Source: Scytonema millei VB511283
GTDB taxonomy: Bacteria > Cyanobacteriota > Cyanobacteriia > Cyanobacteriales > Chroococcidiopsidaceae
Reading direction: 5' to 3'
Length of the DNA stretch: 64,000 nucleotides
Assembly: GCF_000817735.3 (NCBI RefSeq)
Contig: NZ_JTJC03000006.1
Coordinates: forward strand, 135,783 to 199,782
Shown: piece after piece, positions 1 to 64,000 of the stretch
Layout: each line of letters opens with the position of its first letter
Numbering within the stretch: position 1 is the first letter of the stretch
Made by a program: the position numbers and the translations under genes
The notes under the pieces: model-generated
What the model was told of the DNA's origin: nothing
Seen by the model: only the letters and a program-made list of their open reading frames with translations
Database searches by the model: none

Positions 1-1
1 A

Positions 2-1753
2 TTGTATGATGCCTGCTTGGAGCGGATGCAAACTTTCTTGGATGAAAATTATCGCTTTAGCGACGATAAGTACGTTCAAAAAATCCAACAGTTTAGCCAA
101 ATTCTTCAACAAATCAACCAGCACCTTAATCGTCGCTATTTCATTCTCAAGTCAATCGTCATTAACAACTTGTATGGCGTTGACATCATGCAGGAAGCGA
201 CGGAAATTTGCAAGCTCCGCTTGTTCCTAAAATTGATGGCTCAAGTCGAACCTGATGCTTCACGACAGAACTACGGCGTAGAACCACTGCCTGATATTGA
301 TTTCAACATTCGTGCTGGTAATACGTTGGTTGGTTTTGCTAGCTACGATGAGGTGAAAAAAGCTGTTGAGGGAGAGAAGCAGAAAAAGCTAGATCTATTC
401 GGTGACATGGCTCGGATCGACGAAAAGGCAAAGGCTGTCGATCAAAGTTTTCAAAATTTCCGCAAACTTCAGACTGAAAGAGCTGATGGGCGCTTAACTT
501 CTCAAAAGAAGGCAGAACTTAGTAGCAAGCTTCAAGAGCTGAGAAACGAGCTTGACCGCTACCTAGCCGAGAAGTATGAGATGGGGCTATCTAAAAAGCT
601 AGCAACTTTCAAAAAGTGGAGGGAAAGTCACCAACCGTTTCACTGGTTTGTTGAGTTCTACGGCATTGTCAACAGGGGGGGGTTTGATGTGATTATCGGA
701 AATCCTCCGTATGTAGAGTGGTCAAAGATTAAGGGATACGAACTACTCGCAGGTATTTACAAAACTAGAAGCTGTGGCAATTTATATACCGTTATATGTG
801 AGCGATCTTACAGACTTCTACAAAACCAAGGCTGCTTTGGCATAATTGTGCCGATAAGTTGTATTGCTACTAATCGAATGGCTCCCTTTCGAGACTTATG
901 GAAGGAAGAACATTTAGATACGTATGCTAGCCATTACTCTGGTGATGCACATCCTTCGGTACTCTTTCAAGGAGTTAAATTTAGGTTATCTATCTTACTA
1001 CAGCATAAAGGTCTATTAACTTCAAACATATACAGTACACAGTTTCAAAAATGGTTGCCGGAGGAACGAGAAAATCTGTTTCAGTTAATTGAATATGTTG
1101 AGGTTGAACCAACTTGCATTCGCCTTAGCCTTGTTCCTAAAGTTGCCACAAAAATACATGCTTCTGTTTTGTACAAACTCTGTAGCAGTCACTCCCTAGT
1201 TCAGACCAGTATCTACTCAAATTCAGAATATACGGTTTATGCTCATAGAATTGTGGCACACTTTGTCAAAGCCTTTGATTTTATTCCATTCTTCAAAAAT
1301 GAGCGAGATGGCGAGAAAAAATCTGAAGACTACAAGACTTTTCATACTAATACCAAATTGAACAGCGACACTTTAGCTGCCTTACTAAATAGTAGTCTAT
1401 TCTATATCTGGTTTGTGTCATATTCAGATGTCTATCACTGCGGGCGTGAAGTCATTCTTGACTTCCCTTGCGACATAGCACTTCTGGCAAAAGCCCTGGG
1501 GAAGAAACTATCTGAGGTGAAAGATCGCCTCATGAAAAGCTTACAAGCTCATAGTATCCGACGCTGTATTCCTTACAAAGCTACTGGATTAGTAGAATAT
1601 GATGAATTTTATCCTCGACTCTCTAAGTCAACTATGGATGAAATAGATCGCATTCTAGCTCAACACTACGGCTTTACAGACGAAGAACTAGACTTCATCG
1701 TTAACTATGACATCAAGTATAGAATGGGGCGGGATTTAGAGGATGAAGATTAA
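2..1753 (+). CDS. Eco57I-like DNA adenine methyltransferase / type IIG restriction-modification protein, 3' part
   Basis: This is the C-terminal 583 residues of a large restriction-modification enzyme; the gene enters from the left window edge, so the first codon read here is not its start. The class-N6 adenine methyltransferase catalytic motif NPPY is at residues 234-237 (context DVIIGNPPYVEW), preceded by LPDIDFNIRAGNTLVG at about 97-111, a signature of Eco57I/type ISP/BREX PglX-like enzymes. Between them lies a charged coiled-coil-like segment (about 115-200). The S-adenosylmethionine-binding motif I should be upstream of the window. The region after 300 is probably target recognition. Such proteins methylate adenine in a specific site, often with an N-terminal nuclease that cannot be seen here. 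It lies in the putative transposon cargo. The family call is solid; type IIG versus BREX/DISARM methylase is undecided. Confidence 0.85.
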   Translation: MYDACLERMQTFLDENYRFSDDKYVQKIQQFSQILQQINQHLNRRYFILKSIVINNLYGVDIMQEATEICKLRLFLKLMAQVEPDASRQNYGVEPLPDIDFNIRAGNTLVGFASYDEVKKAVEGEKQKKLDLFGDMARIDEKAKAVDQSFQNFRKLQTERADGRLTSQKKAELSSKLQELRNELDRYLAEKYEMGLSKKLATFKKWRESHQPFHWFVEFYGIVNRGGFDVIIGNPPYVEWSKIKGYELLAGIYKTRSCGNLYTVICERSYRLLQNQGCFGIIVPISCIATNRMAPFRDLWKEEHLDTYASHYSGDAHPSVLFQGVKFRLSILLQHKGLLTSNIYSTQFQKWLPEERENLFQLIEYVEVEPTCIRLSLVPKVATKIHASVLYKLCSSHSLVQTSIYSNSEYTVYAHRIVAHFVKAFDFIPFFKNERDGEKKSEDYKTFHTNTKLNSDTLAALLNSSLFYIWFVSYSDVYHCGREVILDFPCDIALLAKALGKKLSEVKDRLMKSLQAHSIRRCIPYKATGLVEYDEFYPRLSKSTMDEIDRILAQHYGFTDEELDFIVNYDIKYRMGRDLEDED

Positions 1754-2047
1754 TAAATACTGGTTTTTATGAAACGAGTTTTTCTATAAAGAAAAGCTAC
1801 TATAATTTTCCTAAAATTGTAGAAGTAGTAGGTTAAAAAGAATTGTTTTGAAACTCAAGCTACTGGAAAAAAACACATCGAACTTTTGACTAGAATTCCT
1901 GCCACCTACTAATTCACCAACCAAAATTTATTTTCAGCATGATGCGCTAATGACAGAAATTCTACAACAAAGATGTGTTTTGAGTGCGGCTTCTATAGAT
2001 GATGGAATGATTGATAAGTTTGTTTGCAGTATGTTTTATCACTACTA
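1754..2047. other. Intergenic, AT-rich, with a possible 32-codon leader ORF
   Basis: No recognised gene. A short frame opens at ATG 1950 and stops at TAA 2046-2048, overlapping the ATG at 2048 as TAATG. That arrangement would allow translational coupling to the nuclease gene that follows. The 32-residue product resembles nothing I know and may be chance. Confidence 0.3.
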
Positions 2048-2643
2048 ATGAACCGAAAAATACTTTTATTTTCTACCATTTTAGCCTTAGAACTCTTTGA
2101 TCTATATCTAAGAAAGCAACCACTGCTCATCAACCTACACTCTCAACTTCTAATGCTACTCCAGTTCAGGCAACCTATCGAGTTAAACGAATTGCTGATG
2201 GTGATACGATTACTGTTGTTGATGTGCGAGGTGCTGATGTTAGAGTGAGATTTTCTTGCTTGGATGCACCAGAGGTTCCACACACGAAGCAGGAACGGGC
2301 AAGCTACGATCCTATTGACATCGACCAATTTAAATGGGGTCGCTTAGCACGTAATCGACTCACTCAACTGATTCACCAAGCAGGCGATCGCGTAGCTTTA
2401 ACCGTAGTAGATACTGACCGCTACGGGCGTAAAGTGGCGGATGTTCGATTGTCTAATGGAGCATTGGTACAAGAGATACTGATTCGTGAAGGACTAGCAG
2501 TAGTTTACAAGCAGTACATTAAAAGCTGTTCTAATGCCACACTAGTTGAGCAGGCAGAAATTCAAGCTAGACAGCAAAAAATAGGAGTCTGGGGCGATCC
2601 TAGTTTCATTCCACCGTCAGAGTGGAGACACAATAATAAGTAG
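2048..2643 (+). pseudogene. Thermonuclease (SNase-like) gene with an apparent frameshift
   Basis: From about 2101 to 2643 the frame encodes a staphylococcal-nuclease-like (OB-fold) domain. It has the DGDT calcium/catalytic motif (codons 2197-2208), the RVRFSCLDAPE segment holding the Arg and Asp/Glu active-site residues, and DRYGR matching the second catalytic Arg region. Known family members are secreted, calcium-dependent phosphodiesterases acting on DNA and RNA. The only hydrophobic signal-like start, MNRKILLFSTILALELF, begins at ATG 2048 in a different frame. The nuclease frame itself has a TGA at 2098 and no ATG, GTG or TTG before the catalytic motif; the first candidate, GTG 2224, would remove DGDT. 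A one-base loss near 2095-2105 explains this. A true frameshift, programmed slippage, or an assembly error are all possible. Confidence 0.7.
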
Positions 2644-2911
2644 CTTAGCAATTTGTTTTAAAGTCTTATTGCTTCTAGAACTTGCACCAAAATAATTAAA
2701 CATTATATGCGATTAGGAGTTCTAATTTTCTACTAAGATGAGATATTAGCCTCATTCTTGCTACTTAGCTGTAAGTCAATTTTTTTTAAAAAACTAATAG
2801 ATTCTAACCAGTGATAAATTCTTTACATTTAGTTCATTAAAAATTCATGCTTGTCGTAATTTCTCCTTTTTTAAATGGGATAAATAAAAATAATGTAATA
2901 ATAGTAGCTTT

Positions 2912-3649
2912 ATGACTATAGCTAAATACGATCAAGTCTCCATAGCTCATAATCGTGATTCCGATCCCTTAGTGTATCGATTACAGACAACTCAAATGCT
3001 AAAAATGCTGTCAAGACTTCTCCCAGGACACGAATGGAAGTCAAATTGGCTGCACGATAACGTTAGAAGAAATGGCTCTATCTCTTTTGATATGGGTATA
3101 ACACTGAGTTATAAGGGGCAATCCTTGGGTGCAGGGCATGAACATGAATGGGAAATTCAAGTCAATCCTAGATGGGCAGAGAAATTGAACCAAGCCTATA
3201 GAGAGATAACTGCTCTAGTCATCGGTCAAGGAGTGGTAAAAAAAACAGAGAAGACATCTAAAGCTCTACCTGGAAAAGTAGATAATGGCAACCATCTTAG
3301 AGCGGATGACACGTATACTTGGAATAATTTATCATTTCGCTCTCCAGCAGAAATTGTCGTAGCTAAGGCATTAGAGAGTAGGGGGTTACTATTCTTTCCT
3401 AATGCTAAGTGCCGGATTCGCAATCGACTAGGGATCGCAGAGACGAAAGAAACAGACTTCTTAGTTTTCTATAAAGGAACTTCACGAATTTTAGAGGTAG
3501 ACGGAAAAGAATACCATCAGCAAGCAATAGAAGATTATAGAAGAGACAGAATGTTTGATAAATATGGAATTCGGTCTACTCGTTTTACTGCTTTAGAGTG
3601 CCTTAACAATGCCGAGCAGGTAGTCGAAGAGTTTCTGGAGCTATTTTGA
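2912..3649 (+). CDS. PD-(D/E)XK endonuclease-like protein (DUF559/Vsr-like C-terminus)
   Basis: The product has 245 residues. The C-terminal 100 residues show a PD-(D/E)XK nuclease core: Glu147 in SPAEIVVAKAL, Asp182 in ETDFLVF, and Glu195...Lys199 in ILEVDGK, followed by the helix YHQQAIEDYRRDRMFDKYG and a final strand RFTALEC. This matches the layout of DUF559/very-short-patch-repair-like nucleases, which cut DNA with divalent metal. The N-terminal 120 residues are unassigned. The ATG start is the first in frame, and the preceding 267 bases are AT-rich without another gene. It sits among other nucleases in the putative transposon cargo, so defence against foreign DNA is a reasonable inference, not shown. 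Confidence 0.7.
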   Translation: MTIAKYDQVSIAHNRDSDPLVYRLQTTQMLKMLSRLLPGHEWKSNWLHDNVRRNGSISFDMGITLSYKGQSLGAGHEHEWEIQVNPRWAEKLNQAYREITALVIGQGVVKKTEKTSKALPGKVDNGNHLRADDTYTWNNLSFRSPAEIVVAKALESRGLLFFPNAKCRIRNRLGIAETKETDFLVFYKGTSRILEVDGKEYHQQAIEDYRRDRMFDKYGIRSTRFTALECLNNAEQVVEEFLELF

Positions 3650-3889
3650 TTTATTAGACTAAGTTTTGAACAAGGTCATATATGGTTAGTATCTTGTGTA
3701 TTATATCAACTACACATTACTGTAATTTTGTGATAAATTTTCAAGTTTAGCCTTTGATTTCTTAAGTATTAAATATATTTTCTGATGAGAGCGGCAATAC
3801 TGTTTAGATTTTACTTACCTAACTGTTTCGGCACACCCATAGCATCGTTTGCTTTGCTATAGTTGCCTGATAACAAAAGGCAGCAGAAA

Positions 3890-4846
3890 ATGAGTAGTAA
3901 AGACCTTAACTACTATGTCACCAAATTCACTAAGCTACGAGTAGACCGCGCTCACGGTAGCGTAGCACCCCACAAGCCTATTTTGCTATTGTCAGTCATT
4001 GAGCTAATCGAGCAGGGTTTGCTGAGTCACAATCAAATTCCCTTATCTGCCGAGCTAATTGCTGCTTTTCTAAAGTTATGGCAACCGCTAGGCTCAAATG
4101 CACATAATGCGGATATCGGAATGCCATTCTTTCACCTTAAAAGTGATGGATTTTGGCACTTTAAACCTAACCCAGGATTTGAAGCACTACTGTTTTCTGG
4201 AGCCAGAGTTAGGGCAGTTGGGGTACTGCGGCAAGCAGTAGAATATGCTTACTTAGATGACGAGCTGTTTGAGTTACTACAACAACCCGTATCTAGAAAC
4301 TCTCTCATTGCTGTCTTGCTTGACAATTGGTTTGCTGATAAAAATCAACAGATCGAGGAGATTCTAAGCAGGAATGCCCTTGAAGATTTTCAGAAAGAGC
4401 TATTAGCTACTGGTGGAAAAGTCTACCAGGAAGCTGAGTTGAAAGACGAAGCCAAAGTAGTTGTTAGAGATGCCACATTTCGCAGGGCTGTTATTTCAGC
4501 ATATAATCGCCGCTGTGCATTCTGTGGGCTGCAAATACTCGACTCTCTATGTCAAAACGTCGTAGACGGAGCGCATATTATGCCCTTCTCTCAGTTCTAC
4601 GACGACCGGATCGATAATGGTATTTCACTTTGCAAAAATCACCACTGGGCGTTTGATAAGGGTTGGTTTAGTATCGGTGATGACTTTACTCTCTTGGTGA
4701 AGGACGACCTACATGAAGATGCTCCCAACTGTAGACCTATGAAGCAGTTCAATGGCGATCGCATTCGTCTGCCAGTTCACACGCAATACTATCCGCGTCT
4801 AGAAGCTTTGCGCTGGCATCGTCAGCACGTATTTGGAGCAGCTTGA
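3890..4846 (+). CDS. HNH endonuclease, probable McrA-like (phosphorothioate/modified-DNA) restriction enzyme
   Basis: I prefer ATG 3890, 12 bases after AAGG, over the in-frame TTG at 3863; this gives 318 residues. The C-terminal third is an HNH nuclease: a CAFCG zinc knuckle, VDGAHIMPFS carrying the first His, NGISLCKNHHWAFDKG with Asn and the CxxHH metal/zinc residues. The N-terminal domain has APHKPILLLSVIELIEQG, typical of COG3440 predicted restriction endonucleases. Their best-studied members (ScoMcrA type) bind phosphorothioate or methylated DNA through an N-terminal sulfur-binding domain. That substrate is inferred from the family and is untested here. Neighbours are further nucleases. 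No dnd genes are visible in the window. Confidence 0.75.
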   Translation: MSSKDLNYYVTKFTKLRVDRAHGSVAPHKPILLLSVIELIEQGLLSHNQIPLSAELIAAFLKLWQPLGSNAHNADIGMPFFHLKSDGFWHFKPNPGFEALLFSGARVRAVGVLRQAVEYAYLDDELFELLQQPVSRNSLIAVLLDNWFADKNQQIEEILSRNALEDFQKELLATGGKVYQEAELKDEAKVVVRDATFRRAVISAYNRRCAFCGLQILDSLCQNVVDGAHIMPFSQFYDDRIDNGISLCKNHHWAFDKGWFSIGDDFTLLVKDDLHEDAPNCRPMKQFNGDRIRLPVHTQYYPRLEALRWHRQHVFGAA

Positions 4847-4914
4847 AATGGCTTGTTGTAACAACCGCTATGCTGTCATATGTTAGAGTCTGATTGCCAG
4901 GGGGTTGAAGAGGT

Positions 4915-5757
4915 ATGAGTAAAAAACCTAAAGGTTGGTACGAAGCGATCGCTATCCGTCCTGTCATGCACGTCGATGGTTATGAGAGTTCTGAAAAGGT
5001 ATGCAGCTACGTTGCCGAGATCTACTTTTCTAGTACCGAAGAAAAGCTTCACCAAAAGCTAATTACTAATAGTAAAAACTCTACATATGTCAGTCTTTAC
5101 ACCCTATATAAAGTAGGGGAAGCTAAATGCCCTACTTATTGGGTAGGTAAAGACTTATTAACTGCTCTGATGCAATCAGACTTGACTATTGAAGCTGATA
5201 GCTTGCATTGGGCAATGAAGACTGGAATTTTTATGCTACCCAAGAATGTAGTTTTTTCTCCAGAGAAACGTAGCATTCAGGCAATTTTTTGGCACTTCGA
5301 TCCAAGTAACGGCTATCTTTACTTGACTGCAAGCGATGGAGCCAGCTTCTTTTGCCGTAGATTTAAAGCTTACGACAATTTAAGAAAAATTACTTATGCC
5401 GATGTTCAAGATATTAATCCACAAGCAGTTGTAGAATTTAACGAATATTTGCAATCAATCTTTCTGCGGCTAATCCTGATTATGGAATGTCGCTCTGAAT
5501 TAGTAGATACGGAATCTAAAGTAATCAGAGTTAATCAAGGATTTGCTAAGGATAAGGCAAAGGATTACTACGAACCTCTATGGGTTGGGAGAAACTATCG
5601 CGTTCAGAGGGAAGAGACACAAGATAAGGGTGGTACTCATGCATCTCCCCGCGTCCACTGGCGCAGAGGTTATTTACGCAATCAGCCATATGGAGAAGGT
5701 AGGCAGCAGAGAAGATTGGTTTGGATTGAGCCAGTCTTAGTTATAGGAAAAGGATAA
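4915..5757 (+). CDS. Uncharacterised protein with AcrVA2-like C-terminal motif
   Basis: The product has 280 residues and no signal peptide or transmembrane segment. The start ATG has a good ribosome site (GAAGAGG). The C-terminal 60 residues contain HASPRVHWRRGYLRNQPYG followed by RLVWIEPVLVIG, an H-x-RRG...G...W-x-P-x-x-V pattern. I recall the same pattern at the end of AcrVA2, the Moraxella inhibitor of Cas12a synthesis, and in many plasmid- and phage-borne homologues. The middle part (GIFMLPKNVV, AIFWHF) also fits the predicted beta-rich region of that family. Most homologues have no known role, so anti-CRISPR activity is only a hypothesis. It lies between an HNH nuclease and a DUF262 protein in the putative transposon cargo. 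Confidence 0.6.
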   Translation: MSKKPKGWYEAIAIRPVMHVDGYESSEKVCSYVAEIYFSSTEEKLHQKLITNSKNSTYVSLYTLYKVGEAKCPTYWVGKDLLTALMQSDLTIEADSLHWAMKTGIFMLPKNVVFSPEKRSIQAIFWHFDPSNGYLYLTASDGASFFCRRFKAYDNLRKITYADVQDINPQAVVEFNEYLQSIFLRLILIMECRSELVDTESKVIRVNQGFAKDKAKDYYEPLWVGRNYRVQREETQDKGGTHASPRVHWRRGYLRNQPYGEGRQQRRLVWIEPVLVIGKG

Positions 5758-5934
5758 GTTTTTAAAAACCTTGGTAAATTAACCTGAGTACAATCAATTA
5801 AAGTCTATAAGAACTTAGGTTGTTGCAAGCGGTGGAAAACTGAGCGGAGTGCTAAGAATAATATTGACCCCTACAACTCTCCTTGGTAGTTTAAAAGTAA
5901 AGGTAGTTATCTTTGAGTTGAAATAATACCAGAA

Positions 5935-6462
5935 ATGTCTGAACCAGAATTTCAAAATAAATATTATCAGTCTTCAGATGACGAGTTAGGAAACAAGTAC
6001 GAATCCGCTAAAATTAACCTGCTTCAACGGCACGAAAGAATCAAGCTACCGATATTAGCCCATGATATCTATGCTAATCCTAATTACACAACGATTGATA
6101 CTGATTGGTCATCTACTTGGAATTCAGTCAAGCAGTCAAGATTGATAGAATCATTAATTGTCAATATACCCGTGCCACCAATTATTCTATATGAGGAAAG
6201 CTACGGAAAGTACAAAATTATTGATGGTAGAGAAAGACTGAAAGCGAGCGCTGATTTTTACAGCAATCGATTAGCTCTGACTGGGTTAGAAATTGAGTTA
6301 GAGCTAGATGGATGCACTTGTGCTACTCTTCCTACAGAAATTCGATGTAAACTCGACCGTCGCTCTCTATCTCTTATAAGTGTTATCCCTAAAAGTGAAC
6401 TAAGTCCAGATCAAGTAGCTAGTTTAATAAAAATTGTTACTGAGCGTTTGGGAAATAAGTAA
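5935..6462 (+). CDS. Short DUF262 (GmrS/ParB-like fold) protein
   Basis: The product has 175 residues. Residues about 60-130 match the DUF262 core: W-x(4)-KQSRLIESLIVNIPVPP, then a strand pair, then IIDGRERLKASADF, a variant of the usual DGQQRLT nucleotide-binding motif with Glu for Gln. DUF262 is the N-terminal NTPase/nuclease-associated domain of GmrSD type IV restriction enzymes and of many defence proteins. The protein stops at VTERLGNK, where longer family members continue with an R-L-N-T-G-G motif and a C-terminal nuclease, so it is either a stand-alone minimal form or truncated. The next gene starts 15 bases later, suggesting a two-gene unit. Confidence 0.7.
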   Translation: MSEPEFQNKYYQSSDDELGNKYESAKINLLQRHERIKLPILAHDIYANPNYTTIDTDWSSTWNSVKQSRLIESLIVNIPVPPIILYEESYGKYKIIDGRERLKASADFYSNRLALTGLEIELELDGCTCATLPTEIRCKLDRRSLSLISVIPKSELSPDQVASLIKIVTERLGNK

Positions 6463-6477
6463 AGGTACGGAAATGCT

Positions 6478-6990
6478 ATGAACGATAAGGTAGAGGATTT
6501 GTTAATAAAAATAAATCAACAAGCAAAAATAATTGATAATGCTGTTAAAAATAACCAACAGTTTCGCTACAAGAGTCATCAAAAATTAATATTAGAAACT
6601 GGAAAACCTTTTCTAGAAAGAGTAGATCCTACTCCATTTCAAGGAAAACCTAAAAATTGTTTTCAAAATTGTTTTGAAGCGTTACTAGAGTATCCAAAGT
6701 TAATCTATTGTGAAGGATACGCTACTGATGATAGTTTGCCAATAGCGGTTCTTCATGCTTGGTTAGTCAATGATGAATTTGAAGTCATAGATCCTACATG
6801 GAACAACAAAGCTACTACAGAATGTACTTATTTTGGGGTAGCGTTAAATCACGAATTTGTTATAGATTTTTCTATAAAAACTAAGCATTATGGAATTCTA
6901 GACAGTGATTATTTAAACGATTATCAGCTACTAAAAAGTGGGTTTCCTGAAGGCGCACTCTATACTAAGTTTCATTCTCAATATAAGTGA
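6478..6990 (+). CDS. Papain/transglutaminase-like cysteine hydrolase, uncharacterised
   Basis: The product has 170 residues. It shows an ordered Cys-His-Asp set: Cys61 in KNCFQNCFEAL, His93 in LHAWLV and Asp105 in VIDPTW, followed by an aromatic YFGVAL strand. This order and spacing fit small papain-like-fold proteins found on plasmids, phages and genomic islands (pattern C-x-x-N ... E-G-Y-A ... H-A-W ... D-P-T-W). The reaction is unknown; proteolysis, deamidation or amide exchange are all possible. The gene follows the DUF262 gene by 15 bases and is the last one before the transposon end, so co-transcription with DUF262 is likely. Confidence 0.65.
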   Translation: MNDKVEDLLIKINQQAKIIDNAVKNNQQFRYKSHQKLILETGKPFLERVDPTPFQGKPKNCFQNCFEALLEYPKLIYCEGYATDDSLPIAVLHAWLVNDEFEVIDPTWNNKATTECTYFGVALNHEFVIDFSIKTKHYGILDSDYLNDYQLLKSGFPEGALYTKFHSQYK

Positions 6991-7214
6991 GAGTATCAGC
7001 CTAGAAAGTAGTAGCTTTAACGCGATCGCTTGTAATTTAGTGTTTTTATAAGTTTATCTGAATCTAAATGAGGATTGTATAAGTTAGAAAAATAAATTTT
7101 CAAGGTTAAGTTAGATTAATACTCACTCTCAGTACTAAACAAAAGTCAGCGGACTTCCTCAATGAGAGTTAGGCTATAACTAGATTGTAATTAGTTATTC
7201 ACTTGCCCCTTTGA
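6991..7214. other. AT-rich non-coding stretch before the transposon end
   Basis: No gene, tRNA or CRISPR repeat is seen. It contains one HIP1 site near 7022. It joins the papain-like gene to the terminal repeat array. Confidence 0.5.
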
Positions 7215-7337
7215 GCGACATTAATTTGTGAACGATAAAATTGAATTCTCGTAAGACACAAATTTGTGAAAAACGTCATCAATTTGTTAAAAGCGACATT
7301 AATTTGTGAACAGCGACATCTAATTTGTGAATGTACA
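7215..7337 (-). mobile_element. End of a Tn7-like/Tn5053-like (CAST-type) transposon
   Basis: Read on the minus strand from 7337, the sequence begins TGTACATTCACAAATTAG and then holds five diverged copies of a motif close to ACAAATTAATGTCGC. On the plus strand they lie at 7215-7230, 7252-7268, 7272-7288, 7293-7308 and 7313-7329. A terminal TGTACA followed by several inward-facing transposase-binding repeats is the known layout of TnsB/TniA-type transposon ends in cyanobacteria, including type V-K CRISPR-associated transposons. The element body is therefore on the lower-coordinate side. The five bases outside the tip, 7338-7342 (GAAGT), are the predicted target-site duplication; the partner end is outside the window. 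Confidence 0.75.
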
Positions 7338-7350
7338 GAAGTGAGCTTCA

Positions 7351-7524
7351 TTACTGCACCTCTTCTTTGATAATTTTCACAATATCGTCATTAATATGAC
7401 CTTGACTTTTGCGGTCTAGTCTATTTTTCTCTAGTTGGCAGACTCGCTCGATAATTTGCCTAATCTCTGGCGCAGCAGTTACTATCGGCTCCTGCACGTC
7501 ACTCATATTTGATTCTGTTATCAT
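7351..7524 (-). CDS. Small uncharacterised protein, first gene of an interrupted operon
   Basis: This frame of 57 codons starts at ATG 7524 and stops at TAA 7351. The product begins MITESNMSDVQEP and is acidic to mixed-charge and helix-prone, with no recognised domain. Its stop codon overlaps a new ATG (TAATG at 7353-7349) that runs only four codons (MKLT) before reaching the transposon tip at 7337. The downstream gene of this pair has therefore probably been cut by the transposon. An internal ATG at 7506 is an alternative start. The pairing by stop/start overlap is what makes the frame believable. Confidence 0.5.
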   Translation of the reverse strand: MITESNMSDVQEPIVTAAPEIRQIIERVCQLEKNRLDRKSQGHINDDIVKIIKEEVQ

Positions 7525-7983
7525 GCTAGTACAAATGAATGCTATGCAATATTTTATACATGTGTACTACCGTTTGGCTACCGATCGGTAAGTCAAAAGT
7601 CAAAAGCTAAAAGTCAAAAAAGTAAGCCTCGTAGCTGCTCCAGCTTGGGCTGCTGCACAAATACAATCTTTATGTAAAACAAGCGTTAAAAAACTTGTAG
7701 AGCGTAAACTGCACTACCTTTATCTGCGTTTAACTAAATCTCTTTACAAGAGTGTAATACTGGCAGAAAAATTTAAGCTGGAAAAATCTTGTATTTTTAC
7801 TTTTCTGATGATATTATTACTTTAACCAAGATGGTTTTCTTAATAATCAAAGTATAAACGTTTCAAAAAAAAGAAATAGCATTTCTAGTATAAGCAATAA
7901 ATATCACGATCGCAGATTGAAAGTCAATCCACCATAGCTAAATAAATTTATTTTTGCGATCGCAAGTAAAGAATAATTAAAGT
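7525..7983. other. Non-coding region with heptamer repeat
   Basis: No gene is visible. At 7590-7622 there is a tandem AGTCAAA-type repeat. The remainder is AT-rich with two HIP1-like octamers near the TPR gene stop. Confidence 0.5.
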
Positions 7984-8604
7984 TTACTTTTGTTCTTGCT
8001 GGGGAACTGCGGGTGCAGAAGTTGCAGGCTGAGGATTAGCTAACTTGTTGATTTGCTCTTTTTCTGAGGGACTAGGTGCAAGGGCAGCAGCTTGCTCGAA
8101 CAAGGGCTTAGCTAGCTCTGGCTTACCCTGTTCTTGAAGTAGCAGTGCCTTGCCTAAAACAGGACGATAATCTTTCCGATCGATTTGCATTGCCCGATCG
8201 AAAGCGGCATTGGCGCGATCGCTATTTTTCTGAGCAGCATAAACTTGACCCAATACCAAGTGATATAAACCTTCATTAGGGTTGAGAGCAATCAGTTTTT
8301 CCAAAGGTGCGATCGCACCCTGAAAGTCTCTTTGGCGGACGCGAACTTCTACTAATCCCTTCAGTGCTGCTTGGTTATCTGGCTCCTGTTTCAGAACGAG
8401 TTCGTACTCCTGTGCCTGATTCACCAGTGGAGATGAAGACTGCGATCGCGCTGTCTGACTAGCGGTGGGCGTAGCTTCCTGCGCTGGCTGACTATCTTTG
8501 ACTATGCCCTCTAACAGGGGTAACATCGAAGCCCCAATAAAGAAAACGGCTCCTAGCGCCAAGACGAGATTGATGAACCAACGACTGCGGGATGGCTGTG
8601 ACAC
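7984..8604 (-). CDS. Membrane-anchored tetratricopeptide repeat protein
   Basis: The product has 206 residues and starts with GTG (VSQPSRSRWF). Residues about 10-32 form one transmembrane segment or uncleaved signal anchor, followed by a Ser/Gln/Thr-rich linker (35-65). About three TPR units follow, in which A-L/W...G and P-N...A-L-x-G positions are visible (for example PEDNQAALKGLVEVRVRQ-like and YHLVLGQVYAAQ). The C-terminus is Pro/Ala/Gln-rich. TPR domains bind proteins; the likely role is a membrane-tethered scaffold. The partner is unknown. It is monocistronic and faces the transposon insertion side. Confidence 0.8.
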   Translation of the reverse strand: MSQPSRSRWFINLVLALGAVFFIGASMLPLLEGIVKDSQPAQEATPTASQTARSQSSSPLVNQAQEYELVLKQEPDNQAALKGLVEVRVRQRDFQGAIAPLEKLIALNPNEGLYHLVLGQVYAAQKNSDRANAAFDRAMQIDRKDYRPVLGKALLLQEQGKPELAKPLFEQAAALAPSPSEKEQINKLANPQPATSAPAVPQQEQK

Positions 8605-8935
8605 GATATCGCTTTGAACTCTACTTCCATATCTTAAAAGCTAACATTCAGAATGCTAATTGCTCATTGCCGAGCGCTAGGGGTTAATTTACCTAGTTGC
8701 TTGTACGAGTGCAGATTTTGTAAAATAGCGATTTTCCGATCTAGGGTAACATCACAACCAATTGGGGTTGTAGTGATATGTTATGCTGCGCTCACGCTTA
8801 GTTTACTTCTTACCAATGAGCTACGCTTGCCGACAGCATACAAAACGTAACTTAAATTATCCGCCGCTCGAATTTGCGAGCAGCAGGATAAAAATAGTCC
8901 CAAATGGGATTTGTCTCCGCCGCTAAGGAGTTTTT
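8605..8935. other. Divergent intergenic region
   Basis: This lies between the TPR gene (minus) and the next plus-strand gene, and should carry both promoters. AAGGAG at about 8922-8927 is the ribosome site for the ATG at 8936. No other structure is recognised. Confidence 0.5.
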
Positions 8936-9826
8936 ATGAATTCCGACCTGATTCCGTCTTCCCAAGTTTCCGATTCCGATTCCCAACAGCCTCCAACCGA
9001 GACTGTAGCAGAGGAAAACCAAGCAAGCCGCCAGCAGCCAATTCCACCCCCAAGCGAACCAATGCAGTATCGTGCCATTGGTCTAGTACGCGGTCGCTAT
9101 CAACCCAGCACCGAACAATTCACGCAAGGAACATTACTGGCGCATGATGGTACTCAGTTGCAAGCCGTACTGCTGGGACGAATTATTAGCTTAGTCAGAA
9201 AGCACATAGATTTAGAGGCAGAACACCTTTGGGTGGTTTACCCGCGTACGGGACAAAAAGATAATCAATTGCACCTTCAGATTGTCGGAGTTTGGGAACC
9301 AGAAACCCTAGCAAAGCAACCAACCCCAGAAGAAACTCCCACCAGCGAAGCAGCACCATCAGAAGCGGATTCTGCACCAATCGACAACGCCGAAGATGGT
9401 TATTTTTCTGTACGCGGTGAAGTCGTTTTTCAGTCTGCGGGGGATAGTCGGCTGGTCGTGAAAATCAAGCAAGCGCCACGCAAAGAATCAGATCGACCCA
9501 AGTTTTTTAAAGTCAATCTTCAAGGCGTGCTGAAAACAAAAGCTGTAGGTCAGTTTTGGGAGTTTCACGTTCTCAGACAAGCTGACGATCTCGTCGTACA
9601 AGAAGGTACATCGATCGCTACTTTGCCTAAACCCTTCCGAAAACCGATGAAAAAACCCTTCGGCGCGCGAGCGGGAGGAGGATATAACAAAGGTGGAGGT
9701 AGAGGTAAATTCGAGACCCCACGTCCCGTCCGTAAGACTGATGGCTCTACACCCATGCCTCAAAAACCCATACCCAAAGCCCCCATTCCCAAACCGACAA
9801 AACGTCCAAAACCACCGCAAGAATAA
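8936..9826 (+). CDS. Conserved cyanobacterial protein with basic Pro/Gly-rich tail
   Basis: The product has 296 residues, preceded by a strong AAGGAG site. An acidic, Ser/Gln/Pro-rich N-terminus (1-42) leads to a compact domain of about 42-120 (YRAIGLVRGRYQPS...LWVVYPRTG). A second acidic linker (125-155) and a related second beta-rich domain follow at about 158-225 (YFSVRGEVVFQSAG...FWEFHVLR). The tail from 235 is Lys/Arg/Gly/Pro-rich (KPFRKPMKKPFGARAGGG), the type of tail often found in RNA-binding proteins. I do not recognise a characterised family. Nucleic-acid contact is an inference from the tail only. Confidence 0.65.
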   Translation: MNSDLIPSSQVSDSDSQQPPTETVAEENQASRQQPIPPPSEPMQYRAIGLVRGRYQPSTEQFTQGTLLAHDGTQLQAVLLGRIISLVRKHIDLEAEHLWVVYPRTGQKDNQLHLQIVGVWEPETLAKQPTPEETPTSEAAPSEADSAPIDNAEDGYFSVRGEVVFQSAGDSRLVVKIKQAPRKESDRPKFFKVNLQGVLKTKAVGQFWEFHVLRQADDLVVQEGTSIATLPKPFRKPMKKPFGARAGGGYNKGGGRGKFETPRPVRKTDGSTPMPQKPIPKAPIPKPTKRPKPPQE

Positions 9827-9835
9827 ATAGTAGTT

Positions 9836-9877
9836 GGTGACTGGTGATTAGCAAAGAGGAAAAAACACCAGTCACCA
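9836..9877. terminator. Inverted repeat built from GGTGACT heptamers
   Basis: GGTGACTGGTG (9836-9846) and CACCAGTCACC (9867-9877) form an 11-base stem just after the stop at 9826. It may serve as a terminator, but has no clear T-tract and is part of the dispersed repeat family. Confidence 0.4.
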
Positions 9878-10012
9878 GCCACCTCGCTAAAACGCCACTA
9901 ACAACTCATCAACCAACGCACAACTCACTGAATTCCGAATTATCATAGAAACAGTGAAGCTATCTGGGTTGAGTCAAAATTTTCTGGGAAAAGCGTAGGT
10001 GAGAGGAAAACA

Positions 10013-10495
10013 GTGGTTGACAATAAGTTAGTGCGGACTTATCACCAAGAAGATATTCAACAAATTCTCCAAATAGCGATCGCTCGTCAAGCCTATGAAG
10101 GAGAATTTTCTCGCCAACAATTATTAGAAATCGCCGCTGAATTAGAAATTTCCCCAGAATGCCTGCAATTAGCAGAACAAGAATGGCTGACCCAGCAATC
10201 TGAGAGTCAAGAACGGCAGAGATTTAATCTGGATAGACGGAAAAAGTTGCAAAAGAGATTTGGTAACTATGGTTTAGTTAATATCTTTTTTATCCTTTTA
10301 GATCTGGTCAGCGGCGGCGGTCTGTCTTGGTCACTTTATATTTTATTATCTTTAAGCTTTCTCTTGGGTCTTGATGTGTGGAATAAGTCACAGATTCAAG
10401 GCGAGGAGTATGAAAAAGCCTTCCAGAATTGGAAACGTAGGCATCAAATCAAGCGTTCGATTGACTCTCTGCTAGACAGACTGCTCAAAGCTTAG
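10013..10495 (+). CDS. 2TM domain protein
   Basis: The product has 160 residues with a GTG start, seven bases after GAGG. The N-terminal 60 residues are soluble and helical (VRTYHQEDIQQILQIAIARQ), resembling the DUF1707/SHOCT-like helical domain. A basic hinge KKLQKRFGNYG leads to two transmembrane helices at about 83-98 and 106-121, the pattern of the 2TM domain found in small membrane proteins and fused to sensor kinases. The C-terminal 40 residues are charged. Function unknown; a role in membrane signalling is only suggested by the family. Confidence 0.65.
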   Translation: MVDNKLVRTYHQEDIQQILQIAIARQAYEGEFSRQQLLEIAAELEISPECLQLAEQEWLTQQSESQERQRFNLDRRKKLQKRFGNYGLVNIFFILLDLVSGGGLSWSLYILLSLSFLLGLDVWNKSQIQGEEYEKAFQNWKRRHQIKRSIDSLLDRLLKA

Positions 10496-11038
10496 TTAAT
10501 AAATTATATTTTCACCTGTAGTATTTATTAGCGATCGCCCGTACCTATCCCCGGTTTCAGAGGCGCGCTTAGAGGGCGATCGCTAGTTTTAAACTACACA
10601 ATTAAAAATTTTTATCTAGCCTAAGATAGACAAACGATCGAGGTTCAAGACTAAATTTTCTAACCTAAGGAGAGTTGATTTTATTTCGAGTATCTCTTTA
10701 GAAATACTCTAATTTTTGCTTGTTACTACTATTGATATATAGTTGCTCTTAATCCAACAAAAATGAAAGTTTTTTGGTAAAAATAGACGTAACGATGAAT
10801 TTTTATCATTTTTCTGAGCTAAAACCACAAAATGCAGAAATCAAACATAACTTCTGAGAATTAATTTTTTCTAACCTAAGTCTAACCTAAGGTAGATATG
10901 CGAGTTTTAGAACTAACTATACAAAGCGCAAGTTTACCAGTAAAAGACAATTAGAATTCTGCTGGGAGTGCCAAATCTGGTGCAGAAATTCGTTTAATAG
11001 ACTCCAAAAAAAGCAAACTGTATGCGAGGATGACAAAA
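10496..11038. other. Long leader region with repeated TCTAACCTAAG motif
   Basis: No gene. The motif TCTAACCTAAG or a close variant occurs at 10615-10625 (TCTAGCCTAAG), 10659-10669, 10870-10880 and 10881-10891. Several promoters or regulator sites may control the exported protein that follows. Confidence 0.5.
10870..10892 (+). promoter_or_regulatory. Pho-box-like tandem repeat
   Basis: TCTAACCT-AAG-TCTAACCT has the 8-base unit, 3-base spacer, 11-base period layout of the cyanobacterial Pho box (consensus CTTAACCT, 3-base gap), with six of eight bases matching in each unit. It lies about 150 bases upstream of the exported-protein gene at 11039. Control by the phosphate response regulator SphR/PhoB is therefore a possibility, not proven. 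Confidence 0.4.
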
Positions 11039-11839
11039 ATGAATGTTAAATTTTTCCATTCAACTGCTATTGTATTTAGTATTGCAACAGTTGTAGCAGT
11101 TGCTAGCAAACTTCCGGCATCAGCGCAGACCTCAAACTCTAAAATTTCTACTTCTGCTGCTGCTTTGAAGGATAGATCGAGAGTTAACACGATCGCGCAA
11201 GTCGATCCGACCTATCCCAGCACTCAACCATCTACCCCCACTACAGATCCGACCTATCCCAGCACTCAACCATCTACCCCCACTACAGATCCGACCTATC
11301 CCAGCACTCAACCATCTACCCCCACTACAGATCCGACGACTCCTACTACAGAACCAACTACCCCAACAGAACCACCAGCAACTAATCCAGATCCCATTGA
11401 ACCAGGATCGTCTACCCGTGGTGGTTCTAGCTACGTAGGTGTGGGAGCGAATATTGGTATAGACGGTAGTACGGCTTTAGGTGACACTAACTTTACCGTC
11501 ATCAGTAAAATCGGATTAACTAATGCTGTCTCTGCACGTCCGTCAGTCATCATTGGGGACAACACCACCATCTTGATTCCCGTGACCTACGACTTTAACT
11601 TGCAACCTACAGGAATCGATACAGGTTCGGAAGCTGGTTCGATTTTTGCACCCTATGTCGGCGGTGGTTTGGGTATTTCTACGGGAGACGATAGCGATGT
11701 AGGACCAATGTTAACTGCTGGTGTAGATGTACCAATAGGCGAGCAATTTACAGCTAACGTAGGTGCGAACGTAGGCTTTTTAGATGATACAGAAGTAGGT
11801 ATTCAAATTGGTGTTGGCTATAACTTTGCTGGCTTTTAA
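11039..11839 (+). CDS. Exported beta-barrel-like protein with Pro/Thr repeat linker
   Basis: The product has 266 residues from ATG 11039, nine bases after GAGG; the upstream in-frame ATG 11030 abuts GAGG and is less likely. A signal peptide ends near ASAQT. Then come three perfect 14-residue repeats DPTYPSTQPSTPTT and further Pro/Thr-rich sequence, typical of an extended, wall-spanning linker. From about 140 the protein alternates hydrophobic and glycine residues (YVGVGANIGIDGS, IFAPYVGGGLGIS, VGIQIGVGYNFAGF) and ends in Phe, like small outer-membrane beta barrels. An outer-membrane location is inferred. Upstream Pho-box-like repeats may regulate it. Confidence 0.65.
   Translation: MNVKFFHSTAIVFSIATVVAVASKLPASAQTSNSKISTSAAALKDRSRVNTIAQVDPTYPSTQPSTPTTDPTYPSTQPSTPTTDPTYPSTQPSTPTTDPTTPTTEPTTPTEPPATNPDPIEPGSSTRGGSSYVGVGANIGIDGSTALGDTNFTVISKIGLTNAVSARPSVIIGDNTTILIPVTYDFNLQPTGIDTGSEAGSIFAPYVGGGLGISTGDDSDVGPMLTAGVDVPIGEQFTANVGANVGFLDDTEVGIQIGVGYNFAGF
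11204..11329 (+). repeat. Three tandem 42-base coding repeats
   Basis: Three identical 42-base units (11204-11245, 11246-11287, 11288-11329) encode DPTYPSTQPSTPTT. They appear base-perfect, so they are recent or kept homogeneous, and copy number may vary between strains. Confidence 0.9.
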
Positions 11840-11840
11840 T

Positions 11841-11907
11841 CAGTGACTAGTGACTAGTGGTTGGTGGCTAGAAAAAAGTCCAGCCACTAGCCATTCACAA
11901 GCAACCA
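11841..11907. repeat. AGTGACTAGTGACT-type repeat array
   Basis: CAGTGACTAGTGACTAGTGG and its complement-like partner CAGCCACTAGCCATT flank a short spacer after the stop at 11839. This belongs to the most frequent dispersed repeat family in the window. Confidence 0.7.
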
Positions 11908-11922
11908 GTTATCGCAATAGCT

Positions 11923-11957
11923 ATAGCGCCTGGAGAATTGTCTTCTACAGGCGCTAT
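11923..11957 (+). terminator. Hairpin after the exported-protein gene
   Basis: ATAGCGCCTG at 11923-11932 pairs with CAGGCGCTAT at 11948-11957, a 10-base stem with a 15-base loop. No T-run follows, so termination is plausible but unproven. Confidence 0.45.
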
Positions 11958-12065
11958 GCTGGTTAAGTTATAGAGTTTCAACTAGTTATCTTCTGTATAT
12001 AACCATAGAATAATCTTTAAATTTAGGTTTTAGGTAAAGCCAACGTAAATATCTATCTAACTTAT

Positions 12066-13160
12066 GTGAAAAAAGTGTTAATCGATCGAGGCGTAAGACA
12101 ACTTCTGGCTTGGTACGATCGCGATCGCAGACCGCTACCGTGGCGACAGCAGGTCAATATTTATCACACTTGGATCTGTGAGGTCATGAGCCAACAGACA
12201 ACTCTAGCCGTTGTCTTACCCAAATTTGCTCAATTTATTCAACAACTGCCTACGGTAGACGATCTAGCCAACTGCGATGAAGAGATATTACACCAACTCT
12301 GGGCTGGATTGGGATATTATGCGCGAGCGAGAAACTTGAAAAAAGGTGCAGAGTTCATCGTCAACCGCCTCAACGGTCGTTTTCCCCAATCTTATCGCGA
12401 ATGGTTGCAAATTCCGGGTTGTGGCGATTATACTGCTGCCGCGATCGCCAGTATTTGCTTGAATGAAAAAGTTCCTTGTATTGATGGTAATGTCATACGG
12501 GTGGTGAGTCGCTTGCTAGCCTTACAAGATGTGTGGAGTACAGCAGGGCGATCGCGCATCCAAGATTATCTCACGCAAGTCATTCCTAGCGATCGTCCTG
12601 GTGATTTTAATCAAGCGATGATGGAGTTGGGTGCAACAATCTGCCGAAAAACGAAACCCCGTTGCGATATTTGTCCTTTACAAATGCAATGTTTAGCTTA
12701 CGCTAACAATTGTATTGAAATTTGTCCTCCTAAAAAACCCCGCCGCGTTTTAGTAGATACGGAATTATTCGTGCTAATTTTCTGGCATCGAGAAACTGAT
12801 ACTTTTGCAATTGTCGAAAGAACAGATGGATTTTTAGCTAAAACAAGGGGATTTCCTTTGACGATCGCGCATCAATTATCAAAACTCGATCGCTGGCAAC
12901 CGCTTCAACTACCAGGAAAATTTACCCATGCGATCGCTCATCATCGTATTACTGGAAGGATTTGCGTTATTCAATTAAATAGTAATGACATTGATATCTC
13001 CATGCGGCAGCATTTGGCTTTATCGAAAACCCTACACTGGATGAATCGTCTAGACCTAAGCGCAAAACTCTCAACCGCACTCGATCGAAAAGCTTTTCAG
13101 TTATTTCAAAATTACACTTATTCTGATTCAATTTGCGAACAACTCGCACTAAATTTATAG
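12066..13160 (+). CDS. mutY: A/G-specific adenine DNA glycosylase MutY
   Basis: MutY removes adenine mispaired with 8-oxoguanine in base excision repair. The 364-residue product starts with GTG. Catalytic Glu39 is in ICEVMSQQTT (Escherichia coli Glu37), the helix-hairpin-helix is LQIPGCGDYTAAAI (114-127) with catalytic Asp140 in IDGNVIRV, and the iron-sulfur cluster ligands are Cys193, Cys200, Cys203 and Cys209 (C-x6-C-x2-C-x5-C). The C-terminal domain from about 235 has a Nudix-like fold that recognises 8-oxoguanine. Length is normal. Downstream is a small hairpin and the convergent GHL10 gene. Confidence 0.96.
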   Translation: MKKVLIDRGVRQLLAWYDRDRRPLPWRQQVNIYHTWICEVMSQQTTLAVVLPKFAQFIQQLPTVDDLANCDEEILHQLWAGLGYYARARNLKKGAEFIVNRLNGRFPQSYREWLQIPGCGDYTAAAIASICLNEKVPCIDGNVIRVVSRLLALQDVWSTAGRSRIQDYLTQVIPSDRPGDFNQAMMELGATICRKTKPRCDICPLQMQCLAYANNCIEICPPKKPRRVLVDTELFVLIFWHRETDTFAIVERTDGFLAKTRGFPLTIAHQLSKLDRWQPLQLPGKFTHAIAHHRITGRICVIQLNSNDIDISMRQHLALSKTLHWMNRLDLSAKLSTALDRKAFQLFQNYTYSDSICEQLALNL

Positions 13161-13178
13161 CATGAAATTTAAGTGTAG

Positions 13179-13195
13179 GGTGGGCAATGCCCACC
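13179..13195. terminator. GGTGGGCA/TGCCCACC hairpin between convergent genes
   Basis: An 8-base palindromic stem with one unpaired base lies between the mutY stop and the convergent glycosidase stop. The same sequence element, longer, recurs at 48191-48213, so it is a dispersed repeat used at gene ends. Confidence 0.5.
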
Positions 13196-13206
13196 TGATG
13201 ATATCG

Positions 13207-14745
13207 CTATTTCCAACGACAAGACTTGCGCAAATTTTCAGTTTCAGGTTCTTGCCAAGAAAAAGCAAAATGGCTCATCCCTTTGACTTGAGGTGCAGCA
13301 CGCTCGATCGCGCTCATTTGAGCTTCGAGAGAGGGGCGATTGCTGATAGACTGTCCCCATGTACCAGCGATCGCCGGAATAACTTTAGCTTCAGGTGGCG
13401 CGTATTTAAACACTCTTTGCACCAAAGCCGCAATGCAATCGGCGTTACCGCAAGCAGCATAGGACATGGGATGCCACTCCGCACTGGTAGGAAACCGATC
13501 CCAAGGTTGCAAGCGGGAATCATACCCCTCACCTACAACTTGGTTGCCATCAGGAAAAAACACTAACCCTGTCTGTATTCCCTGTTGTTGTACTGGTGAA
13601 GCTGCCAAGGCGACAAAATCGAGAATTCCTTGTAGGGCATGGGCTACACTCAACCGCCACAACTCCAACTGTAGCAGCGGACGACGCGCCGCAGCACTCG
13701 GTAACACTTTTTTCTCCTCTTGAGTGGGTGGAGTGCGTCCCTGCCAAAGTGGTTCTCCTTCATCGGGATAAAGCTTATCGACCTCATCAACATCTGAGGC
13801 TGATAACGCACCCTTAGCAACATAGCGTTTAATCAGTTCTCGCCCCTTTTTGTTCAACGCCCGTTGTTCTAAAGCTTGACGGGCTGCTTCGCTATAAATC
13901 CATAAATCTTGTACTTTAGAGACTACAGAAGCACCACCCAAACCGCGTGGATAACGCACGTAGTCAAATAAGACTCCATCAGGGCGGCGGCGTACCACTT
14001 GTTGCACCAACTGATAGAAGTCCCGCTTTGCCTGGACGTTGTAAGGATCGATAAATACTTGACTGGCGTTATCTACAACATTTAAGCTCGTATCGCCCTT
14101 AAAATTCCTGGCTAATACCGATTGGCGATCGCTGCGTTGCCCGTAAGAATAGCCGAAGTTCATCATAAACATCCAAGCGTAGACTTTCAAGCCTCGTTCG
14201 TGGGCTTTTTGAATTGCTTCGGCGAGTAAATCTGTATTTTCCGTCCCAGGGGTACGCACCATCGCAGGCCATGCTGTCGGGTTAGCCGATGCGGGTAATA
14301 GCACTTGCCCATCCGCAAATGTCTCGATGTAAACGTAGTTATAGCCTCGGCTGACAATCCGATCCATAATCTTGTCTAATACCCCTGGCTGAGTATCGCA
14401 GGGATAAAGCCGCAACCAAATCGCTTGATGTTGAGGCGGAGTGCGATCGCGGCACTCTGCTAATTGCTGTGCTTGTTGGTTTATTAGCTGTTTATAGCGG
14501 TTTTGCGCCTCTGTGTCACCTTGTAATGCTTTCTGGAGTAAACTTTCTTTCTCTTGCCTTACTGCTTCTGATTCCTGACAGTAGGCAGTTGTTTGGGCTA
14601 TTACAGGATGGTTTCCCAAGCTCATTACCAGTAAGCTACTCGTAAAGGCGATCGCCGCTAGGTATCGTTGTAATCGGCGCAGTTGCAAGAATTTTAATTG
14701 ACTTAATTTGCAATCGGACATTCCTAAAAACAAGAAATAGGACAA
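13207..14745 (-). CDS. Glycoside hydrolase-like protein, GHL10/DUF187 family
   Basis: The product has 512 residues. A signal peptide or anchor lies at about 25-50 (AAIAFTSSLLVMSLGNHPVIAQT), so it acts outside the cytoplasm. The GHL10-type TIM barrel runs from about 105: AIWLRLYPCD, MDRIVSRGYNYVYIETF, KVYAWMFMMNFG, FIDPYNVQAKRDFYQLVQQ, PDGVLFDYVRYPRG, and late AGTWGQS and SHFAFSWQEPE. Family members are putative glycosidases for cell-wall or exopolysaccharide; the substrate is unknown. An alternative start nearer the hydrophobic segment is possible. It converges on mutY, and its upstream region holds AGTCGTA-type repeats. Confidence 0.8.
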   Translation of the reverse strand: MSYFLFLGMSDCKLSQLKFLQLRRLQRYLAAIAFTSSLLVMSLGNHPVIAQTTAYCQESEAVRQEKESLLQKALQGDTEAQNRYKQLINQQAQQLAECRDRTPPQHQAIWLRLYPCDTQPGVLDKIMDRIVSRGYNYVYIETFADGQVLLPASANPTAWPAMVRTPGTENTDLLAEAIQKAHERGLKVYAWMFMMNFGYSYGQRSDRQSVLARNFKGDTSLNVVDNASQVFIDPYNVQAKRDFYQLVQQVVRRRPDGVLFDYVRYPRGLGGASVVSKVQDLWIYSEAARQALEQRALNKKGRELIKRYVAKGALSASDVDEVDKLYPDEGEPLWQGRTPPTQEEKKVLPSAAARRPLLQLELWRLSVAHALQGILDFVALAASPVQQQGIQTGLVFFPDGNQVVGEGYDSRLQPWDRFPTSAEWHPMSYAACGNADCIAALVQRVFKYAPPEAKVIPAIAGTWGQSISNRPSLEAQMSAIERAAPQVKGMSHFAFSWQEPETENLRKSCRWK

Positions 14746-15129
14746 AAAAAGTCGTAAGTCGTAACTCGTACCTCGTAAGTTAGAAAAATATCTGGATAAC
14801 CTTAAATAAAGTTGACAAATTATTGACTTAGCTGATTCTATGTTCTAGTTCGCAGAAGATAACTCTTCCACTTACGACTTACGACTTACGACTTACGACT
14901 TAGTTTGACGTTAGTATTCGACCTTTGGTTGCTGCCATTACTCAGAATAATTCGGAATTTGTCCCGTGTAATTCGTAATTATTCGGAATTCCTGTCACTG
15001 ATGTTTCCTTTATCCGTTTCCTGGTAGGCGATCGCCTGCTTTGTTTGTGTAAAAAAATACTGGCAAGCAGTAACCTGCTTGCCACCAGCAAAGATACATA
15101 TTTCTTAAATATGCCACTAGTAACTAAGC
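14746..15129. other. Repeat-rich intergenic region
   Basis: No gene. AGTCGTA-type heptamers at about 14748-14779 and their complements at 14871-14899 form a long imperfect inverted repeat. AATTCGTAATTATTCGGAATT-like repeats are at about 14950-14995, and the psb27 terminator is at 15048-15084. Confidence 0.6.
15048..15084 (-). terminator. Rho-independent terminator of psb27
   Basis: On the minus strand, TGGCAAGCAG pairs with CTGCTTGCCA around a four-base loop (15061-15084) and is followed by GTATTTTTTTA. A perfect 10-base stem plus T-run 45 bases after the psb27 stop is a classic intrinsic terminator. Confidence 0.85.
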
Positions 15130-15525
15130 TTAATTTCCCCGAGCAACCGCCATCTCTACTTGTTTGAATTCTAATTCCAGGCGTTGCTTAAGTTTTGCTG
15201 GTAGAGGACGGTTAGGATAAGAACTGTAGTGACCAGCCAGGGAATTTAAAGCGGTGCGCATGGTGGTAAAAGAACTTAAACCTGTCAAACTACCATTACG
15301 CTGATAGCGGGCAGCGAAATCATTAATTTTTTTGCGGGCTTCTGCTTGGACTTCGCCTTTGTTCGGTGCATCCTGCGGCATTTCGATAGCGTTGCGCAAT
15401 ATACCTATCACATCCAAGGTATCTTGACGATAATCTCCAGAAAGCCCACCGCCACTAGAGCAGCCCATTAAACCAATAACGACTACCAAAACCAGGGCAA
15501 GTAGACGTGACCAATAGTGCTTCAT
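15130..15525 (-). CDS. psb27: Photosystem II assembly lipoprotein Psb27
   Basis: I start at ATG 15525 (MKHYWSRLL), which places a normal lipoprotein signal at the N-terminus; an upstream in-frame ATG at 15585 would add 20 unlikely residues. The hydrophobic stretch ends in the lipobox LMGC, so Cys is lipidated and the protein faces the thylakoid lumen. The mature four-helix part shows LSGDYRQDTLDVIGILRNAI and the Y-P-N-R-P-L-P loop typical of Psb27. Psb27 binds CP43 in photosystem II assembly and repair intermediates before the oxygen-evolving cluster forms. Length (131 residues) is normal. A strong terminator follows. Confidence 0.93.
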   Translation of the reverse strand: MKHYWSRLLALVLVVVIGLMGCSSGGGLSGDYRQDTLDVIGILRNAIEMPQDAPNKGEVQAEARKKINDFAARYQRNGSLTGLSSFTTMRTALNSLAGHYSSYPNRPLPAKLKQRLELEFKQVEMAVARGN

Positions 15526-15598
15526 ATACAATCCATTCACATTCATACTTAAATCACAGTCAATCCTACCGTGGAATGGGATCATCTAAGAAGCCGAC

Positions 15599-15630
15599 TG
15601 ATAACTGATAACTGATAACTGATAACTGAC
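15599..15630. repeat. TGATAAC heptamer array
   Basis: Four tandem TGATAAC units plus a partial one end directly before the maf start codon, occupying the place where a ribosome site would be expected. Confidence 0.85.
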
Positions 15631-16227
15631 ATGGGTTTACCGCAATTTGTTTTGGCTTCTGCTTCTCCAGCGCGGCGGCGCTTGTTACAAATGGTTGGCA
15701 TCGAACCATTTGTGCGCGTCAGCAATTTTGATGAGTCTCAAATTCAAACCGAGAATGCAACTGAATTGGTAGAAACTTTAGCGCGTTGTAAAGCGGAAGC
15801 GATCGCACCTCAATTTGATTCGGCTTTAATTGTGGGCTGTGATTCTGTCTTGCTGTTAAATGGAGAAATTCATGGTAAACCGGAGAATATAGAAGTCGCG
15901 ATTGCCCGTTGGCAGCACATGAGCGGTCAAATAGGGGAACTATATACAGGTCATGCTATTATCGACCAGCCACAACAACAAATACTTGTCCGCACTCAAG
16001 TCACGCGGGTTTATTTTGCTCAAATGAGCGATCGCGCTATTAGAGCTTACGTTGCTACCGGAGAACCCCTCAAGTGTGCTGGTGCTTTTGCTTTAGAAGG
16101 GCGTGGGGGTCTATTTGTCGATAAAATTGAAGGCTGTCACTCAAACGTCATTGGTCTCAGCTTACCCCTACTGCGCCAAATGCTCTTGCAACTCGGTTAT
16201 GAGGTGACGGATTTTTGGGATAGGTAA
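15631..16227 (+). CDS. maf: Maf-like nucleotide pyrophosphatase
   Basis: The product has 198 residues. It shows the Maf P-loop-like start [18 protein letters not shown] with the metal-binding Glu, [12 protein letters not shown] with the catalytic Asp, [13 protein letters not shown] and [18 protein letters not shown]. Maf proteins hydrolyse non-canonical or canonical nucleoside triphosphates (dTTP/UTP or modified pyrimidines), cleaning the nucleotide pool and influencing cell division. The exact substrate class cannot be fixed here. The start is immediately after a TGATAAC repeat array, with no clear Shine-Dalgarno sequence. Confidence 0.92.
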
Positions 16228-16306
16228 GTCAAAAGTCAAAAGTTAAAAGTCAAAACTACATTTGCAAAAGATTAGTGACTGACAACTAACAACCGACAAC
16301 CAACAA

Positions 16307-16564
16307 CTACCAATTACCATCCACCTCAAATTGATGCGTGCGTAATACCGCTTCCCCATGATCTGGAACCCAAGCTAACCACTCGTCTTTTCCCACCTGG
16401 CACAGGAGCAATGCTTCATCATGACTGTAAGTACTGGGAAGTTCTCGCAACTTGACCCAACCATTGCGTTGACATTGCTCTAATGAATTGTCGTAAATTT
16501 TGTTCAACCAGTCCGAATGGGTTCTATCGGCGGTTTTGTGTTGTTTGTGAGAATTTAGTTGCAC
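16307..16564 (-). CDS. Small conserved hypothetical protein
   Basis: The product has 85 residues, soluble, with no signal. Features are DWLNKIYDNSLEQCQRNGWVKLRELPS and DEALLLCQVGKDEWLAWVPDHGEAVL, a regular helix-then-beta pattern that looks like a real protein. I do not recognise a characterised family. It is convergent with maf and divergent from pcyA. Confidence 0.6.
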   Translation of the reverse strand: MQLNSHKQHKTADRTHSDWLNKIYDNSLEQCQRNGWVKLRELPSTYSHDEALLLCQVGKDEWLAWVPDHGEAVLRTHQFEVDGNW

Positions 16565-16795
16565 TGCCTTTGCCCTCTTTACTCAGAAAAGTCGATCGGC
16601 AATCTGTAAAAATTGCTTTTCTGTAGTTTATGCTACAGAAAATTCGAGAGAAGCTGCATCTATCGTTGGATAACTTTACGTTTGTTCCAGCCAGATATAC
16701 GATCGCCTTTTAAGTTCCGAACCACATAGAGTAATAGAATGAGAAGTTGTGAGTGATGAATTTAGCATTCACAGTCCGGTATTGAGTATTTTTCC

Positions 16796-17539
16796 ATGAC
16801 ACCTGCTTCTACACCTTCATTGCGATCGCAACAGCACTATCTAATTCGGCAACTAGCCGACGCGATCGAATCTGTTTGGCAAAACCATTTAGAACTCTCA
16901 CCCTACGTCATTCCCGCAGAGTTAGGCTATGTTGAAGGCAGATTGGAGGGAGAGAAACTGACAATTGAAAATCGTTGTTACCAAACTCCCCAATTTCGTA
17001 AACTACACCTAGAATTGGCGAAAGTGGGAACGAGTCTAGATATTTTGCACTGCGTCATGTTTCCCCGTGTAGAATACGCTCTACCGATGTTTGGCTGTGA
17101 CTTAGTGGGAGGAAGAGGACAAATTAGTGCTGCGATCGCAGATTTATCGCCTTTAAATCGAAAACGGACTTTACCATCTGCCTATACTGCTGCACTTTCT
17201 GCTTTACCAAATCCGAATTTTTCTCAACCCCGCGAACTTCCAGGTTGGGGAGATATCTTTTCGCCATTTTGCACGTTTATTCGTCCTGGTTCTCCAGAGG
17301 AAGAAGAGAAATTTCTGGCGATGGTACGAGGATTTTTAGAAATACATTGTACCCGGGCGATCGCATCTCAACCTGTTTCAAAAACGCAACAAGCTGAAAT
17401 TTTTGCCGCACAACAATATTACTGTACAAAACAGCAGCAAAATGACAAAACCCGTCGAGTGTTAGAAAAAGCCTTTGGCGCAGAGTGGGCAGAACACTAT
17501 ATGACGACGATATTATTTGACTTACCCCCAAACGAGTAA
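16796..17539 (+). CDS. pcyA: Phycocyanobilin:ferredoxin oxidoreductase PcyA
   Basis: PcyA reduces biliverdin IXalpha to phycocyanobilin in four ferredoxin-driven electrons, supplying the phycobilisome and phytochrome chromophore. The 247-residue product carries the active-site residues: Glu73 ([10 protein letters not shown]), His85 ([10 protein letters not shown]) and Asp102 ([11 protein letters not shown]), equivalent to Synechocystis Glu76, His88 and Asp105. Length is normal. It stands alone. Together with bvdR at 33838, two branches of biliverdin use are encoded in this window. Confidence 0.97.
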
Positions 17540-17599
17540 ATTGGGATGATATTCGGTAGCTAAGACCTGCATCTATCTGATTAGCAATTCACAAATCAA

Positions 17600-17953
17600 T
17601 TAGAAAGGAATAGACATAATCTGATTTATCCATTCTTCAGCTTCAGATGCTTCCCAAATTAGAATAAGAGATTCAATCGCATCACTAATTGACAGATTTT
17701 GAGAAATAATTATGACTCCAGTACTAGTTTGTGTAGTAATAAACTTACCAAATTCAATTGACATAGTTTTGCGATCGTGAGTTACGAGTAATCCCTCGTC
17801 TCGCGCAGCTATAGCTAATACTTCTTGGTCTGTCTTACCTTCCAAGCCTGCTACATAAGCCGATTGAAAATCAATATTTGTTTCTCTTCGGATTGTGCTA
17901 GCCACAATTGCCTGTTTCAAGTCGGCATCTGCTTGAAATCGAATTTTCGTCAT
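17600..17953 (-). CDS. DUF5615 PIN-like toxin
   Basis: The product has 117 residues. DUF5615 features are RFQADADLKQAIV (first acidic site), AYVAGLEGKTDQEVLAIAARDEGLLVTHDRKTM (second acidic cluster with T-H-D-R) and GVIIISQNLS. DUF5615 is a PIN-like RNase domain usually paired with DUF433. Its start overlaps the stop of the upstream DUF433 gene by four bases (ATGA), the normal order and coupling for this toxin-antitoxin class. Activity as an RNase is known for PIN proteins generally, inferred here. Confidence 0.8.
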   Translation of the reverse strand: MTKIRFQADADLKQAIVASTIRRETNIDFQSAYVAGLEGKTDQEVLAIAARDEGLLVTHDRKTMSIEFGKFITTQTSTGVIIISQNLSISDAIESLILIWEASEAEEWINQIMSIPF

Positions 17954-18282
17954 GCTTTGCCCTGCTTTTGGGCTTTAGCAGCTATTAGTTTTTGATGCAA
18001 AGCTGAATTTCTTTCTCTTAAAGAGAGCCGCAGCTTTTCAAATTCTTCTTCTCCCTTTTCAAGATAGCTATTAATTAGTTTTTGATTAGCAAGGTAAAAA
18101 GTAATCGCTCCATAAACCTGCTCTAGTGAGAGCAAAGGGAAGTTTTGGGCAATACTCTCAGGTGATTCTCCAGCTAAAAAAGCATAAACAACTGAATCAA
18201 GAGAAATGCGAGTTCCCAAAATCCAGTAACCTTCATCTCGCTGTTCGATATATTGTTTGGTAACAGATGGTGTGTTTTTCAT
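17950..18282 (-). CDS. DUF433 antitoxin
   Basis: The product has 110 residues. DUF433 is a winged-helix/VapB-like antitoxin domain: YIEQRDEGYWILGTRISLDSVVYAFLAGESPESIAQNFPLLSLEQVYGAITFYL-type core, here at about 10-65. The charged C-terminal helix (70-110) would wrap the toxin. It probably represses its own promoter in the region 18283-18425. It forms an overlapping pair with the DUF5615 gene. Confidence 0.82.
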   Translation of the reverse strand: MKNTPSVTKQYIEQRDEGYWILGTRISLDSVVYAFLAGESPESIAQNFPLLSLEQVYGAITFYLANQKLINSYLEKGEEEFEKLRLSLRERNSALHQKLIAAKAQKQGKA

Positions 18283-18425
18283 AAATTATCGATTGTTCCT
18301 TTGTCTAACAATCCCTTTTACCCGCCACCAGTCATATCTCGAACTCAACCGACCAAGTCTGTACAGTTGAAGTGCAACAGGATTGTTATGCTGCGTCTGT
18401 CATTCGTTTTTCTAACAACCTAACA

Positions 18426-18644
18426 TCATTCCCTGAAGATCTCATTAAGTTTGTGCGATATATTTGTGACTGAATCGAATTCTCTAATATATCTTTCTAC
18501 AACTTGTGGATCGGTGTCTACGCATGAACCCGTACAAACTCCAGTATCAACATCTACTATTCCTACTGATACTTTCTTATTACCGAAAATGACGATATCA
18601 GTATTTTCAATACGACTCTTTAACTTAAATTTCTTCTTGCTCAA
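18426..18644 (-). CDS. Small hypothetical protein after apt
   Basis: The product has 72 residues from a TTG codon 20 bases after the apt stop; no ATG or GTG is available in frame. It is Lys-rich at the start (MSKKKFKLKSRIENTD) with beta-like IVIFGNKKVSVGIVDVD and a Cys pair TGVCTGSC. The composition looks protein-like. No family is recognised. It may be co-transcribed with apt. Confidence 0.45.
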   Translation of the reverse strand: MSKKKFKLKSRIENTDIVIFGNKKVSVGIVDVDTGVCTGSCVDTDPQVVERYIREFDSVTNISHKLNEIFRE

Positions 18645-18663
18645 CCTCGTGTTCGCTACCTCA

Positions 18664-19182
18664 TTAATACTCTACCAGCGTCACAATTGGCACGTCGGGC
18701 AAATTCTGTCGCCCTGCTAAATCTTGTAACTCGACAACAAACCCAAAACCCACCAACTCGCAGCCGATTTGCTGTACTAACTTCGCCGTCGCACAAGCAG
18801 TCCCCCCAGTGGCGATCAAGTCATCTACAATTAACACTCGACTACCAGGCTGTAAGGCATCTTGATGCACTTCTAACTTATCCATGCCATACTCTAGTTC
18901 GTATTCAACCGAGTGAACCAAAGAGGGTAACTTCCCAGGTTTACGCACGGGAATGAAGCCAATGCCTAATTTATAAGCCAAAGCTGCACCAATGATAAAG
19001 CCGCGTGACTCAATCCCGACAATATATTCAGCATTTAACCCCGCACCATCCAGCTTATCAGCCAGACTATCTATGGCATGGCGCAGTCCTGCGGCATCGC
19101 GCAACAAAGTAGTAATATCTCGAAACAAAATACCAGGCTTGGGAAAATCGGGAATATCGCGAATCAGGGACTTGAGATCCAT
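18664..19182 (-). CDS. apt: Adenine phosphoribosyltransferase
   Basis: This enzyme salvages adenine: adenine plus PRPP gives AMP and pyrophosphate. The 172-residue product has the N-terminal [18 protein letters not shown], the substrate loop [22 protein letters not shown] and the PRPP-binding motif [14 protein letters not shown], all in the standard order and length. It acts in the cytoplasm. A small unknown gene follows on the same strand. Confidence 0.96.
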
Positions 19183-19519
19183 ATGTTGTCAGCGAAGATG
19201 GCTAAGTATAACGGCAACTATCTATATTGGCAGACTTAGGAAGACTTTGAAAAATCGTACACTAGAATTCCAGATGTTTTAAATTGTTACGCGCGATCGC
19301 TAATTTCAAGCGAGAATCAGGGAAACCTTATTATCAGTTATCAGTGACGAGTGGCTGGTGACTAGTGACTAGAATTGCTCCCTTGTCCCCCCTTGTCCCC
19401 CTTCTTCCCGACTCCCGACTCCCGACTCCCTTCTATGCTAAAAGTAGACAGTCAGTCGCCAATTTTGCCAATCTAGTGAAGGCTTGTTTTAATTATTTAC
19501 CCGTATATCTTTGGTTAAG
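19183..19519. other. Intergenic region with repeats
   Basis: It contains apt upstream sequence and, at about 19330-19437, mixed arrays of TTATCAG, AGTGACTAGTGACT, CCTTGTCCCC and CCCGACTCCCGACT type. No gene is seen. Confidence 0.6.
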
Positions 19520-20146
19520 ATGAATGTCTCCGCAAGCGCGAATCCGTTAGATAGTTCAACCGTCCCATCCCTCCCCCTGATGCTGGAAAGTTTACCTAAC
19601 CCACCTGTTGATGAAAGGGCGTGTCCTCAAAGGGTGAGGTTGCAAATTGATTTGATGTTACTGGCGATTGAAGCCCTAGAACTTGGTGGTTCGGAATTAT
19701 TCTTGGCAATAGCGCAGGAGCTAGAACTACAAGATATTGTCAAAAATCGCGTAAACTTGTGGCGAATGCGCTGTACGAACCCACTCAGGCGATCGCACGC
19801 TCGGCGCGATCTCAGTTTGCTAGAAGCTAAAGCACTCGTCGTTATCGCCGCCGATTTAGCCCGCAGGTTGACAGCTGTGATTCGACAGTTGCTATTGACA
19901 TATCAGCAAATGCGCGATAAGCAAATTCCTCTCGAACAAAATTTACGGTTGTCTAATTATCTCGAAAGGTTTCGATCGCATTTTCGCAGTCGGATGAATC
20001 CTCGTCGTTCTGGGGTACTGGCTTACAATTCCCCCGAAAAGTTGGATGAACTAGCACTAACGCTGTTGCAACAATTGCTATTTTGTACGGGGACAGCGGG
20101 AATGCAGCGGTTGTGGATCAGTTTGTTTGATGGGGAAGTAGAATGA
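19520..20146 (+). CDS. DUF3038 protein
   Basis: The product has 208 residues from ATG 19520; a TTG three codons upstream is less likely. It is an all-helical soluble protein: VRLQIDLMLLAIEALELGGSE, NRVNLWRMRCTNPLR, LEAKALVVIAADLARRLT and LLQQLLFCTGTAGMQRLWISLFDGEV. DUF3038 is restricted mainly to cyanobacteria and its function is unknown. The stop overlaps the start of the DUF4335 gene (ATGA), and the two are commonly adjacent in cyanobacteria, implying a joint role. Confidence 0.8.
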   Translation: MNVSASANPLDSSTVPSLPLMLESLPNPPVDERACPQRVRLQIDLMLLAIEALELGGSELFLAIAQELELQDIVKNRVNLWRMRCTNPLRRSHARRDLSLLEAKALVVIAADLARRLTAVIRQLLLTYQQMRDKQIPLEQNLRLSNYLERFRSHFRSRMNPRRSGVLAYNSPEKLDELALTLLQQLLFCTGTAGMQRLWISLFDGEVE

Positions 20147-21120
20147 CGACGATTCAGCGCAAGTATAGTCTGCCAAATTGCACGCTAGTTTTAGAAGGAT
20201 TGAGCGATCGCCCGACCGACTCTCAATCTCTCGATGGGCGACCTGTACTCACAATTTTGACCTATGTTGAGTGCCAACTGATTCAGGCAAAACAAACCTT
20301 GACTGGTGGTAGAGATTTTTTTGAAAGTTTGGTGACAGCTGTTAGCGGTTACGCCCAAGAATTTTTGAGTCACGTCACGCACCCAGAAGCGCACAACAAA
20401 GAATCTAGCTTGGTACATCTGCAAAAAATCGATCGCGATCGTCATCGTTTGATCGTCCAGCCAGAAAGTCATAAAGAATCAGAGGCAAATAGCCACACCG
20501 AAAGCACGACGCAGGAAGTCGAGCTGACAACAGTACAGTTATTTGACTTAGTAGAGGCAATCGATCAGTTTTTTGCTGACACTCAAACCTTACCAGATTT
20601 AACGCTGCAACTAGCTCCAGTTTCGCGGCGCTACGTGCGATCGGGACAGCAGTTAGTTAAGCAAGCCGTACCCGCCACCGTAGGCGCATCGGGATTAGCC
20701 CTAGCTGCGATCGCCTTTTTCTTAATTCCCATTCCCGAAGCTGTCCGCCGTCCTACAGAACCCACATCTCCATCCGCCCAATCTACCAACATTGCTAACG
20801 CACCACCCATCACCGACCCGTTGCAATTGGTGCAATTACAGCAAAAACTCACCGACCAACTCCGACCGGCGTGGAAGCCTAACGTAGCCCTCGGTCAAGA
20901 TTTAGTCTACCGTGTCGGCGTGGCTGCTAATGGAGCTATTAAAGGCTATGTTGCGACTAACGACGTATCCAACGGGCAGGTTCAACAAACTCCCCTCCCT
21001 CGCCTGTTGTCTCAACCTGTTGCTAGTAGTGCTGTGACACCAGAATCCTTGGCTCAGTTTCAAGTCACCTTTACACCTAAGGGAGAAGTACAAGTTAAGC
21101 CTTGGGAAGCAAAGAAATGA
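20143..21120 (+). CDS. DUF4335 protein
   Basis: The product has 325 residues. The conserved N-terminus is IQRKYSLPNCTLVLEGLSD; a linker rich in Glu/Ser follows at about 115-130, and one hydrophobic segment at about 182-197 (ASGLALAAIAFFLIPIP) is probably a membrane anchor. A Pro-rich stretch and a C-terminal beta-rich domain (LVYRVGVAANGAIKGYVATN) complete it. DUF4335 is cyanobacterial, of unknown function. The gene overlaps DUF3038 by four bases, so translation is likely coupled; a membrane-tethered complex of the two is an inference. Confidence 0.8.
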   Translation: MTTIQRKYSLPNCTLVLEGLSDRPTDSQSLDGRPVLTILTYVECQLIQAKQTLTGGRDFFESLVTAVSGYAQEFLSHVTHPEAHNKESSLVHLQKIDRDRHRLIVQPESHKESEANSHTESTTQEVELTTVQLFDLVEAIDQFFADTQTLPDLTLQLAPVSRRYVRSGQQLVKQAVPATVGASGLALAAIAFFLIPIPEAVRRPTEPTSPSAQSTNIANAPPITDPLQLVQLQQKLTDQLRPAWKPNVALGQDLVYRVGVAANGAIKGYVATNDVSNGQVQQTPLPRLLSQPVASSAVTPESLAQFQVTFTPKGEVQVKPWEAKK

Positions 21121-21125
21121 GATAA

Positions 21126-21206
21126 TTAAGTCGTAAGTCGTAAGTCAGAAGTTGGCATTTCACATCTTGCCAACTACCAATTACCAACTACCAATTACCA
21201 TTGTTT
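21126..21206. repeat. AGTCGTA and CCAACTA repeat arrays
   Basis: AAGTCGTAAGTCGTAAGTC near 21128 and CCAACTACCAATTACCAACT near 21170-21200 fill the gap before the Uma2 gene. Confidence 0.6.
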
Positions 21207-21770
21207 ATGAATACTGTGGTATTGAATTTAGAACCAATTATTCATTTGACTCAGGAACAGTTTTATCAACTCTGCATGGCAAATCGCGAGTTGAATTTAG
21301 AGCTTAATGCCAAAGGAGATTTAATTATTGTGCCACCCGTAGGAGGAGAAAGCGGTAATCAGGAAGCAGGATTGATTACAGATTTGGAAATTTGGAATCG
21401 TCAAACCAAGTCAGGAAAAGTCTTCAGTTCTTCGACAATTTTTCGCCTCCCCAATGGTGCTAACCGCTCTCCTGATGCAGCTTGGATAGGATTGAAACGA
21501 TGGGAGGCTTTGACTCAAGAGGAACGAGAAAAGTTTCCTCCCATCTGTCCAGATTTTGCAATTGAATTGCGCTCTTGCACCGATACGCTGAAACCATTGC
21601 AAGAGAAAATGCAAGAATATTTAGCTAATGGTTTGCGTTTGGGTTGGTTAATTAATCCTCAAAACAGCCAAGTAGAAATTTATCGACCGAACCAGTCTGT
21701 AGAAGTCATATCTTTACCTGCTGTTCTTTCTGGAGAAGATATTTTACCTGGATTTGAATTACCTCTCTAA
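21207..21770 (+). CDS. Uma2 family (DUF820) putative endonuclease
   Basis: The product has 187 residues from ATG 21207; an in-frame TTG two codons earlier is possible. DUF820/Uma2 proteins have a PD-(D/E)XK nuclease fold. Visible are RELNLELNAKGDLIIVPPVGG, RSPDAAWIG (catalytic Asp), CPDFAIELRS (Asp...Glu-x-Arg) and LANGLRLGWLINPQNSQVEIY. The family is hugely expanded in cyanobacteria and its target is unknown. It is monocistronic and convergent with lnt. Confidence 0.85.
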   Translation: MNTVVLNLEPIIHLTQEQFYQLCMANRELNLELNAKGDLIIVPPVGGESGNQEAGLITDLEIWNRQTKSGKVFSSSTIFRLPNGANRSPDAAWIGLKRWEALTQEEREKFPPICPDFAIELRSCTDTLKPLQEKMQEYLANGLRLGWLINPQNSQVEIYRPNQSVEVISLPAVLSGEDILPGFELPL

Positions 21771-21816
21771 GTAGGGCGATCGCTACCTTCTCATATACGA
21801 TCTAAAACCCTAAAAC

Positions 21817-23520
21817 CTAAACTTGTCCAACCAGCCTTACCAGCCAAACGACAACAGCTACAGCGATCGATAATGGTGTCAGCCAATCGCCCCACTGCAC
21901 GTACAAAGTCTTAGTTTGACGGCGATAAATAGTTTCGGCATGGGTTTCATAAGTATCGTGTCCCGATATCCAAACAGTTTTACCGTGAGGATCGACAAAA
22001 GCAGAATATCCGGTATTGACGGCACGCACAGCCCAGCGATCGGTTTCAATTGCTCGCATGATATCTAAAGCATGGTGCTGAGCTGGCATCGCAGCACTGT
22101 AATGAGCATCGTTGGAAGGACTGAGGATAAATTGCCCTCCAGCAGCAGCTTGATAGCGAAATCGTTCGGGAAAGGCAGATTCGTAACAAATCCCTACAAT
22201 TGCTCGACCGAAAGGAGTATCGAATAATTGATTTGGCGCACCTGCTAGTTGATGCTCGTCAAGGGGTGAGAGTCGAGAAATAATTCCACCTAAAATTTCT
22301 TGAAACGGAACGTATTCGCCAATTGGCACTAATTTTGATTTGTCGTAACGACTAAAAATCTGTCCGTTACTCAGTAGGGTGAAAATACTGTTTGTATAGC
22401 CTCCTTCTTTATCGCCAAACAATCCCAACCAAGCAACTACACCTCTTTCTTTAACCGCTGAGTAAAAAGAAGTGCGTTGAACGTCATGCCAGCGAAAAGG
22501 TAAAGCTCCTTCTGGGGTTAAAACTGCATCTACCCCACGATCTGCTAGAGTTTGGTAGCCGGTAGTATAACCTTCGATCGCCTTCCGAAAGCCTTCGGGA
22601 TAAAGTTTGATTTTGTTAGGGACGTTACCCTGGACAATTCCAACTCTAAGAGCTGTATCTGGTGGTTGAGCTAAGGGGCTGCTGTACAAGCTGTAGCCCA
22701 AAAGGTGTAATAGAAGGCAAAAGGTAAAAGGCAAAAGGCATAAAACGAGAGTCTTCCGACTCCCCTGGACGGGCGCACGGCTGTGCGCCCCTACGACGGC
22801 AATCCAAGCTTCGGCAAACAATCCATTGACAGCTACGATCGCAGCCGTAACAGCACTCGCTCCAGAAAGTTGACCGAGATGGAGAATGGGCAGATTGTGA
22901 GGACTTTGGGTGTAGGAAAGCGAAGACCACCACAAGGGTCCAGCACTCCACAGGCTTTCTAAGCCACACCAAAAGGCGACACCGATTGAGAGGCGGATAA
23001 GATGAATTGGAATTTTGTCACGCAAAGGCGCAAAGGCGCAAAGGGTTTTTTGTGCTTTTACGTTTGGGAGTGGAGATTTGAAAGTGGGAATTTTCCAATT
23101 TAGGAGCGCTCTCATGCTAATGCTCCAGGTAGCGACGAGGGCGACTCCCCAGAGGGTGATGAAGATCCAGCAGAAAAGGGCGATCGCCAGACTACTCAAC
23201 CACGGTACACCCATCCAAGTCATAGGATGAATGCCCGTAATCCAAAATAAAGCGACACCGTGATAGCCAATTCCCCAAAGGAGGGGTAAGGAGTGAGGAG
23301 CGAGGAGTGAGGAATGTTTGGGGGTTGTAACTACCAATACCCACAGAGGAGCTAAGGCAATCCAGGCAAGATACCAAGCTCCTACGGGGGCAACACTCAG
23401 CCCCATTAAGATCCCACTGACAAGAGCAATAAGGAGCGAAGAACGAGAGGTGAGATTCCCCTCACTCCTCACTCCTCGCTCCTCGCTCCTCTTAACACGC
23501 AGCCGCTTCATCACTGACAT
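21817..23520 (-). CDS. lnt: Apolipoprotein N-acyltransferase with four in-frame repeat insertions
   Basis: Lnt adds the third acyl chain to lipoproteins at the inner membrane. The 567-residue product has several N-terminal transmembrane helices and a C-terminal nitrilase domain with the triad Glu337 (LTPEGALPF), Lys394 ([14 protein letters not shown]) and Cys445 (GICYESAF). Four segments are translated dispersed repeats: about 11-30 ([12 protein letters not shown]), 67-79 ([13 protein letters not shown]), 155-168 ([14 protein letters not shown]) and 242-271 ([14 protein letters not shown] onwards). All keep frame and fall in loops between helices or before the catalytic domain, so the enzyme may still work. 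The start overlaps the gyrA stop by 29 bases; Met4 (23511) is an alternative start. Confidence 0.9.
22771..22790. repeat. GGGCGCAC/GTGCGCCC palindrome inside lnt
   Basis: A perfect 8-base stem with GGCT loop within the coding sequence. The same palindrome, longer, stands alone between genes at 32724-32755, showing that a mobile or spreading repeat entered lnt. Confidence 0.8.
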
Positions 23521-26071
23521 CAGATGGAACTAGAGCTACAGCCGCGATCGCATCGTCTTCGTCCAAGCGTTGTACTCTTACGCCTGTCGCACTGCGAGAT
23601 TGACGGGGGATCGCATCGGTGGATTGACGAATGATAATGCCGCGAGTCGTGATTAACATCAATTCATCGCCTGCATTCACCACCATCAAGGCTGCTAGTT
23701 TGTCTTTAAATTTGCGATTTTGCTTGAATTTCGTTGCAATCTTGCCTTTGGTGGCGCGATTGTACAACTTGAATTGGGAGACGGGAACGCGCTTGCCATA
23801 GCCTGCCATTGTCACGATTAAAACCCAAGGACCCTCGCCAGCATTCGCTATTTCGCCATTTTCCTCGGTTTCGGTTTCGACGATTTCGGTTTCTTCGACT
23901 TCGGCTTCAGCGGGATCGGCTTCTTCCATGTGCGAAGCAGCGAGTACGGCACTGGCAATGATATCCATGCCGATTAGTTCGTCTCCCTCCTTCAGTTTCA
24001 TGGCTTTTACGCCACGAGTGGCTCTACCCAAAGGACGCAATTGTTCGTGGCTGGTTCTAAAGTGAATTGCCATGCCGAAGCGAGAACCGATGATAATACT
24101 ATCTTCGACTCGCGCCCTACGCACCCAACGCAATTGATCGCCCTCTTCTAAGGAGATTGCAATCAGTCCGTTTGCCCGAATATTGGTGAAAGCTGCGAGT
24201 TCGGTTTTCTTGATGTAACCGCCTTTAGTTAGCATCACCAGATATTCATCGCTGCTAAATTCGCTGACTGGAACGATGGAAGTAATCCTTTCTTCTTTGG
24301 GGATCGGTAGCATTTGCACGATCGGTACACCCCGACTGGTACGCGATCCCACGGGAATTTGATAGGCTTTGAGCGAGTAGACGACACCGCGATCGCTGAA
24401 GAATAAAACGCTGTCGTGGTCGCAGCAGGTAAGGAAGTGATCGACACCATCATCCTCTTTCATTCGCGTCCCCGATTTACCCCGCGTGGCTCGACTTTGA
24501 GCTTCAAAGGTATCTAAGGGCATCCGCTTGATGTAGCCTTGTTCCGTCAACAGAATTACTGCTTTCTCGTTGGCGATTAAGTCAATCGCATCGAATTCCC
24601 CTTCAGCAGGTTCGATTTCCGTGCGGCGAGGGGTGGCGTGGGCTTGTTTGATTTGGGTGATTTCAGTTTCGATGATTTCTAAAATCCGTTCCCGTCGTGC
24701 CAAGATATCTTGTAAATCGGCAATCTGGACTTGTAAATCTTCGTGTTCTTGACGAATTTTCTCTGCTTCTAGTGCTGTCAGTCGCCGCAACTGCATTTGT
24801 AAAATTGCATCGGCTTGGGCTTCCGATAGTCCATGAGTATCGATTAATTGCTGTTTTGCCGTAGTTGTATCGGCAGCACTGCGGATTGCAGCAATGATCT
24901 CGTCTAGGTTGAGTAAGGCAATCAGTAACCCTTGCAGGATATGATCCCGTTCTTCAGCTTTCCTCAGTTCGTAGCGGGTGCGGCGGGTAATCGACTCGAC
25001 GCGGAACTCTAAGAAGACGTGAAGAAACTGTTTTAAAGTCAATAGCTGGGGTTCGTTGTTGACCAACGCCAGCATATTCGCGCCAAAGTTAGCTTGAAGC
25101 GGAGTTTGCTTGTAAAGGTTGTTGAGGACGACACGGGGATAGGCATCGCGCTTGAGTTCGATCACAACTCTCATGCCATCGCGATCGCTTTCATCCCGAA
25201 TATCGGCAATGCCTTCAATTCGCTTGTCGTTAACGAGTTCGGCAATTTTTTCAATTAAGGCTGCTTTGTTAGTTTGGTAAGGCAGTTGAGTAATAATAAT
25301 TGCTTCTCGTTCCGGTCGTCCTCGTTGTTCGACCGTTTCGATCTCCGCCACGCCGCGCATCGTAATCGAACCGCGACCGGTGGTAAACGCTTCGTGAATC
25401 CCCGACGTTCCCAAGATTTTTCCCCCCGTAGGGAAGTCGGGACCAGGGATATATTGCATCAACTGGCGATCGCTAATTTCTGGATTGTGGATCAGCGCCA
25501 CTACACCGTCGATCAACTCGCCTAAGTTATGCGGCGGAATGTTTGTCGCCATCCCCACGGCAATTCCCGAAGACCCGTTGAGCAACAGTTGGGGAATTCT
25601 CGCAGGTAAAACAATCGGTTCCTGCTGGGAACCGTCGAAGTTGTCGATAAAGTCTACAGTTTCGGCTTCAATGTCCTGCAACAAAGCATTTTCAGTTAAT
25701 GCCTGCAAGCGACATTCGGTGTAACGCATTGCCGCTGGGGGATCGTTATCCACCGAGCCAAAGTTACCATGCCCTGCAATCAGGGGCGATCGCATGGAGA
25801 AATCCTGCGCCATCCGTACCAAGGCATCATACACAGCCGTATCGCCGTGGGGATGATATTTACCTAGTACCTCCCCCACAACACGGGCGCATTTACGGAA
25901 CGGACGGTCTGCCGTTAATCCCAACTCATGCATGGCGTAAAGAATTCGGCGATGCACGGGTTTCAGACCATCCCTGGCATCTGGTAGCGCCCTACCTACA
26001 ATTACGCTCATGGCGTATTCCAGGTAAGACCGCGACATTTCGTTCCGCAGATCGGTTGGAATGATGGTCAT
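23492..26071 (-). CDS. gyrA: DNA gyrase subunit A
   Basis: GyrA is the DNA-cleaving subunit of gyrase, which introduces negative supercoils. The 859-residue product carries the catalytic Tyr117 (AAMRYTEC), the quinolone region [20 protein letters not shown] with Thr78 and Asp82 at the positions of Escherichia coli Ser83 and Asp87, and six C-terminal beta-pinwheel blades (for example [25 protein letters not shown]-like). A GyrA-box-like RATRGKSG starts the C-terminal domain; it is weaker than the canonical Q-R-R-G-G-K-G, so a ParC/topoisomerase IV role cannot be fully excluded. A Glu-rich insert lies near 725-755. Confidence 0.93.
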
Positions 26072-26210
26072 ATCTTTGCAAAAAACTCCAAATTTGTCGA
26101 TTTTCAGCAGATAATGCCCAAGATGTTGCTAAATCTTCGGTTTAGCTGCCAAAAAGCTGTAAATTATATCAAAATTTTATCATATTTTGCTAGGGATTGG
26201 TTGGTCATTG

Positions 26211-26251
26211 GTTGACAGTTGACGGTTGATGGTTAACTGTCAACTGTCAAC
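26211..26251. repeat. GTTGACAGTTGAC inverted heptamer array
   Basis: GTTGACAGTTGACGG and TCAACTGTCAACT-like arms face each other and can form a hairpin between the gyrA promoter region and the next gene. Confidence 0.75.
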
Positions 26252-26328
26252 TAAATTTAAGTCTCAAGATAGTGTGGGTGAAAGGGCGATCGCTTTTAGG
26301 CTGGGGCGTGTAGAGGTGAGAATTAGAT

Positions 26329-26568
26329 ATGAGCAGTGAAACGGCTCCAGATCGAGCAGAAAAGCAAAATCCCCCAGGAGATCCATCGCAACTCGATCCA
26401 GAGGTACTGGACAAGATTAAACATCCGCCTTCGATACACGACCAAATGAAGCAACTCAGTCCTGAAGAATTACGGGCAAATCAAGCTGTATCGCCAGAAA
26501 TGCTTAATAGTGGCGAAGATTTGCGCGATGACATTATGCCCACAGATGAGCCTGAAGAGAGTGACTAG
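26329..26568 (+). CDS. Small acidic conserved hypothetical protein
   Basis: The product has 79 residues, acidic and Pro/Glu/Asp-rich, probably largely disordered (DPSQLDPEVLDKIKHPPSIHDQMKQLSPEELRA at about 19-52). GAGGTGAGA precedes the start. No family is recognised. It is followed by a repeat array and the deacetylase gene. Confidence 0.6.
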   Translation: MSSETAPDRAEKQNPPGDPSQLDPEVLDKIKHPPSIHDQMKQLSPEELRANQAVSPEMLNSGEDLRDDIMPTDEPEESD

Positions 26569-26678
26569 TGGTTAGTGACTAGTGGTTAGTCTCTTTTCTA
26601 GTCACCAGCCACCAGCCACTTTGACAAATGACAACCACAACGCGCTAATCTGATGAATCAATAAGGATTGCTAGAGAT

Positions 26679-27593
26679 ATGCTGGCTGTCATCTATTCTG
26701 ACGAGTTTCTCGAACACAAAACGGGACGATTTCACCCAGAAAAACCAGAACGCATCAGCGCGATCGCATCTGCTTTACAAGATACAAGTTTTGCTCACCA
26801 ATTAGAATGGCGATCGCCTGTTACAGATTCTCAAAGGGCGATCGCGTGGTTGAAAAAAGTCCATTCACCCCATCACATCCAATCTGTTCGAGAACTCGCC
26901 ACTCAAGGCGGTGGCTATTTAGATCTCGATACTCCTGTATCTCCCCGCAGCTACGATGTAGCGCTACTAGCAGTCAATGCTTGGTTGGACGGGATCGATT
27001 ACACGTTGGCGACAAATAACCCTGCTTTTGTCCTCTCTCGTCCGCCTGGACATCATGCCGAAAGCGATCGCGGCATGGGATTTTGTTTATTTTCTAATGC
27101 GGCGATCGCTGCCCATTATGCCTTAGAACAGCCCAACATCAACCGCGTGGCAATTTTGGACTGGGACGTACACCACGGTAACGGAACTCAGGCGATCGTC
27201 GAGCATCACCCCCAAATTGCTTTTTGTTCCTTACATCAGTCTCCCTGCTATCCTGGCACTGGTGCAGCCGCCGAAACAGGCGCGTACAACAACGTCCTCA
27301 ACCTACCCCTTCCCCCAGGTAGCACGATTGCTGACTACCAACCAGTGTTTGAAACTCAAGTGATGCCATTTTTAACTCAGTTTCAACCCGATCTGCTGAT
27401 TGTCAGCGCTGGATACGACGCTAATGCCGCCGATCCTCTAGCAGAAATGTACCTGCAACCGCAAGATTACGGATTATTTACGGAATTTTGTCTGAAGATT
27501 ACTCACCGGATTGTCTTCGGTCTAGAAGGAGGTTACGATCTCCCTGCCCTGTCTCAATCTGTAGTAGCTACAATCGAACGGTGTGTTTTTTAG
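26679..27593 (+). CDS. Histone deacetylase family / acetoin-utilisation-like amidohydrolase
   Basis: The product has 304 residues of the HDAC superfamily, zinc-dependent enzymes that remove acetyl groups from lysines, polyamines or small molecules. Visible are HPEKPERI near the start, the active-site pair His125-His126 in RPPGHHAES, zinc ligands Asp163 and His165 in DWDVHHGNGT, SAGYDANAADPLA with the third metal Asp, and the final Gly-Gly-Tyr motif GLEGGYD. Bacterial members often act on acetylpolyamines or acetylated proteins; the substrate here is unknown. Confidence 0.93.
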   Translation: MLAVIYSDEFLEHKTGRFHPEKPERISAIASALQDTSFAHQLEWRSPVTDSQRAIAWLKKVHSPHHIQSVRELATQGGGYLDLDTPVSPRSYDVALLAVNAWLDGIDYTLATNNPAFVLSRPPGHHAESDRGMGFCLFSNAAIAAHYALEQPNINRVAILDWDVHHGNGTQAIVEHHPQIAFCSLHQSPCYPGTGAAAETGAYNNVLNLPLPPGSTIADYQPVFETQVMPFLTQFQPDLLIVSAGYDANAADPLAEMYLQPQDYGLFTEFCLKITHRIVFGLEGGYDLPALSQSVVATIERCVF

Positions 27594-27790
27594 GGAGCCG
27601 GGAGTCGGGAGTCGGAATTAACTAGTCACTAGCCACTAGCCACTGTCAGCTTCCCTCCGTACAATCACAGAGGTGGTATCTAAAAAGAAAATTAATTACA
27701 GTAATCTCTCGGTGGAACTCTCACCCAGACAGATGGGTAAATAGAAATGTCAATCGCATCAACTCCTAAGTTGAGCCAAAGCAAGTAAAA

Positions 27791-27943
27791 ATGACTACGT
27801 ACATTTTTTTCGATACAGCCTTACGCATTTTTGTCAACGCTTATCTGGTTTCTGTAGTACTGCTTTTATCGGCTTCTGTCATTGGATTAGCAGTTATCGA
27901 ATCAATTGAAAAAGAGCCTCATCCATTCCTTAAGTCAAGATAA
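27791..27943 (+). CDS. Small single-pass membrane protein
   Basis: A 50-codon frame from ATG 27791. The product begins MTTYIFFDTALRIF, has one transmembrane helix (about 14-37, AYLVSVVLLLSASVIGLAV) and ends with the charged tail ESIEKEPHPFLKSR. It resembles the small photosynthesis-associated membrane polypeptides of cyanobacteria in layout, but I do not recognise it. No clear ribosome site. Confidence 0.5.
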   Translation: MTTYIFFDTALRIFVNAYLVSVVLLLSASVIGLAVIESIEKEPHPFLKSR

Positions 27944-28086
27944 TCTCTTCCCAGCAGGGGTGTAATGGCTGTATAGTATTCGTCTGATGCGATCGAGTTG
28001 GGATCGGCGCAGACACTTACAAAAAGGCTTCGACTCGATCGCCAGAATTAAGCACGTTTGTGACTCAAGAGCTTGTAAAAGCTCTT

Positions 28087-28740
28087 CTATGCTGCAACTA
28101 ACTCGGCGATTTTCGCTTGAGCGTTGGCAATCGATTGAGCCAAACTCGTGCCACCAAACTCATCATTCTCGACAGAAATAAAACTGATGTCGGTGATGCC
28201 AAGAAACCCAAATATTGTTCTTAAATAAGGGTCTTGATAATTCAGCTTTTCATTACGTTCGCCACTTCCAAAGCCAGAATCACCTCGCGCCGTAATGATA
28301 AACATTTTCTTACCTAGTACTAGTGGTTTGTAAGGATTTGTTGCATCCTCTGGTTCAAACACAAATGTTCGTCTGGGGCGGACAATTTGGTCGATATAAG
28401 CCTTGAACGTACTGGGAACGCAAAAGTTGTACATGGGAATGCCAATGATATAGAGATCGGCAGCTAAGAATTCATCCACCAAGCGATCGCTAATTTGAAT
28501 TGCCTCTTGTAGTTCAGGGGTTCGTTGTTCTGGTGGTGTAAAAGCAGCAGCAATCCACGGTTCGTCAACATGAGGAACGGGATTGCGACCGACATCTCGA
28601 TAAGTGACGATATCAGATGGATGAGTTTGCTTCCAGGTTTCAACGAATTCTCTGGTGAGCCTGCGAGAATGGGTTAGCGAAGCTTAACGAAGTTATCGCT
28701 CTCCTCTCGGACTGGAATCAATGTGTAGAATACGTGCCAT
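28087..28740 (-). pseudogene. FMN-dependent NADH azoreductase gene broken by a 15-base insertion
   Basis: The frame from ATG 28740 encodes MARILHIDSSPRGER, the flavodoxin-like phosphate loop of AzoR-type quinone/azo reductases. It continues after codon 15 with SLTHSRRLTREFVETWK and later DLYIIGIPMYNF, PRRTFVFEP and ITARGDSGFG. Between the two parts lies a 15-base insertion (28681-28695) that adds five codons including two TAA stops. Removing it restores an open frame of 212 residues and a HIP1 octamer GCGATCGC. A shortened product could start inside (for example TTG 28482) but would lack the FMN-binding N-terminus. The gene is divergent from an AraC regulator. Confidence 0.8.
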
Positions 28741-28924
28741 TAGACTGTCTCCTAATGCTTTATTGCTGTAGTAGTTGGTCGTACCCTACAATTTAGCCAA
28801 GTTGAAAATTCTGGACTACTCAAACCTTGCGCGACTATCACAATCTTGCGGCGACTTTGAATCAGTTATCAGTTATCAGTGACCAGTGACCGATAATTGA
28901 AGGTGTAAGAGATTGGGTAACTAG
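28741..28924. promoter_or_regulatory. Divergent azoreductase/AraC promoter region
   Basis: This 184-base gap separates the azoreductase start from the AraC-family gene start and should carry both promoters. A TTATCAG array lies at about 28864-28880. No specific operator could be assigned. Confidence 0.4.
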
Positions 28925-29821
28925 ATGCAAGGTTTAGAGATACCACTGGCGCAGACGGTTCAGCTTAACACCGATCTATATCCGCCAATCTATTCCAGTC
29001 AAGCGTATGGTTGGAAAAATATTTTGGTTGAGGAATTTCGATATCCTCCAGGGCAAGAAACCTATCAAAATTTAACTAGTCATACCCTTTGTGTATCTTT
29101 AAATCGTCGTCCGTCCCGTCTGTCACTAACACTTGGAGATCGTCGTCATAGCGGTCTTTTCAGCCAAGGCGATATTTCTATTACGCCTGCTGAAGCCGTG
29201 CTAATCTGTCAGGGAAATGACGAAGACAGAATTTTAAGAATTCAGCTAGCGTCTCAGTTTTTCCAACAGGTTGCCCAAGATACACTTAAGCTCGATCCCG
29301 ATCGCGTTGAGCTATTGCCTGAGTTCCGCGCTCGAAATCCTCAGATCGAACAAATTAGCATGATGTTGCTTGCCGAACTTACAACTGGGGGACTGGCAGG
29401 AACACTTTATGTTGAGTCGCTGACAAATGTATTAGCCGTGCATTTACTCAGAAATTACGTGGCTGTCGAGCGTAATCTAGCTCTATATGATGGGGGATTG
29501 AGCGATCGCCAACTGCTAAAAGTCGCGGACTACATTAATGCTCATTTGGCTGACGATATTGCCTTATCGGATTTAGCTCAATTACTCGGTATGAGTCCAT
29601 TTCATTTCAGCCGCCTCTTCAAGCGATCGATACAAGTTACCCCTCACCAATACGTGCTTCAGCAACGGGTGGAACAAGCAAAGCAGTTACTCAAACAAAC
29701 CGAACTATCCATTATGGACATTGCTTTGCTGTGTGGTTTCAGCAGTCACAGTCATTTAGGCAAATGGTTTCGGCAACAAACAGGAGTCACTCCTAAAATG
29801 TACCGCATCAATTTTCGTTGA
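28925..29821 (+). CDS. AraC family transcriptional regulator
   Basis: The product has 298 residues. The C-terminal AraC DNA-binding domain has both helix-turn-helix units: DIALSDLAQLLGMSPFHFSRLFKR and LSIMDIALLCGFSSHSHLGKWFRQQTGVTPKMYR (about 215-295). The N-terminal cupin-like half (1-180) would sense a ligand, unknown here. It is transcribed away from the azoreductase gene, an arrangement typical for a regulator of its neighbour; that neighbour is now broken. Confidence 0.9.
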   Translation: MQGLEIPLAQTVQLNTDLYPPIYSSQAYGWKNILVEEFRYPPGQETYQNLTSHTLCVSLNRRPSRLSLTLGDRRHSGLFSQGDISITPAEAVLICQGNDEDRILRIQLASQFFQQVAQDTLKLDPDRVELLPEFRARNPQIEQISMMLLAELTTGGLAGTLYVESLTNVLAVHLLRNYVAVERNLALYDGGLSDRQLLKVADYINAHLADDIALSDLAQLLGMSPFHFSRLFKRSIQVTPHQYVLQQRVEQAKQLLKQTELSIMDIALLCGFSSHSHLGKWFRQQTGVTPKMYRINFR

Positions 29822-29963
29822 AGCTTGGACAAACCAATTTCGCAGCTACACAAATTAATCATCTATCTTAGGGTCTATTTGTCTCCTAATTTGGATATAC
29901 TTAGCAAAACCATCAGCACGTTTTTGCTCGGTTTAGCTTCAGCTCTATATCCCAGGAAGTCAA

Positions 29964-30341
29964 ATGCTCGATCGCAACCCTTTACAATTGGAAACAGAAA
30001 TTGCCAGAATTGCTAGAGTCATGATGAGTCGTAATTCAGAGATTGGTAGCGATATCATTAGCGATTTGAGAACAAAACTGACAAGTGAAGAATTAGCTGG
30101 TTTGTTGCTTGTCGGTATTGAGCGTATCCTCTGGTTTGATGTCGATGCAGTTTTCTGGACTATAGAACAGATGATTCCTGCCGATCTGATGCAGGAAATT
30201 AGAAAAATTACTAATTTAGCGTTTTACAAGCAGCTTATTAACCAAAAATTTATTCCTGGTGTAGACTTTAGCATTGATGCCGATGGCAAACTGTTACTGA
30301 ATCACAAGGCAAAAGCAGCTTTAGTGAAAAGTAAGGGATAA
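29964..30341 (+). CDS. Hypothetical protein
   Basis: The product has 125 residues, soluble and helical (LETEIARIARVMMSRNSEIGS, DVDAVFWTIEQMIPADLMQEIRK) with a short C-terminal FIPGVDFSIDADGKLLLN. No family is recognised. ATG 29964 is the first start in frame; an AGGAAG-like site lies just upstream. It is followed by repeat arrays and then murF. Confidence 0.5.
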   Translation: MLDRNPLQLETEIARIARVMMSRNSEIGSDIISDLRTKLTSEELAGLLLVGIERILWFDVDAVFWTIEQMIPADLMQEIRKITNLAFYKQLINQKFIPGVDFSIDADGKLLLNHKAKAALVKSKG

Positions 30342-30342
30342 G

Positions 30343-30446
30343 GGTTAGGGAAGAAGTCAAAAGCCAAAAGCTAAAAGTCAAAATTTGCCTACACCCCCTA
30401 TAACCTTTCCCAACTTACAACTTACGACTTACGACTTACGACTTCT
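30343..30446. repeat. AAGTCAAAAGCCAAAAG and ACTTACGACTTACG arrays
   Basis: Two heptamer families occupy the gap between the hypothetical gene and murF, leaving little unique sequence for a promoter. Confidence 0.7.
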
Positions 30447-30451
30447 CCAAC

Positions 30452-31804
30452 ATGTCTTTCCACGCCACTCTCGATCGCCTCGTTACTCTCTTAGCTGCTA
30501 AGCCACAACATCTTGATGACAATGCATTAGCTTCAACTTGTACGGGAATTAACACCGATACGCGCAGCCTCAAGCCTGGTGATATATTTGTGGCTTTGCG
30601 CGGGGAAAAGTTCGACGGACATGAATTCGTTGCCACGGCAATTGAAAAAGGTGCGATCGCGGCAATTGTTGACGGACACTATCAAGGGGATTTACCTATA
30701 TTGCAGGTACGAGATACTCTCCAGGCGTATCAACAAATTGCCTCTTGGTGGCGCAGTCAGTTTCATATTCCCGTCATTGGCGTAACTGGCTCTGTCGGTA
30801 AAACCACCACTAAGGAGTTAATTGCGGCTGTCTTGGGAACTCAGGGCAACGTCTTGAAAACTCATGCAAATTTCAACAACGAAATCGGCGTACCCAAAAC
30901 ATTGCTAGGACTAGATGCCGAGCATGATTTTGCCGTGATTGAAATGGCAATGCGAGGAAAAGGCGAAATTGCCCTACTAACTCAAATTGCTCGTCCTACT
31001 ATTGGTGTCATTACTAATGTCGGCACGGCACATATCGAACGCTTGGGTTCTGAAGAGGCGATCGCCCGGGCAAAATGCGAATTATTAGCTGAAATGCCTC
31101 AAGATAGCGTGGCAATTCTCAACTACGATAATTCTCGCTTAATTTCTATTGCTAACATCGTATGGCAGGAAAAAACTGTGACTTACGGTTTAGAAGGGGG
31201 AGATGTTCGAGGGGAATTACTCGATTCTCAAACTTTAAAAGTAGCAGGATTAGAGTTACCTTTACCCTTGCCTGGACGACACAATGCCGTCAACTTTTTG
31301 GCAGCTCTGGCAGTAGCTCAAGTGTTACAGATCGATTGGTCGGTGCTAAAAGCAGGTTTAACTGTCGATATGCCATCAGGGCGATCGCAACGTTATGAAT
31401 TAGCAAATGACGTGGTAATCTTAGATGAGAGTTATAATGCTGCACCAGAAGCTATGCTGGCAGCGTTACAACTATTAGCGCAGACACCAGGAAAGCGACA
31501 CATCGCAGTGTTGGGTGCGATGAAAGAATTAGGAGAGCGATCGCGAGAATTACATCAAAAAGTCGGGGCAATGGCACGGCAGTTGAATTTAGATTTACTG
31601 CTGGTTTTGGTAGACAGTACGGATGCAGAAGCGATCGCGCAGAGTGCGGCGGGTATACCTGTAGAATGTTTTGCTACTCATGCAGAATTAGTTGAGCGGT
31701 TAAAGATAGGAGTGAAAGCAGGCGATCGCATTTTATTTAAAGCCGCGCATTCCGTAGGTTTGGATCGGGTGGTAGAACAATTTCGAGCGGAGTTTTGCAC
31801 CTGA
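30452..31804 (+). CDS. murF: UDP-N-acetylmuramoyl-tripeptide--D-alanyl-D-alanine ligase
   Basis: MurF adds D-Ala-D-Ala to the UDP-MurNAc-tripeptide using ATP, the last cytoplasmic step of peptidoglycan precursor synthesis. The 450-residue product has the uridine-binding N-terminal domain (GINTDTRSLKPGDIFVALRG), the Mur-ligase P-loop GVTGSVGKTTTKE, HANFNNEIGVPKTLL, VIEMAMRGKGEI, and the C-terminal domain with ILDESYNAAPEAMLAAL and FKAAHSVGLDRVV. Length is normal. Confidence 0.96.
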   Translation: MSFHATLDRLVTLLAAKPQHLDDNALASTCTGINTDTRSLKPGDIFVALRGEKFDGHEFVATAIEKGAIAAIVDGHYQGDLPILQVRDTLQAYQQIASWWRSQFHIPVIGVTGSVGKTTTKELIAAVLGTQGNVLKTHANFNNEIGVPKTLLGLDAEHDFAVIEMAMRGKGEIALLTQIARPTIGVITNVGTAHIERLGSEEAIARAKCELLAEMPQDSVAILNYDNSRLISIANIVWQEKTVTYGLEGGDVRGELLDSQTLKVAGLELPLPLPGRHNAVNFLAALAVAQVLQIDWSVLKAGLTVDMPSGRSQRYELANDVVILDESYNAAPEAMLAALQLLAQTPGKRHIAVLGAMKELGERSRELHQKVGAMARQLNLDLLLVLVDSTDAEAIAQSAAGIPVECFATHAELVERLKIGVKAGDRILFKAAHSVGLDRVVEQFRAEFCT

Positions 31805-31810
31805 AATCTG

Positions 31811-31960
31811 AGATCTCGATCCCCCAACCCCCTTCAAAAGGGGGCTGCTAGTTTCTCTTTTTTTAGAGATGCTTCCGTAAATTGTCGCGCTTGGCTATCC
31901 AATTTGAATAGAGGCAAAAGTTCCCCCCTTTTTTAAGGGGGGTTAGGGGGGATCTTGTCT
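31811..31960. mobile_element. MITE-like element with GATCCCCC inverted ends
   Basis: The left end GATCCCCCAACCCCCTT and the right end AAGGGGGGTTAGGGGGGATC are imperfect inverted repeats around a short non-coding core of about 110 bases. Similar miniature elements are common in cyanobacteria. No transposase is present. Confidence 0.65.
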
Positions 31961-31978
31961 CAGCTAAAAAGTCAATGG

Positions 31979-32338
31979 TTAAAGTGCTTCACTCGATAAA
32001 AATGGCTCAAATTGACAATATGCTTCGTAATTACGAAAATGTCGGGCATAGATTTCCGTAATGTCGCCAAAATCATCGTACAAAACTGAATTTACATCAA
32101 TTATCTGCTTGCAAGTCCAAGTAATAGTGTCTTTGTCCTGATTTTGATAGCTGCATTCTTGCTGGTGGCTGTAGAGTAAAGCCTTTTCTCTAGCTTCCTC
32201 TAAAGAATTGGCTTGAATGAGTATAAAACATTCCTCGTATAAAGGGCAATCGTTTGGCACACTTGATGATGATTCAAATAGAACCACAGCAACGTACAAA
32301 GACGCTTCTCCGCTATTGCTATCAACTCTCATAAACAT
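31979..32338 (-). CDS. DUF4288 family protein
   Basis: The product has 119 residues. The DUF4288 pattern is visible: YVAVVLFESSS, YEECFILIQANSLEEAREKAL, SYQNQDKDTITWTCKQIIDV and TEIYARHFRNYEAY. The family is small, soluble and of unknown function. Two close ATG codons (32338 and 32332) could start it. Confidence 0.7.
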   Translation of the reverse strand: MFMRVDSNSGEASLYVAVVLFESSSSVPNDCPLYEECFILIQANSLEEAREKALLYSHQQECSYQNQDKDTITWTCKQIIDVNSVLYDDFGDITEIYARHFRNYEAYCQFEPFLSSEAL

Positions 32339-32424
32339 CTCGCGTCATCCTTTCCAACCAAACAATGACATAATGTTAGTATTAATTAATACTTTGCAAT
32401 TCAGTAATAACTCTATTATTTAAT

Positions 32425-32649
32425 GCGATCGCCGATTATACAAAAGCCATTCAACTCGCTCCAGAATCGGCTACTACAACATATGCTAAAAGAGCTATGG
32501 CAAGCGATCGCATTGGTGACAAAAAAGGTACAGCCGCAGATCGAAAAGCAGCCGCTAGCTTACCTCCAGAATCAGAACAGCGCGTGTTTCAAACCATAGG
32601 TTTTAGATCTAGACAATGCGAAGATAAATCTCATTCTTTCCTGCCATAG
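32425..32649 (+). pseudogene. Remnant of a tetratricopeptide repeat gene
   Basis: The frame reads AIADYTKAIQLAPESATTTY and then AKRAMASDRIGDKKGTAAD, clearly the end of a TPR array (A-I-A-D-Y-x-K-A-I-x-L-x-P pattern), and runs to TAG 32647. There is no start codon or upstream TPR sequence; the left edge is cut at a HIP1 site. It is a truncated, decayed copy. Confidence 0.6.
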
Positions 32650-32723
32650 TTGTTGTGTGAAATGAGGCGATCTCTTCTCTTAAATCATATATAGCTATTC
32701 TCAATTAAATGAGCTACATAAAT

Positions 32724-32755
32724 CTGTAGGGGCGCACGGCTGTGCGCCCCTACAG
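32724..32755. repeat. Perfect 14-base-stem palindrome
   Basis: CTGTAGGGGCGCAC pairs perfectly with GTGCGCCCCTACAG around GGCT. It lies 32 bases after the end of the Crp/Fnr gene (which is on the minus strand) and may act as its terminator. It is a member of the repeat family also found inside lnt. Confidence 0.8.
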
Positions 32756-32787
32756 AGGCATCTCAACTACATAGGAAACGCTATACA

Positions 32788-33369
32788 TCAAGCAAATTTG
32801 GTTTGACGATCTAATAAGACAATAAAATGGCGGCGGGGGCGATCGATAATGCCTTCTTGTTCGAGCTGAGATAGCAGGCGCGTCACCGATACGCGAGTCA
32901 TACCAATAAATTCTGCAATTTCTTGATGAGTCAGGCGCAAGTCAATTAACCGTCCGCGTTCCACAGGACGGGCAAACTTACGCGCTAACCACAGTAGCGT
33001 TTGTAGCAAGCGATCGCGGGCATTAGTTTGGCGAATAATACTCAGTAATTCTTCTGCTTGCTGTACGTGCTGACAAATTGCCCCCAATACCCGTTCTGTT
33101 TGATACGAGGAAACGTAGCTGACTTCTACACTCGTAATGCACTCAACTTGATAAGGTTGGATATTCGACAAAGGCTGACCGACAACATCACCTGTACCCC
33201 AATACCCTAATGTCATTACTGTTCCCTCCTCACTCCAAGTGACAGTGCGAACTACTCCCCGCTCGATATGCAACAGCACTTCCGATTTTAGAGGAATTGA
33301 GTCATGACGCTTGAAGGTCTGCTGAGATAAATTCTCAGCTATGGCGATCGTGGACAAGAGAGATGACAT
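32788..33369 (-). CDS. Crp/Fnr family transcriptional regulator
   Basis: The product has 193 residues. The N-terminal cyclic-nucleotide-binding-like beta domain (about 20-105, VLLHIERGVVRTVTWSEEG, MTLGYWGTGDVVGQPL) is followed by a dimer helix and a winged helix with LTHQEIAEFIGMTRVSVTRLLSQLEQEG as the recognition motif. It is shorter than NtcA and lacks its typical sequence, and no Cys cluster is seen, so it is not a canonical Fnr. Ligand and targets are unknown. It diverges from bvdR across 468 bases. Confidence 0.88.
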   Translation of the reverse strand: MSSLLSTIAIAENLSQQTFKRHDSIPLKSEVLLHIERGVVRTVTWSEEGTVMTLGYWGTGDVVGQPLSNIQPYQVECITSVEVSYVSSYQTERVLGAICQHVQQAEELLSIIRQTNARDRLLQTLLWLARKFARPVERGRLIDLRLTHQEIAEFIGMTRVSVTRLLSQLEQEGIIDRPRRHFIVLLDRQTKFA

Positions 33370-33837
33370 AAGCAGTTCCAGGTGTAGATTTCAAAGTTCA
33401 GGTATGGTAGATGGCATTATTAGCGAGCGTAATATATATTTTCTCAATGGATTTGGTAGATTTGTACATGTGTGGAAGTTAGAAGAACGAGAGTTGCCTC
33501 ACAAGAGAGTATAAAGTCATTCAAATTTTGTTGCAAGTTAATTGAGAAAATCTATCATTTATCTTGAGGAAGCTGAGGAAAGTTTCTTCTCCTTTGGTTT
33601 ATCTTTCTTGGCTAGTTATTTCTAGGGTAGAAATACCCAAAATATACTGAAAAAAATGTACTCCTTGTCAAATGACGAGCTGTCACAGTTGTCAGTTATC
33701 AGTTATCAGTTATCAGTTTTACCAACGTGCGCCCATCGGGGCTGAATGCCACAGCCCAAACTTACGATCGCGTTCTACTTACCATTCATCCGATATATCT
33801 TTATAAACGATATAAACGAATCGAATACCAACTACCA
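33370..33837. other. Divergent region with repeat array and WD40 remnant
   Basis: It contains the Crp/Fnr and bvdR promoters, a TTATCAG array at about 33692-33718 and, on the minus strand at about 33722-33765, a fragment reading VWAVAFSPDGRTLV, a WD40-repeat signature. The 37 codons open upstream of bvdR ATG 33838 are antisense to this and are not part of BvdR. Confidence 0.55.
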
Positions 33838-34815
33838 ATGACCAACGACCAAATTCAAATCGGAATAGTAGGTACTGGCTATGCAGCGAAGTTAAGAGCA
33901 GAATCTTTTGGACGAGACGAGCGATCGCGTGTCGTTGCAATTACTGGGCATACTCCTGAAAAGACAGCAACCTTTAGTCAGACGTATCAAGCCCAAGCAG
34001 TTGATTCTTGGCAACAGTTGGTAGCACGGGAAGATATCGATCTCGTTGTTATCTGTACGATTAACTCAGATCATGGAGCGATCGCCAAAGCTGCTTTACA
34101 AAGCCACAAGCACGTCGTTGTAGAATATCCCTTGGCTTTGGATGTGGCGGAAGCAGAGGAAATTATCGCTCTAGCTAAAAGTCAAAATAGACTTTTGCAC
34201 GTCGAACATATTGAGTTGCTCGGTGGCTTACACCAAGCCCTAAAACAATATTTACCACAAGTTGGTAGCCCGTTCTACGCCCGTTACAGCACGATGAATC
34301 CCCAACGCCCCGCGCCGCGACGTTGGACTTACAATCAAGAGATGTTTGGCTTTCCTCTATGTGGAGCGCTATCGAGAATCCATCGCCTTACAGATTTATT
34401 CGGTACGGTTGAGACTATCAGTTGTCAAAATCGTTATTGGGGTACAGATCCCGAGTCATTTTTTCAAGTGTGTTTGTGTACGGCACAAATTCGATTTACT
34501 AGCGGAGCGATTGCCGAAGTTAGTTATGGTAAAGGGGAAACTTTGTGGCAAAACGAGCGCAAATTTGAGGTTCACGCTGACCGAGGTGGTTTGATTTTTG
34601 ATAAGGATGATGGTGTTTTAATTCAAGTAGAGGAAACAACAAAAATTGAAGTTGGTTCGCGACGTGGATTATTTGCTAAAGATACAGGTATGGTATTAGA
34701 CCATTTACAGACAGGTGCGCCTTTGTACGTGTCTCCACATGAAAGTTTGTATGCTCTGAAAGTTGCAGATGCAGCGCGGCGCTCGGCTCAGATGAAGGAG
34801 ACGATTGCGATGTAG
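33838..34815 (+). CDS. bvdR: Biliverdin reductase BvdR
   Basis: BvdR reduces biliverdin to bilirubin with NADPH and in Synechocystis affects phycobilisome formation. I start at ATG 33838 (MTNDQIQIGIVGTGYAA), giving 325 residues; the open frame upstream is repeat and remnant sequence. The Rossmann motif GIVGTGYAAKLRAESF, KHVVVEYPLALD, LHVEHIELLGGLHQAL, FYARYSTMNPQRPAPRRWTY and VGSRRGLFAKDT correspond closely to my recollection of cyanobacterial BvdR, as opposed to generic Gfo/Idh/MocA dehydrogenases. The gene pairs conceptually with pcyA, which competes for biliverdin. Confidence 0.88.
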   Translation: MTNDQIQIGIVGTGYAAKLRAESFGRDERSRVVAITGHTPEKTATFSQTYQAQAVDSWQQLVAREDIDLVVICTINSDHGAIAKAALQSHKHVVVEYPLALDVAEAEEIIALAKSQNRLLHVEHIELLGGLHQALKQYLPQVGSPFYARYSTMNPQRPAPRRWTYNQEMFGFPLCGALSRIHRLTDLFGTVETISCQNRYWGTDPESFFQVCLCTAQIRFTSGAIAEVSYGKGETLWQNERKFEVHADRGGLIFDKDDGVLIQVEETTKIEVGSRRGLFAKDTGMVLDHLQTGAPLYVSPHESLYALKVADAARRSAQMKETIAM

Positions 34816-34980
34816 GAGTGGGTTTGCTAAAAATGATGTCACGCAAAGTCGCAGAGGCGCAAAGAAGAGTGCTGAAGGTCTTTTGCGGGAGATTCTAAAG
34901 ATTTAATTAAGGAATTGGTAGAAAAGCGATCGCTGATTTAATGCTGTTGTATCTGATGGGAGTCTTTGAAAGTGACAGCA

Positions 34981-36465
34981 ATGCGATCGCTGCTACAAGT
35001 TTTTCAAAGTCGCAAGATGGCGGCTTTACTACTGCTAGGTTTTGCTTCGGGTTTGCCTTTGTTTTTAACGAGTCGAACTCTGCAAATCTGGATGAAGGAG
35101 GCAAATATTGATTTAGGGGTTATTGGCTGGTTCAGCTTGGTGGCTTTGCCCTATTCTTTAAAGTTTTTGTGGTCGCCTGTATTGGATCGGTTTGTACCCC
35201 CTTTTTTGGGGCGTAGGCGGGGGTGGTTGGCGATAACTCAAGTTGGGTTAATTGTAGCGATCGCAGCTTTAGCGTTACAACAACCTGCCCAGGATGTACG
35301 AGTATTAAATTTATTGGCAATTACTGCTTTAATTGTGTCTTTTTTCAGTGCGACTCAAGATATCGTCGGTGATGCTTATCGGACTGATGTTCTGAAGCCA
35401 CAGGAATTAGAAACTGGGGCATCTGTTTGGGTACTTGGCTATCGCATGGCTTTGTTAGTCACGAGTTTTTTAGCTTTAGTTTTAGCCGATTATTTACCTT
35501 GGCAAGTCGTGTATTTGTTAATGGCTGCTTTGATGGGAGTCGGACTATTTACAACTTTTTGGTCGCCCCAACCAGAAACCGATATTTTAGAGGAGCGATC
35601 GCCTCCTACGGTTAAAGATCTAGTTTTCTTAATTGGAGGAGGCTTATTAATTTCAGGACTCCTCTTAGCAGTAGGGATGGGTTATCTACCTTTGCCGATC
35701 TTCTATTGGATAGTCGCAGCCCTAATTGTTGCGTGGTTAGCTACCTCATTTTTATTGCCAACAAAATCTAGGGAAATAGCCACAGAGCGATCGCCACAAA
35801 CATTACAAGAGGCAGTTTATTTGCCCTTCCAAGAATTTTTTCAGCGTCAAGGAATTGGGGCAGGAATTCTAATTCTACTATTTATCTTGCTTTATAAGTT
35901 AGGAGATGCCTTAGTGGGAAATATGGCAAATCCATTTTTAGTAGATTTAGGTTTTAGTAAAAGCGCAATTGGCGCAATTCAAGGAGGAATGGGCTTTTTA
36001 GCCACAACTGTAGGAGTATTAATCGGTGGCGTAATTTTAACCAAAATTGGAATAAATCGTGCCTTATGGGGATTTGGAATTCTGCAACTGATGAGTAATT
36101 TAGGCTATTATGCCCTAGCGATCGCGGGAAAAAATAGCTCGTTACTAGTCATAGCAATTAACATCGAAAATTTCTGTGCTGGCTTAGTCACAGTCGTAAC
36201 TGTTGCCTACTTAATGAGCCTGTGCGATCGCCGCTTTACCACAACTCAATTTGCCTTATTTTCGAGTTTAATGGCAATGAGTAGAGATATTTTAGCTGGA
36301 CCTGCTGGTGAAATTGCCAAAGCAACAGGTTGGGCAACATTCTTTTTACTGACAATAGTTGCTGCCATACCAGGACTGTTACTTTTACCTATCGTTGCCC
36401 CTTGGAACTCGAAGTATATATTACCCAGACCAGGACTCGATGAAGAAGACTGGCAACAGTTGTAG
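34981..36465 (+). CDS. AmpG-like major facilitator transporter
   Basis: The product has 494 residues from ATG 34981; a TTG five codons earlier is possible. It has about twelve to fourteen transmembrane helices. AmpG-family marks are LLLGFASGLPLFLTSRTLQIWMKE in the first helix, LKFLWSPVLDRFVPPFLGRRRGW in the first cytoplasmic loop and FSATQDIVGDAYRTDVL. AmpG imports anhydromuropeptides for cell-wall recycling; cyanobacterial members are less studied, so the substrate is inferred. Confidence 0.85.
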   Translation: MRSLLQVFQSRKMAALLLLGFASGLPLFLTSRTLQIWMKEANIDLGVIGWFSLVALPYSLKFLWSPVLDRFVPPFLGRRRGWLAITQVGLIVAIAALALQQPAQDVRVLNLLAITALIVSFFSATQDIVGDAYRTDVLKPQELETGASVWVLGYRMALLVTSFLALVLADYLPWQVVYLLMAALMGVGLFTTFWSPQPETDILEERSPPTVKDLVFLIGGGLLISGLLLAVGMGYLPLPIFYWIVAALIVAWLATSFLLPTKSREIATERSPQTLQEAVYLPFQEFFQRQGIGAGILILLFILLYKLGDALVGNMANPFLVDLGFSKSAIGAIQGGMGFLATTVGVLIGGVILTKIGINRALWGFGILQLMSNLGYYALAIAGKNSSLLVIAINIENFCAGLVTVVTVAYLMSLCDRRFTTTQFALFSSLMAMSRDILAGPAGEIAKATGWATFFLLTIVAAIPGLLLLPIVAPWNSKYILPRPGLDEEDWQQL

Positions 36466-36475
36466 GATGGAATAG

Positions 36476-36518
36476 TTGACAGTTAACCGTTAACTGTCAA
36501 CTGTCAACTGTCAACTAT
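36476..36518. repeat. GTTGACAGTTAACCG / AACTGTCAACTG array
   Basis: An inverted heptamer array between ampG and the next small gene; it can form a hairpin and may double as a terminator. Confidence 0.7.
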
Positions 36519-36529
36519 CAAGTCTCAAA

Positions 36530-36742
36530 ATGGCTATCTTCCGTCAATACATTGCCCCGCTATTAGTCGTACTCGTATTCTTAATTGCTTTGGTTGCAGT
36601 CAGCGCCCGCATATTCATTCCGGCTGATATGGCTGCACCCGCACCTACCGAAGAAGTCAGTCCTCAACTAGATAACGCTCAAGTTAATTTATCAGGAGCG
36701 ATCGCCATTAGACTGGAATGCGTTAGCGAAGCGCGAGGGTAG
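36530..36742 (+). CDS. Small membrane-anchored hypothetical protein with altered C-terminus
   Basis: The product has 70 residues. One transmembrane helix is at about 8-28 (IAPLLVVLVFLIALVAVSA), followed by a Pro/Ala-rich soluble part. Near the end a 16-base insertion (36730-36745) splits a HIP1 octamer and shifts the frame, so the last few residues (EARG) and the stop are new. Without it the frame would run to TGA 36769. The original tail therefore differed by only about ten residues. Confidence 0.55.
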   Translation: MAIFRQYIAPLLVVLVFLIALVAVSARIFIPADMAAPAPTEEVSPQLDNAQVNLSGAIAIRLECVSEARG

Positions 36743-36766
36743 TTATCGCACCTCACATACTTTGAA

Positions 36767-37393
36767 GTGACTCAACAGCTACTACCAGACTACTCGATTT
36801 GTCCCGGCACGAATCAGGATCGATCGCTACTGATCCAATTCATGCAGGAGAGTTATCGAGAAATCTTTCCCGAACAAAACTTTGCTCATCTCACCCGCAC
36901 CGTCGAGCAATATTTTTCTAGAGATACACCCCTGTGGTGGGTAGAGGAAAGTCAAAATTCAAAATTCAAAATTCAAAATTCAAAATTTCCCGACTCCCCT
37001 GTACGGGCGGGTTTTGAGCAAAGATCTATTGATGTAAGCCGTGAATCTTTTGATAAACCCGCCCCTACGACTCCCGACTCCCGCCAAAAAGTTGCTTGCT
37101 TGTGGGTAGGAAATGCCGTAGATCAAGTCAAGGGCGATCGCCATACATATATATTCTTACTCTACGTCAAACCAGAACATAGACAACGAGGTATCGGTAA
37201 AGCATTGATGAGATATCTCGAAGATTGGGCGCGGACAAAAGGCGATCGGCAAATTGGTTTACAAGTCTTTCAATCTAATACCCTAGCCTTAGACTTATAT
37301 CACAAACTAGGCTATCAAATTCAGTCCCACTGGATGATCAAAACCCTAGAGGAAGGGAGCAGGGAGCAGGGAACAGGGAGCAGGGAAGAATAA
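36767..37393 (+). CDS. GNAT acetyltransferase with an internal repeat-derived insertion
   Basis: The product has 208 residues with a GTG start. GNAT motif A is VKPEHRQRGIGKALMRYLEDWA, followed by LQVFQSNTLALDLYHKLGYQ, normal for motif B. Residues about 62-107 (SQNSKFKIQNSKFPDS to PTTPDSRQ) are translated from a heptamer array and a GGGCGGGTTT palindromic element and interrupt the beta-sheet before motif A. The last dozen residues (EEGSREQGTGSREE) also come from a repeat. The core motifs remain in frame, so activity is possible. Substrate unknown. Confidence 0.8.
   Translation: MTQQLLPDYSICPGTNQDRSLLIQFMQESYREIFPEQNFAHLTRTVEQYFSRDTPLWWVEESQNSKFKIQNSKFPDSPVRAGFEQRSIDVSRESFDKPAPTTPDSRQKVACLWVGNAVDQVKGDRHTYIFLLYVKPEHRQRGIGKALMRYLEDWARTKGDRQIGLQVFQSNTLALDLYHKLGYQIQSHWMIKTLEEGSREQGTGSREE
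37001..37068. repeat. GGGCGGGTTT...AAACCCGCCC palindromic element
   Basis: GTACGGGCGGGTTTT and GATAAACCCGCCCCTAC are inverted ends around about 40 bases. Similar elements occur at 52559-52622 and about 58917-59043. Here the element is inside the GNAT reading frame. Confidence 0.75.
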
Positions 37394-37522
37394 CCAAATA
37401 CCAATACCCATGACTCATTACCACCTCTGCGATCGATAATTCTTGTCAATCTCACACCAGCCAGATCCTCAAACTGCCATACACCCTTTAACCTAGTAAA
37501 AGCCGTATTACTAAAAAACCTC

Positions 37523-38860
37523 ATGGTAGAAGCAATTCTAGAGCGATCGCGCCAACTCAAACAAGACTTAACCGATTTCGTCCTCGATGCAGAAGGAGAA
37601 CTCGCTGAGGCTTTAGAGGCTTATGCTGCTGCCAATGCGCGTAAAGATCGCTATGATGCGGTTCAGCAAGAAATAGTCGTCGATACGTTTATTACTGAAG
37701 GACAGGTTGGCGACAAAACACCGATAGACTTATTGATCGAAAACCAACCTGAGTTGACTAAGAGCGATCGCCAATTGCTAAATAGTTGGAAACGTAGTTT
37801 TATCGGCTTATTTACTATTACTAAAATTCTACCTGATGGTTTGGAATTGATGAACTGGCTGACAGCAAAACACTACATTGTGAAGCCAAACGACGAGAAA
37901 ACATTACAAGAGATGTCTCGGTGGAAAGAGGGAGAAATCTTACTGACTCGCATCGCACCCATCACGGATGACTATTGGACATTTTCTTGTGCTTACACGC
38001 TGATGGGTAAATTAGGTAAACCCAAACTTGCCGTAGCAATTGGTAATTTTAAAGACAACTATAGAAAATATCTTTATAGCGATGCTCCAGATTTATTAGC
38101 TGAAGCTTGGCAATCTGTGGCTAACTATCATCAAGAATTTATCGATTTCTTTGGCAATGAAGAAGTGACGATGCCCGGTTATCAGCTCAATAAAAAAGTC
38201 GCTGAATTTCAAGAAATACTAACTCAACAACGCCTCAAAGCAGCTGGAGTTGATGAATCTAAAAGCTTATCAGAACTGGCTGAAGAAGCGGGAGTAGGAG
38301 ATGAGGAAATCGCAGCAGCCGCTAAGGAAGCAGGCGCGGACTCGCAAGCAATTTCTCAGCTTCTTGGCGATCGAAGCAAGACCAAAATGGTAGCACCAAA
38401 AGTAGAATTGCCAGCAGATCTGAAAAAAGCCGATCAGGTAACGGCGATTTCTCATCCTCGCTGGGGACAAATGTTTCTCCCTACATATACTAAATTTGTG
38501 TCGCTGTTAGAAGCTGAAGATTGGCGATCGCAAGAAGGTGCAGAAAAATTAGTTAAGTATTATTTAGAAAATGCCACTATCAACACTTTTATCTGGCAGA
38601 AATTAGCACAACAGTACCCTAAGCAGCTAGAAACAGTTTTGCAAACGTTCTTAGAACGTCCCCAATTTAAACTCGATCGCGACTTAGAACCTCTGTTACA
38701 AGAATACAACAAACCAATAGAACCCGAATTACCAGAAATTGCTAGCGTTCCCATTCACTTGCACAATCTGTTTGAAGAAGCTTTTGTAGAAGTGAATAAA
38801 TCTAGTGCGAAAAATAAAGGTGGTAGTAAGAAGAAAACGGGTTTTGGGTTAAAAAAATAA
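37523..38860 (+). CDS. Conserved cyanobacterial hypothetical protein
   Basis: The product has 445 residues, soluble, Glu/Lys-rich and mostly helical. It has no signal or membrane segment. Notable stretches are ILERSRQLKQDLTDFVLDAEGELAEALEAYA at the N-terminus, a central domain with LLTRIAPITDDYWTFSCAYTLMG, an Ala/Glu-rich helix pair (about 255-285) and a Lys/Gly-rich C-terminus (KNKGGSKKKTGFGLKK). I do not recognise a characterised domain. The length, codon use and lack of interruptions support a real gene. Confidence 0.7.
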   Translation: MVEAILERSRQLKQDLTDFVLDAEGELAEALEAYAAANARKDRYDAVQQEIVVDTFITEGQVGDKTPIDLLIENQPELTKSDRQLLNSWKRSFIGLFTITKILPDGLELMNWLTAKHYIVKPNDEKTLQEMSRWKEGEILLTRIAPITDDYWTFSCAYTLMGKLGKPKLAVAIGNFKDNYRKYLYSDAPDLLAEAWQSVANYHQEFIDFFGNEEVTMPGYQLNKKVAEFQEILTQQRLKAAGVDESKSLSELAEEAGVGDEEIAAAAKEAGADSQAISQLLGDRSKTKMVAPKVELPADLKKADQVTAISHPRWGQMFLPTYTKFVSLLEAEDWRSQEGAEKLVKYYLENATINTFIWQKLAQQYPKQLETVLQTFLERPQFKLDRDLEPLLQEYNKPIEPELPEIASVPIHLHNLFEEAFVEVNKSSAKNKGGSKKKTGFGLKK

Positions 38861-38872
38861 AACATGACATGT

Positions 38873-38898
38873 ATAGAGACATTACATGTAACGTCTCT
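38873..38898 (+). terminator. TAGAGAC/GTCTCTA hairpin
   Basis: TAGAGAC and GTCTCTA flank ATTACATGTAAC, itself near-palindromic, 12 bases after the stop at 38860. Probably both a dispersed repeat and a terminator; no T-run follows. Confidence 0.45.
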
Positions 38899-38956
38899 AC
38901 AATACATATAGCAATCCTATATGATTCGTAAATTTTGGGTGTTGTTTGTTGACAGT

Positions 38957-38984
38957 AAACGCGCTCGCTACACTCCGTGAAGAC
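38957..38984. repeat. 28-base insert inside a GTTGACAGT repeat
   Basis: GTTGACAGT flanks a 28-base segment beginning AAACGCGCTCGCTACAC on both sides. A close copy in the opposite orientation lies at 53629-53656, also within GTTGACAGT-type sequence. Confidence 0.6.
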
Positions 38985-39063
38985 GGTTGACAGTTAACTG
39001 TTAACTGTTAACTGTCAACCACCATAACGATAAGTTTATAACTCAAGTAGGACTGCTATATTT

Positions 39064-40410
39064 CTATTGTGTCCCAATCGTTAGAACTTGTGGTGGTGTT
39101 GCATCTGGCGGATAAAGAAAGTCTAATTGAACCAAACGGCGATCGCCTGGTTTCATCTGTAAAGTGACTAACAGTTCTCCTTGCTTTCCCCTCGTTTGGA
39201 CTAAATGCACGTACTTCGTCCGAGGTAAGTTTTGGTCGTCGTTGTAACGCAGCCTTACCGTACCGCGAAAGAAAACTTGCTTTGCTGGCGAACTAAAGAA
39301 ACGCAACCCGCCTTGGCTGAGTTTGTCTTCCTTCAGGGGTGTTTCTAAAGATACGGTGACAGTTCGATCGCGATCGCTATTGTTTTGTAGTGGCAAACTC
39401 AGACTATATTGAATCCCATAGTTACCGTGAGCGCGATAAGCTGTATCTGGGTAACGAACCATCATCGGCGCACTTTGAATTTGACTCGTTCCCAACGTCC
39501 CTTGGTTCAGCAGACTCAAACCATAGGAAAAAGCTTCACCTAGCGACGGAACACTTAAAGAAGAAGCACCCGAACTATCTACCAATTGCGATCGCCATTG
39601 AGAACCCTGCGCCACCCCAGCAACGCGACCGTAAACCACTTTACCGCTCGTTTGTTCTGGTGGTGTGGGAGTTTTATCGCGGGGTCCAGCCAAATTCCCA
39701 CGCTCTAACATTTGCTGCCATTCTTCTAAGGTAGGCGATCGCTCTTGACCAGTAGAATCAGTAGGCGCGTACATTGCTAAACTTGCAGCATATACCGTTC
39801 CACTACTCCGCAAGCGCATGTATGTAGACCGTCCGTTAATTGGCGGTTCTAAACCCTGTACCGGAATCGGCAAATTGAATAACATCTGGCTTTGTCCGGG
39901 GGGAATAATCAGTTGCGGCGGAAAACTCGTCTGTCGCTGTCCGCGCAAAATCTCATTCATGACGCGATCGCCAGGTCCCGCAAATATCGTACCTAAATTA
40001 TTTTCAGCTACAGGTGGTAGTTCCGCAAACGGTGCATCCGGCTGACTTAAATAACTGGCTGCTTGCAAAATATCTACCCGTACCGCTCGCTTGCCAGGAT
40101 TGTGTAAGATGACTCCTAAATAGAGCGATCGCAGATCGTCCGGTGTAATCGGTTGAAAAACGTGATGGGCGAACAGATCGAATCTGCCCCTAAAAGGAAA
40201 ATTTAGATGTGCAGACTTAGTTTGTTTCCCATCAGGCGGAAAAGTCGAAAGTAAAATTCCTTCTGTCTGGACTTTTTCAGGACTATTGCTATTAAATACT
40301 GGTACTGCATCTAAACTGCCAGCTAATGGACGCACAATTCGCGGTTGTACGATTTCCTGGGGTGGGGGAGTAGCTTGTGCGATCGGGAGAATTGGTAACA
40401 AAGGTAGCAT
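39064..40410 (-). CDS. DUF3370 protein, exported
   Basis: I start at ATG 40410 (MLPLLPILPIAQATPPPQE), giving 448 residues with a short signal-like N-terminus; the 25 codons upstream are translated repeat. DUF3370 is a cyanobacterial family of unknown function. Features are RPLAGSLDAVPVFNS, FRGRFDLFAHHVF, LYLGVILHNPGKRAVRVDILQAASYL, INGRSTYMRLRSSGTVYAASLAMYAP-type beta sheet, and a C-terminal immunoglobulin-like region. It probably acts in the periplasm or on the cell surface. Confidence 0.8.
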   Translation of the reverse strand: MLPLLPILPIAQATPPPQEIVQPRIVRPLAGSLDAVPVFNSNSPEKVQTEGILLSTFPPDGKQTKSAHLNFPFRGRFDLFAHHVFQPITPDDLRSLYLGVILHNPGKRAVRVDILQAASYLSQPDAPFAELPPVAENNLGTIFAGPGDRVMNEILRGQRQTSFPPQLIIPPGQSQMLFNLPIPVQGLEPPINGRSTYMRLRSSGTVYAASLAMYAPTDSTGQERSPTLEEWQQMLERGNLAGPRDKTPTPPEQTSGKVVYGRVAGVAQGSQWRSQLVDSSGASSLSVPSLGEAFSYGLSLLNQGTLGTSQIQSAPMMVRYPDTAYRAHGNYGIQYSLSLPLQNNSDRDRTVTVSLETPLKEDKLSQGGLRFFSSPAKQVFFRGTVRLRYNDDQNLPRTKYVHLVQTRGKQGELLVTLQMKPGDRRLVQLDFLYPPDATPPQVLTIGTQ

Positions 40411-40509
40411 AAGCAAGTCAAAAGTCAAAAGTTCAAAGTCAAAAGTTGTAGAGGCGGGTTCACAAAGTATCTCTGACTCCAACAAATATTTCCTGCAAAA
40501 CCACCCAGA

Positions 40510-41886
40510 CTAACGGTTAAAAGCTGCTAAGACGCGAGGAATAAATTGTTGGCGCGTTCTGTTTTTATTCCTGCCAAGATGAACGATAACGAGTTGGTGT
40601 GAAGGAATAATCGCAGTGTACTGATCTTGAAATCCTTGAGCGGTCATAATTTCGCTATGTCCAGACGGTGTAGAAACATTCATCAACCAAAAATGAGCGC
40701 CATAATTTTTCTGAGGTGCTGCTGGAGCTGGCGTGCGACTGTATTTTACCCAGCCTTCGGGGAGAATGCGTTGCCCTTCCCACATGCCATCTTGTAAATA
40801 AAGCAAACCAAACCGCGCCCAATCCCTTGCTGTAGCATACATGAAAGCAGAACCGATAAAGGTTCCCGATGCATCCGGTTCGATCGCAGCACTAGACATT
40901 CCCAGAGGATTGAACAGAGTGCGACGGGGAAATGTAAGATAATCGGCATCGCGATCGCCGATCGCACGGCGCACAATCCGAGAGAGAATATTGGACGTAC
41001 CGCTAGCATACTGCCATTTACTACCTGGATCGGCTTCTAAAGGTTGATTTGCCGCATAAGCAGCTACGTTACTCTGACCGAATAGCATTTGAATCAGATT
41101 ACCCAGAGGGTTGCCCTCATTTTCATCAAACTTCAAACCGCTACTCATACGGAGCATTTGATCCAGTGAAACTTGACTGCGGCGATCGCCTGGATGATTC
41201 CACTCTGGCATCAGATTTTTGTCGCTAAGCGACAGCTTACCCTGCTTGACTAAAATTCCTACAAGTGCATTCATCACGCTTTTAGTCATCGACCATCCCA
41301 ACAAAGGCATTTGAGCTGAAAAGCCTGGAGCGTAACGTTCTGCTACAATCTCACCTTTGTAAACAATGACAACAGCTCTAGAGTCACGCTGGGAATTGAA
41401 AATCCAGTCCATAGCGGCTGCAAGTTGTTTTTGGTTGATTTCGGGTGGAATTGAGTCTATCTTTCCTGACAACCATCGTCGATCTTGTCGTGGAGTTAAG
41501 TTGAGTTGCTGAGTCTGCGATCGCAATTCTGTTTCAGAGCGATCGATAACCAAAGTACAACCAAGTCCAGGACGAAAGATTGCTTGGTGTTTTACCAAGC
41601 CAAAAATACTTGCCGTAGTAGATTGCTGCGGGCGATCGATATTGACTTTAATTGACTTGACAATTGACTGTTCTAAAGCCGACAAATCTGCAATCTCCGC
41701 TAAAACATCTCGATTGAAAATAGATTCTGGAGTGCGTTGAGAGATAAACACGCCCGAACAAAATTGTTTTGCTTGATAAGCCGTGCCGATCTTCAAGATC
41801 TGCCACAGGCTGAAGCTAATATAGCCAATAATACTGGCACTAATTAATCCGAAGCTCCACAAAACATATTTAAAGGCTGGTTTCAT
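40510..41886 (-). CDS. Beta-lactamase-fold serine hydrolase
   Basis: The product has 458 residues. An N-terminal transmembrane anchor (about 8-30) is followed by a 110-residue unknown region and a class C beta-lactamase/6-aminohexanoate hydrolase-like domain. The nucleophile motif is Ser199-x-x-Lys202 in GWSMTKSVMNALVG, and Tyr293 in WQYASGTSN is the general base. The substrate may be a peptide, amide or ester in the periplasm; true beta-lactam resistance is unlikely from sequence alone. Its start overlaps the end of the peptidase gene by 17 bases, so the two form an operon. Confidence 0.85.
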   Translation of the reverse strand: MKPAFKYVLWSFGLISASIIGYISFSLWQILKIGTAYQAKQFCSGVFISQRTPESIFNRDVLAEIADLSALEQSIVKSIKVNIDRPQQSTTASIFGLVKHQAIFRPGLGCTLVIDRSETELRSQTQQLNLTPRQDRRWLSGKIDSIPPEINQKQLAAAMDWIFNSQRDSRAVVIVYKGEIVAERYAPGFSAQMPLLGWSMTKSVMNALVGILVKQGKLSLSDKNLMPEWNHPGDRRSQVSLDQMLRMSSGLKFDENEGNPLGNLIQMLFGQSNVAAYAANQPLEADPGSKWQYASGTSNILSRIVRRAIGDRDADYLTFPRRTLFNPLGMSSAAIEPDASGTFIGSAFMYATARDWARFGLLYLQDGMWEGQRILPEGWVKYSRTPAPAAPQKNYGAHFWLMNVSTPSGHSEIMTAQGFQDQYTAIIPSHQLVIVHLGRNKNRTRQQFIPRVLAAFNR

Positions 41887-42418
41887 CTAAGTAATTACCC
41901 AATCGTTGCAAAATGAATTCAAAGTCGTTTAAAACTAAATTGAAATTTTGCTCGGTCAATATCGGGACGTGAACAAAAACACAGTTTACTGATAACTGAT
42001 GGCGTTGAATCCACTCTAAAATTGCATAATAAAGTCCTTCGCAGACAAACTTTCCTGCATCGTGACTAATTTTGACTCTGCTATTCTCCCTCACTAACTT
42101 TTCTAGATCGATGTTGGTCCGTAAAATACTACCATTACAAGTTGCCTTAGATTCAATACTCAAATACTGTCGGCGTTCTGCCATACCACAACAAACAATT
42201 AAATTAGGTTCTACGACCTGAGCTTTTTCCATGACTATATTGCTGGCAAGTTGAATGTTGACAGGCAACTGACGCAAAAAGTTGAGAACAGCAAATGTAT
42301 AGTTAAGTTGAGATATTTTTTCTAATAGATCGTCAGAAGAATTCGTTGTGTGATGGGGTAGCCAGGTTGTAAAGGAAGTTAGCAGAATCTTTTTTGTCAT
42401 AAAATAAGAGAATGCCAC
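41870..42418 (-). CDS. Pyroglutamyl peptidase I-like protein (peptidase C15)
   Basis: The product has 182 residues; ATG 42400 (MTKKILLTSF) is an alternative start better matching the family. The C15 triad is visible: Glu81 in CGMAERRQ, Cys126 in SHDAGKFVCEGLYY and His150 in VFVHVP. These enzymes remove N-terminal pyroglutamate from peptides. The sequence is divergent and slightly short, so another amide substrate is possible. It is co-directional and overlapping with the serine hydrolase gene and divergent from hisH, 19 bases away. Confidence 0.8.
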   Translation of the reverse strand: MAFSYFMTKKILLTSFTTWLPHHTTNSSDDLLEKISQLNYTFAVLNFLRQLPVNIQLASNIVMEKAQVVEPNLIVCCGMAERRQYLSIESKATCNGSILRTNIDLEKLVRENSRVKISHDAGKFVCEGLYYAILEWIQRHQLSVNCVFVHVPILTEQNFNLVLNDFEFILQRLGNYLDETSL

Positions 42419-42437
42419 GATCGCAGAGGATGAATTA

Positions 42438-43073
42438 ATGGCAACGATCGCAGTAGTAGATTATGACATGGGAAATTTGCACTCAGCCTGTAAAGGACTG
42501 GAGAATGCAGGCGCAACCCCAAAAATCACCGATTCCGCCAGAGAAATACTACAAGCAGATGCGATCGTCCTGCCAGGAGTCGGCTCATTCGATCCAGCCG
42601 TGCAACATTTGCGATCGCGGGGTTTAGAAGCACCCATCAAACAGGCGATCGCTAGCGGAATACCATTTCTAGGGATCTGCCTTGGTTTGCAAATCTTATT
42701 CGACAGCAGCGAAGAAGGCAAAGAGCCAGGGTTGGGAATCATTGCTGGTACTGTCCGCCGCTTTACCTCCGAACCAGGAATTACCATTCCCCACATGGGT
42801 TGGAACCAACTGCAATTCACCCAACCAGAATGCACGTTATGGCAAAAATTGCAACTGAATCCCTGGGTTTATTTCGTTCATTCCTACTACGTCGATCCCG
42901 TTAATCCCCAAGTCCGCGCCGCTACAGTAACTCATGGTAGCCAAGTTGTCACAGCTGCGATCGCCCAAGATAATCTCGTAGCCGTCCAATTTCACCCCGA
43001 AAAGTCATCTACAGCAGGTTTGCAAATTTTATCTAACTTCGTGGCGCAGGTAAGGGAAACAGTTCTTGTATAA
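42438..43073 (+). CDS. hisH: Imidazole glycerol phosphate synthase glutaminase subunit HisH
   Basis: HisH hydrolyses glutamine and passes ammonia to HisF in histidine synthesis. The 211-residue product has nucleophile Cys81 in GICLGLQ, and His185 and Glu187 in VQFHPEKS complete the class I triad; PHMGWNQ is the HisH-specific motif. HisF is not in the window, which is common in cyanobacteria with dispersed his genes. Confidence 0.96.
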   Translation: MATIAVVDYDMGNLHSACKGLENAGATPKITDSAREILQADAIVLPGVGSFDPAVQHLRSRGLEAPIKQAIASGIPFLGICLGLQILFDSSEEGKEPGLGIIAGTVRRFTSEPGITIPHMGWNQLQFTQPECTLWQKLQLNPWVYFVHSYYVDPVNPQVRAATVTHGSQVVTAAIAQDNLVAVQFHPEKSSTAGLQILSNFVAQVRETVLV

Positions 43074-43235
43074 CAGGGAGCAGAAAGGAGCGAGGAGCGA
43101 GGAGTGAGGAGCGAAGGGGACAAGAGAGTAGAGGAGCAGAGGAAGTTGAGGAACCTGAGGGAGCATTACAATCCAAAATCCAAAATCTAAAATTAATTCA
43201 CTCACCCCTCACTCCTCGCTCCTCACTCCTCATTT
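43074..43235. repeat. GAGCGAGGAGTGAGGAG repeat block
   Basis: Arrays of GAGCGAGGAGTGAG, GGAAGTTGAGG, CCAAAATCCAAAATC and CTCACTCCTCGCTCC fill the whole gap before rsmD. The first and last are inverted copies and can pair. Confidence 0.75.
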
Positions 43236-43811
43236 ATGAGTCTCAGAATCTCTGGTAATCGCCAGTTAAAAACCCTTCCAGGCAGAGACACGCGCCCTAC
43301 TAGTGGTAGAGTGCGGGAGGCTGTATTTAATATTTGGCAGGGAAAAATTACCGATTGTCGCTGGTTAGATCTCTGTGCTGGAACTGGATCGATGGGTGCG
43401 GAAGCGTTATGTAGAGGCGCTAATTATGTAATCGGTATCGAACAATCCAGCCGTGCCTGCACCATTATTCAACAAAACTGGCAGAAAATAGCCAAACCAG
43501 AACAACAGTTTCAAGTATTGCGCGGTGACGTATTGAAGCGGTTGAAAACTTTAGCCGGACAGCAATTCGATCGCATCTACTTCGATCCACCCTATGCCAG
43601 TGGATTATATCAACCAGTATTAGAGGCGATCGCTCTTTATCATCTTCTGCATCCAGAGGGAGAACTCGCTGTAGAGTACGATCCCGCTCTTTGGCAACCC
43701 CAAGCCTTACCTGGTTTAGAAATTTGTCGCCAAAAAATTTATGGCAACACAACTTTAGCTTTCTATACTAGGGAGTCGGGAGTCGGGAGTCGGGAGTCGG
43801 AAGAAAAATGA
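43236..43811 (+). CDS. rsmD: 16S rRNA (guanine-966-N2)-methyltransferase RsmD
   Basis: RsmD methylates G966 of 16S rRNA during small-subunit assembly. The 191-residue product shows RDTRPTSGRVREAVFNIW, the SAM-binding LDLCAGTGSMGAEALCRGA, and the catalytic FDPPYASGLY. The last about 13 residues (TRESGVGSRESEEK) are translated from a GGGAGTC heptamer array that supplies the stop codon. Confidence 0.94.
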   Translation: MSLRISGNRQLKTLPGRDTRPTSGRVREAVFNIWQGKITDCRWLDLCAGTGSMGAEALCRGANYVIGIEQSSRACTIIQQNWQKIAKPEQQFQVLRGDVLKRLKTLAGQQFDRIYFDPPYASGLYQPVLEAIALYHLLHPEGELAVEYDPALWQPQALPGLEICRQKIYGNTTLAFYTRESGVGSRESEEK

Positions 43812-43879
43812 GAAAGATAGTAGTACTCTCTTCCTTGTCTCCCTTGTCCTCCTTGTCTCCCTTGTCTCCTGAAACGCTC

Positions 43880-43996
43880 TTAGTCAATTCCCAGTTTTTT
43901 ACCGCGCTTGAATTGCTCGTAAGCTTTGAAAAACAGCCCTGCCAGGGTAACAAAAATTAGACCTAGTACCATGCCATCGAGTAAGGGTTCAACCAC
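43880..43996 (-). CDS. petG: Cytochrome b6f complex subunit V, PetG
   Basis: This 38-residue gene starts with GTG 43996, seven bases after AGGAG. The product is [20 protein letters not shown] followed by a short basic tail, closely matching PetG. It is a single transmembrane helix needed for assembly and stability of the cytochrome b6f complex in the thylakoid. It is divergent from the cytochrome M-like gene, so two electron-transport genes share a 256-base promoter region. Confidence 0.95.
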
Positions 43997-44252
43997 GTCA
44001 AATCTCCTGAATGTCAGATGTAGTAATATGTTTGCTTAGATTAAGTTTTTCTGCACGTCTTTAATCATACCTCTGTTTAGTTGTACGTAGGGGGCTAACT
44101 TAAAACTCTTTAGCTGACTGAATGCCAGTCGATTTTAACAAAAATTTAATGGGTATAAATTAGCGCTACTTGCTTGCCGATAAGGTCAAGAACTTTTAAG
44201 CTATGTGTAGGATATAGAAAAGATTTGTCAATTTGACTTTTAGTGAAACCTT

Positions 44253-44627
44253 TTGGATAACCAGCACGTCCTCAGTCAAAATTCGCTCCAGCGGTTCGCG
44301 ACGATCGCTCTAGCGCTGTTATTGGCGATCGCAATGGCGATTGTGGGCGCTTACCTACTCAGTCCCGCCGACCCTTATATTAAGGGCGTTTTATCTTTAC
44401 CTGGCGACTCCGTTCAAGGTAACGCGATCTTCCAGATGAACTGTGCTGGTTGTCATGGCTTTCAAGCAGAAGGTAATGTTGGTCCTAGCCTGCAAGGAGT
44501 TTCCAAACGAAAGTCCGGTTACAGTCTGATTCATCAGGTGATTAGTGGGGATACACCACCAATGCCGAAATTTCAGCCCAGTGAGAAGGAAATGGCTGAT
44601 TTGCTGAGTTATTTGGAAACGCTTTGA
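44253..44627 (+). CDS. cytM: Membrane-anchored c-type cytochrome, probable cytochrome M
   Basis: The product has 124 residues from a TTG codon; the frame is closed by TGA at 44244 and no ATG or GTG is available. An N-terminal membrane anchor (about 15-37) is followed by a single haem site Cys64-x-x-Cys67-His68 in NCAGCHGF and axial Met104 in PPMPKFQPS. GPSLQGVSKRKS and MADLLSYLETL agree with my memory of cyanobacterial CytM, which tunes respiration versus photosynthesis. A generic cytochrome c6-like protein is the alternative. Confidence 0.78.
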   Translation: MDNQHVLSQNSLQRFATIALALLLAIAMAIVGAYLLSPADPYIKGVLSLPGDSVQGNAIFQMNCAGCHGFQAEGNVGPSLQGVSKRKSGYSLIHQVISGDTPPMPKFQPSEKEMADLLSYLETL

Positions 44628-44739
44628 CTGGTAATGCTTAGCTGTACTCATAGTGTTAAAGTTTGGTTTCACCACCTCGGAGCTAGTCAACTGATGACAC
44701 TAAATATGGTGTTATATTAGTGCTATATTTATAGCTTTC

Positions 44740-45150
44740 ATGTTACGAGTAGTTATTGATACAAATGTTGTTTTTGCAGGATTAACTCAGCAGGGTAATG
44801 CCGCTAGTCTAATTATTGATGCTTGGCTGGCTAACTTACTTCAAGTTTATGTCTCAAATGCTCTAGCTTATGAATACGCAGATGTTCTATCTCGTATGCT
44901 TTCGGAAACTCGTTGGCAAAGCATTAAACCCGTTTTAGGAACCTTGCTATCTCAAGCAAATTTTACAACCATTTATTACTCGTGGCGACCTGCTTCACCC
45001 GATCCAGGAGACGAACACATCATTGATTGTGCTATGAATGCAAGTGCCATTGTTATTACATCAAATATACGAGATTTTAAAACTGCAAAAGAATCATTGG
45101 GATTGCAAGTGATGACACCTTTAGAGGTTGTTATTGCTCTAACAAGTTAG
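44740..45150 (+). CDS. PIN domain RNase toxin
   Basis: The product has 136 residues. The PIN active-site acids are in VVIDTNVVFAGL (Asp7 and following), ALAYEYADVLSR and DPGDEHIIDCAMNASA, with TSNIRDF near the end. This is the PIN family annotated as putative toxin component (COG1569-like). It is followed 29 bases later by a ribbon-helix-helix antitoxin gene; toxin-first order is less usual but known for this class. Confidence 0.85.
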   Translation: MLRVVIDTNVVFAGLTQQGNAASLIIDAWLANLLQVYVSNALAYEYADVLSRMLSETRWQSIKPVLGTLLSQANFTTIYYSWRPASPDPGDEHIIDCAMNASAIVITSNIRDFKTAKESLGLQVMTPLEVVIALTS

Positions 45151-45179
45151 ACACATTTTGATTTTGTTAGGAGTTAGAA

Positions 45180-45509
45180 ATGAGTAGGTTAACAGTACGT
45201 CTACCAGAAACATTGCATTACCAGTTAGTGCGTTTAGCCCAAAGCGAAGGTGTTTCTTTAAATCAATACATTGTTTATGCTTTGACTCGTCAGGTGACAT
45301 CTGCTTACACAGTTGAGGCTCTTTCTGAAACAGCAGATCGCCAAAAAGAATCTTTTAATACTCTATTACAGAGTTTAGGACAAGCTTCAGATACTGAAAT
45401 TGAGTTATTAATGGCTGAACGAGAACCTGTCGAACCAGAAGAAAGTTTAACTTCTGAAGTTATTAGTCGCTTGCAAGAGCGTATGAGTAATAAAAAATTG
45501 TTAAGCTAG
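45180..45509 (+). CDS. Ribbon-helix-helix antitoxin
   Basis: The product has 109 residues. The start MSRLTVRLPETLHYQLVRLA and SLNQYIVYALTRQ form a ribbon-helix-helix DNA-binding domain as in HicB/Arc/MetJ proteins. The acidic C-terminal half would neutralise the PIN toxin encoded upstream. Autoregulation is likely by family. Its last four bases overlap the stop of a convergent HicB-like gene. Confidence 0.82.
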   Translation: MSRLTVRLPETLHYQLVRLAQSEGVSLNQYIVYALTRQVTSAYTVEALSETADRQKESFNTLLQSLGQASDTEIELLMAEREPVEPEESLTSEVISRLQERMSNKKLLS

Positions 45510-45670
45510 GAAAGCTGCTGACTAGCAACATCTAACCATCCTTGAATCGCATCTTTTAGCATCTCTAATAAATGCTCGTAACTTTCACCCCAAGTATGGC
45601 AACCTGGTAATGCTGGCACAGAAGCACACCATACGTCGTCCTCTTGCCAAATAACAGCTTTAATTTTCAT
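45506..45670 (-). CDS. Solo HicB-like antitoxin, 54 residues
   Basis: The frame from ATG 45670 encodes MKIKAVIWQEDDVWCASVP and PGCHTWGESYEHLLEMLKDA, the RNase-H-like partial fold of HicB/DUF1902 proteins. No HicA partner is adjacent, and the C-terminal DNA-binding part is absent, so it is a minimal or orphan form. It converges on the ribbon-helix-helix antitoxin gene with a four-base overlap. Confidence 0.7.
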   Translation of the reverse strand: MKIKAVIWQEDDVWCASVPALPGCHTWGESYEHLLEMLKDAIQGWLDVASQQLS

Positions 45671-45726
45671 GTATATTTTTGTATCCCATAGATTTAAATT
45701 TTAGCGTGTGACGCGATCGCCATTAT

Positions 45727-47454
45727 TTAGCTACTAAACTGCTGAGCATAAAACCGCGCATACCGTCCTTCTAATGCCAACAACTCTTCATGCGTACCCG
45801 ATTCAACAATTTGTCCTTTTTCCATCACCAAAATGCGATCGGCACGGCGTACTGTGGTTAAACGGTGAGCAATAATAAATACGGTGCGATTTTGCATCAA
45901 TCGTTCTAAAGCTTCTTGTACTAAAGCTTCCGATTCTGAATCTAAGGCGGAGGTAGCTTCATCCAATATTAAAATACGCGGATCGAGCAAAACTGCACGG
46001 GCGATCGCGATTCTTTGTCTTTGTCCTCCCGATAAATTTACGCCTCTTTCTCCTACTTGGGTGTAATAACCATCAGGTAATTGCGTAATAAATTGATGGG
46101 CGTTGGCAATTTTGGCGGCTGTTTCTACATCTACTAAATTGTAGCTAGCCTGTCCAAAAGCAATATTCTCGGCGATCGCGCCTGAAAATAAAACTGTTTC
46201 TTGGGGGACAATTCCGATTTGTCGTCGCAGACTTTTCAACTGTACGTCACGAATATCAATGCCGTCGATTAAAACTTTTCCCGACTGCGGATCGTAAAAG
46301 CGGGGGAGTAAGTTAACTAAAGTTGTTTTGCCCGCCCCAGAAGCACCAACTAAAGCAATTCTTTCTCCTGGTTGAGCAATTAAATTTAAGTTTTCTAGTA
46401 TTGGTTGTCCTAGTTTATAGGCAAAACCGATCTGGCGATATTCTACTTTACCGCTGACTAAAGGTAGGGCGATCGCCTGAGGCTTTTCTTCTACTGTCGG
46501 TTGAATTGCCAATAATTCAAACACGCGATCGACGGAAGCCTCTGCTTGTTTAAATTCGTTGTAATTATTAGTTGTATGGCTGATAGGATCGATAATCGAT
46601 ACTGCTGCTGCTAAATAGCTAAAAAATCCGGCTACTGTCAAGTTATTTTGAGAAATTTGCCACGCTGCAAATAAGAGCACAAATAGAAAACTTAAAGCTT
46701 GTAAAAACCCCACTACTGGAATTTGAATAGCTTTGAGGCGTTCTGTAGAATATTTTGCTTGTAAAGTTCGTTCGGCTTCGTGACTGAATCGAGCAATTTC
46801 TCTATCTTCCGCTGCAAAGGCTTGAATAATCCGAATGCCACTAAAAACTTCCGTTAAAATTGCCGATAAATCTGAAATACGATTTTGACTTTTGAGCGAA
46901 AACTTTCTAACTCTTTCGCCAAACCAAGTAATTAAAATACCTATCAATGGCACGACTAAAATAATTGCGATCGTCAACTGCCAATTTAGGTACAGCATAT
47001 AGATCGGAATTGCCACTAACTGCAAAAGACAAGGAATAAAATCGTGAAAAATTTTATTGACGACTTCCCCAATGCGATCGATGTCTTCCGTAAGTCGATA
47101 AGATAAATCGCCTGCTTTCGCAGTTTCAAAATAGCTGAGATTGAGTTTTTGTAGGTGACCGTAGACTTTTTTACGCAAGTGAAAAGCAACCTTTAAAGCT
47201 GCTTTTGCCATATAAACATCTTGGATTGCTTGGGCAATTCCTCTAATCAAAAAGACAGCAGCACATAAACTAGAAAGTTGAGCGATCGCAACGACGTTAC
47301 CTTGTCCAAATGGTGTGGTTAATCTTCCAGCTAAATGAATTAAGGCTAACGTAGCGAGGACAAAGCCTAAAATTCCCACGCCACCCTTAGCTAGATTTTG
47401 CCATTGGGGACGGATGTATGGTAGTAGCTGCCAATAGTAAGAACGAGTTTTCAA
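45727..47454 (-). CDS. ABC exporter, MsbA-like half-transporter
   Basis: The product has 575 residues. Six transmembrane helices (to about 310) precede a nucleotide-binding domain with Walker A GASGAGKTT, the Q-loop QETVLFSG, signature LSGGQRQR, Walker B ILILDEATS and the switch His in IIAHRLTTV. It works as a dimer to export lipid, peptide or drug; the substrate is not readable from sequence. It is monocistronic, with a TAGGGTGCG palindrome upstream. Confidence 0.93.
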   Translation of the reverse strand: MKTRSYYWQLLPYIRPQWQNLAKGGVGILGFVLATLALIHLAGRLTTPFGQGNVVAIAQLSSLCAAVFLIRGIAQAIQDVYMAKAALKVAFHLRKKVYGHLQKLNLSYFETAKAGDLSYRLTEDIDRIGEVVNKIFHDFIPCLLQLVAIPIYMLYLNWQLTIAIILVVPLIGILITWFGERVRKFSLKSQNRISDLSAILTEVFSGIRIIQAFAAEDREIARFSHEAERTLQAKYSTERLKAIQIPVVGFLQALSFLFVLLFAAWQISQNNLTVAGFFSYLAAAVSIIDPISHTTNNYNEFKQAEASVDRVFELLAIQPTVEEKPQAIALPLVSGKVEYRQIGFAYKLGQPILENLNLIAQPGERIALVGASGAGKTTLVNLLPRFYDPQSGKVLIDGIDIRDVQLKSLRRQIGIVPQETVLFSGAIAENIAFGQASYNLVDVETAAKIANAHQFITQLPDGYYTQVGERGVNLSGGQRQRIAIARAVLLDPRILILDEATSALDSESEALVQEALERLMQNRTVFIIAHRLTTVRRADRILVMEKGQIVESGTHEELLALEGRYARFYAQQFSS

Positions 47455-47494
47455 AGTTGCGATCGCACAAATCAGTTGTTTTCTAAATTATATG

Positions 47495-47519
47495 TAGGGT
47501 GCGTTATTAACGCACCCTA
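47495..47519. terminator. TAGGGTGCGTTA palindrome
   Basis: TAGGGTGCGTTA and TAACGCACCCTA with one base between them, located between the DedA stop (47558) and the ABC gene start (47454), both on the minus strand. It probably terminates dedA transcription and belongs to a dispersed family. Confidence 0.5.
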
Positions 47520-47557
47520 TCTCGATCTACTTAAGAGGCGATCGAAATAAAAATACC

Positions 47558-48157
47558 TTATCGCCGCTGATTTCGTCTGATAATGATAATGACTAAACCA
47601 ATAAGCAAAGTGGCAAGGACGATTTTAGAAACAGGCGCGAGGTATTCTTCTACTAGCGTATAGTTATTACCCAAAACGTAGCCAGCAGCGGTTAATAGTC
47701 CTACCCACAATATCGTTCCCACAGTTGAGTAGATCAGGAACGGTACTATATGCATATCGCCGATTCCAGCAGGGAGAGAAATCAAAGTTCGCACCCCAGG
47801 AACCATACGACAGAAAAAAACTGCTTTAACTCCGTGTCTGTCAAACCAGTGTTTCGATCTGTCAATATCTTTACCAGTAATAGTTATCCATTTACCGTAC
47901 TTGTCTGCCCAATCTCTTAATCGTTCTTCTCCCAACAATTTACCTGCATAATACCAAGGTAATGCCCCGATAACAGTTCCTATCACTCCAGCCGCGATCG
48001 CACCTGCAATATTTAAATTGCCTTGTGCTGCTGTAAAACCCGCCAATGGCATGATCAATTCTGAAGGAATAGGGGGAAAAAGGTTTTCTAAAAACATCAA
48101 CAACCCGATTCCCAAATAACCAAGGGAAGTCATGATATTTACAATCCATTCAGTCAT
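47558..48157 (-). CDS. DedA family membrane protein
   Basis: I start at ATG 48157 (MTEWIVNIMTSLG), giving 199 residues. DedA/VTT features are LENLFPPIPSELIMPLAGF, GALPWYYAGKLLGEERLR, and FFCRMVPGVRTLISLPAGIGDM with the conserved F-x-R-x-x-P-x-x-R. DedA proteins are inner-membrane lipid scramblase/transporter-like proteins (undecaprenyl phosphate or phospholipid recycling). Specificity is unknown. Confidence 0.9.
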   Translation of the reverse strand: MTEWIVNIMTSLGYLGIGLLMFLENLFPPIPSELIMPLAGFTAAQGNLNIAGAIAAGVIGTVIGALPWYYAGKLLGEERLRDWADKYGKWITITGKDIDRSKHWFDRHGVKAVFFCRMVPGVRTLISLPAGIGDMHIVPFLIYSTVGTILWVGLLTAAGYVLGNNYTLVEEYLAPVSKIVLATLLIGLVIIIIRRNQRR

Positions 48158-48190
48158 TGAACTGCCTCGACAAGAACGTTGAATATGCAA

Positions 48191-48213
48191 TAGGGTGGGC
48201 AATGCCCACCCTA
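48191..48213. terminator. TAGGGTGGGCA palindrome between ahcY and dedA
   Basis: Perfect 11-base arms around one base, 32 bases after the ahcY stop on the minus strand. It is the same family as the element at 13179 and likely terminates ahcY. Confidence 0.55.
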
Positions 48214-48244
48214 CATCTAGATCCCTAAGAGAATCTCAACTCAA

Positions 48245-49972
<1,728 letters not shown>

Positions 49973-51778
49973 GTGCGCTCTCAAATTCAGGCGATCGCTA
50001 AACCAAAAAGCAGACGACGGCTAGTCATGTGTTTCATTTGCGGCATTTTGGGATCGAGCGTGCTGAATACTTCAGTTATTGCTCCCACTCTAGCCAAACC
50101 GACACAGCCAGCGAATTTACAGCAATCGTTCTCTATTCCAGGTTTTAATTCACTCGATCTCCCAGGAATAGACAATTTTCTATCTGCTTACCAACCAACT
50201 CGCGATCGCAATAATCCCCAAAGACAGATCTATACTGACTGGATTACCTTAGATGGTCGCCGTTTGTTTCAGGTTACGGCATCTTCTAGGGAGGAGTTAG
50301 CCAAGCGGATCAATGAGGTGCAGTCAAACTTAGAAAAAATCAGCGAAGCTTACTTTGCTCAAGATTCTGAAGCGGAACCGGAAGTCAGATCTCAACGACA
50401 AACGATTACGGATGCCAATAGCCCGACGGGTGTATCTCAAACTCTGCCAACTATTTCGATTAATCAGCAGTATCTCTTCACCCCTACCGATTTAGATGCT
50501 GAGGTTCAAGGAGAAACAAGCGTTCAAAATTTGGCAAGCAAATTAGTCAAATCCCTCAAGCAAGACTTGATTGCAGCCAAACAAGAACGAAAACCTCCAG
50601 TTTTGATCCGCCGAGGTACGATCGCCGCTGGAATTTTTGTGGGGATCGTAGTGGCTAGCTGGGGAATTCGCCGTTGGCGCGATCGTTTAGATCGAGTCAT
50701 CCCGATGCCGACGACTCCCACAGATCCCTCAGAGTCAGTCACGACACAATTAACGCAGCAACAGCAAAATAACTTACGGGAAGTCAGACGAAGAATATTT
50801 CAACTATCCCAAACTGGCGTATGGGTTGGCGGAACGTTAGTCATTTTAGGGTTATTCCCTTACACGCGGTTTATTCCAGTTTGGATTTTGGCGTTACTAC
50901 AAATTCCAATAATTAGAATTCCTACCGTAATTGGGCTGGTTTCAATTGGAGTTTACGTCGCCACTCGCGCCAGCTATGTGGCGATCGATCGCTTTACTCA
51001 TGCGCTGGCAAATAATGCGTTATTAGGCGCTCAAGACTACGTGCGCTTACAACTACGAGTCATGACAATTTCTAGCGTAGCTAAAAGCGTCGCTACTTTT
51101 GGTATCGTTGCTTTAGGTGTACTACTTGCCCTTTCAACTCTGGGTGTAGATTTAGTTCCCGTGTTAGCCGGTGCGGGGCTACTGGGTGTAGCCATATCTC
51201 TAGCTTCTCAAAGTTTAATTAAAGATGCGATTAATGGCTTTTTGATTATTGTAGAAGACCAGTACGCTGTAGGTGACGTGATTAACGTCGGTACTTTTGG
51301 TGGATTGGTAGAAAATCTCAATCTGCGAATCACTCAGTTGCGCGACGCTGAAGGTAGATTAATTACTATTCCCAATAGTGAAATTAAAATTGTGGCAAAC
51401 CTTTCTAGTCGGTGGTCGCGTGCCGATTTAAGTATACCCGTTGCCTACAATGCCAACCTCGACCAAGCATTATTTTTAATTGAAGAGGTGGGTGTAGAAA
51501 TGGATCGAGATCCTCAGTGGCGAGATCAAATTTTAGAACGACCAGAAGTATTGGGAGTAGATAATTTTGGCGATCGCGGTTTAATTATTCGGGTTTGGAT
51601 TAAAACCCAACCCCTCAAACAATGGGATGTAGCCAGAGAATATCGCCGTCGATTGAAAAAGGCTTTCGATCGCGCCGATATTGCCATTCCCGTACCGCAA
51701 CAAGCTGTCTGGGTACATACTCCTCATACATTGCGATCGCACCTGGATACTAATGATACTTCTAAGGTTGGAAAGTAA
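49973..51778 (+). CDS. MscS family mechanosensitive channel
   Basis: I choose GTG 49973 because TAGGAGG ends seven bases before it; GTG 49967 would leave one base. The 601-residue product has a signal-like N-terminus ending near LAKPT, an about 190-residue periplasmic part, four to five transmembrane helices, and the MscS core: pore helix VPVLAGAGLLGVAISLASQSLIKD and the beta domain DQYAVGDVINVGTFGG and RLITIPNSEI. It should open under membrane tension or act as a gated channel; a cyclic-nucleotide site is not seen. Confidence 0.9.
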   Translation: MRSQIQAIAKPKSRRRLVMCFICGILGSSVLNTSVIAPTLAKPTQPANLQQSFSIPGFNSLDLPGIDNFLSAYQPTRDRNNPQRQIYTDWITLDGRRLFQVTASSREELAKRINEVQSNLEKISEAYFAQDSEAEPEVRSQRQTITDANSPTGVSQTLPTISINQQYLFTPTDLDAEVQGETSVQNLASKLVKSLKQDLIAAKQERKPPVLIRRGTIAAGIFVGIVVASWGIRRWRDRLDRVIPMPTTPTDPSESVTTQLTQQQQNNLREVRRRIFQLSQTGVWVGGTLVILGLFPYTRFIPVWILALLQIPIIRIPTVIGLVSIGVYVATRASYVAIDRFTHALANNALLGAQDYVRLQLRVMTISSVAKSVATFGIVALGVLLALSTLGVDLVPVLAGAGLLGVAISLASQSLIKDAINGFLIIVEDQYAVGDVINVGTFGGLVENLNLRITQLRDAEGRLITIPNSEIKIVANLSSRWSRADLSIPVAYNANLDQALFLIEEVGVEMDRDPQWRDQILERPEVLGVDNFGDRGLIIRVWIKTQPLKQWDVAREYRRRLKKAFDRADIAIPVPQQAVWVHTPHTLRSHLDTNDTSKVGK

Positions 51779-51783
51779 TTTTT

Positions 51784-51811
51784 GTAGAGAAGCGCTACAG
51801 CGCTTCTCTAC
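51784..51811 (+). terminator. Perfect 12-base-stem hairpin after mscS
   Basis: GTAGAGAAGCGC and GCGCTTCTCTAC flank TACA, six bases after the stop codon. No T-run follows. Likely a terminator and also a repeat family member. Confidence 0.6.
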
Positions 51812-51930
51812 CTATTCCCCAGAATGTCCTCCTGTTACCTTGCCTCTAAACACGACATGTTGATAACCGCTTGCTGATTCCTCACAATTTCCTCAAATTA
51901 TTTTTATATATTGAACATTGACTCGATTCA

Positions 51931-51971
51931 TAAATAATTACGAATTACGAATTACGAATTACGAATTGCAA
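51931..51971. repeat. AATTACGAATTACG array
   Basis: Tandem AATTACG heptamers end just before the universal stress gene; GGCGG near 51973 may serve as its weak ribosome site. Confidence 0.7.
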
Positions 51972-51982
51972 AGGCGGTTGTT

Positions 51983-52525
51983 ATGTTCCAAAAAATTTTG
52001 GTCGCAGTAGATACGTCAAAAAGTAGCAAACAGGTATTCGATACGGCTTTATCTTTAGCTAAGGCAAACAACGCTAGCCTGTTGTTGTTGCACGTAGTAT
52101 CAGAAGAAGAACTCGGCAGCCCTACACCGATTTTACCTAGCTTGGAATACTATCCATCGGTGTATGAGAAAAATATGGAATTGTACCAACAGCAGCGAGA
52201 AGCTTTTACTAAGCAAGGTCTGGACATGTTGCGATCGCGCCATCAAGAAGCAATGGCTGCTGGGGTTAATGTGGAATTTCGGCAATTATCGGGTAGTCCT
52301 GGGCGGCTGATTTGCGATTTTGCTTTGGCTTGGAAGGCAGATTTAATTGTCACCGGACGCAGGGGACGCAGAGGTTTATCTGAATTTTTTATGGGTAGTG
52401 TCAGCAATTACGTCTTGCATCACGCTCCTTGTTCTGTCTTAACGGTTCAGTCCCCAGTGCAGCCAGCAGAGAAATTACAGTCGGCTGAACGTGAAGTATC
52501 GGTAGGATCGAAGTCTAGCAATTGA
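51983..52525 (+). CDS. Universal stress protein (UspA family)
   Basis: The product has 180 residues. KILVAVDTSKSSKQVFDTAL opens the fold, and the ATP-binding loop G-x2-G-x9-G-S is present as TGRRGRRGLSEFFMGSVS, so it is the nucleotide-binding class. It is a soluble stress-response protein; a helical insertion around 45-75 (SPTPILPSLEYYPSVYEKN) is common in cyanobacteria. Confidence 0.93.
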   Translation: MFQKILVAVDTSKSSKQVFDTALSLAKANNASLLLLHVVSEEELGSPTPILPSLEYYPSVYEKNMELYQQQREAFTKQGLDMLRSRHQEAMAAGVNVEFRQLSGSPGRLICDFALAWKADLIVTGRRGRRGLSEFFMGSVSNYVLHHAPCSVLTVQSPVQPAEKLQSAEREVSVGSKSSN

Positions 52526-52885
52526 ATGCGGAAAGAATTTGTACATGAATCCAATCTAGTAGGGGCGGGTTCACCCGAAATCTCGGTAGAGGTCGGAGTT
52601 TTTTGGTAAACCCGCCCGTACAAAACATTCGCGCAGGAAGTCTAGTGTGTTGAGGCGATTTCCGCGCCCTGTAGCAACTAGCGGGCAATGTCCGATCGCC
52701 AAGGTTCCGATCTATTAGGCGATCGGCTTTTCCCATGTAACAAATTCTTGCTACTTGTAAACTTAAGCGATTCCTATAAAGTAGCTTGATTAAAGATCGG
52801 CTTGGTAGCAATTTTTGGATTGCATTTCATCTGTATTTTGCTCGTTAATTGCTATCTTCTATCGCCAGGGAAAAGCTAGTTAGCA
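52526..52885. other. Intergenic region with palindromic element
   Basis: At 52559-52622 lies a GTAGGGGCGGGTT...AACCCGCCCGTAC element related to the one inside the GNAT gene. The remaining 260 bases hold no gene I can support. Confidence 0.6.
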
Positions 52886-55800
52886 ATGAAAATCTTAGTT
52901 GTAGAAGATGACGAGTTAGTAGCCCATGCCCTTACTGCCGTCCTCACCAACCAAAACTATGCTGTTGAGGTTGCTATTGATGGTCTTGCTGCTTGGGATT
53001 TAGTCCAAGCTTTCGATTACGACTTAATCGTACTGGATGTCGTCATACCTAAACTGGATGGCATTAGTCTTTGTCGTCAAATCAGATCTAAAGGTTTGTC
53101 AACGCCAATTTTATTGTTAACTGGTCGAGATAGCAGCCACGATAAAGCGATTGGACTAGATGCGGGTGCAGATGATTACTTAATTAAACCTTTTGATGAA
53201 GAAGAATTAGTTGCTCGGCTCAGAGCGCTGTTGCGTCGTAGCGGTTTGGTTTCTCAACCAGTGCTAAAGTGGGGCAATTTGCAGCTAGACCCTAGTAGTT
53301 GTGAGGCAACTTATAATCAAAAGCATTTGTCATTAACTCCCAAGGAATACGCGCTTTTAGAGTTGTTTTTACGTAACAGTCGCCGCGTTTTTAGTTGTGG
53401 CACGATCTTGGAACATCTTTGGTCTTATGAAGACATTCCCAGCGAAGAAGCCGTGCGGACTCATATTAAAGGATTGCGGCAAAAACTCAAAGCCGCAGGA
53501 GCTAATAGCGATCTGCTCGAAACTGTTTACGGGATTGGTTATCGTCTCAAGCCATTGGAAAATAAGGGAGCAGGGAGCAGGGAGCAGGGAGCAGGCGGGA
53601 GAAGAGAGCTGGGGGAGAAAAAACAACCGTCTTCACGCAGTGTAGCGCCAGCGTCTACTGTCAACCAACAACTAACAACTCCAAATCTCACATCAGAACA
53701 ACAGACACTATCGGCAGTTGCAGGAATTTGGCATAAATTTAAGCCCAGGGTTGCAGAACAGATTGGCGTGTTGGAGCAAGCATCTGCTGCTGTCAGTACA
53801 AATAATACCTTATCTTCAGAACTGCTCGAATCGGCACGAAAAGAAGCGCACACTCTAGCAGGCTCGTTAGGAACTTTCGGCTTGGCGCAAGGATCGAAAC
53901 TGGCGAAAGAAATTGAGCAGATGCTAAAAGGCGATCGCGCTGTCTTGCAATCTGAGGCAACAAATTTTTGCCAGCTAGTGTTGGCTCTGCGTCAAGAAAT
54001 TGAGCAGAAAGGAGAAGTAGGTAAGCCACAAGCAGATTCAGAGCAACCATTGCTACTGATAGTCGATCGCAATGGCTCGATCGCCCAACAGTTAACCGCA
54101 GCAGCTCCAGACAGAGGATTCAGGGTGGCGATCGCTAACAACCTCGATACTGCTAGAAACAAACTTTATCAAGAGCATCCCAGTATTGTCCTGCTCGATC
54201 CCGATCTCTGTCCGCGTCATGAAGAGAGTTTGAGCTTGCTAGCAGAACTGAAGCAGCGTCAGCCACCCGTACCAGTGCTAGTTTTGACCGAGCAAACAGA
54301 CTTGAGCCATCGGCTACAGATTGCTCGTAGTGGTGGATGCACTTTTTTGCAAAAGCCGATGCCTGTTGCGCAAGTACTAGAGGCGATCGCGCAATCATTA
54401 GAAAATGCACCCCATGCAGAAGCCCATCTCCTTGTTGTGGACGACGATCCAAAAATCCTCGCCGTGTTACCAGCATTGCTCAAGCCTTGGGGAATGAAAG
54501 TGACAACTCTAGACGATCCGCGTCGGTTTTGGGAAACTTTAGAAGCCACTGCGCCGGATCTGTTGATTCTAGATGTGGAAATGCCTTATGTCAATGGCAT
54601 CGATTTATGCCAAGTGGTACGTAACGAGCCGCGCTGGAGCGAACTACCAATTTTATTTTTGACAGTCCATCACGATGCCGACATTGTAGATCGGGTTTTT
54701 AGTGCTGGTGCAGATGATTTTGTGAGTAAGCCGATTGTGGGTTCCGAACTCGTGACTCGGATTGTCAATCGCTTAGAGCGGATGAAATTACTACACCGGA
54801 TTAACCAAGTCAGAGCAACCAAAAATGTCGAAAGCGAAAATCGCTTCCAGCCGAACGAGCAACTCCAGTCAGAGTTAAACGATCGCCAGCGCACCCAAGA
54901 AGCATTACAAAATTCTCAAGCCTTATTTGCTGGAATCGTAGAAATAGCTGATGACGCGATTATTTCAATCGATAGCAATCAACGCATCACCTTGTTTAAC
55001 TCTGGAGCCGAGAGAATATTCGGCTACTCGGCAGCAGAAGCGATCGGACAACCGCTTGACTTGTTGCTACCAAAGCGTTTTGCCATAGCACATCGTCAGC
55101 ACGTAACGGAATTCGGTCAATCTCCAAATTTAGCTCGCCGGATGGGAGAACGACGCGAAATTTACGGTTACCGCAAGGATGGGACTGAATTTCCTGCCGA
55201 GGCAAGTATCTCCAAGTTAAATTTGGGAGGAGAAACAGTTTATACGGTTTACTTGCATGATGTGAGCGATCGCAAGCAAATCGAGCGGATGAAAGATGAG
55301 TTTATTTCCGTCGTCAGCCACGAACTCCGCACGCCTTTGACTTCGATTCACGGTTCTTTAGGAATGCTTGCGAGTGGTTTACTCCAGCCAGACTCACCGC
55401 AGGGACAACGCTTATTGCAAATTGCCACCGATAGCACCGAACGCTTGGTACGCCTGATCAACGACATTCTCGATATCGAGCGGATCGAGTCGGGTAAGGT
55501 GAAGATGGAAAAAGAAAGCTGCGATGTTACTGAGTTGATAACTCAAGCCGTAAACGTGATGCAGCCTCTTGCCGACAAAGCTGGGATTACCTTATCTGTT
55601 TCTAGCCTACCGATTCAGGTATGGGCAGATCCAGACCGCATCGTTCAAACTCTCACCAATCTACTTTCTAACGCGATTAAATTCTCGCCTACTGGTAGTA
55701 CTGTTTGGTTGAGTGTGGAAGCAGGGAGCAGGGAGCAGGGAGCAGGGAGCAGGGGGAAGAGAGCTGGGGGAGCTGAGGGAGCAATTCTAGGCACTAGCCA

Positions 55801-56959
55801 CCAGTCACTAGTCACTGATAACCGTCAACTGTTAACCAACAACCAACTACCGACTACCAACGTTATATTCCAAATTAAAGACACCGGACGCGGTATTCCA
55901 GCCGACAAGCTCGATAGTATATTTGAACGATTTCAACAAGTTGACTCAACAGATTCTCGCAAACATGATGGGACTGGTTTAGGGTTGGCAATTTGCCGCA
56001 GTATCGTACAACAACATGAAGGACAGATTTGGGTTGAAAGCGTTTTGGGTGAGGGCAGTACTTTTTACTTTACGCTGCCTGTCTTGCAAGCTAAATCTAG
56101 TATTGAAGCGGATGATTTAACTAACTCTTTACTCCTCGCTGCTCAAAGCCAACTGCTGCAAGTTGCGACTCAACACGGTGGTTCTTCCTCTCCCTTGGTA
56201 TTAATTTGTGACGACGATCCTGATGTTGGAGCTGAACTACAAACCCTGCTAGAAAATCAGGGCTATCGCACGGTCGTCGTGCATTCTGGACAAGAAGCGA
56301 TCGCCTCTGCTGCTACCTTACATCCTGATGCAATTTTACTAGATTTGCTGATGCCAAAAATGAATGGCTGGGAGGTAATGGCAAAGCTGAAAGAGCGATC
56401 GGATACGAAAGACATTCCCATCGTTATTTGTAGTATTTGCGCTCCCAGTCAGAGTTCGCTCAGTCAAAATTCGAGCGCTTGGGTGAGTAAGCCAGTCGAT
56501 GAAAACTCGCTGTTTGACTCTCTCAAGCTAGCTTTAGCGAAAAATGCTCGACCAGTCCGTGTATTGTTGGTTGAGGATGATGCCGAGTTAGCCGACCTTT
56601 TGCTCGCACTGCTGAAAAGTCATAATATTGAAACTTTTCTTGCCAAAAATGGACGCGAGGCAATTCGCTTGAGCCAGGAAATCAAACCCGATTTACTAAT
56701 TCTCGATCTGATTCTGCCTCAAGTGGATGGATTTGGTGTCGTTGAGTGGCTGCACCAGCACGATCGCCTTTACAGTATTCCTTTAGTCGTCTATTCTGCC
56801 CAAGATCTCGACCAGTCGGAGCGAAATCGGCTGAAGCTAGGACATACGGAGTTTCTGACCAAAGGACGAGTCTCTCCTCAAGAATTTGAGCAAAGGGTAT
56901 TGGAGTTAATCGGACAAATGACTCAAAGCAAACCGCACAACGCTAACAATGACCAATAA
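52886..56959 (+). CDS. Hybrid response regulator / sensor histidine kinase with OmpR-type DNA-binding domain
   Basis: The product has 1357 residues. Order: receiver 1 (Asp51 in IVLDVVIPKLDG), OmpR-type winged helix (about 127-226), linker, HPt domain (His322 in EAHTLAGSLG), degenerate receiver 2 (about 392-505), receiver 3 (about 515-632, LILDVEMPYVNG), coiled coil, PAS (about 675-790), HisKA (His812 in SHELRTPL), HATPase (about 905-1065), receiver 4 (about 1110-1220) and receiver 5 (about 1230-1345). One protein thus holds a complete phosphorelay and a DNA-binding output. Residues about 226-268 and 946-992 are translated repeats; the second splits the ATPase between the N box and DTGRGI. Signals and targets are unknown. 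Confidence 0.92.
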   Translation: MKILVVEDDELVAHALTAVLTNQNYAVEVAIDGLAAWDLVQAFDYDLIVLDVVIPKLDGISLCRQIRSKGLSTPILLLTGRDSSHDKAIGLDAGADDYLIKPFDEEELVARLRALLRRSGLVSQPVLKWGNLQLDPSSCEATYNQKHLSLTPKEYALLELFLRNSRRVFSCGTILEHLWSYEDIPSEEAVRTHIKGLRQKLKAAGANSDLLETVYGIGYRLKPLENKGAGSREQGAGGRRELGEKKQPSSRSVAPASTVNQQLTTPNLTSEQQTLSAVAGIWHKFKPRVAEQIGVLEQASAAVSTNNTLSSELLESARKEAHTLAGSLGTFGLAQGSKLAKEIEQMLKGDRAVLQSEATNFCQLVLALRQEIEQKGEVGKPQADSEQPLLLIVDRNGSIAQQLTAAAPDRGFRVAIANNLDTARNKLYQEHPSIVLLDPDLCPRHEESLSLLAELKQRQPPVPVLVLTEQTDLSHRLQIARSGGCTFLQKPMPVAQVLEAIAQSLENAPHAEAHLLVVDDDPKILAVLPALLKPWGMKVTTLDDPRRFWETLEATAPDLLILDVEMPYVNGIDLCQVVRNEPRWSELPILFLTVHHDADIVDRVFSAGADDFVSKPIVGSELVTRIVNRLERMKLLHRINQVRATKNVESENRFQPNEQLQSELNDRQRTQEALQNSQALFAGIVEIADDAIISIDSNQRITLFNSGAERIFGYSAAEAIGQPLDLLLPKRFAIAHRQHVTEFGQSPNLARRMGERREIYGYRKDGTEFPAEASISKLNLGGETVYTVYLHDVSDRKQIERMKDEFISVVSHELRTPLTSIHGSLGMLASGLLQPDSPQGQRLLQIATDSTERLVRLINDILDIERIESGKVKMEKESCDVTELITQAVNVMQPLADKAGITLSVSSLPIQVWADPDRIVQTLTNLLSNAIKFSPTGSTVWLSVEAGSREQGAGSRGKRAGGAEGAILGTSHQSLVTDNRQLLTNNQLPTTNVIFQIKDTGRGIPADKLDSIFERFQQVDSTDSRKHDGTGLGLAICRSIVQQHEGQIWVESVLGEGSTFYFTLPVLQAKSSIEADDLTNSLLLAAQSQLLQVATQHGGSSSPLVLICDDDPDVGAELQTLLENQGYRTVVVHSGQEAIASAATLHPDAILLDLLMPKMNGWEVMAKLKERSDTKDIPIVICSICAPSQSSLSQNSSAWVSKPVDENSLFDSLKLALAKNARPVRVLLVEDDAELADLLLALLKSHNIETFLAKNGREAIRLSQEIKPDLLILDLILPQVDGFGVVEWLHQHDRLYSIPLVVYSAQDLDQSERNRLKLGHTEFLTKGRVSPQEFEQRVLELIGQMTQSKPHNANNDQ
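53563..53690. repeat. Repeat block inside the hybrid kinase gene, linker region
   Basis: GGGAGCAGGGAGCAGGGAGC-type heptamers followed by a 28-base element (53629-53656) and CCAACAACTAACAACT. It is in frame and encodes a Gly/Arg/Glu-rich then Thr/Gln-rich linker between the DNA-binding and HPt domains. Confidence 0.85.
55721..55861. repeat. Repeat block inside the kinase ATPase domain
   Basis: Heptamer arrays GGGAGCAGGGAGCAGG, CACTAGCCACCAGTCACT and CCAACAACCAACTACC add 47 codons (946-992) in frame between LSVE and VIFQIKDTGRGI. Confidence 0.88.
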
Positions 56960-57046
56960 GCAATTTTTGGGGCTGGAAAAGCGATCGCTATTGGCATATT
57001 AGTAATAGTAAGATGGCGATCGCTCTTTACTCTCTATTTCGCCGTT

Positions 57047-57499
57047 ATGCGCGTCATCATTCAGCGAGTTAAATCTTCTTACGTCACCGTTGGCGAACAA
57101 ACTATTGGCAAAATTGGACGGGGTTTAAACTTGCTGGTGGGAATTGCCGATACTGATACGGCAGCAGAACTCGACTGGATGGCGCGTAAATGTTTGGAAT
57201 TGCGTCTATTCGGTGCAGAGGAAGGGAACGATCGCTGGCAAAAATCCGTCACAGAAATCGATGGCGAACTCTTAGTTGTCAGTCAGTTTACTCTGTATGG
57301 CGATTGTCGTAAAGGTCGCCGCCCTTCCTTCGACCGCTCGGCTGCACCAGAAGCAGCGAAAAAGCTATACGATTTGTTTGTAGATAAGTTACGCGACAGT
57401 GGTTTAAAAGTAGAAACGGGAGAGTTTGGCGCGATGATGCATGTTTTTATTGATAATGATGGTCCCGTGACTTTGCTATTAGAGCGAGAAGCCATATAA
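57047..57499 (+). CDS. dtd: D-aminoacyl-tRNA deacylase
   Basis: Dtd removes D-amino acids wrongly attached to tRNA, proofreading translation. The 150-residue product has [15 protein letters not shown], the [17 protein letters not shown] active-site strand and the Gly-Pro selectivity motif [10 protein letters not shown], at normal length. Confidence 0.95.
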
Positions 57500-57541
57500 A
57501 AAAGTCAAAATTCAAAAGTCAAAAGTCAAAATTATTGATTC

Positions 57542-58918
57542 ATGATGTTAAATAAAGTTATCGTGAAAAGAATGCAGATATTTTTTGCATTCTTATTTTT
57601 GTTTGCAGTTTTAACAAAATTAGAGACAAATTCTTGGAATGATGCTTCCAGAATGGCAACGATTGAATCATTAGTGGACTTTCATACTTTTAGTATCGAT
57701 CGCTCTGCTTATATCTGGACTGGCGATAAATATTTCTACCAAAATCATTTCTATTCCGACAAGCCACCAATTATGGCGTTGTATAGTTCGGTATTTTATT
57801 TATTTCTAAAATCTGTTTTTAACCTGACTATTGCCACGCATCAATCTGCAACTTACTTTTTGCTGACCGTACTCATTATGGGCGTTATGTCCAGCTTAGG
57901 ACTAGTTTGCTTGTACGAAATTTTCAAATTTTTTCGGATTGACGAGCGGTGGACAAATATTGTGCTGCTACTAGCAGGGGCGGGAACGCTAGTTCTGCCA
58001 TATTCAATTGTCTTTAATAACCATGCCTTTAGTGGTAGTCTTTTACTCTTTAGCTTTTACTTTTTATTACTCAGACGACACGAAGTGAAAAATACCGCGA
58101 TCGCTGGATTTTTTATTGCTTTCGCTGGCAGTACTGATATTACAATGTTCGCCTTAATTCCGTTGTATTCTATTTTGCTCTTTAATAAAAGCCATCAAGC
58201 TAAGCTTTCTTTCATTTTGGCTTGTATTCCCGTCATATTACTTTATGTATGGTTGAATTTTTATACTTCTGGCAGTATCATTCCTCCAGCAATGAATGCT
58301 AAGTTATGGGACTATCCAGGCTCTTATTTTGGTGCAGGTAATCTTTCAGGATTGGTAGGACACGATTTACAAAGTCTAGCTATTTATGCTTTTCATATGC
58401 TCGTTGGTAGTAGAGGATTGCTATCATATACTCCAATTTTATTGTTTGCAATTTATGGCTGGAGTAGAGCGATAACGCAACCAGGTTTTAAATATAAAAA
58501 AGAGTATTTATTTATTGCTGCCATTTGTCTAGCTTACGTGATGTTTTATATTTTTCGGAGTAACAACTATAGCGGTCATAGCTATGGAGTCAGATGGTTT
58601 GCTTCAATTATGTTATTAGCGTGCGTGCCTTTAACTCACGTTCTCGAACCAATTCAAAAATCAAAGCTACTACGAGGAATTTTTCTAGCGATCGCCTCAG
58701 TTTCAATTTTAATTTCCCTAGTAGGTGCGATCGCGCCATTTGGGGGAATTAATGTTAACGGTTACAGTTCATTTTTTCTGAATCTAGAACTGTGGCAAAA
58801 ACAACTGTTATGGGACAAAGTGAAAGTTATCGTAGCTGCGATCGCAGTATATGCAACATTCGCTTGGTTTTGGAGACAGTTTAATCGAAATTTGGGCAGG
58901 CGATCGCAATCTCTGTAA
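57542..58918 (+). CDS. Polytopic membrane protein, GT-C glycosyltransferase-like
   Basis: The product has 458 residues with about ten or more transmembrane helices. The first loop holds ASRMATIESLVDFHTFSIDR and YSDKPPIMALYS, resembling the lumenal loop of GT-C (ArnT/PMT-type) sugar transferases, where an early Asp and a K-P-P motif occur. That points to transfer of a lipid-linked sugar, but the family assignment is tentative. A repeat AAGTCAAAAGTC lies just before the start; ATG 57545 is an alternative. Confidence 0.6.
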   Translation: MMLNKVIVKRMQIFFAFLFLFAVLTKLETNSWNDASRMATIESLVDFHTFSIDRSAYIWTGDKYFYQNHFYSDKPPIMALYSSVFYLFLKSVFNLTIATHQSATYFLLTVLIMGVMSSLGLVCLYEIFKFFRIDERWTNIVLLLAGAGTLVLPYSIVFNNHAFSGSLLLFSFYFLLLRRHEVKNTAIAGFFIAFAGSTDITMFALIPLYSILLFNKSHQAKLSFILACIPVILLYVWLNFYTSGSIIPPAMNAKLWDYPGSYFGAGNLSGLVGHDLQSLAIYAFHMLVGSRGLLSYTPILLFAIYGWSRAITQPGFKYKKEYLFIAAICLAYVMFYIFRSNNYSGHSYGVRWFASIMLLACVPLTHVLEPIQKSKLLRGIFLAIASVSILISLVGAIAPFGGINVNGYSSFFLNLELWQKQLLWDKVKVIVAAIAVYATFAWFWRQFNRNLGRRSQSL

Positions 58919-59043
58919 AGGCAGGTTCGCAACAATTTGTCTTGTTTGATTTAAATATATCGGTAAATTCGGTGTGGCGATCGGGCGGGTCGATCGAGCA
59001 TGTTTGTTGTTTGCCCATCAAATCGATAAACCCGTCCCTACAA
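58917..59043. repeat. Degenerate GGCGGGTT...AACCCGTCCCTAC element
   Basis: GGCAGGTTCGC on the left and AAACCCGTCCCTACA on the right with an inner GGGCGGGTCGATCG suggest two nested or overlapping palindromic elements of the family seen at 37001 and 52559. Confidence 0.5.
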
Positions 59044-59059
59044 ATGCACTGATAACTGG

Positions 59060-60445
59060 TCACTGATAACTGGTTACTGATAACTGTATGCCTCGAATTG
59101 CCAAATCTAACAATTCCATCGGATGCATGACAGAAATCTTTTTCCCTTGTAATTTCAAATGCTTGCTAATTTGCAGCGTACAACCAGGATTGGCAGATGC
59201 AATCAAATTCGCGCCTGTATTTAATAAATTTTGGACTTTTTGCTGCCCTAATTCATCGGCAACATCTGGTTGCAGCATATTGTAAACTCCGGCGCTACCG
59301 CAACACAAAGCTGCGTCGATTGGTTCGCGCAACTGCACTCCTGGGATTTGTCGCAACAACTGACGGGGTTGGACGCTGATTTTTTGCCCGTGTAATAAAT
59401 GACAAGCATCCTGATAAACCAGAGTTAAAGGTTTTTCAGATAGGGGTGAAAGTTGTGTAGTCAAGCCAACAGTAGCAAGAAACTCTTGTACGTCCTTGAC
59501 GTTGGCTGCAAATGCTTGTGCTTTCTCCCGATATTCTGGATCGTCTTGTAATAGATGTCCGTACTCTTTCAAAGTATGACCGCAGCCAGCAGCGTTAATA
59601 ATGACAGCATCTACATCTGTATCGGCAAAAGCATCTATCATCTGTCTTGCTAGTGCTTTCGCCTGTTCTTCTTGTCCCTGGTGATGGGGTAGCGCCGCAC
59701 AGCAGCCTTGAGATTTGGGAATCACGACTTCACAGCCATTTGCTGTTAATACTCTGACAGTAGCTTCATTAATGGGAGAGAAAAATAGCCGTTGGACGCA
59801 ACCTAAAATGACTCCTACCCGATAGCGCTTTTCTCCCTGTGCTGGAATAACTGTGGGTAAATCGTCCCGAAAAGATTTCAGCGTAATTTTGGGCAAGATT
59901 GATTCCATCGCCGCCAATCTGGGAGAAACGTATTTCAAGATTTTGGTAGCGCGGACGAGTTTTTGCACGCCTAACAATTGATACAGAAACAAAGGCACTA
60001 GCATCCACCGTAGGCGATGGGGATAGGGAAAAAAGGAGAAAATTAACTTTCTGTAGAGGCGATCGCCTAAACTACGGGGATAGTTGCGTTCTACCTGGGG
60101 ACGAGTGGCAGAAATTAATTTGTCATACTGCACGCCTGAAGGACAAGTCGTAACGCAAGCAAGGCATCCCAAACAAGAATCGAAGTGCTGTACTGTAGCG
60201 GTATTGAGGGCAATTTCGCCTTCGTTAATTGCGTCCATCAGGTAAATTCGACCTCTAGGCGAATCCATCTCTTTACCGATGACACGATAACTGGGACAGG
60301 TAGATAAGCAAAAGCCGCAGTGAACGCAGGTATCGATGAGTTTCGGATCGGGGGGATGTTGTGGATCGAATCCTTTTAAATTCTTAATTGACCCCGTTTC
60401 TGGATCTAGTAAATGGTTATTTAAAGGATTTTCTGAAGTTTGCAT
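59060..60445 (-). CDS. glcF: Glycolate dehydrogenase iron-sulfur subunit GlcF
   Basis: GlcF passes electrons from glycolate oxidation in photorespiration to the membrane quinone pool together with GlcD and GlcE. The 461-residue product has two 4Fe-4S motifs, CVHCGFCLSTCP and CLGCLACVTTCP, followed by two CCG-type domains (SQGCCAALPHHQG, AGCGHTLKEYG, ALCCGSAGVYN, NPGCTLQI). The last residues (QLSVTSYQ) come from a TTATCAG repeat that provides the stop. glcE lies 148 bases upstream on the same strand, with repeats between. Confidence 0.93.
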   Translation of the reverse strand: MQTSENPLNNHLLDPETGSIKNLKGFDPQHPPDPKLIDTCVHCGFCLSTCPSYRVIGKEMDSPRGRIYLMDAINEGEIALNTATVQHFDSCLGCLACVTTCPSGVQYDKLISATRPQVERNYPRSLGDRLYRKLIFSFFPYPHRLRWMLVPLFLYQLLGVQKLVRATKILKYVSPRLAAMESILPKITLKSFRDDLPTVIPAQGEKRYRVGVILGCVQRLFFSPINEATVRVLTANGCEVVIPKSQGCCAALPHHQGQEEQAKALARQMIDAFADTDVDAVIINAAGCGHTLKEYGHLLQDDPEYREKAQAFAANVKDVQEFLATVGLTTQLSPLSEKPLTLVYQDACHLLHGQKISVQPRQLLRQIPGVQLREPIDAALCCGSAGVYNMLQPDVADELGQQKVQNLLNTGANLIASANPGCTLQISKHLKLQGKKISVMHPMELLDLAIRGIQLSVTSYQ

Positions 60446-60449
60446 ACAT

Positions 60450-60594
60450 TTAATGGTAGTTGGTAGTTGACGGTTGACGGTTGACAGTGACTAGTGACTG
60501 GTGGCTAGTGGCTAGAATTGCTCCCTTGTCCCCCTTGTCTTCCCCAGCTCTCTTCTTCCCCCTGCTCCCTGCTCCCTGCTCCCTGCTCCCGCTT
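60450..60594. repeat. Mixed heptamer repeat block between glcE and glcF
   Basis: GGTAGTTGGTAGTTGACGG, AGTGACTAGTGACTGG, CCCTTGTCCCCCTTG and CCTGCTCCCTGCTCCC arrays occupy the full gap. The GlcE stop codon abuts the block. Confidence 0.8.
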
Positions 60595-61909
60595 AAATCT
60601 CGCCGACAAACCTTTGCGGACTCAAAACATTTTTTGGATCGAACTGTTGTTTGATGCGTCGCATTAAATCTAAAGCATTGCCTCGATAACCCCAGACATC
60701 AAGCTGCTGCTTAAATGCTGCTGGTGCTTCTAGAACAGACAAATAACCTCCTTGATTTTGGCAGTGAGTTCTCATATTTAAAACCGTGTTTGCCTTGACA
60801 TTGGTATTGTCAAATCTGATAACTCCCAAACCGCTACCAACATGGATTGTACCGATCGCCGATCCTAAAGCAATCCGATCTAAATAGAGCAAAGTTGCAA
60901 CAGCAGTTGCTGGTAATACTCCTATTTTGCAAGTAACTGCTTGCATTGGTTGAGGAGAACGTATTTGTGTTTGTAATTGTTGCCATAAGTCAGCTTCGTC
61001 CGCATCTGAGTAGGTGGTGCTGTGCAATCCCAATTGTTGTCCCATTTCTACTAGCCGTGCGGTTTGTTCTCGGACGCTAGCACTCAGGCTTTGGAAGCGA
61101 ACCATTAATCCTAGTCCTTGACCTATTCCTATGGTAGTGACTAGATGAGAAGATAGCAGGTCGGCTTGGGTGGGAGTTAACGCCGAATTCCTGAGTTTGG
61201 TTGTCGCTTGGGCGATCGCCTCAGCTGTGCCTGTCAGCGTCACTGTCCCCGATGCGGATGGTAGGGGGTAAACTCGTAGCGTTACCTGGGCGATCGCGCC
61301 TAGCGTGCCGTAAGAGCCTGTAAATAGCTTCATCAAGTCGTACCCAGCGACGTTTTTAACGACTCGTCCCCCAGCTTTGGCAATTTCTCCGTCAGCACGG
61401 ACAAAGGAAATACCTAGCAGTTGATCGCGCACGCCGCCGTAACGTTGTCGGAGTGAATTGGTATCAGCCGTGGCGACAATGCCCCCGATTGTAGCTGATT
61501 CTGGTGCGGTGGGGTCGAGGGCAAGAAATTGTCCAGTAGGGGCTAACACTGCTTGTAGATCGGCAAATTTCATTCCCGCTTCTACCGTTACGGTTAAATC
61601 TCCGACAGCGTGTTGGATGAGTCGGTTCAGGCGTGCGGTACTGACAAGCACCTGGATATTTTTTGCCAGTCCTCCCCAACTGAGTTTTGTACCGCTGCCA
61701 TAGACTAGAATGCGCCAGTTGTTGCTGTCGGCATATGCCATCACTGCTGCTAGTTCGGCTGGCGTTTGGGGATAGACAATGCAACTAGGTGCGATACTGG
61801 AGGCGATCGCCCCCTTGATGTGTTCTTGTCGCATCGCATCTATATCTTCCCATTCCAAGACAGATTCTGGGCTGACAATAGCTGCAAGTTGGGTCGCGAT
61901 CGCTTTCAT
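60593..61909 (-). CDS. glcE: Glycolate dehydrogenase FAD-binding subunit GlcE
   Basis: The product has 438 residues with a PCMH-type FAD domain: CIVYPQTPAELAAVMAYA, ILVYGSGTKLSWGG, TVEAGMKFADLQAVLAP, GGIVATADTNSLRQRYGGVRD and GGRVVKNVAGYDLMKLF. The C-terminal part is shorter than GlcD, fitting GlcE. It works with GlcF (downstream) and GlcD (not in the window) to oxidise glycolate to glyoxylate. Confidence 0.93.
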   Translation of the reverse strand: MKAIATQLAAIVSPESVLEWEDIDAMRQEHIKGAIASSIAPSCIVYPQTPAELAAVMAYADSNNWRILVYGSGTKLSWGGLAKNIQVLVSTARLNRLIQHAVGDLTVTVEAGMKFADLQAVLAPTGQFLALDPTAPESATIGGIVATADTNSLRQRYGGVRDQLLGISFVRADGEIAKAGGRVVKNVAGYDLMKLFTGSYGTLGAIAQVTLRVYPLPSASGTVTLTGTAEAIAQATTKLRNSALTPTQADLLSSHLVTTIGIGQGLGLMVRFQSLSASVREQTARLVEMGQQLGLHSTTYSDADEADLWQQLQTQIRSPQPMQAVTCKIGVLPATAVATLLYLDRIALGSAIGTIHVGSGLGVIRFDNTNVKANTVLNMRTHCQNQGGYLSVLEAPAAFKQQLDVWGYRGNALDLMRRIKQQFDPKNVLSPQRFVGEI

Positions 61910-62022
61910 CAGTAATTTTACTCATCCTGAAAATTTCGGAACTGGACTAATCTAACAACAGTGGTTTTGCTCGTAATCTCTACGAGGCGATGCTAAAAAG
62001 CCGCAGTAACTAAAAGTTAACC

Positions 62023-64000
62023 ATGTTACTACCCCCAATTCCTAGACGCTCGTGGTTGCCAATGGCGATTTTGCTATTGGCAGGGTATGCAGGTAATTAT
62101 TTCAGCTTGCCGCTCTTTTTTGGCGTAGATTTTTTGTTTGGTAGTATTGCTGTCTTATTGGTGGTGCGCTTTTTCGGCATTCGCTGGGGAACTTTTGCAG
62201 CGGCGATCGCCTCCGTACACACTTTCTTTCTCTGGAATCATCCCTATGCCGCGATCGTCTTGATTGGCGAAGCCTTGTTTGTTGGTTTACTGTGGCGCAA
62301 CCAAAAACAGAGTTTGGTGCTGTTGGATGTCTTGTACTGGCTAGTGTTGGGTATCCCGTTGGTGTGGCTGTTTTATTCCCGCTTGTTGCACGTCGATTCG
62401 GCTCAAACTTGGTTAGTAGTGTTGAAACAGTCTGTCAATGGCATTTTTAACTCTATTATTGCTAGCTTGGCAATTAATTACTTCCCTATTTCTACGTCGT
62501 GGATGAGTCGTTATCCAGTCAGACATACTCCATCCATGCGACAGGTTTTGTTATCTCTTTGTGCGACTTCCTGTTTTTTACCTGCACTGATTTTAGTTGT
62601 TTTAGATTGTAATTTGGTTTTCCAGCAAATCCAAACCGCAATTCAAGTTGAACTTAAAGATACCGCTCAAGAAGCGATCGCTGGTTTGGAAGATCGCCAG
62701 CGCGAATACTTCAATACTTTAACTCAACTCAGTCAAGTGGCTGGTAATCATGCGAATGCACCTTCGCCACAATTACAGCAAAGCCTGGAGTTGCTACAGC
62801 GAGTTTATCCTGAATTAGTTCTACTACAAGTTATTGATGCTACCGATACTATTGTTGCTTCTGCATCCCAAATCGATCCAGCCTTAACTTCACCTGGTAA
62901 ATTAGATGCACAGGATATAAAGACTTTAAAGCAGATCGAAACTAGTCTCAAACCTGCTATAGGCAATGTCCGCGTCCATTCAACTTTAAAAATTCCCCAA
63001 CTCGATCTTGGCGTACCGATACTAACCGAAAATCGCTTGTCTGGTGTAGTATACGCTCACCTCAATCTCTCCTATTTGGAGAATTTTTTGCGCTCGCAGC
63101 TTTCTCACAGAGTTCACCAAATTATTCTGCTCGATTCTTACAATCGAATCATTGCCAGCAGCAATTCTCAATCAAAGCTGATGCAAACTTTCGATCGCCT
63201 GCGTGGGGGAGAAATGCGATCGCTGAGTCAAAAAACAGCTAGTGGGAATACATATTTTGAAAATACATACTTATGGTTACCACCTAAAGAAAAACTTCCG
63301 GCAATGGTACGCTGGCGACGCTCTCTATATGTTAAAGAACAGCCGCTAAGTGGTAATTCTCAATGGAAACTTATTTTAGAAATTCCGGCTGCACCTTATA
63401 TTGACCAACTACAACAAACTTACATCAACGACCTTGCTTTCATGCTAGCTACGGTATTGATTATTTTAATTTGCGGTCTTCTACTCAGCCGTAAATTAGC
63501 AAATCCATTAACTCAATTAGCCACTGTAACCACAGATTTATCCTCTCGATTGCCAACAAAGACTTTTCTGCAATTTCCTACTAGTTCGGTCGTAGAGATT
63601 AATTCGTTAATTGGTAATTTTCAGTTCATGACGGTTGCCCTAAATGAAAAATTTCAAGAAGTGCAAGCAGCTAACCAATCTCTCCAAGAAAGAGTTCAAG
63701 AACGGACTAAAGAATTATTGCGAACCAATCAACAATTAGAGCGTGAAATTAACGAACGTCAGCAAGCTAATGTGGCTTTAAGAGAGAGTGAAGAACGCTA
63801 TAGAGATTTATTTGAAAATGCTAGTGATTTAATTCAAAGCGTTACACCGGACGGTCGTTTAGTCTATGTAAATCGAGCCTGGAAAGAAACTTTAGATTAT
63901 AGTGAAGATGAAATTTCTCGTTTGACAATTTTTGATATTATTCATCCCGATAATTTAGAACATTGCCAGAAAACTTTTCGAGAAGTCATGGCAGGAAAAC
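62023..64000 (+). CDS. Membrane sensor with HAMP and PAS domains, 5' part
   Basis: The gene starts at ATG 62023 and stays open to the window edge (659 codons seen). A MASE1-like block of six to eight transmembrane helices (about 10-205) is followed by an extracytoplasmic sensor region (about 215-465), another membrane helix with LLLSRKLANPLTQLATVTTD as start of a HAMP linker, a coiled coil (QERVQERTKELLRTNQQLE) and a PAS domain beginning RESEERYRDLFENASDLIQS. The missing C-terminus is probably a histidine kinase or GGDEF domain; which one cannot be told. Confidence 0.85.
   Translation, partial: MLLPPIPRRSWLPMAILLLAGYAGNYFSLPLFFGVDFLFGSIAVLLVVRFFGIRWGTFAAAIASVHTFFLWNHPYAAIVLIGEALFVGLLWRNQKQSLVLLDVLYWLVLGIPLVWLFYSRLLHVDSAQTWLVVLKQSVNGIFNSIIASLAINYFPISTSWMSRYPVRHTPSMRQVLLSLCATSCFLPALILVVLDCNLVFQQIQTAIQVELKDTAQEAIAGLEDRQREYFNTLTQLSQVAGNHANAPSPQLQQSLELLQRVYPELVLLQVIDATDTIVASASQIDPALTSPGKLDAQDIKTLKQIETSLKPAIGNVRVHSTLKIPQLDLGVPILTENRLSGVVYAHLNLSYLENFLRSQLSHRVHQIILLDSYNRIIASSNSQSKLMQTFDRLRGGEMRSLSQKTASGNTYFENTYLWLPPKEKLPAMVRWRRSLYVKEQPLSGNSQWKLILEIPAAPYIDQLQQTYINDLAFMLATVLIILICGLLLSRKLANPLTQLATVTTDLSSRLPTKTFLQFPTSSVVEINSLIGNFQFMTVALNEKFQEVQAANQSLQERVQERTKELLRTNQQLEREINERQQANVALRESEERYRDLFENASDLIQSVTPDGRLVYVNRAWKETLDYSEDEISRLTIFDIIHPDNLEHCQKTFREVMAGK

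Follow-up and report, generated by a model that had tools for sequence, protein, structure and literature searches.

A type V-K CRISPR-associated transposon at the dnd locus of Scytonema millei, with guides and junctions that suggest homing and the removal of most dnd genes

The dnd locus of Scytonema millei VB511283 carries a CRISPR-associated transposon (CAST) of type V-K, and the structure of the locus suggests that the element homed there and removed most of the dnd genes. Observed at the locus are a whole element, guides which match the dnd operon, both junctions, and the absence of the dnd segment that relatives carry between them. The window, i.e., the whole stretch of 64,000 nucleotides that was analysed, corresponds to G000:C6:135783-199782 (contig C6 of the host genome, G000) and contains the target-proximal left end (LE) of the element. 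The partner end (RE) and the transposition genes are located to the left of the window on the same contig (Table 1).

Table 1. Coordinates of the element, its ends, its cargo, and its target (plain numbers, positions in the window; C6, positions on the contig)
Feature	Position	Strand	Remarks
CAST, whole element	C6:103758-143119		39,362 bp, tip to tip
CAST part in window	1..7337	.	end of the 31-kb cargo between CRISPR array and LE
RE tip TGTACA, partner end	starts C6:103758		outside window; DNA search for end copy
tnsB	C6:105453-107207		Mu-transpos_C
tnsC	C6:107243-108064		TniB-like
tniQ	C6:108066-108584		TniQ domain
cas12k	C6:108629-110542		NF038191, 968 bits, 629/629 profile positions
CRISPR array and truncated repeats	about C6:110996-111880
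Type IIG restriction-methyltransferase gene, 3′ part	2..1753	+	whole gene C6:134221-137535; PDLC03628, 1272 bits
Staphylococcal-nuclease-like protein, cargo	2224..2643	+
DUF559 protein, cargo	2912..3649	+
SBD-HNH protein, cargo	3863..4846	+	best family 'phosphorothioated DNA-binding restriction endonuclease'
Three cargo genes	4915..6990	+	280 aa; GmrSD_N-domain, 175 aa; 170 aa
LE TnsB-type binding repeats, five, predicted	7215..7328	-	offsets 9, 30, 50, 70, 108 from tip
LE site 5	7215-7229	-	exact
LE site 4	7253-7267	-	weak, >3 mismatches
LE site 3	7273-7287	-	3 mismatches
LE site 2	7293-7307	-	exact
LE site 1	~7313-7328	-	ACAAATTAGATGTCGC, one inserted base
LE terminal TGTACA	7332..7337 = C6:143114-143119	-	outermost tip
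First 14 nt of dndD	7338..7351	-	ATGAAGCTCACTTC; rest removed at LE; intact gene in relative G002
57-aa conserved ORF, target	7351..7524	-	directly upstream of dndD; no family match
A1 anchor protospacer	7368..7397	-	26/30 nt; truncated repeat unit at C6:111704
A1 PAM GTC	7398..7400	-	60 nt to LE
S6 protospacer, same 57-aa ORF	7465..7494	-	27/30 nt; array guide at C6:111407
S6 PAM GTG	7495..7497	-

The first-pass annotation had attributed a terminal TGTACA with five inward repeat copies on the minus strand at 7215-7337 to a Tn7-like element of cyanobacteria that might be a type V-K CAST. It took these features for an end of the TnsB type, placed 1-7337 inside the element, and expected the core machinery to the left. 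This reading of the window end is supported. The TGTACA and the five copies are present, and the predicted TnsB sites are spaced as in other V-K left ends: in 18 other V-K CASTs, some without the full site set and one with an extra site at 173, the sites are found 9, 30, 49-50, 69-71, and 97-108 from the tip, in agreement with the offsets of the present end. The 15-mer of these sites occurs seven times in the window at three or fewer mismatches, against 2.75 expected, a number reached in 0 of 100 shuffles, and three of the seven matches are packed within 93 bp at the LE. A DNA search of the genome with the LE sequence returns one other copy, reversed, at C6:103754-103808. The second TGTACA end, for which a search to the left had been proposed, is thus found 39 kb away, which places 1-7337 inside the element. 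The sites of the partner end are located 9, 31, and 125 from its tip, an arrangement that resembles two RE candidates near tnsB in other V-K CASTs. The spacing of the TnsB sites therefore identifies the window end as the LE and the partner end as the RE.

From left to right, the element consists of the RE, a tandem-HTH gene, tnsB, tnsC, tniQ, cas12k, the tracr region, the CRISPR units, about 31 kb of cargo, and the LE, so the whole core machinery, including the tracrRNA region and the CRISPR array, lies where it had been expected. The tandem HTH gene (C6:104252-104818, outside the window) is of the Xre type and adjoins tnsB. The assignment to type V-K is based on the full-length profile match of Cas12k and on the best PDB matches of TnsB, TnsC, TniQ, and Cas12k, all of which are chains from ShCAST structures; ShTnsC, ShTniQ, and ShCas12k are so named in these matches (ShCas12k at about 1010 bits), and the TnsB chain belongs to those entries too. 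A single copy of Cas12k is present in the genome. A general scan of the proteins between the RE and cas12k showed no TnsA. The tracr region is located 3′ of cas12k; 37 of 41 other Cas12k loci contain a counterpart with 75-92 percent identity over the stretch that aligns, and no Rfam match at the gathering score was found for it. In the usual V-K layout, the cargo is mostly placed between cas12k and tniQ and the array lies a short distance from the LE (PMC9938897). The present element differs, as tniQ precedes cas12k by 44 bp and the 31-kb cargo separates the array from the LE. A CvkR or Arc-type gene, which usually stands beside the cas12k start, would not fit into so short a gap. Where TniQ falls within the fetched stretch (6 of the 41 comparison loci), the gap to cas12k measures at least about 3 kb, and the matched anchors of the comparison loci lie 0.2-1.4 kb from their own sites.

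The CRISPR region comprises ten repeat-spacer units, seven of which belong to the array (S1-S7), and three follow truncated repeats (A1-A3). The truncated units thus form a tandem of three, not one; the second, which matches dndD, and the third are located at C6:111779 and 111850. The V-K anchor is defined by a GTN PAM and a protospacer 46-82 nt outside the LE (PMC9938897). The unit A1 fits this geometry, with a GTC PAM at 60 nt, and its protospacer is located in the small ORF before dndD, the LE being positioned 14 nt into dndD. It is almost certain that the element is a CAST which homed to dnd under the guidance of A1. The guide has two mismatches in 17 to the present target and matches it at 28/33 overall, slightly below its fit to the dnd ORF in G006, a more distant genome (30/33), which hints that homing to dnd is older than the present insertion. 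In G001 and G002, two genomes of the same genus, an intact gene comes after the 57-aa ORF; in G002 its length is 689 aa, and its best-scoring family is DndD at 151 bits, short of the family cut-off of 246. A dndD-like gene start follows the ORF in most other loci compared.

Anchors were also sought in 41 named Cas12k loci, with an anchor match defined as 17 nt with no more than three mismatches and a GT PAM. The anchor could be matched to a site in 32 of them, and 26 of these 32 sites overlap a tRNA gene called by ARAGORN; the counts were made by hand, and the six sites without such a call may include missed tRNAs. In the 25 matched loci with a single TGTACA-like candidate, the end is 23-66 nt from the PAM (54-66 nt in 23 of 25), and two of the loci with several candidates have candidates at 80 and 91 nt. 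No tRNA was called in the flanks of the present element (L003-L005, covering both flanks), and a tRNA attachment site was rejected for it on these grounds. A stretch like the small dnd ORF is also present about 5-6 kb past cas12k in two Brasilonema loci (L066, position 17248; L067, position 17813), where its strand points away from the CAST and the CAST anchor matches tRNA-Thr.

Three further guides match the dnd operon. The spacer S6 has a protospacer in the same 57-aa ORF as A1. The first 23 nt of S7 are identical to dndE of G002 (0 mismatches, PAM GTC) and differ from dndE of G001 at one position, and A2 matches dndD of G001 and G002 at 16/17 with a GTC PAM. All four protospacers (A1, S6, A2, S7) are on the dnd coding strand. 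A guide control was performed against a dnd library of 40 loci (204,630 bp, some overlapping), in which guides behind a similar repeat were collected from 85 other Cas12k loci, 73 of which yielded 419 guides. Matches of at least 15/17 with a GT PAM were obtained for 4 of 9 own guides, A3 having failed the repeat filter, and for 1 of 419 control guides. The Fisher p of 4.5e-7 is indicative only, as no more than about 1.5 kb of flank was covered for 44 of the 85 loci, the two sources of loci may have species in common, and the dnd library was picked after the own anchor match. This difference, together with the usual distance and PAM of A1 and the presence of the dnd cluster in relatives, leaves next to no probability for the view that the guide matches are coincidental and that the CAST inserted without targeting into an already decaying operon, even though off-site insertion is said to be far commoner in V-K elements than in other CASTs (PMC11406308).

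For the other six of the ten guides (S1-S5 and A3), no convincing target was found. The spacers S1-S5 have no convincing match among the fetched loci; against plasmids, S1-S4 gave no match and S5 gave one weak Streptomyces match (23 nt, E 0.4). Cas12k itself was found in two plasmid records, one of them partial. The unit A3 was rejected as a dnd guide, its matches being weak and without a PAM, with 3-mismatch matches scattered in eight genomes; the 2-mismatch match in the eight-genome search is the A3 unit itself. Neither 388 sampled genomes of the order nor the 85 Cas12k loci, 44 of which were searched with about 1.5 kb of flank only, yielded another CAST anchored at dnd. In the 388 genomes, the dnd anchor occurs with 0 mismatches at its own locus only and with 2-3 mismatches in 26 other genomes, and by eye a backwards control is scattered over a similar number of genomes as these 2-3-mismatch matches. 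The case for dnd homing by a V-K CAST is therefore that of one element.

The two junctions of the element belong to different genes. The 5-bp flanks are TCTAC at the RE and GAAGT at the LE, and the suggestion that GAAGT is a target duplication is rejected, since TCTAC takes its place at the far end. The RE is positioned inside dndE. Left of it lies the 3′ part of this gene (TIGR03184 positions 53-103, 54 bits, below the cut-off as a partial gene), followed by the dnd-associated methyltransferase TIGR04096. Both flanks are largely colinear with G001 and G002, where the distance from flank to flank amounts to 13,469 bp and 12,429 bp, respectively, and this segment is absent from the own locus. 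In G002 it contains dndD, two NCBIfam-unmatched genes (Uma2-like in appearance), dnd_assoc_4, two DGQHR/DndB-like genes, one unnamed gene, and dndC. A simple insertion with both flanks in one gene was rejected, as in the relatives dndD follows the small ORF and dndE is 12-13 kb away. Elsewhere in the window, the protein encoded at 11030-11839 has several PSTQPSTPTTDPTY repeats in its middle, and the repeat DNA is out of register with that of the relatives.

Neither dndC nor dndD was found in the whole assembly (17 contigs, 99.95 percent complete), so that part of dndE and the methyltransferase are the only dnd remains of the genome. As a positive control, the dndD query finds its counterparts in G001 and G006 at 95 and 80 percent, and in the relatives dndC (about 720-727 bits) and dndE score over the cut-off. 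Long repeats can collapse in an assembly, and the structure was judged from the assembly; a collapse of two CAST copies with loss of the dnd segment is nevertheless very improbable. Such a collapse is expected to leave the dnd segment as a contig of its own, the dnd genes are missing from a nearly complete genome, and the single copy of Cas12k makes it unlikely that two copies were merged.

The RE junction can be related to a guide as well. It is located 71 nt downstream of the S7 PAM in the right orientation, as measured on relatives, the host's own segment being gone; an insertion with a 5-bp duplication would have its LE at 76 nt. The spacing is 71 nt in nine of nine dndE loci from seven relatives (PAM GTC in eight, GCC in one), so a shorter host dndE linker that would bring S7 to the usual distance is not likely. 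A distance of 71 or 76 nt exceeds the 23-66 nt of the 25 single-candidate loci, which speaks against the S7 step, and falls inside the published range of 46-82 nt (PMC9938897). The assignment of the RE junction to S7 is probable. Nearly all natural V-K insertions are said to be explained by the att-site guide (PMC11406308). As off-site insertion is said to be much more frequent in V-K elements than in other CASTs, the RE junction could also be unguided.

The RE junction likewise bears on a simpler history, in which a single A1-guided insertion with a normal duplication was followed by an ordinary deletion on the RE side, through illegitimate recombination, that ended in dndE by chance. Such a history accounts for the LE, for A1, and for the absent duplication, and it would not be troubled by an RE junction outside the 54-66 nt of 23/25 comparison loci. 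An ordinary flanking deletion need not respect the RE tip, which is intact to its TGTACA, and it would have stopped by chance past the PAM of a protospacer matched at 23/23 and in the right orientation. A random end falls 46-82 nt past a given protospacer in about 0.3 percent of cases (37/12,429, by arithmetic). This history is consequently unlikely.

The preferred reading is that of two RNA-guided events at the dnd operon, the second of which, as intramolecular replicative transposition or as insertion and recombination, deleted the cluster, and it is considered highly probable as a whole. In the first event, A1 would direct Cas12k, TniQ, TnsC, and TnsB to the 57-aa ORF, with the LE placed 60 nt from the PAM. 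In the second, S7 would guide the element in cis and in the same orientation to dndE, which would remove the 12-13 kb between the two sites. A single CAST would be retained, with unlike flanks and without a target duplication. In other replicative transposons, a move in cis to a second site in the same orientation deletes the DNA in between, so that an old flank and a new one border the element and no duplication is present. A V-K element lacks TnsA and is replicative, so a second event in cis could delete the intervening dnd DNA. With A1 and S7 directed to one strand, cis replicative transposition predicts the structure found here. The absence of TnsA from V-K elements and the formation of cointegrates in E. 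coli are documented in PMC11406308, where their fate in native hosts is stated to be unknown.

The chemistry of the deletion is what we infer from this structure, and recombination is a second route to it. Separate insertions at dndD and dndE could have been followed by homologous recombination between two 39-kb copies, a variant within the preferred reading which, taken singly, has an appreciable but minor probability. The product is the same, and the co-stranded protospacers mean that the copies would be direct repeats. Two close copies would be needed despite any target immunity of the kind described for Tn7 and some other transposons (PMC11406308). Between transposition in cis and recombination as the deletion route, the balance is nearly even, and the two cannot be separated by the sequence alone.

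Adjacent deletion by intramolecular replicative transposition is well known for Tn3, Mu, and IS elements. The present locus is alike in that one copy is kept between one old and one new flank without a duplication, and unlike in that both ends can be assigned to the element's own guide RNAs. The type V-K CASTs ShCAST, AcCAST, and AnCAST share with the present element Cas12k, TnsB, TnsC, TniQ, the TGTACA ends, the LE spacing, the tracr region, the truncated anchor repeat-spacer, and the GTN PAM on the LE side. They usually target a tRNA gene, whereas here the target is a protein-coding operon, to which four guides are directed, and the flanks differ without a target duplication. Type I-B1 and I-F3 CASTs contain TnsA and use another effector. 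RNA-guided homing to a coding sequence is found in type I-B1 (comM), and homing to a conserved chromosomal site in type I-F3 (PMC11406308); the portion of this source used here describes no guide-bounded deletion for either type.

The cargo in the window contains a gene with a possible relation to dnd. The cargo genes follow a PLD-SNF2 helicase, which precedes the type IIG gene outside the window. The SBD-HNH protein has a single NCBIfam match, NF045808, whose cut-off of 180 bits it misses at 142.5 bits. Its N-terminus carries a domain with a match to the sulfur-binding domain SBDHga1 (8h0l, 3.5e-27), an HNH domain is present, and the alignment appears to show the His, Lys, and Pro that PMC6224610 names for the pocket. 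In these features it is putatively similar to the ScoMcrA/EcoWI-type SBD-HNH endonucleases, from which it differs in its score below the family cut-off and in an M in place of the tyrosine lid. Relatives of all four genes of the block 3863-6990 (SBD-HNH, 280-aa, GmrSD_N, 170-aa) occur together in the cyanobacterium L184 and three of the four in L183; no TnsB or Cas12k match was found in those 20-kb stretches.

In Streptomyces, ScoMcrA and dnd were reported to be unable to coexist, and the dnd island was reportedly lost when the gene was introduced (PMC3009677). An anti-dnd replacement element, whose guides excise dnd by paired transposition and whose SBD-HNH protein then attacks phosphorothioated DNA, is a doubtful extension of the preferred reading; if true, the nuclease would be kept only without dnd, and the host would be barred from regaining it. 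In a sample of 386 genomes of the phylum, 39 encode a strong SBD-HNH homologue (E up to 1e-40), and in 35 of these a dndC above the cut-off is present as well, so the family as a whole tolerates dnd, and incompatibility as the driving force is weakened. Of 27 aligned homologues, 8 retain the histidine of the pocket, with no clean split of groups. The proximity to dndC in cyanobacteria, within 10 kb in 33 of 39 genomes, stands against the dnd association of less than 3.6 percent reported in PMC7461809.

No joint mention of Cas12k and dndD was found in the literature searched, which covers V-K homing in part. The dnd operon is enriched and vertically inherited in Cyanobacteriales (PMC8569181), and in the present element it serves as the attachment site of a V-K CAST with several guides to one operon. 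Type V-K CASTs use a single Cas effector (PMC11406308). The locus is a natural case of a CAST whose two ends can each be attributed to a guide, with the intervening DNA missing, and it points to programmable deletion between guide sites.
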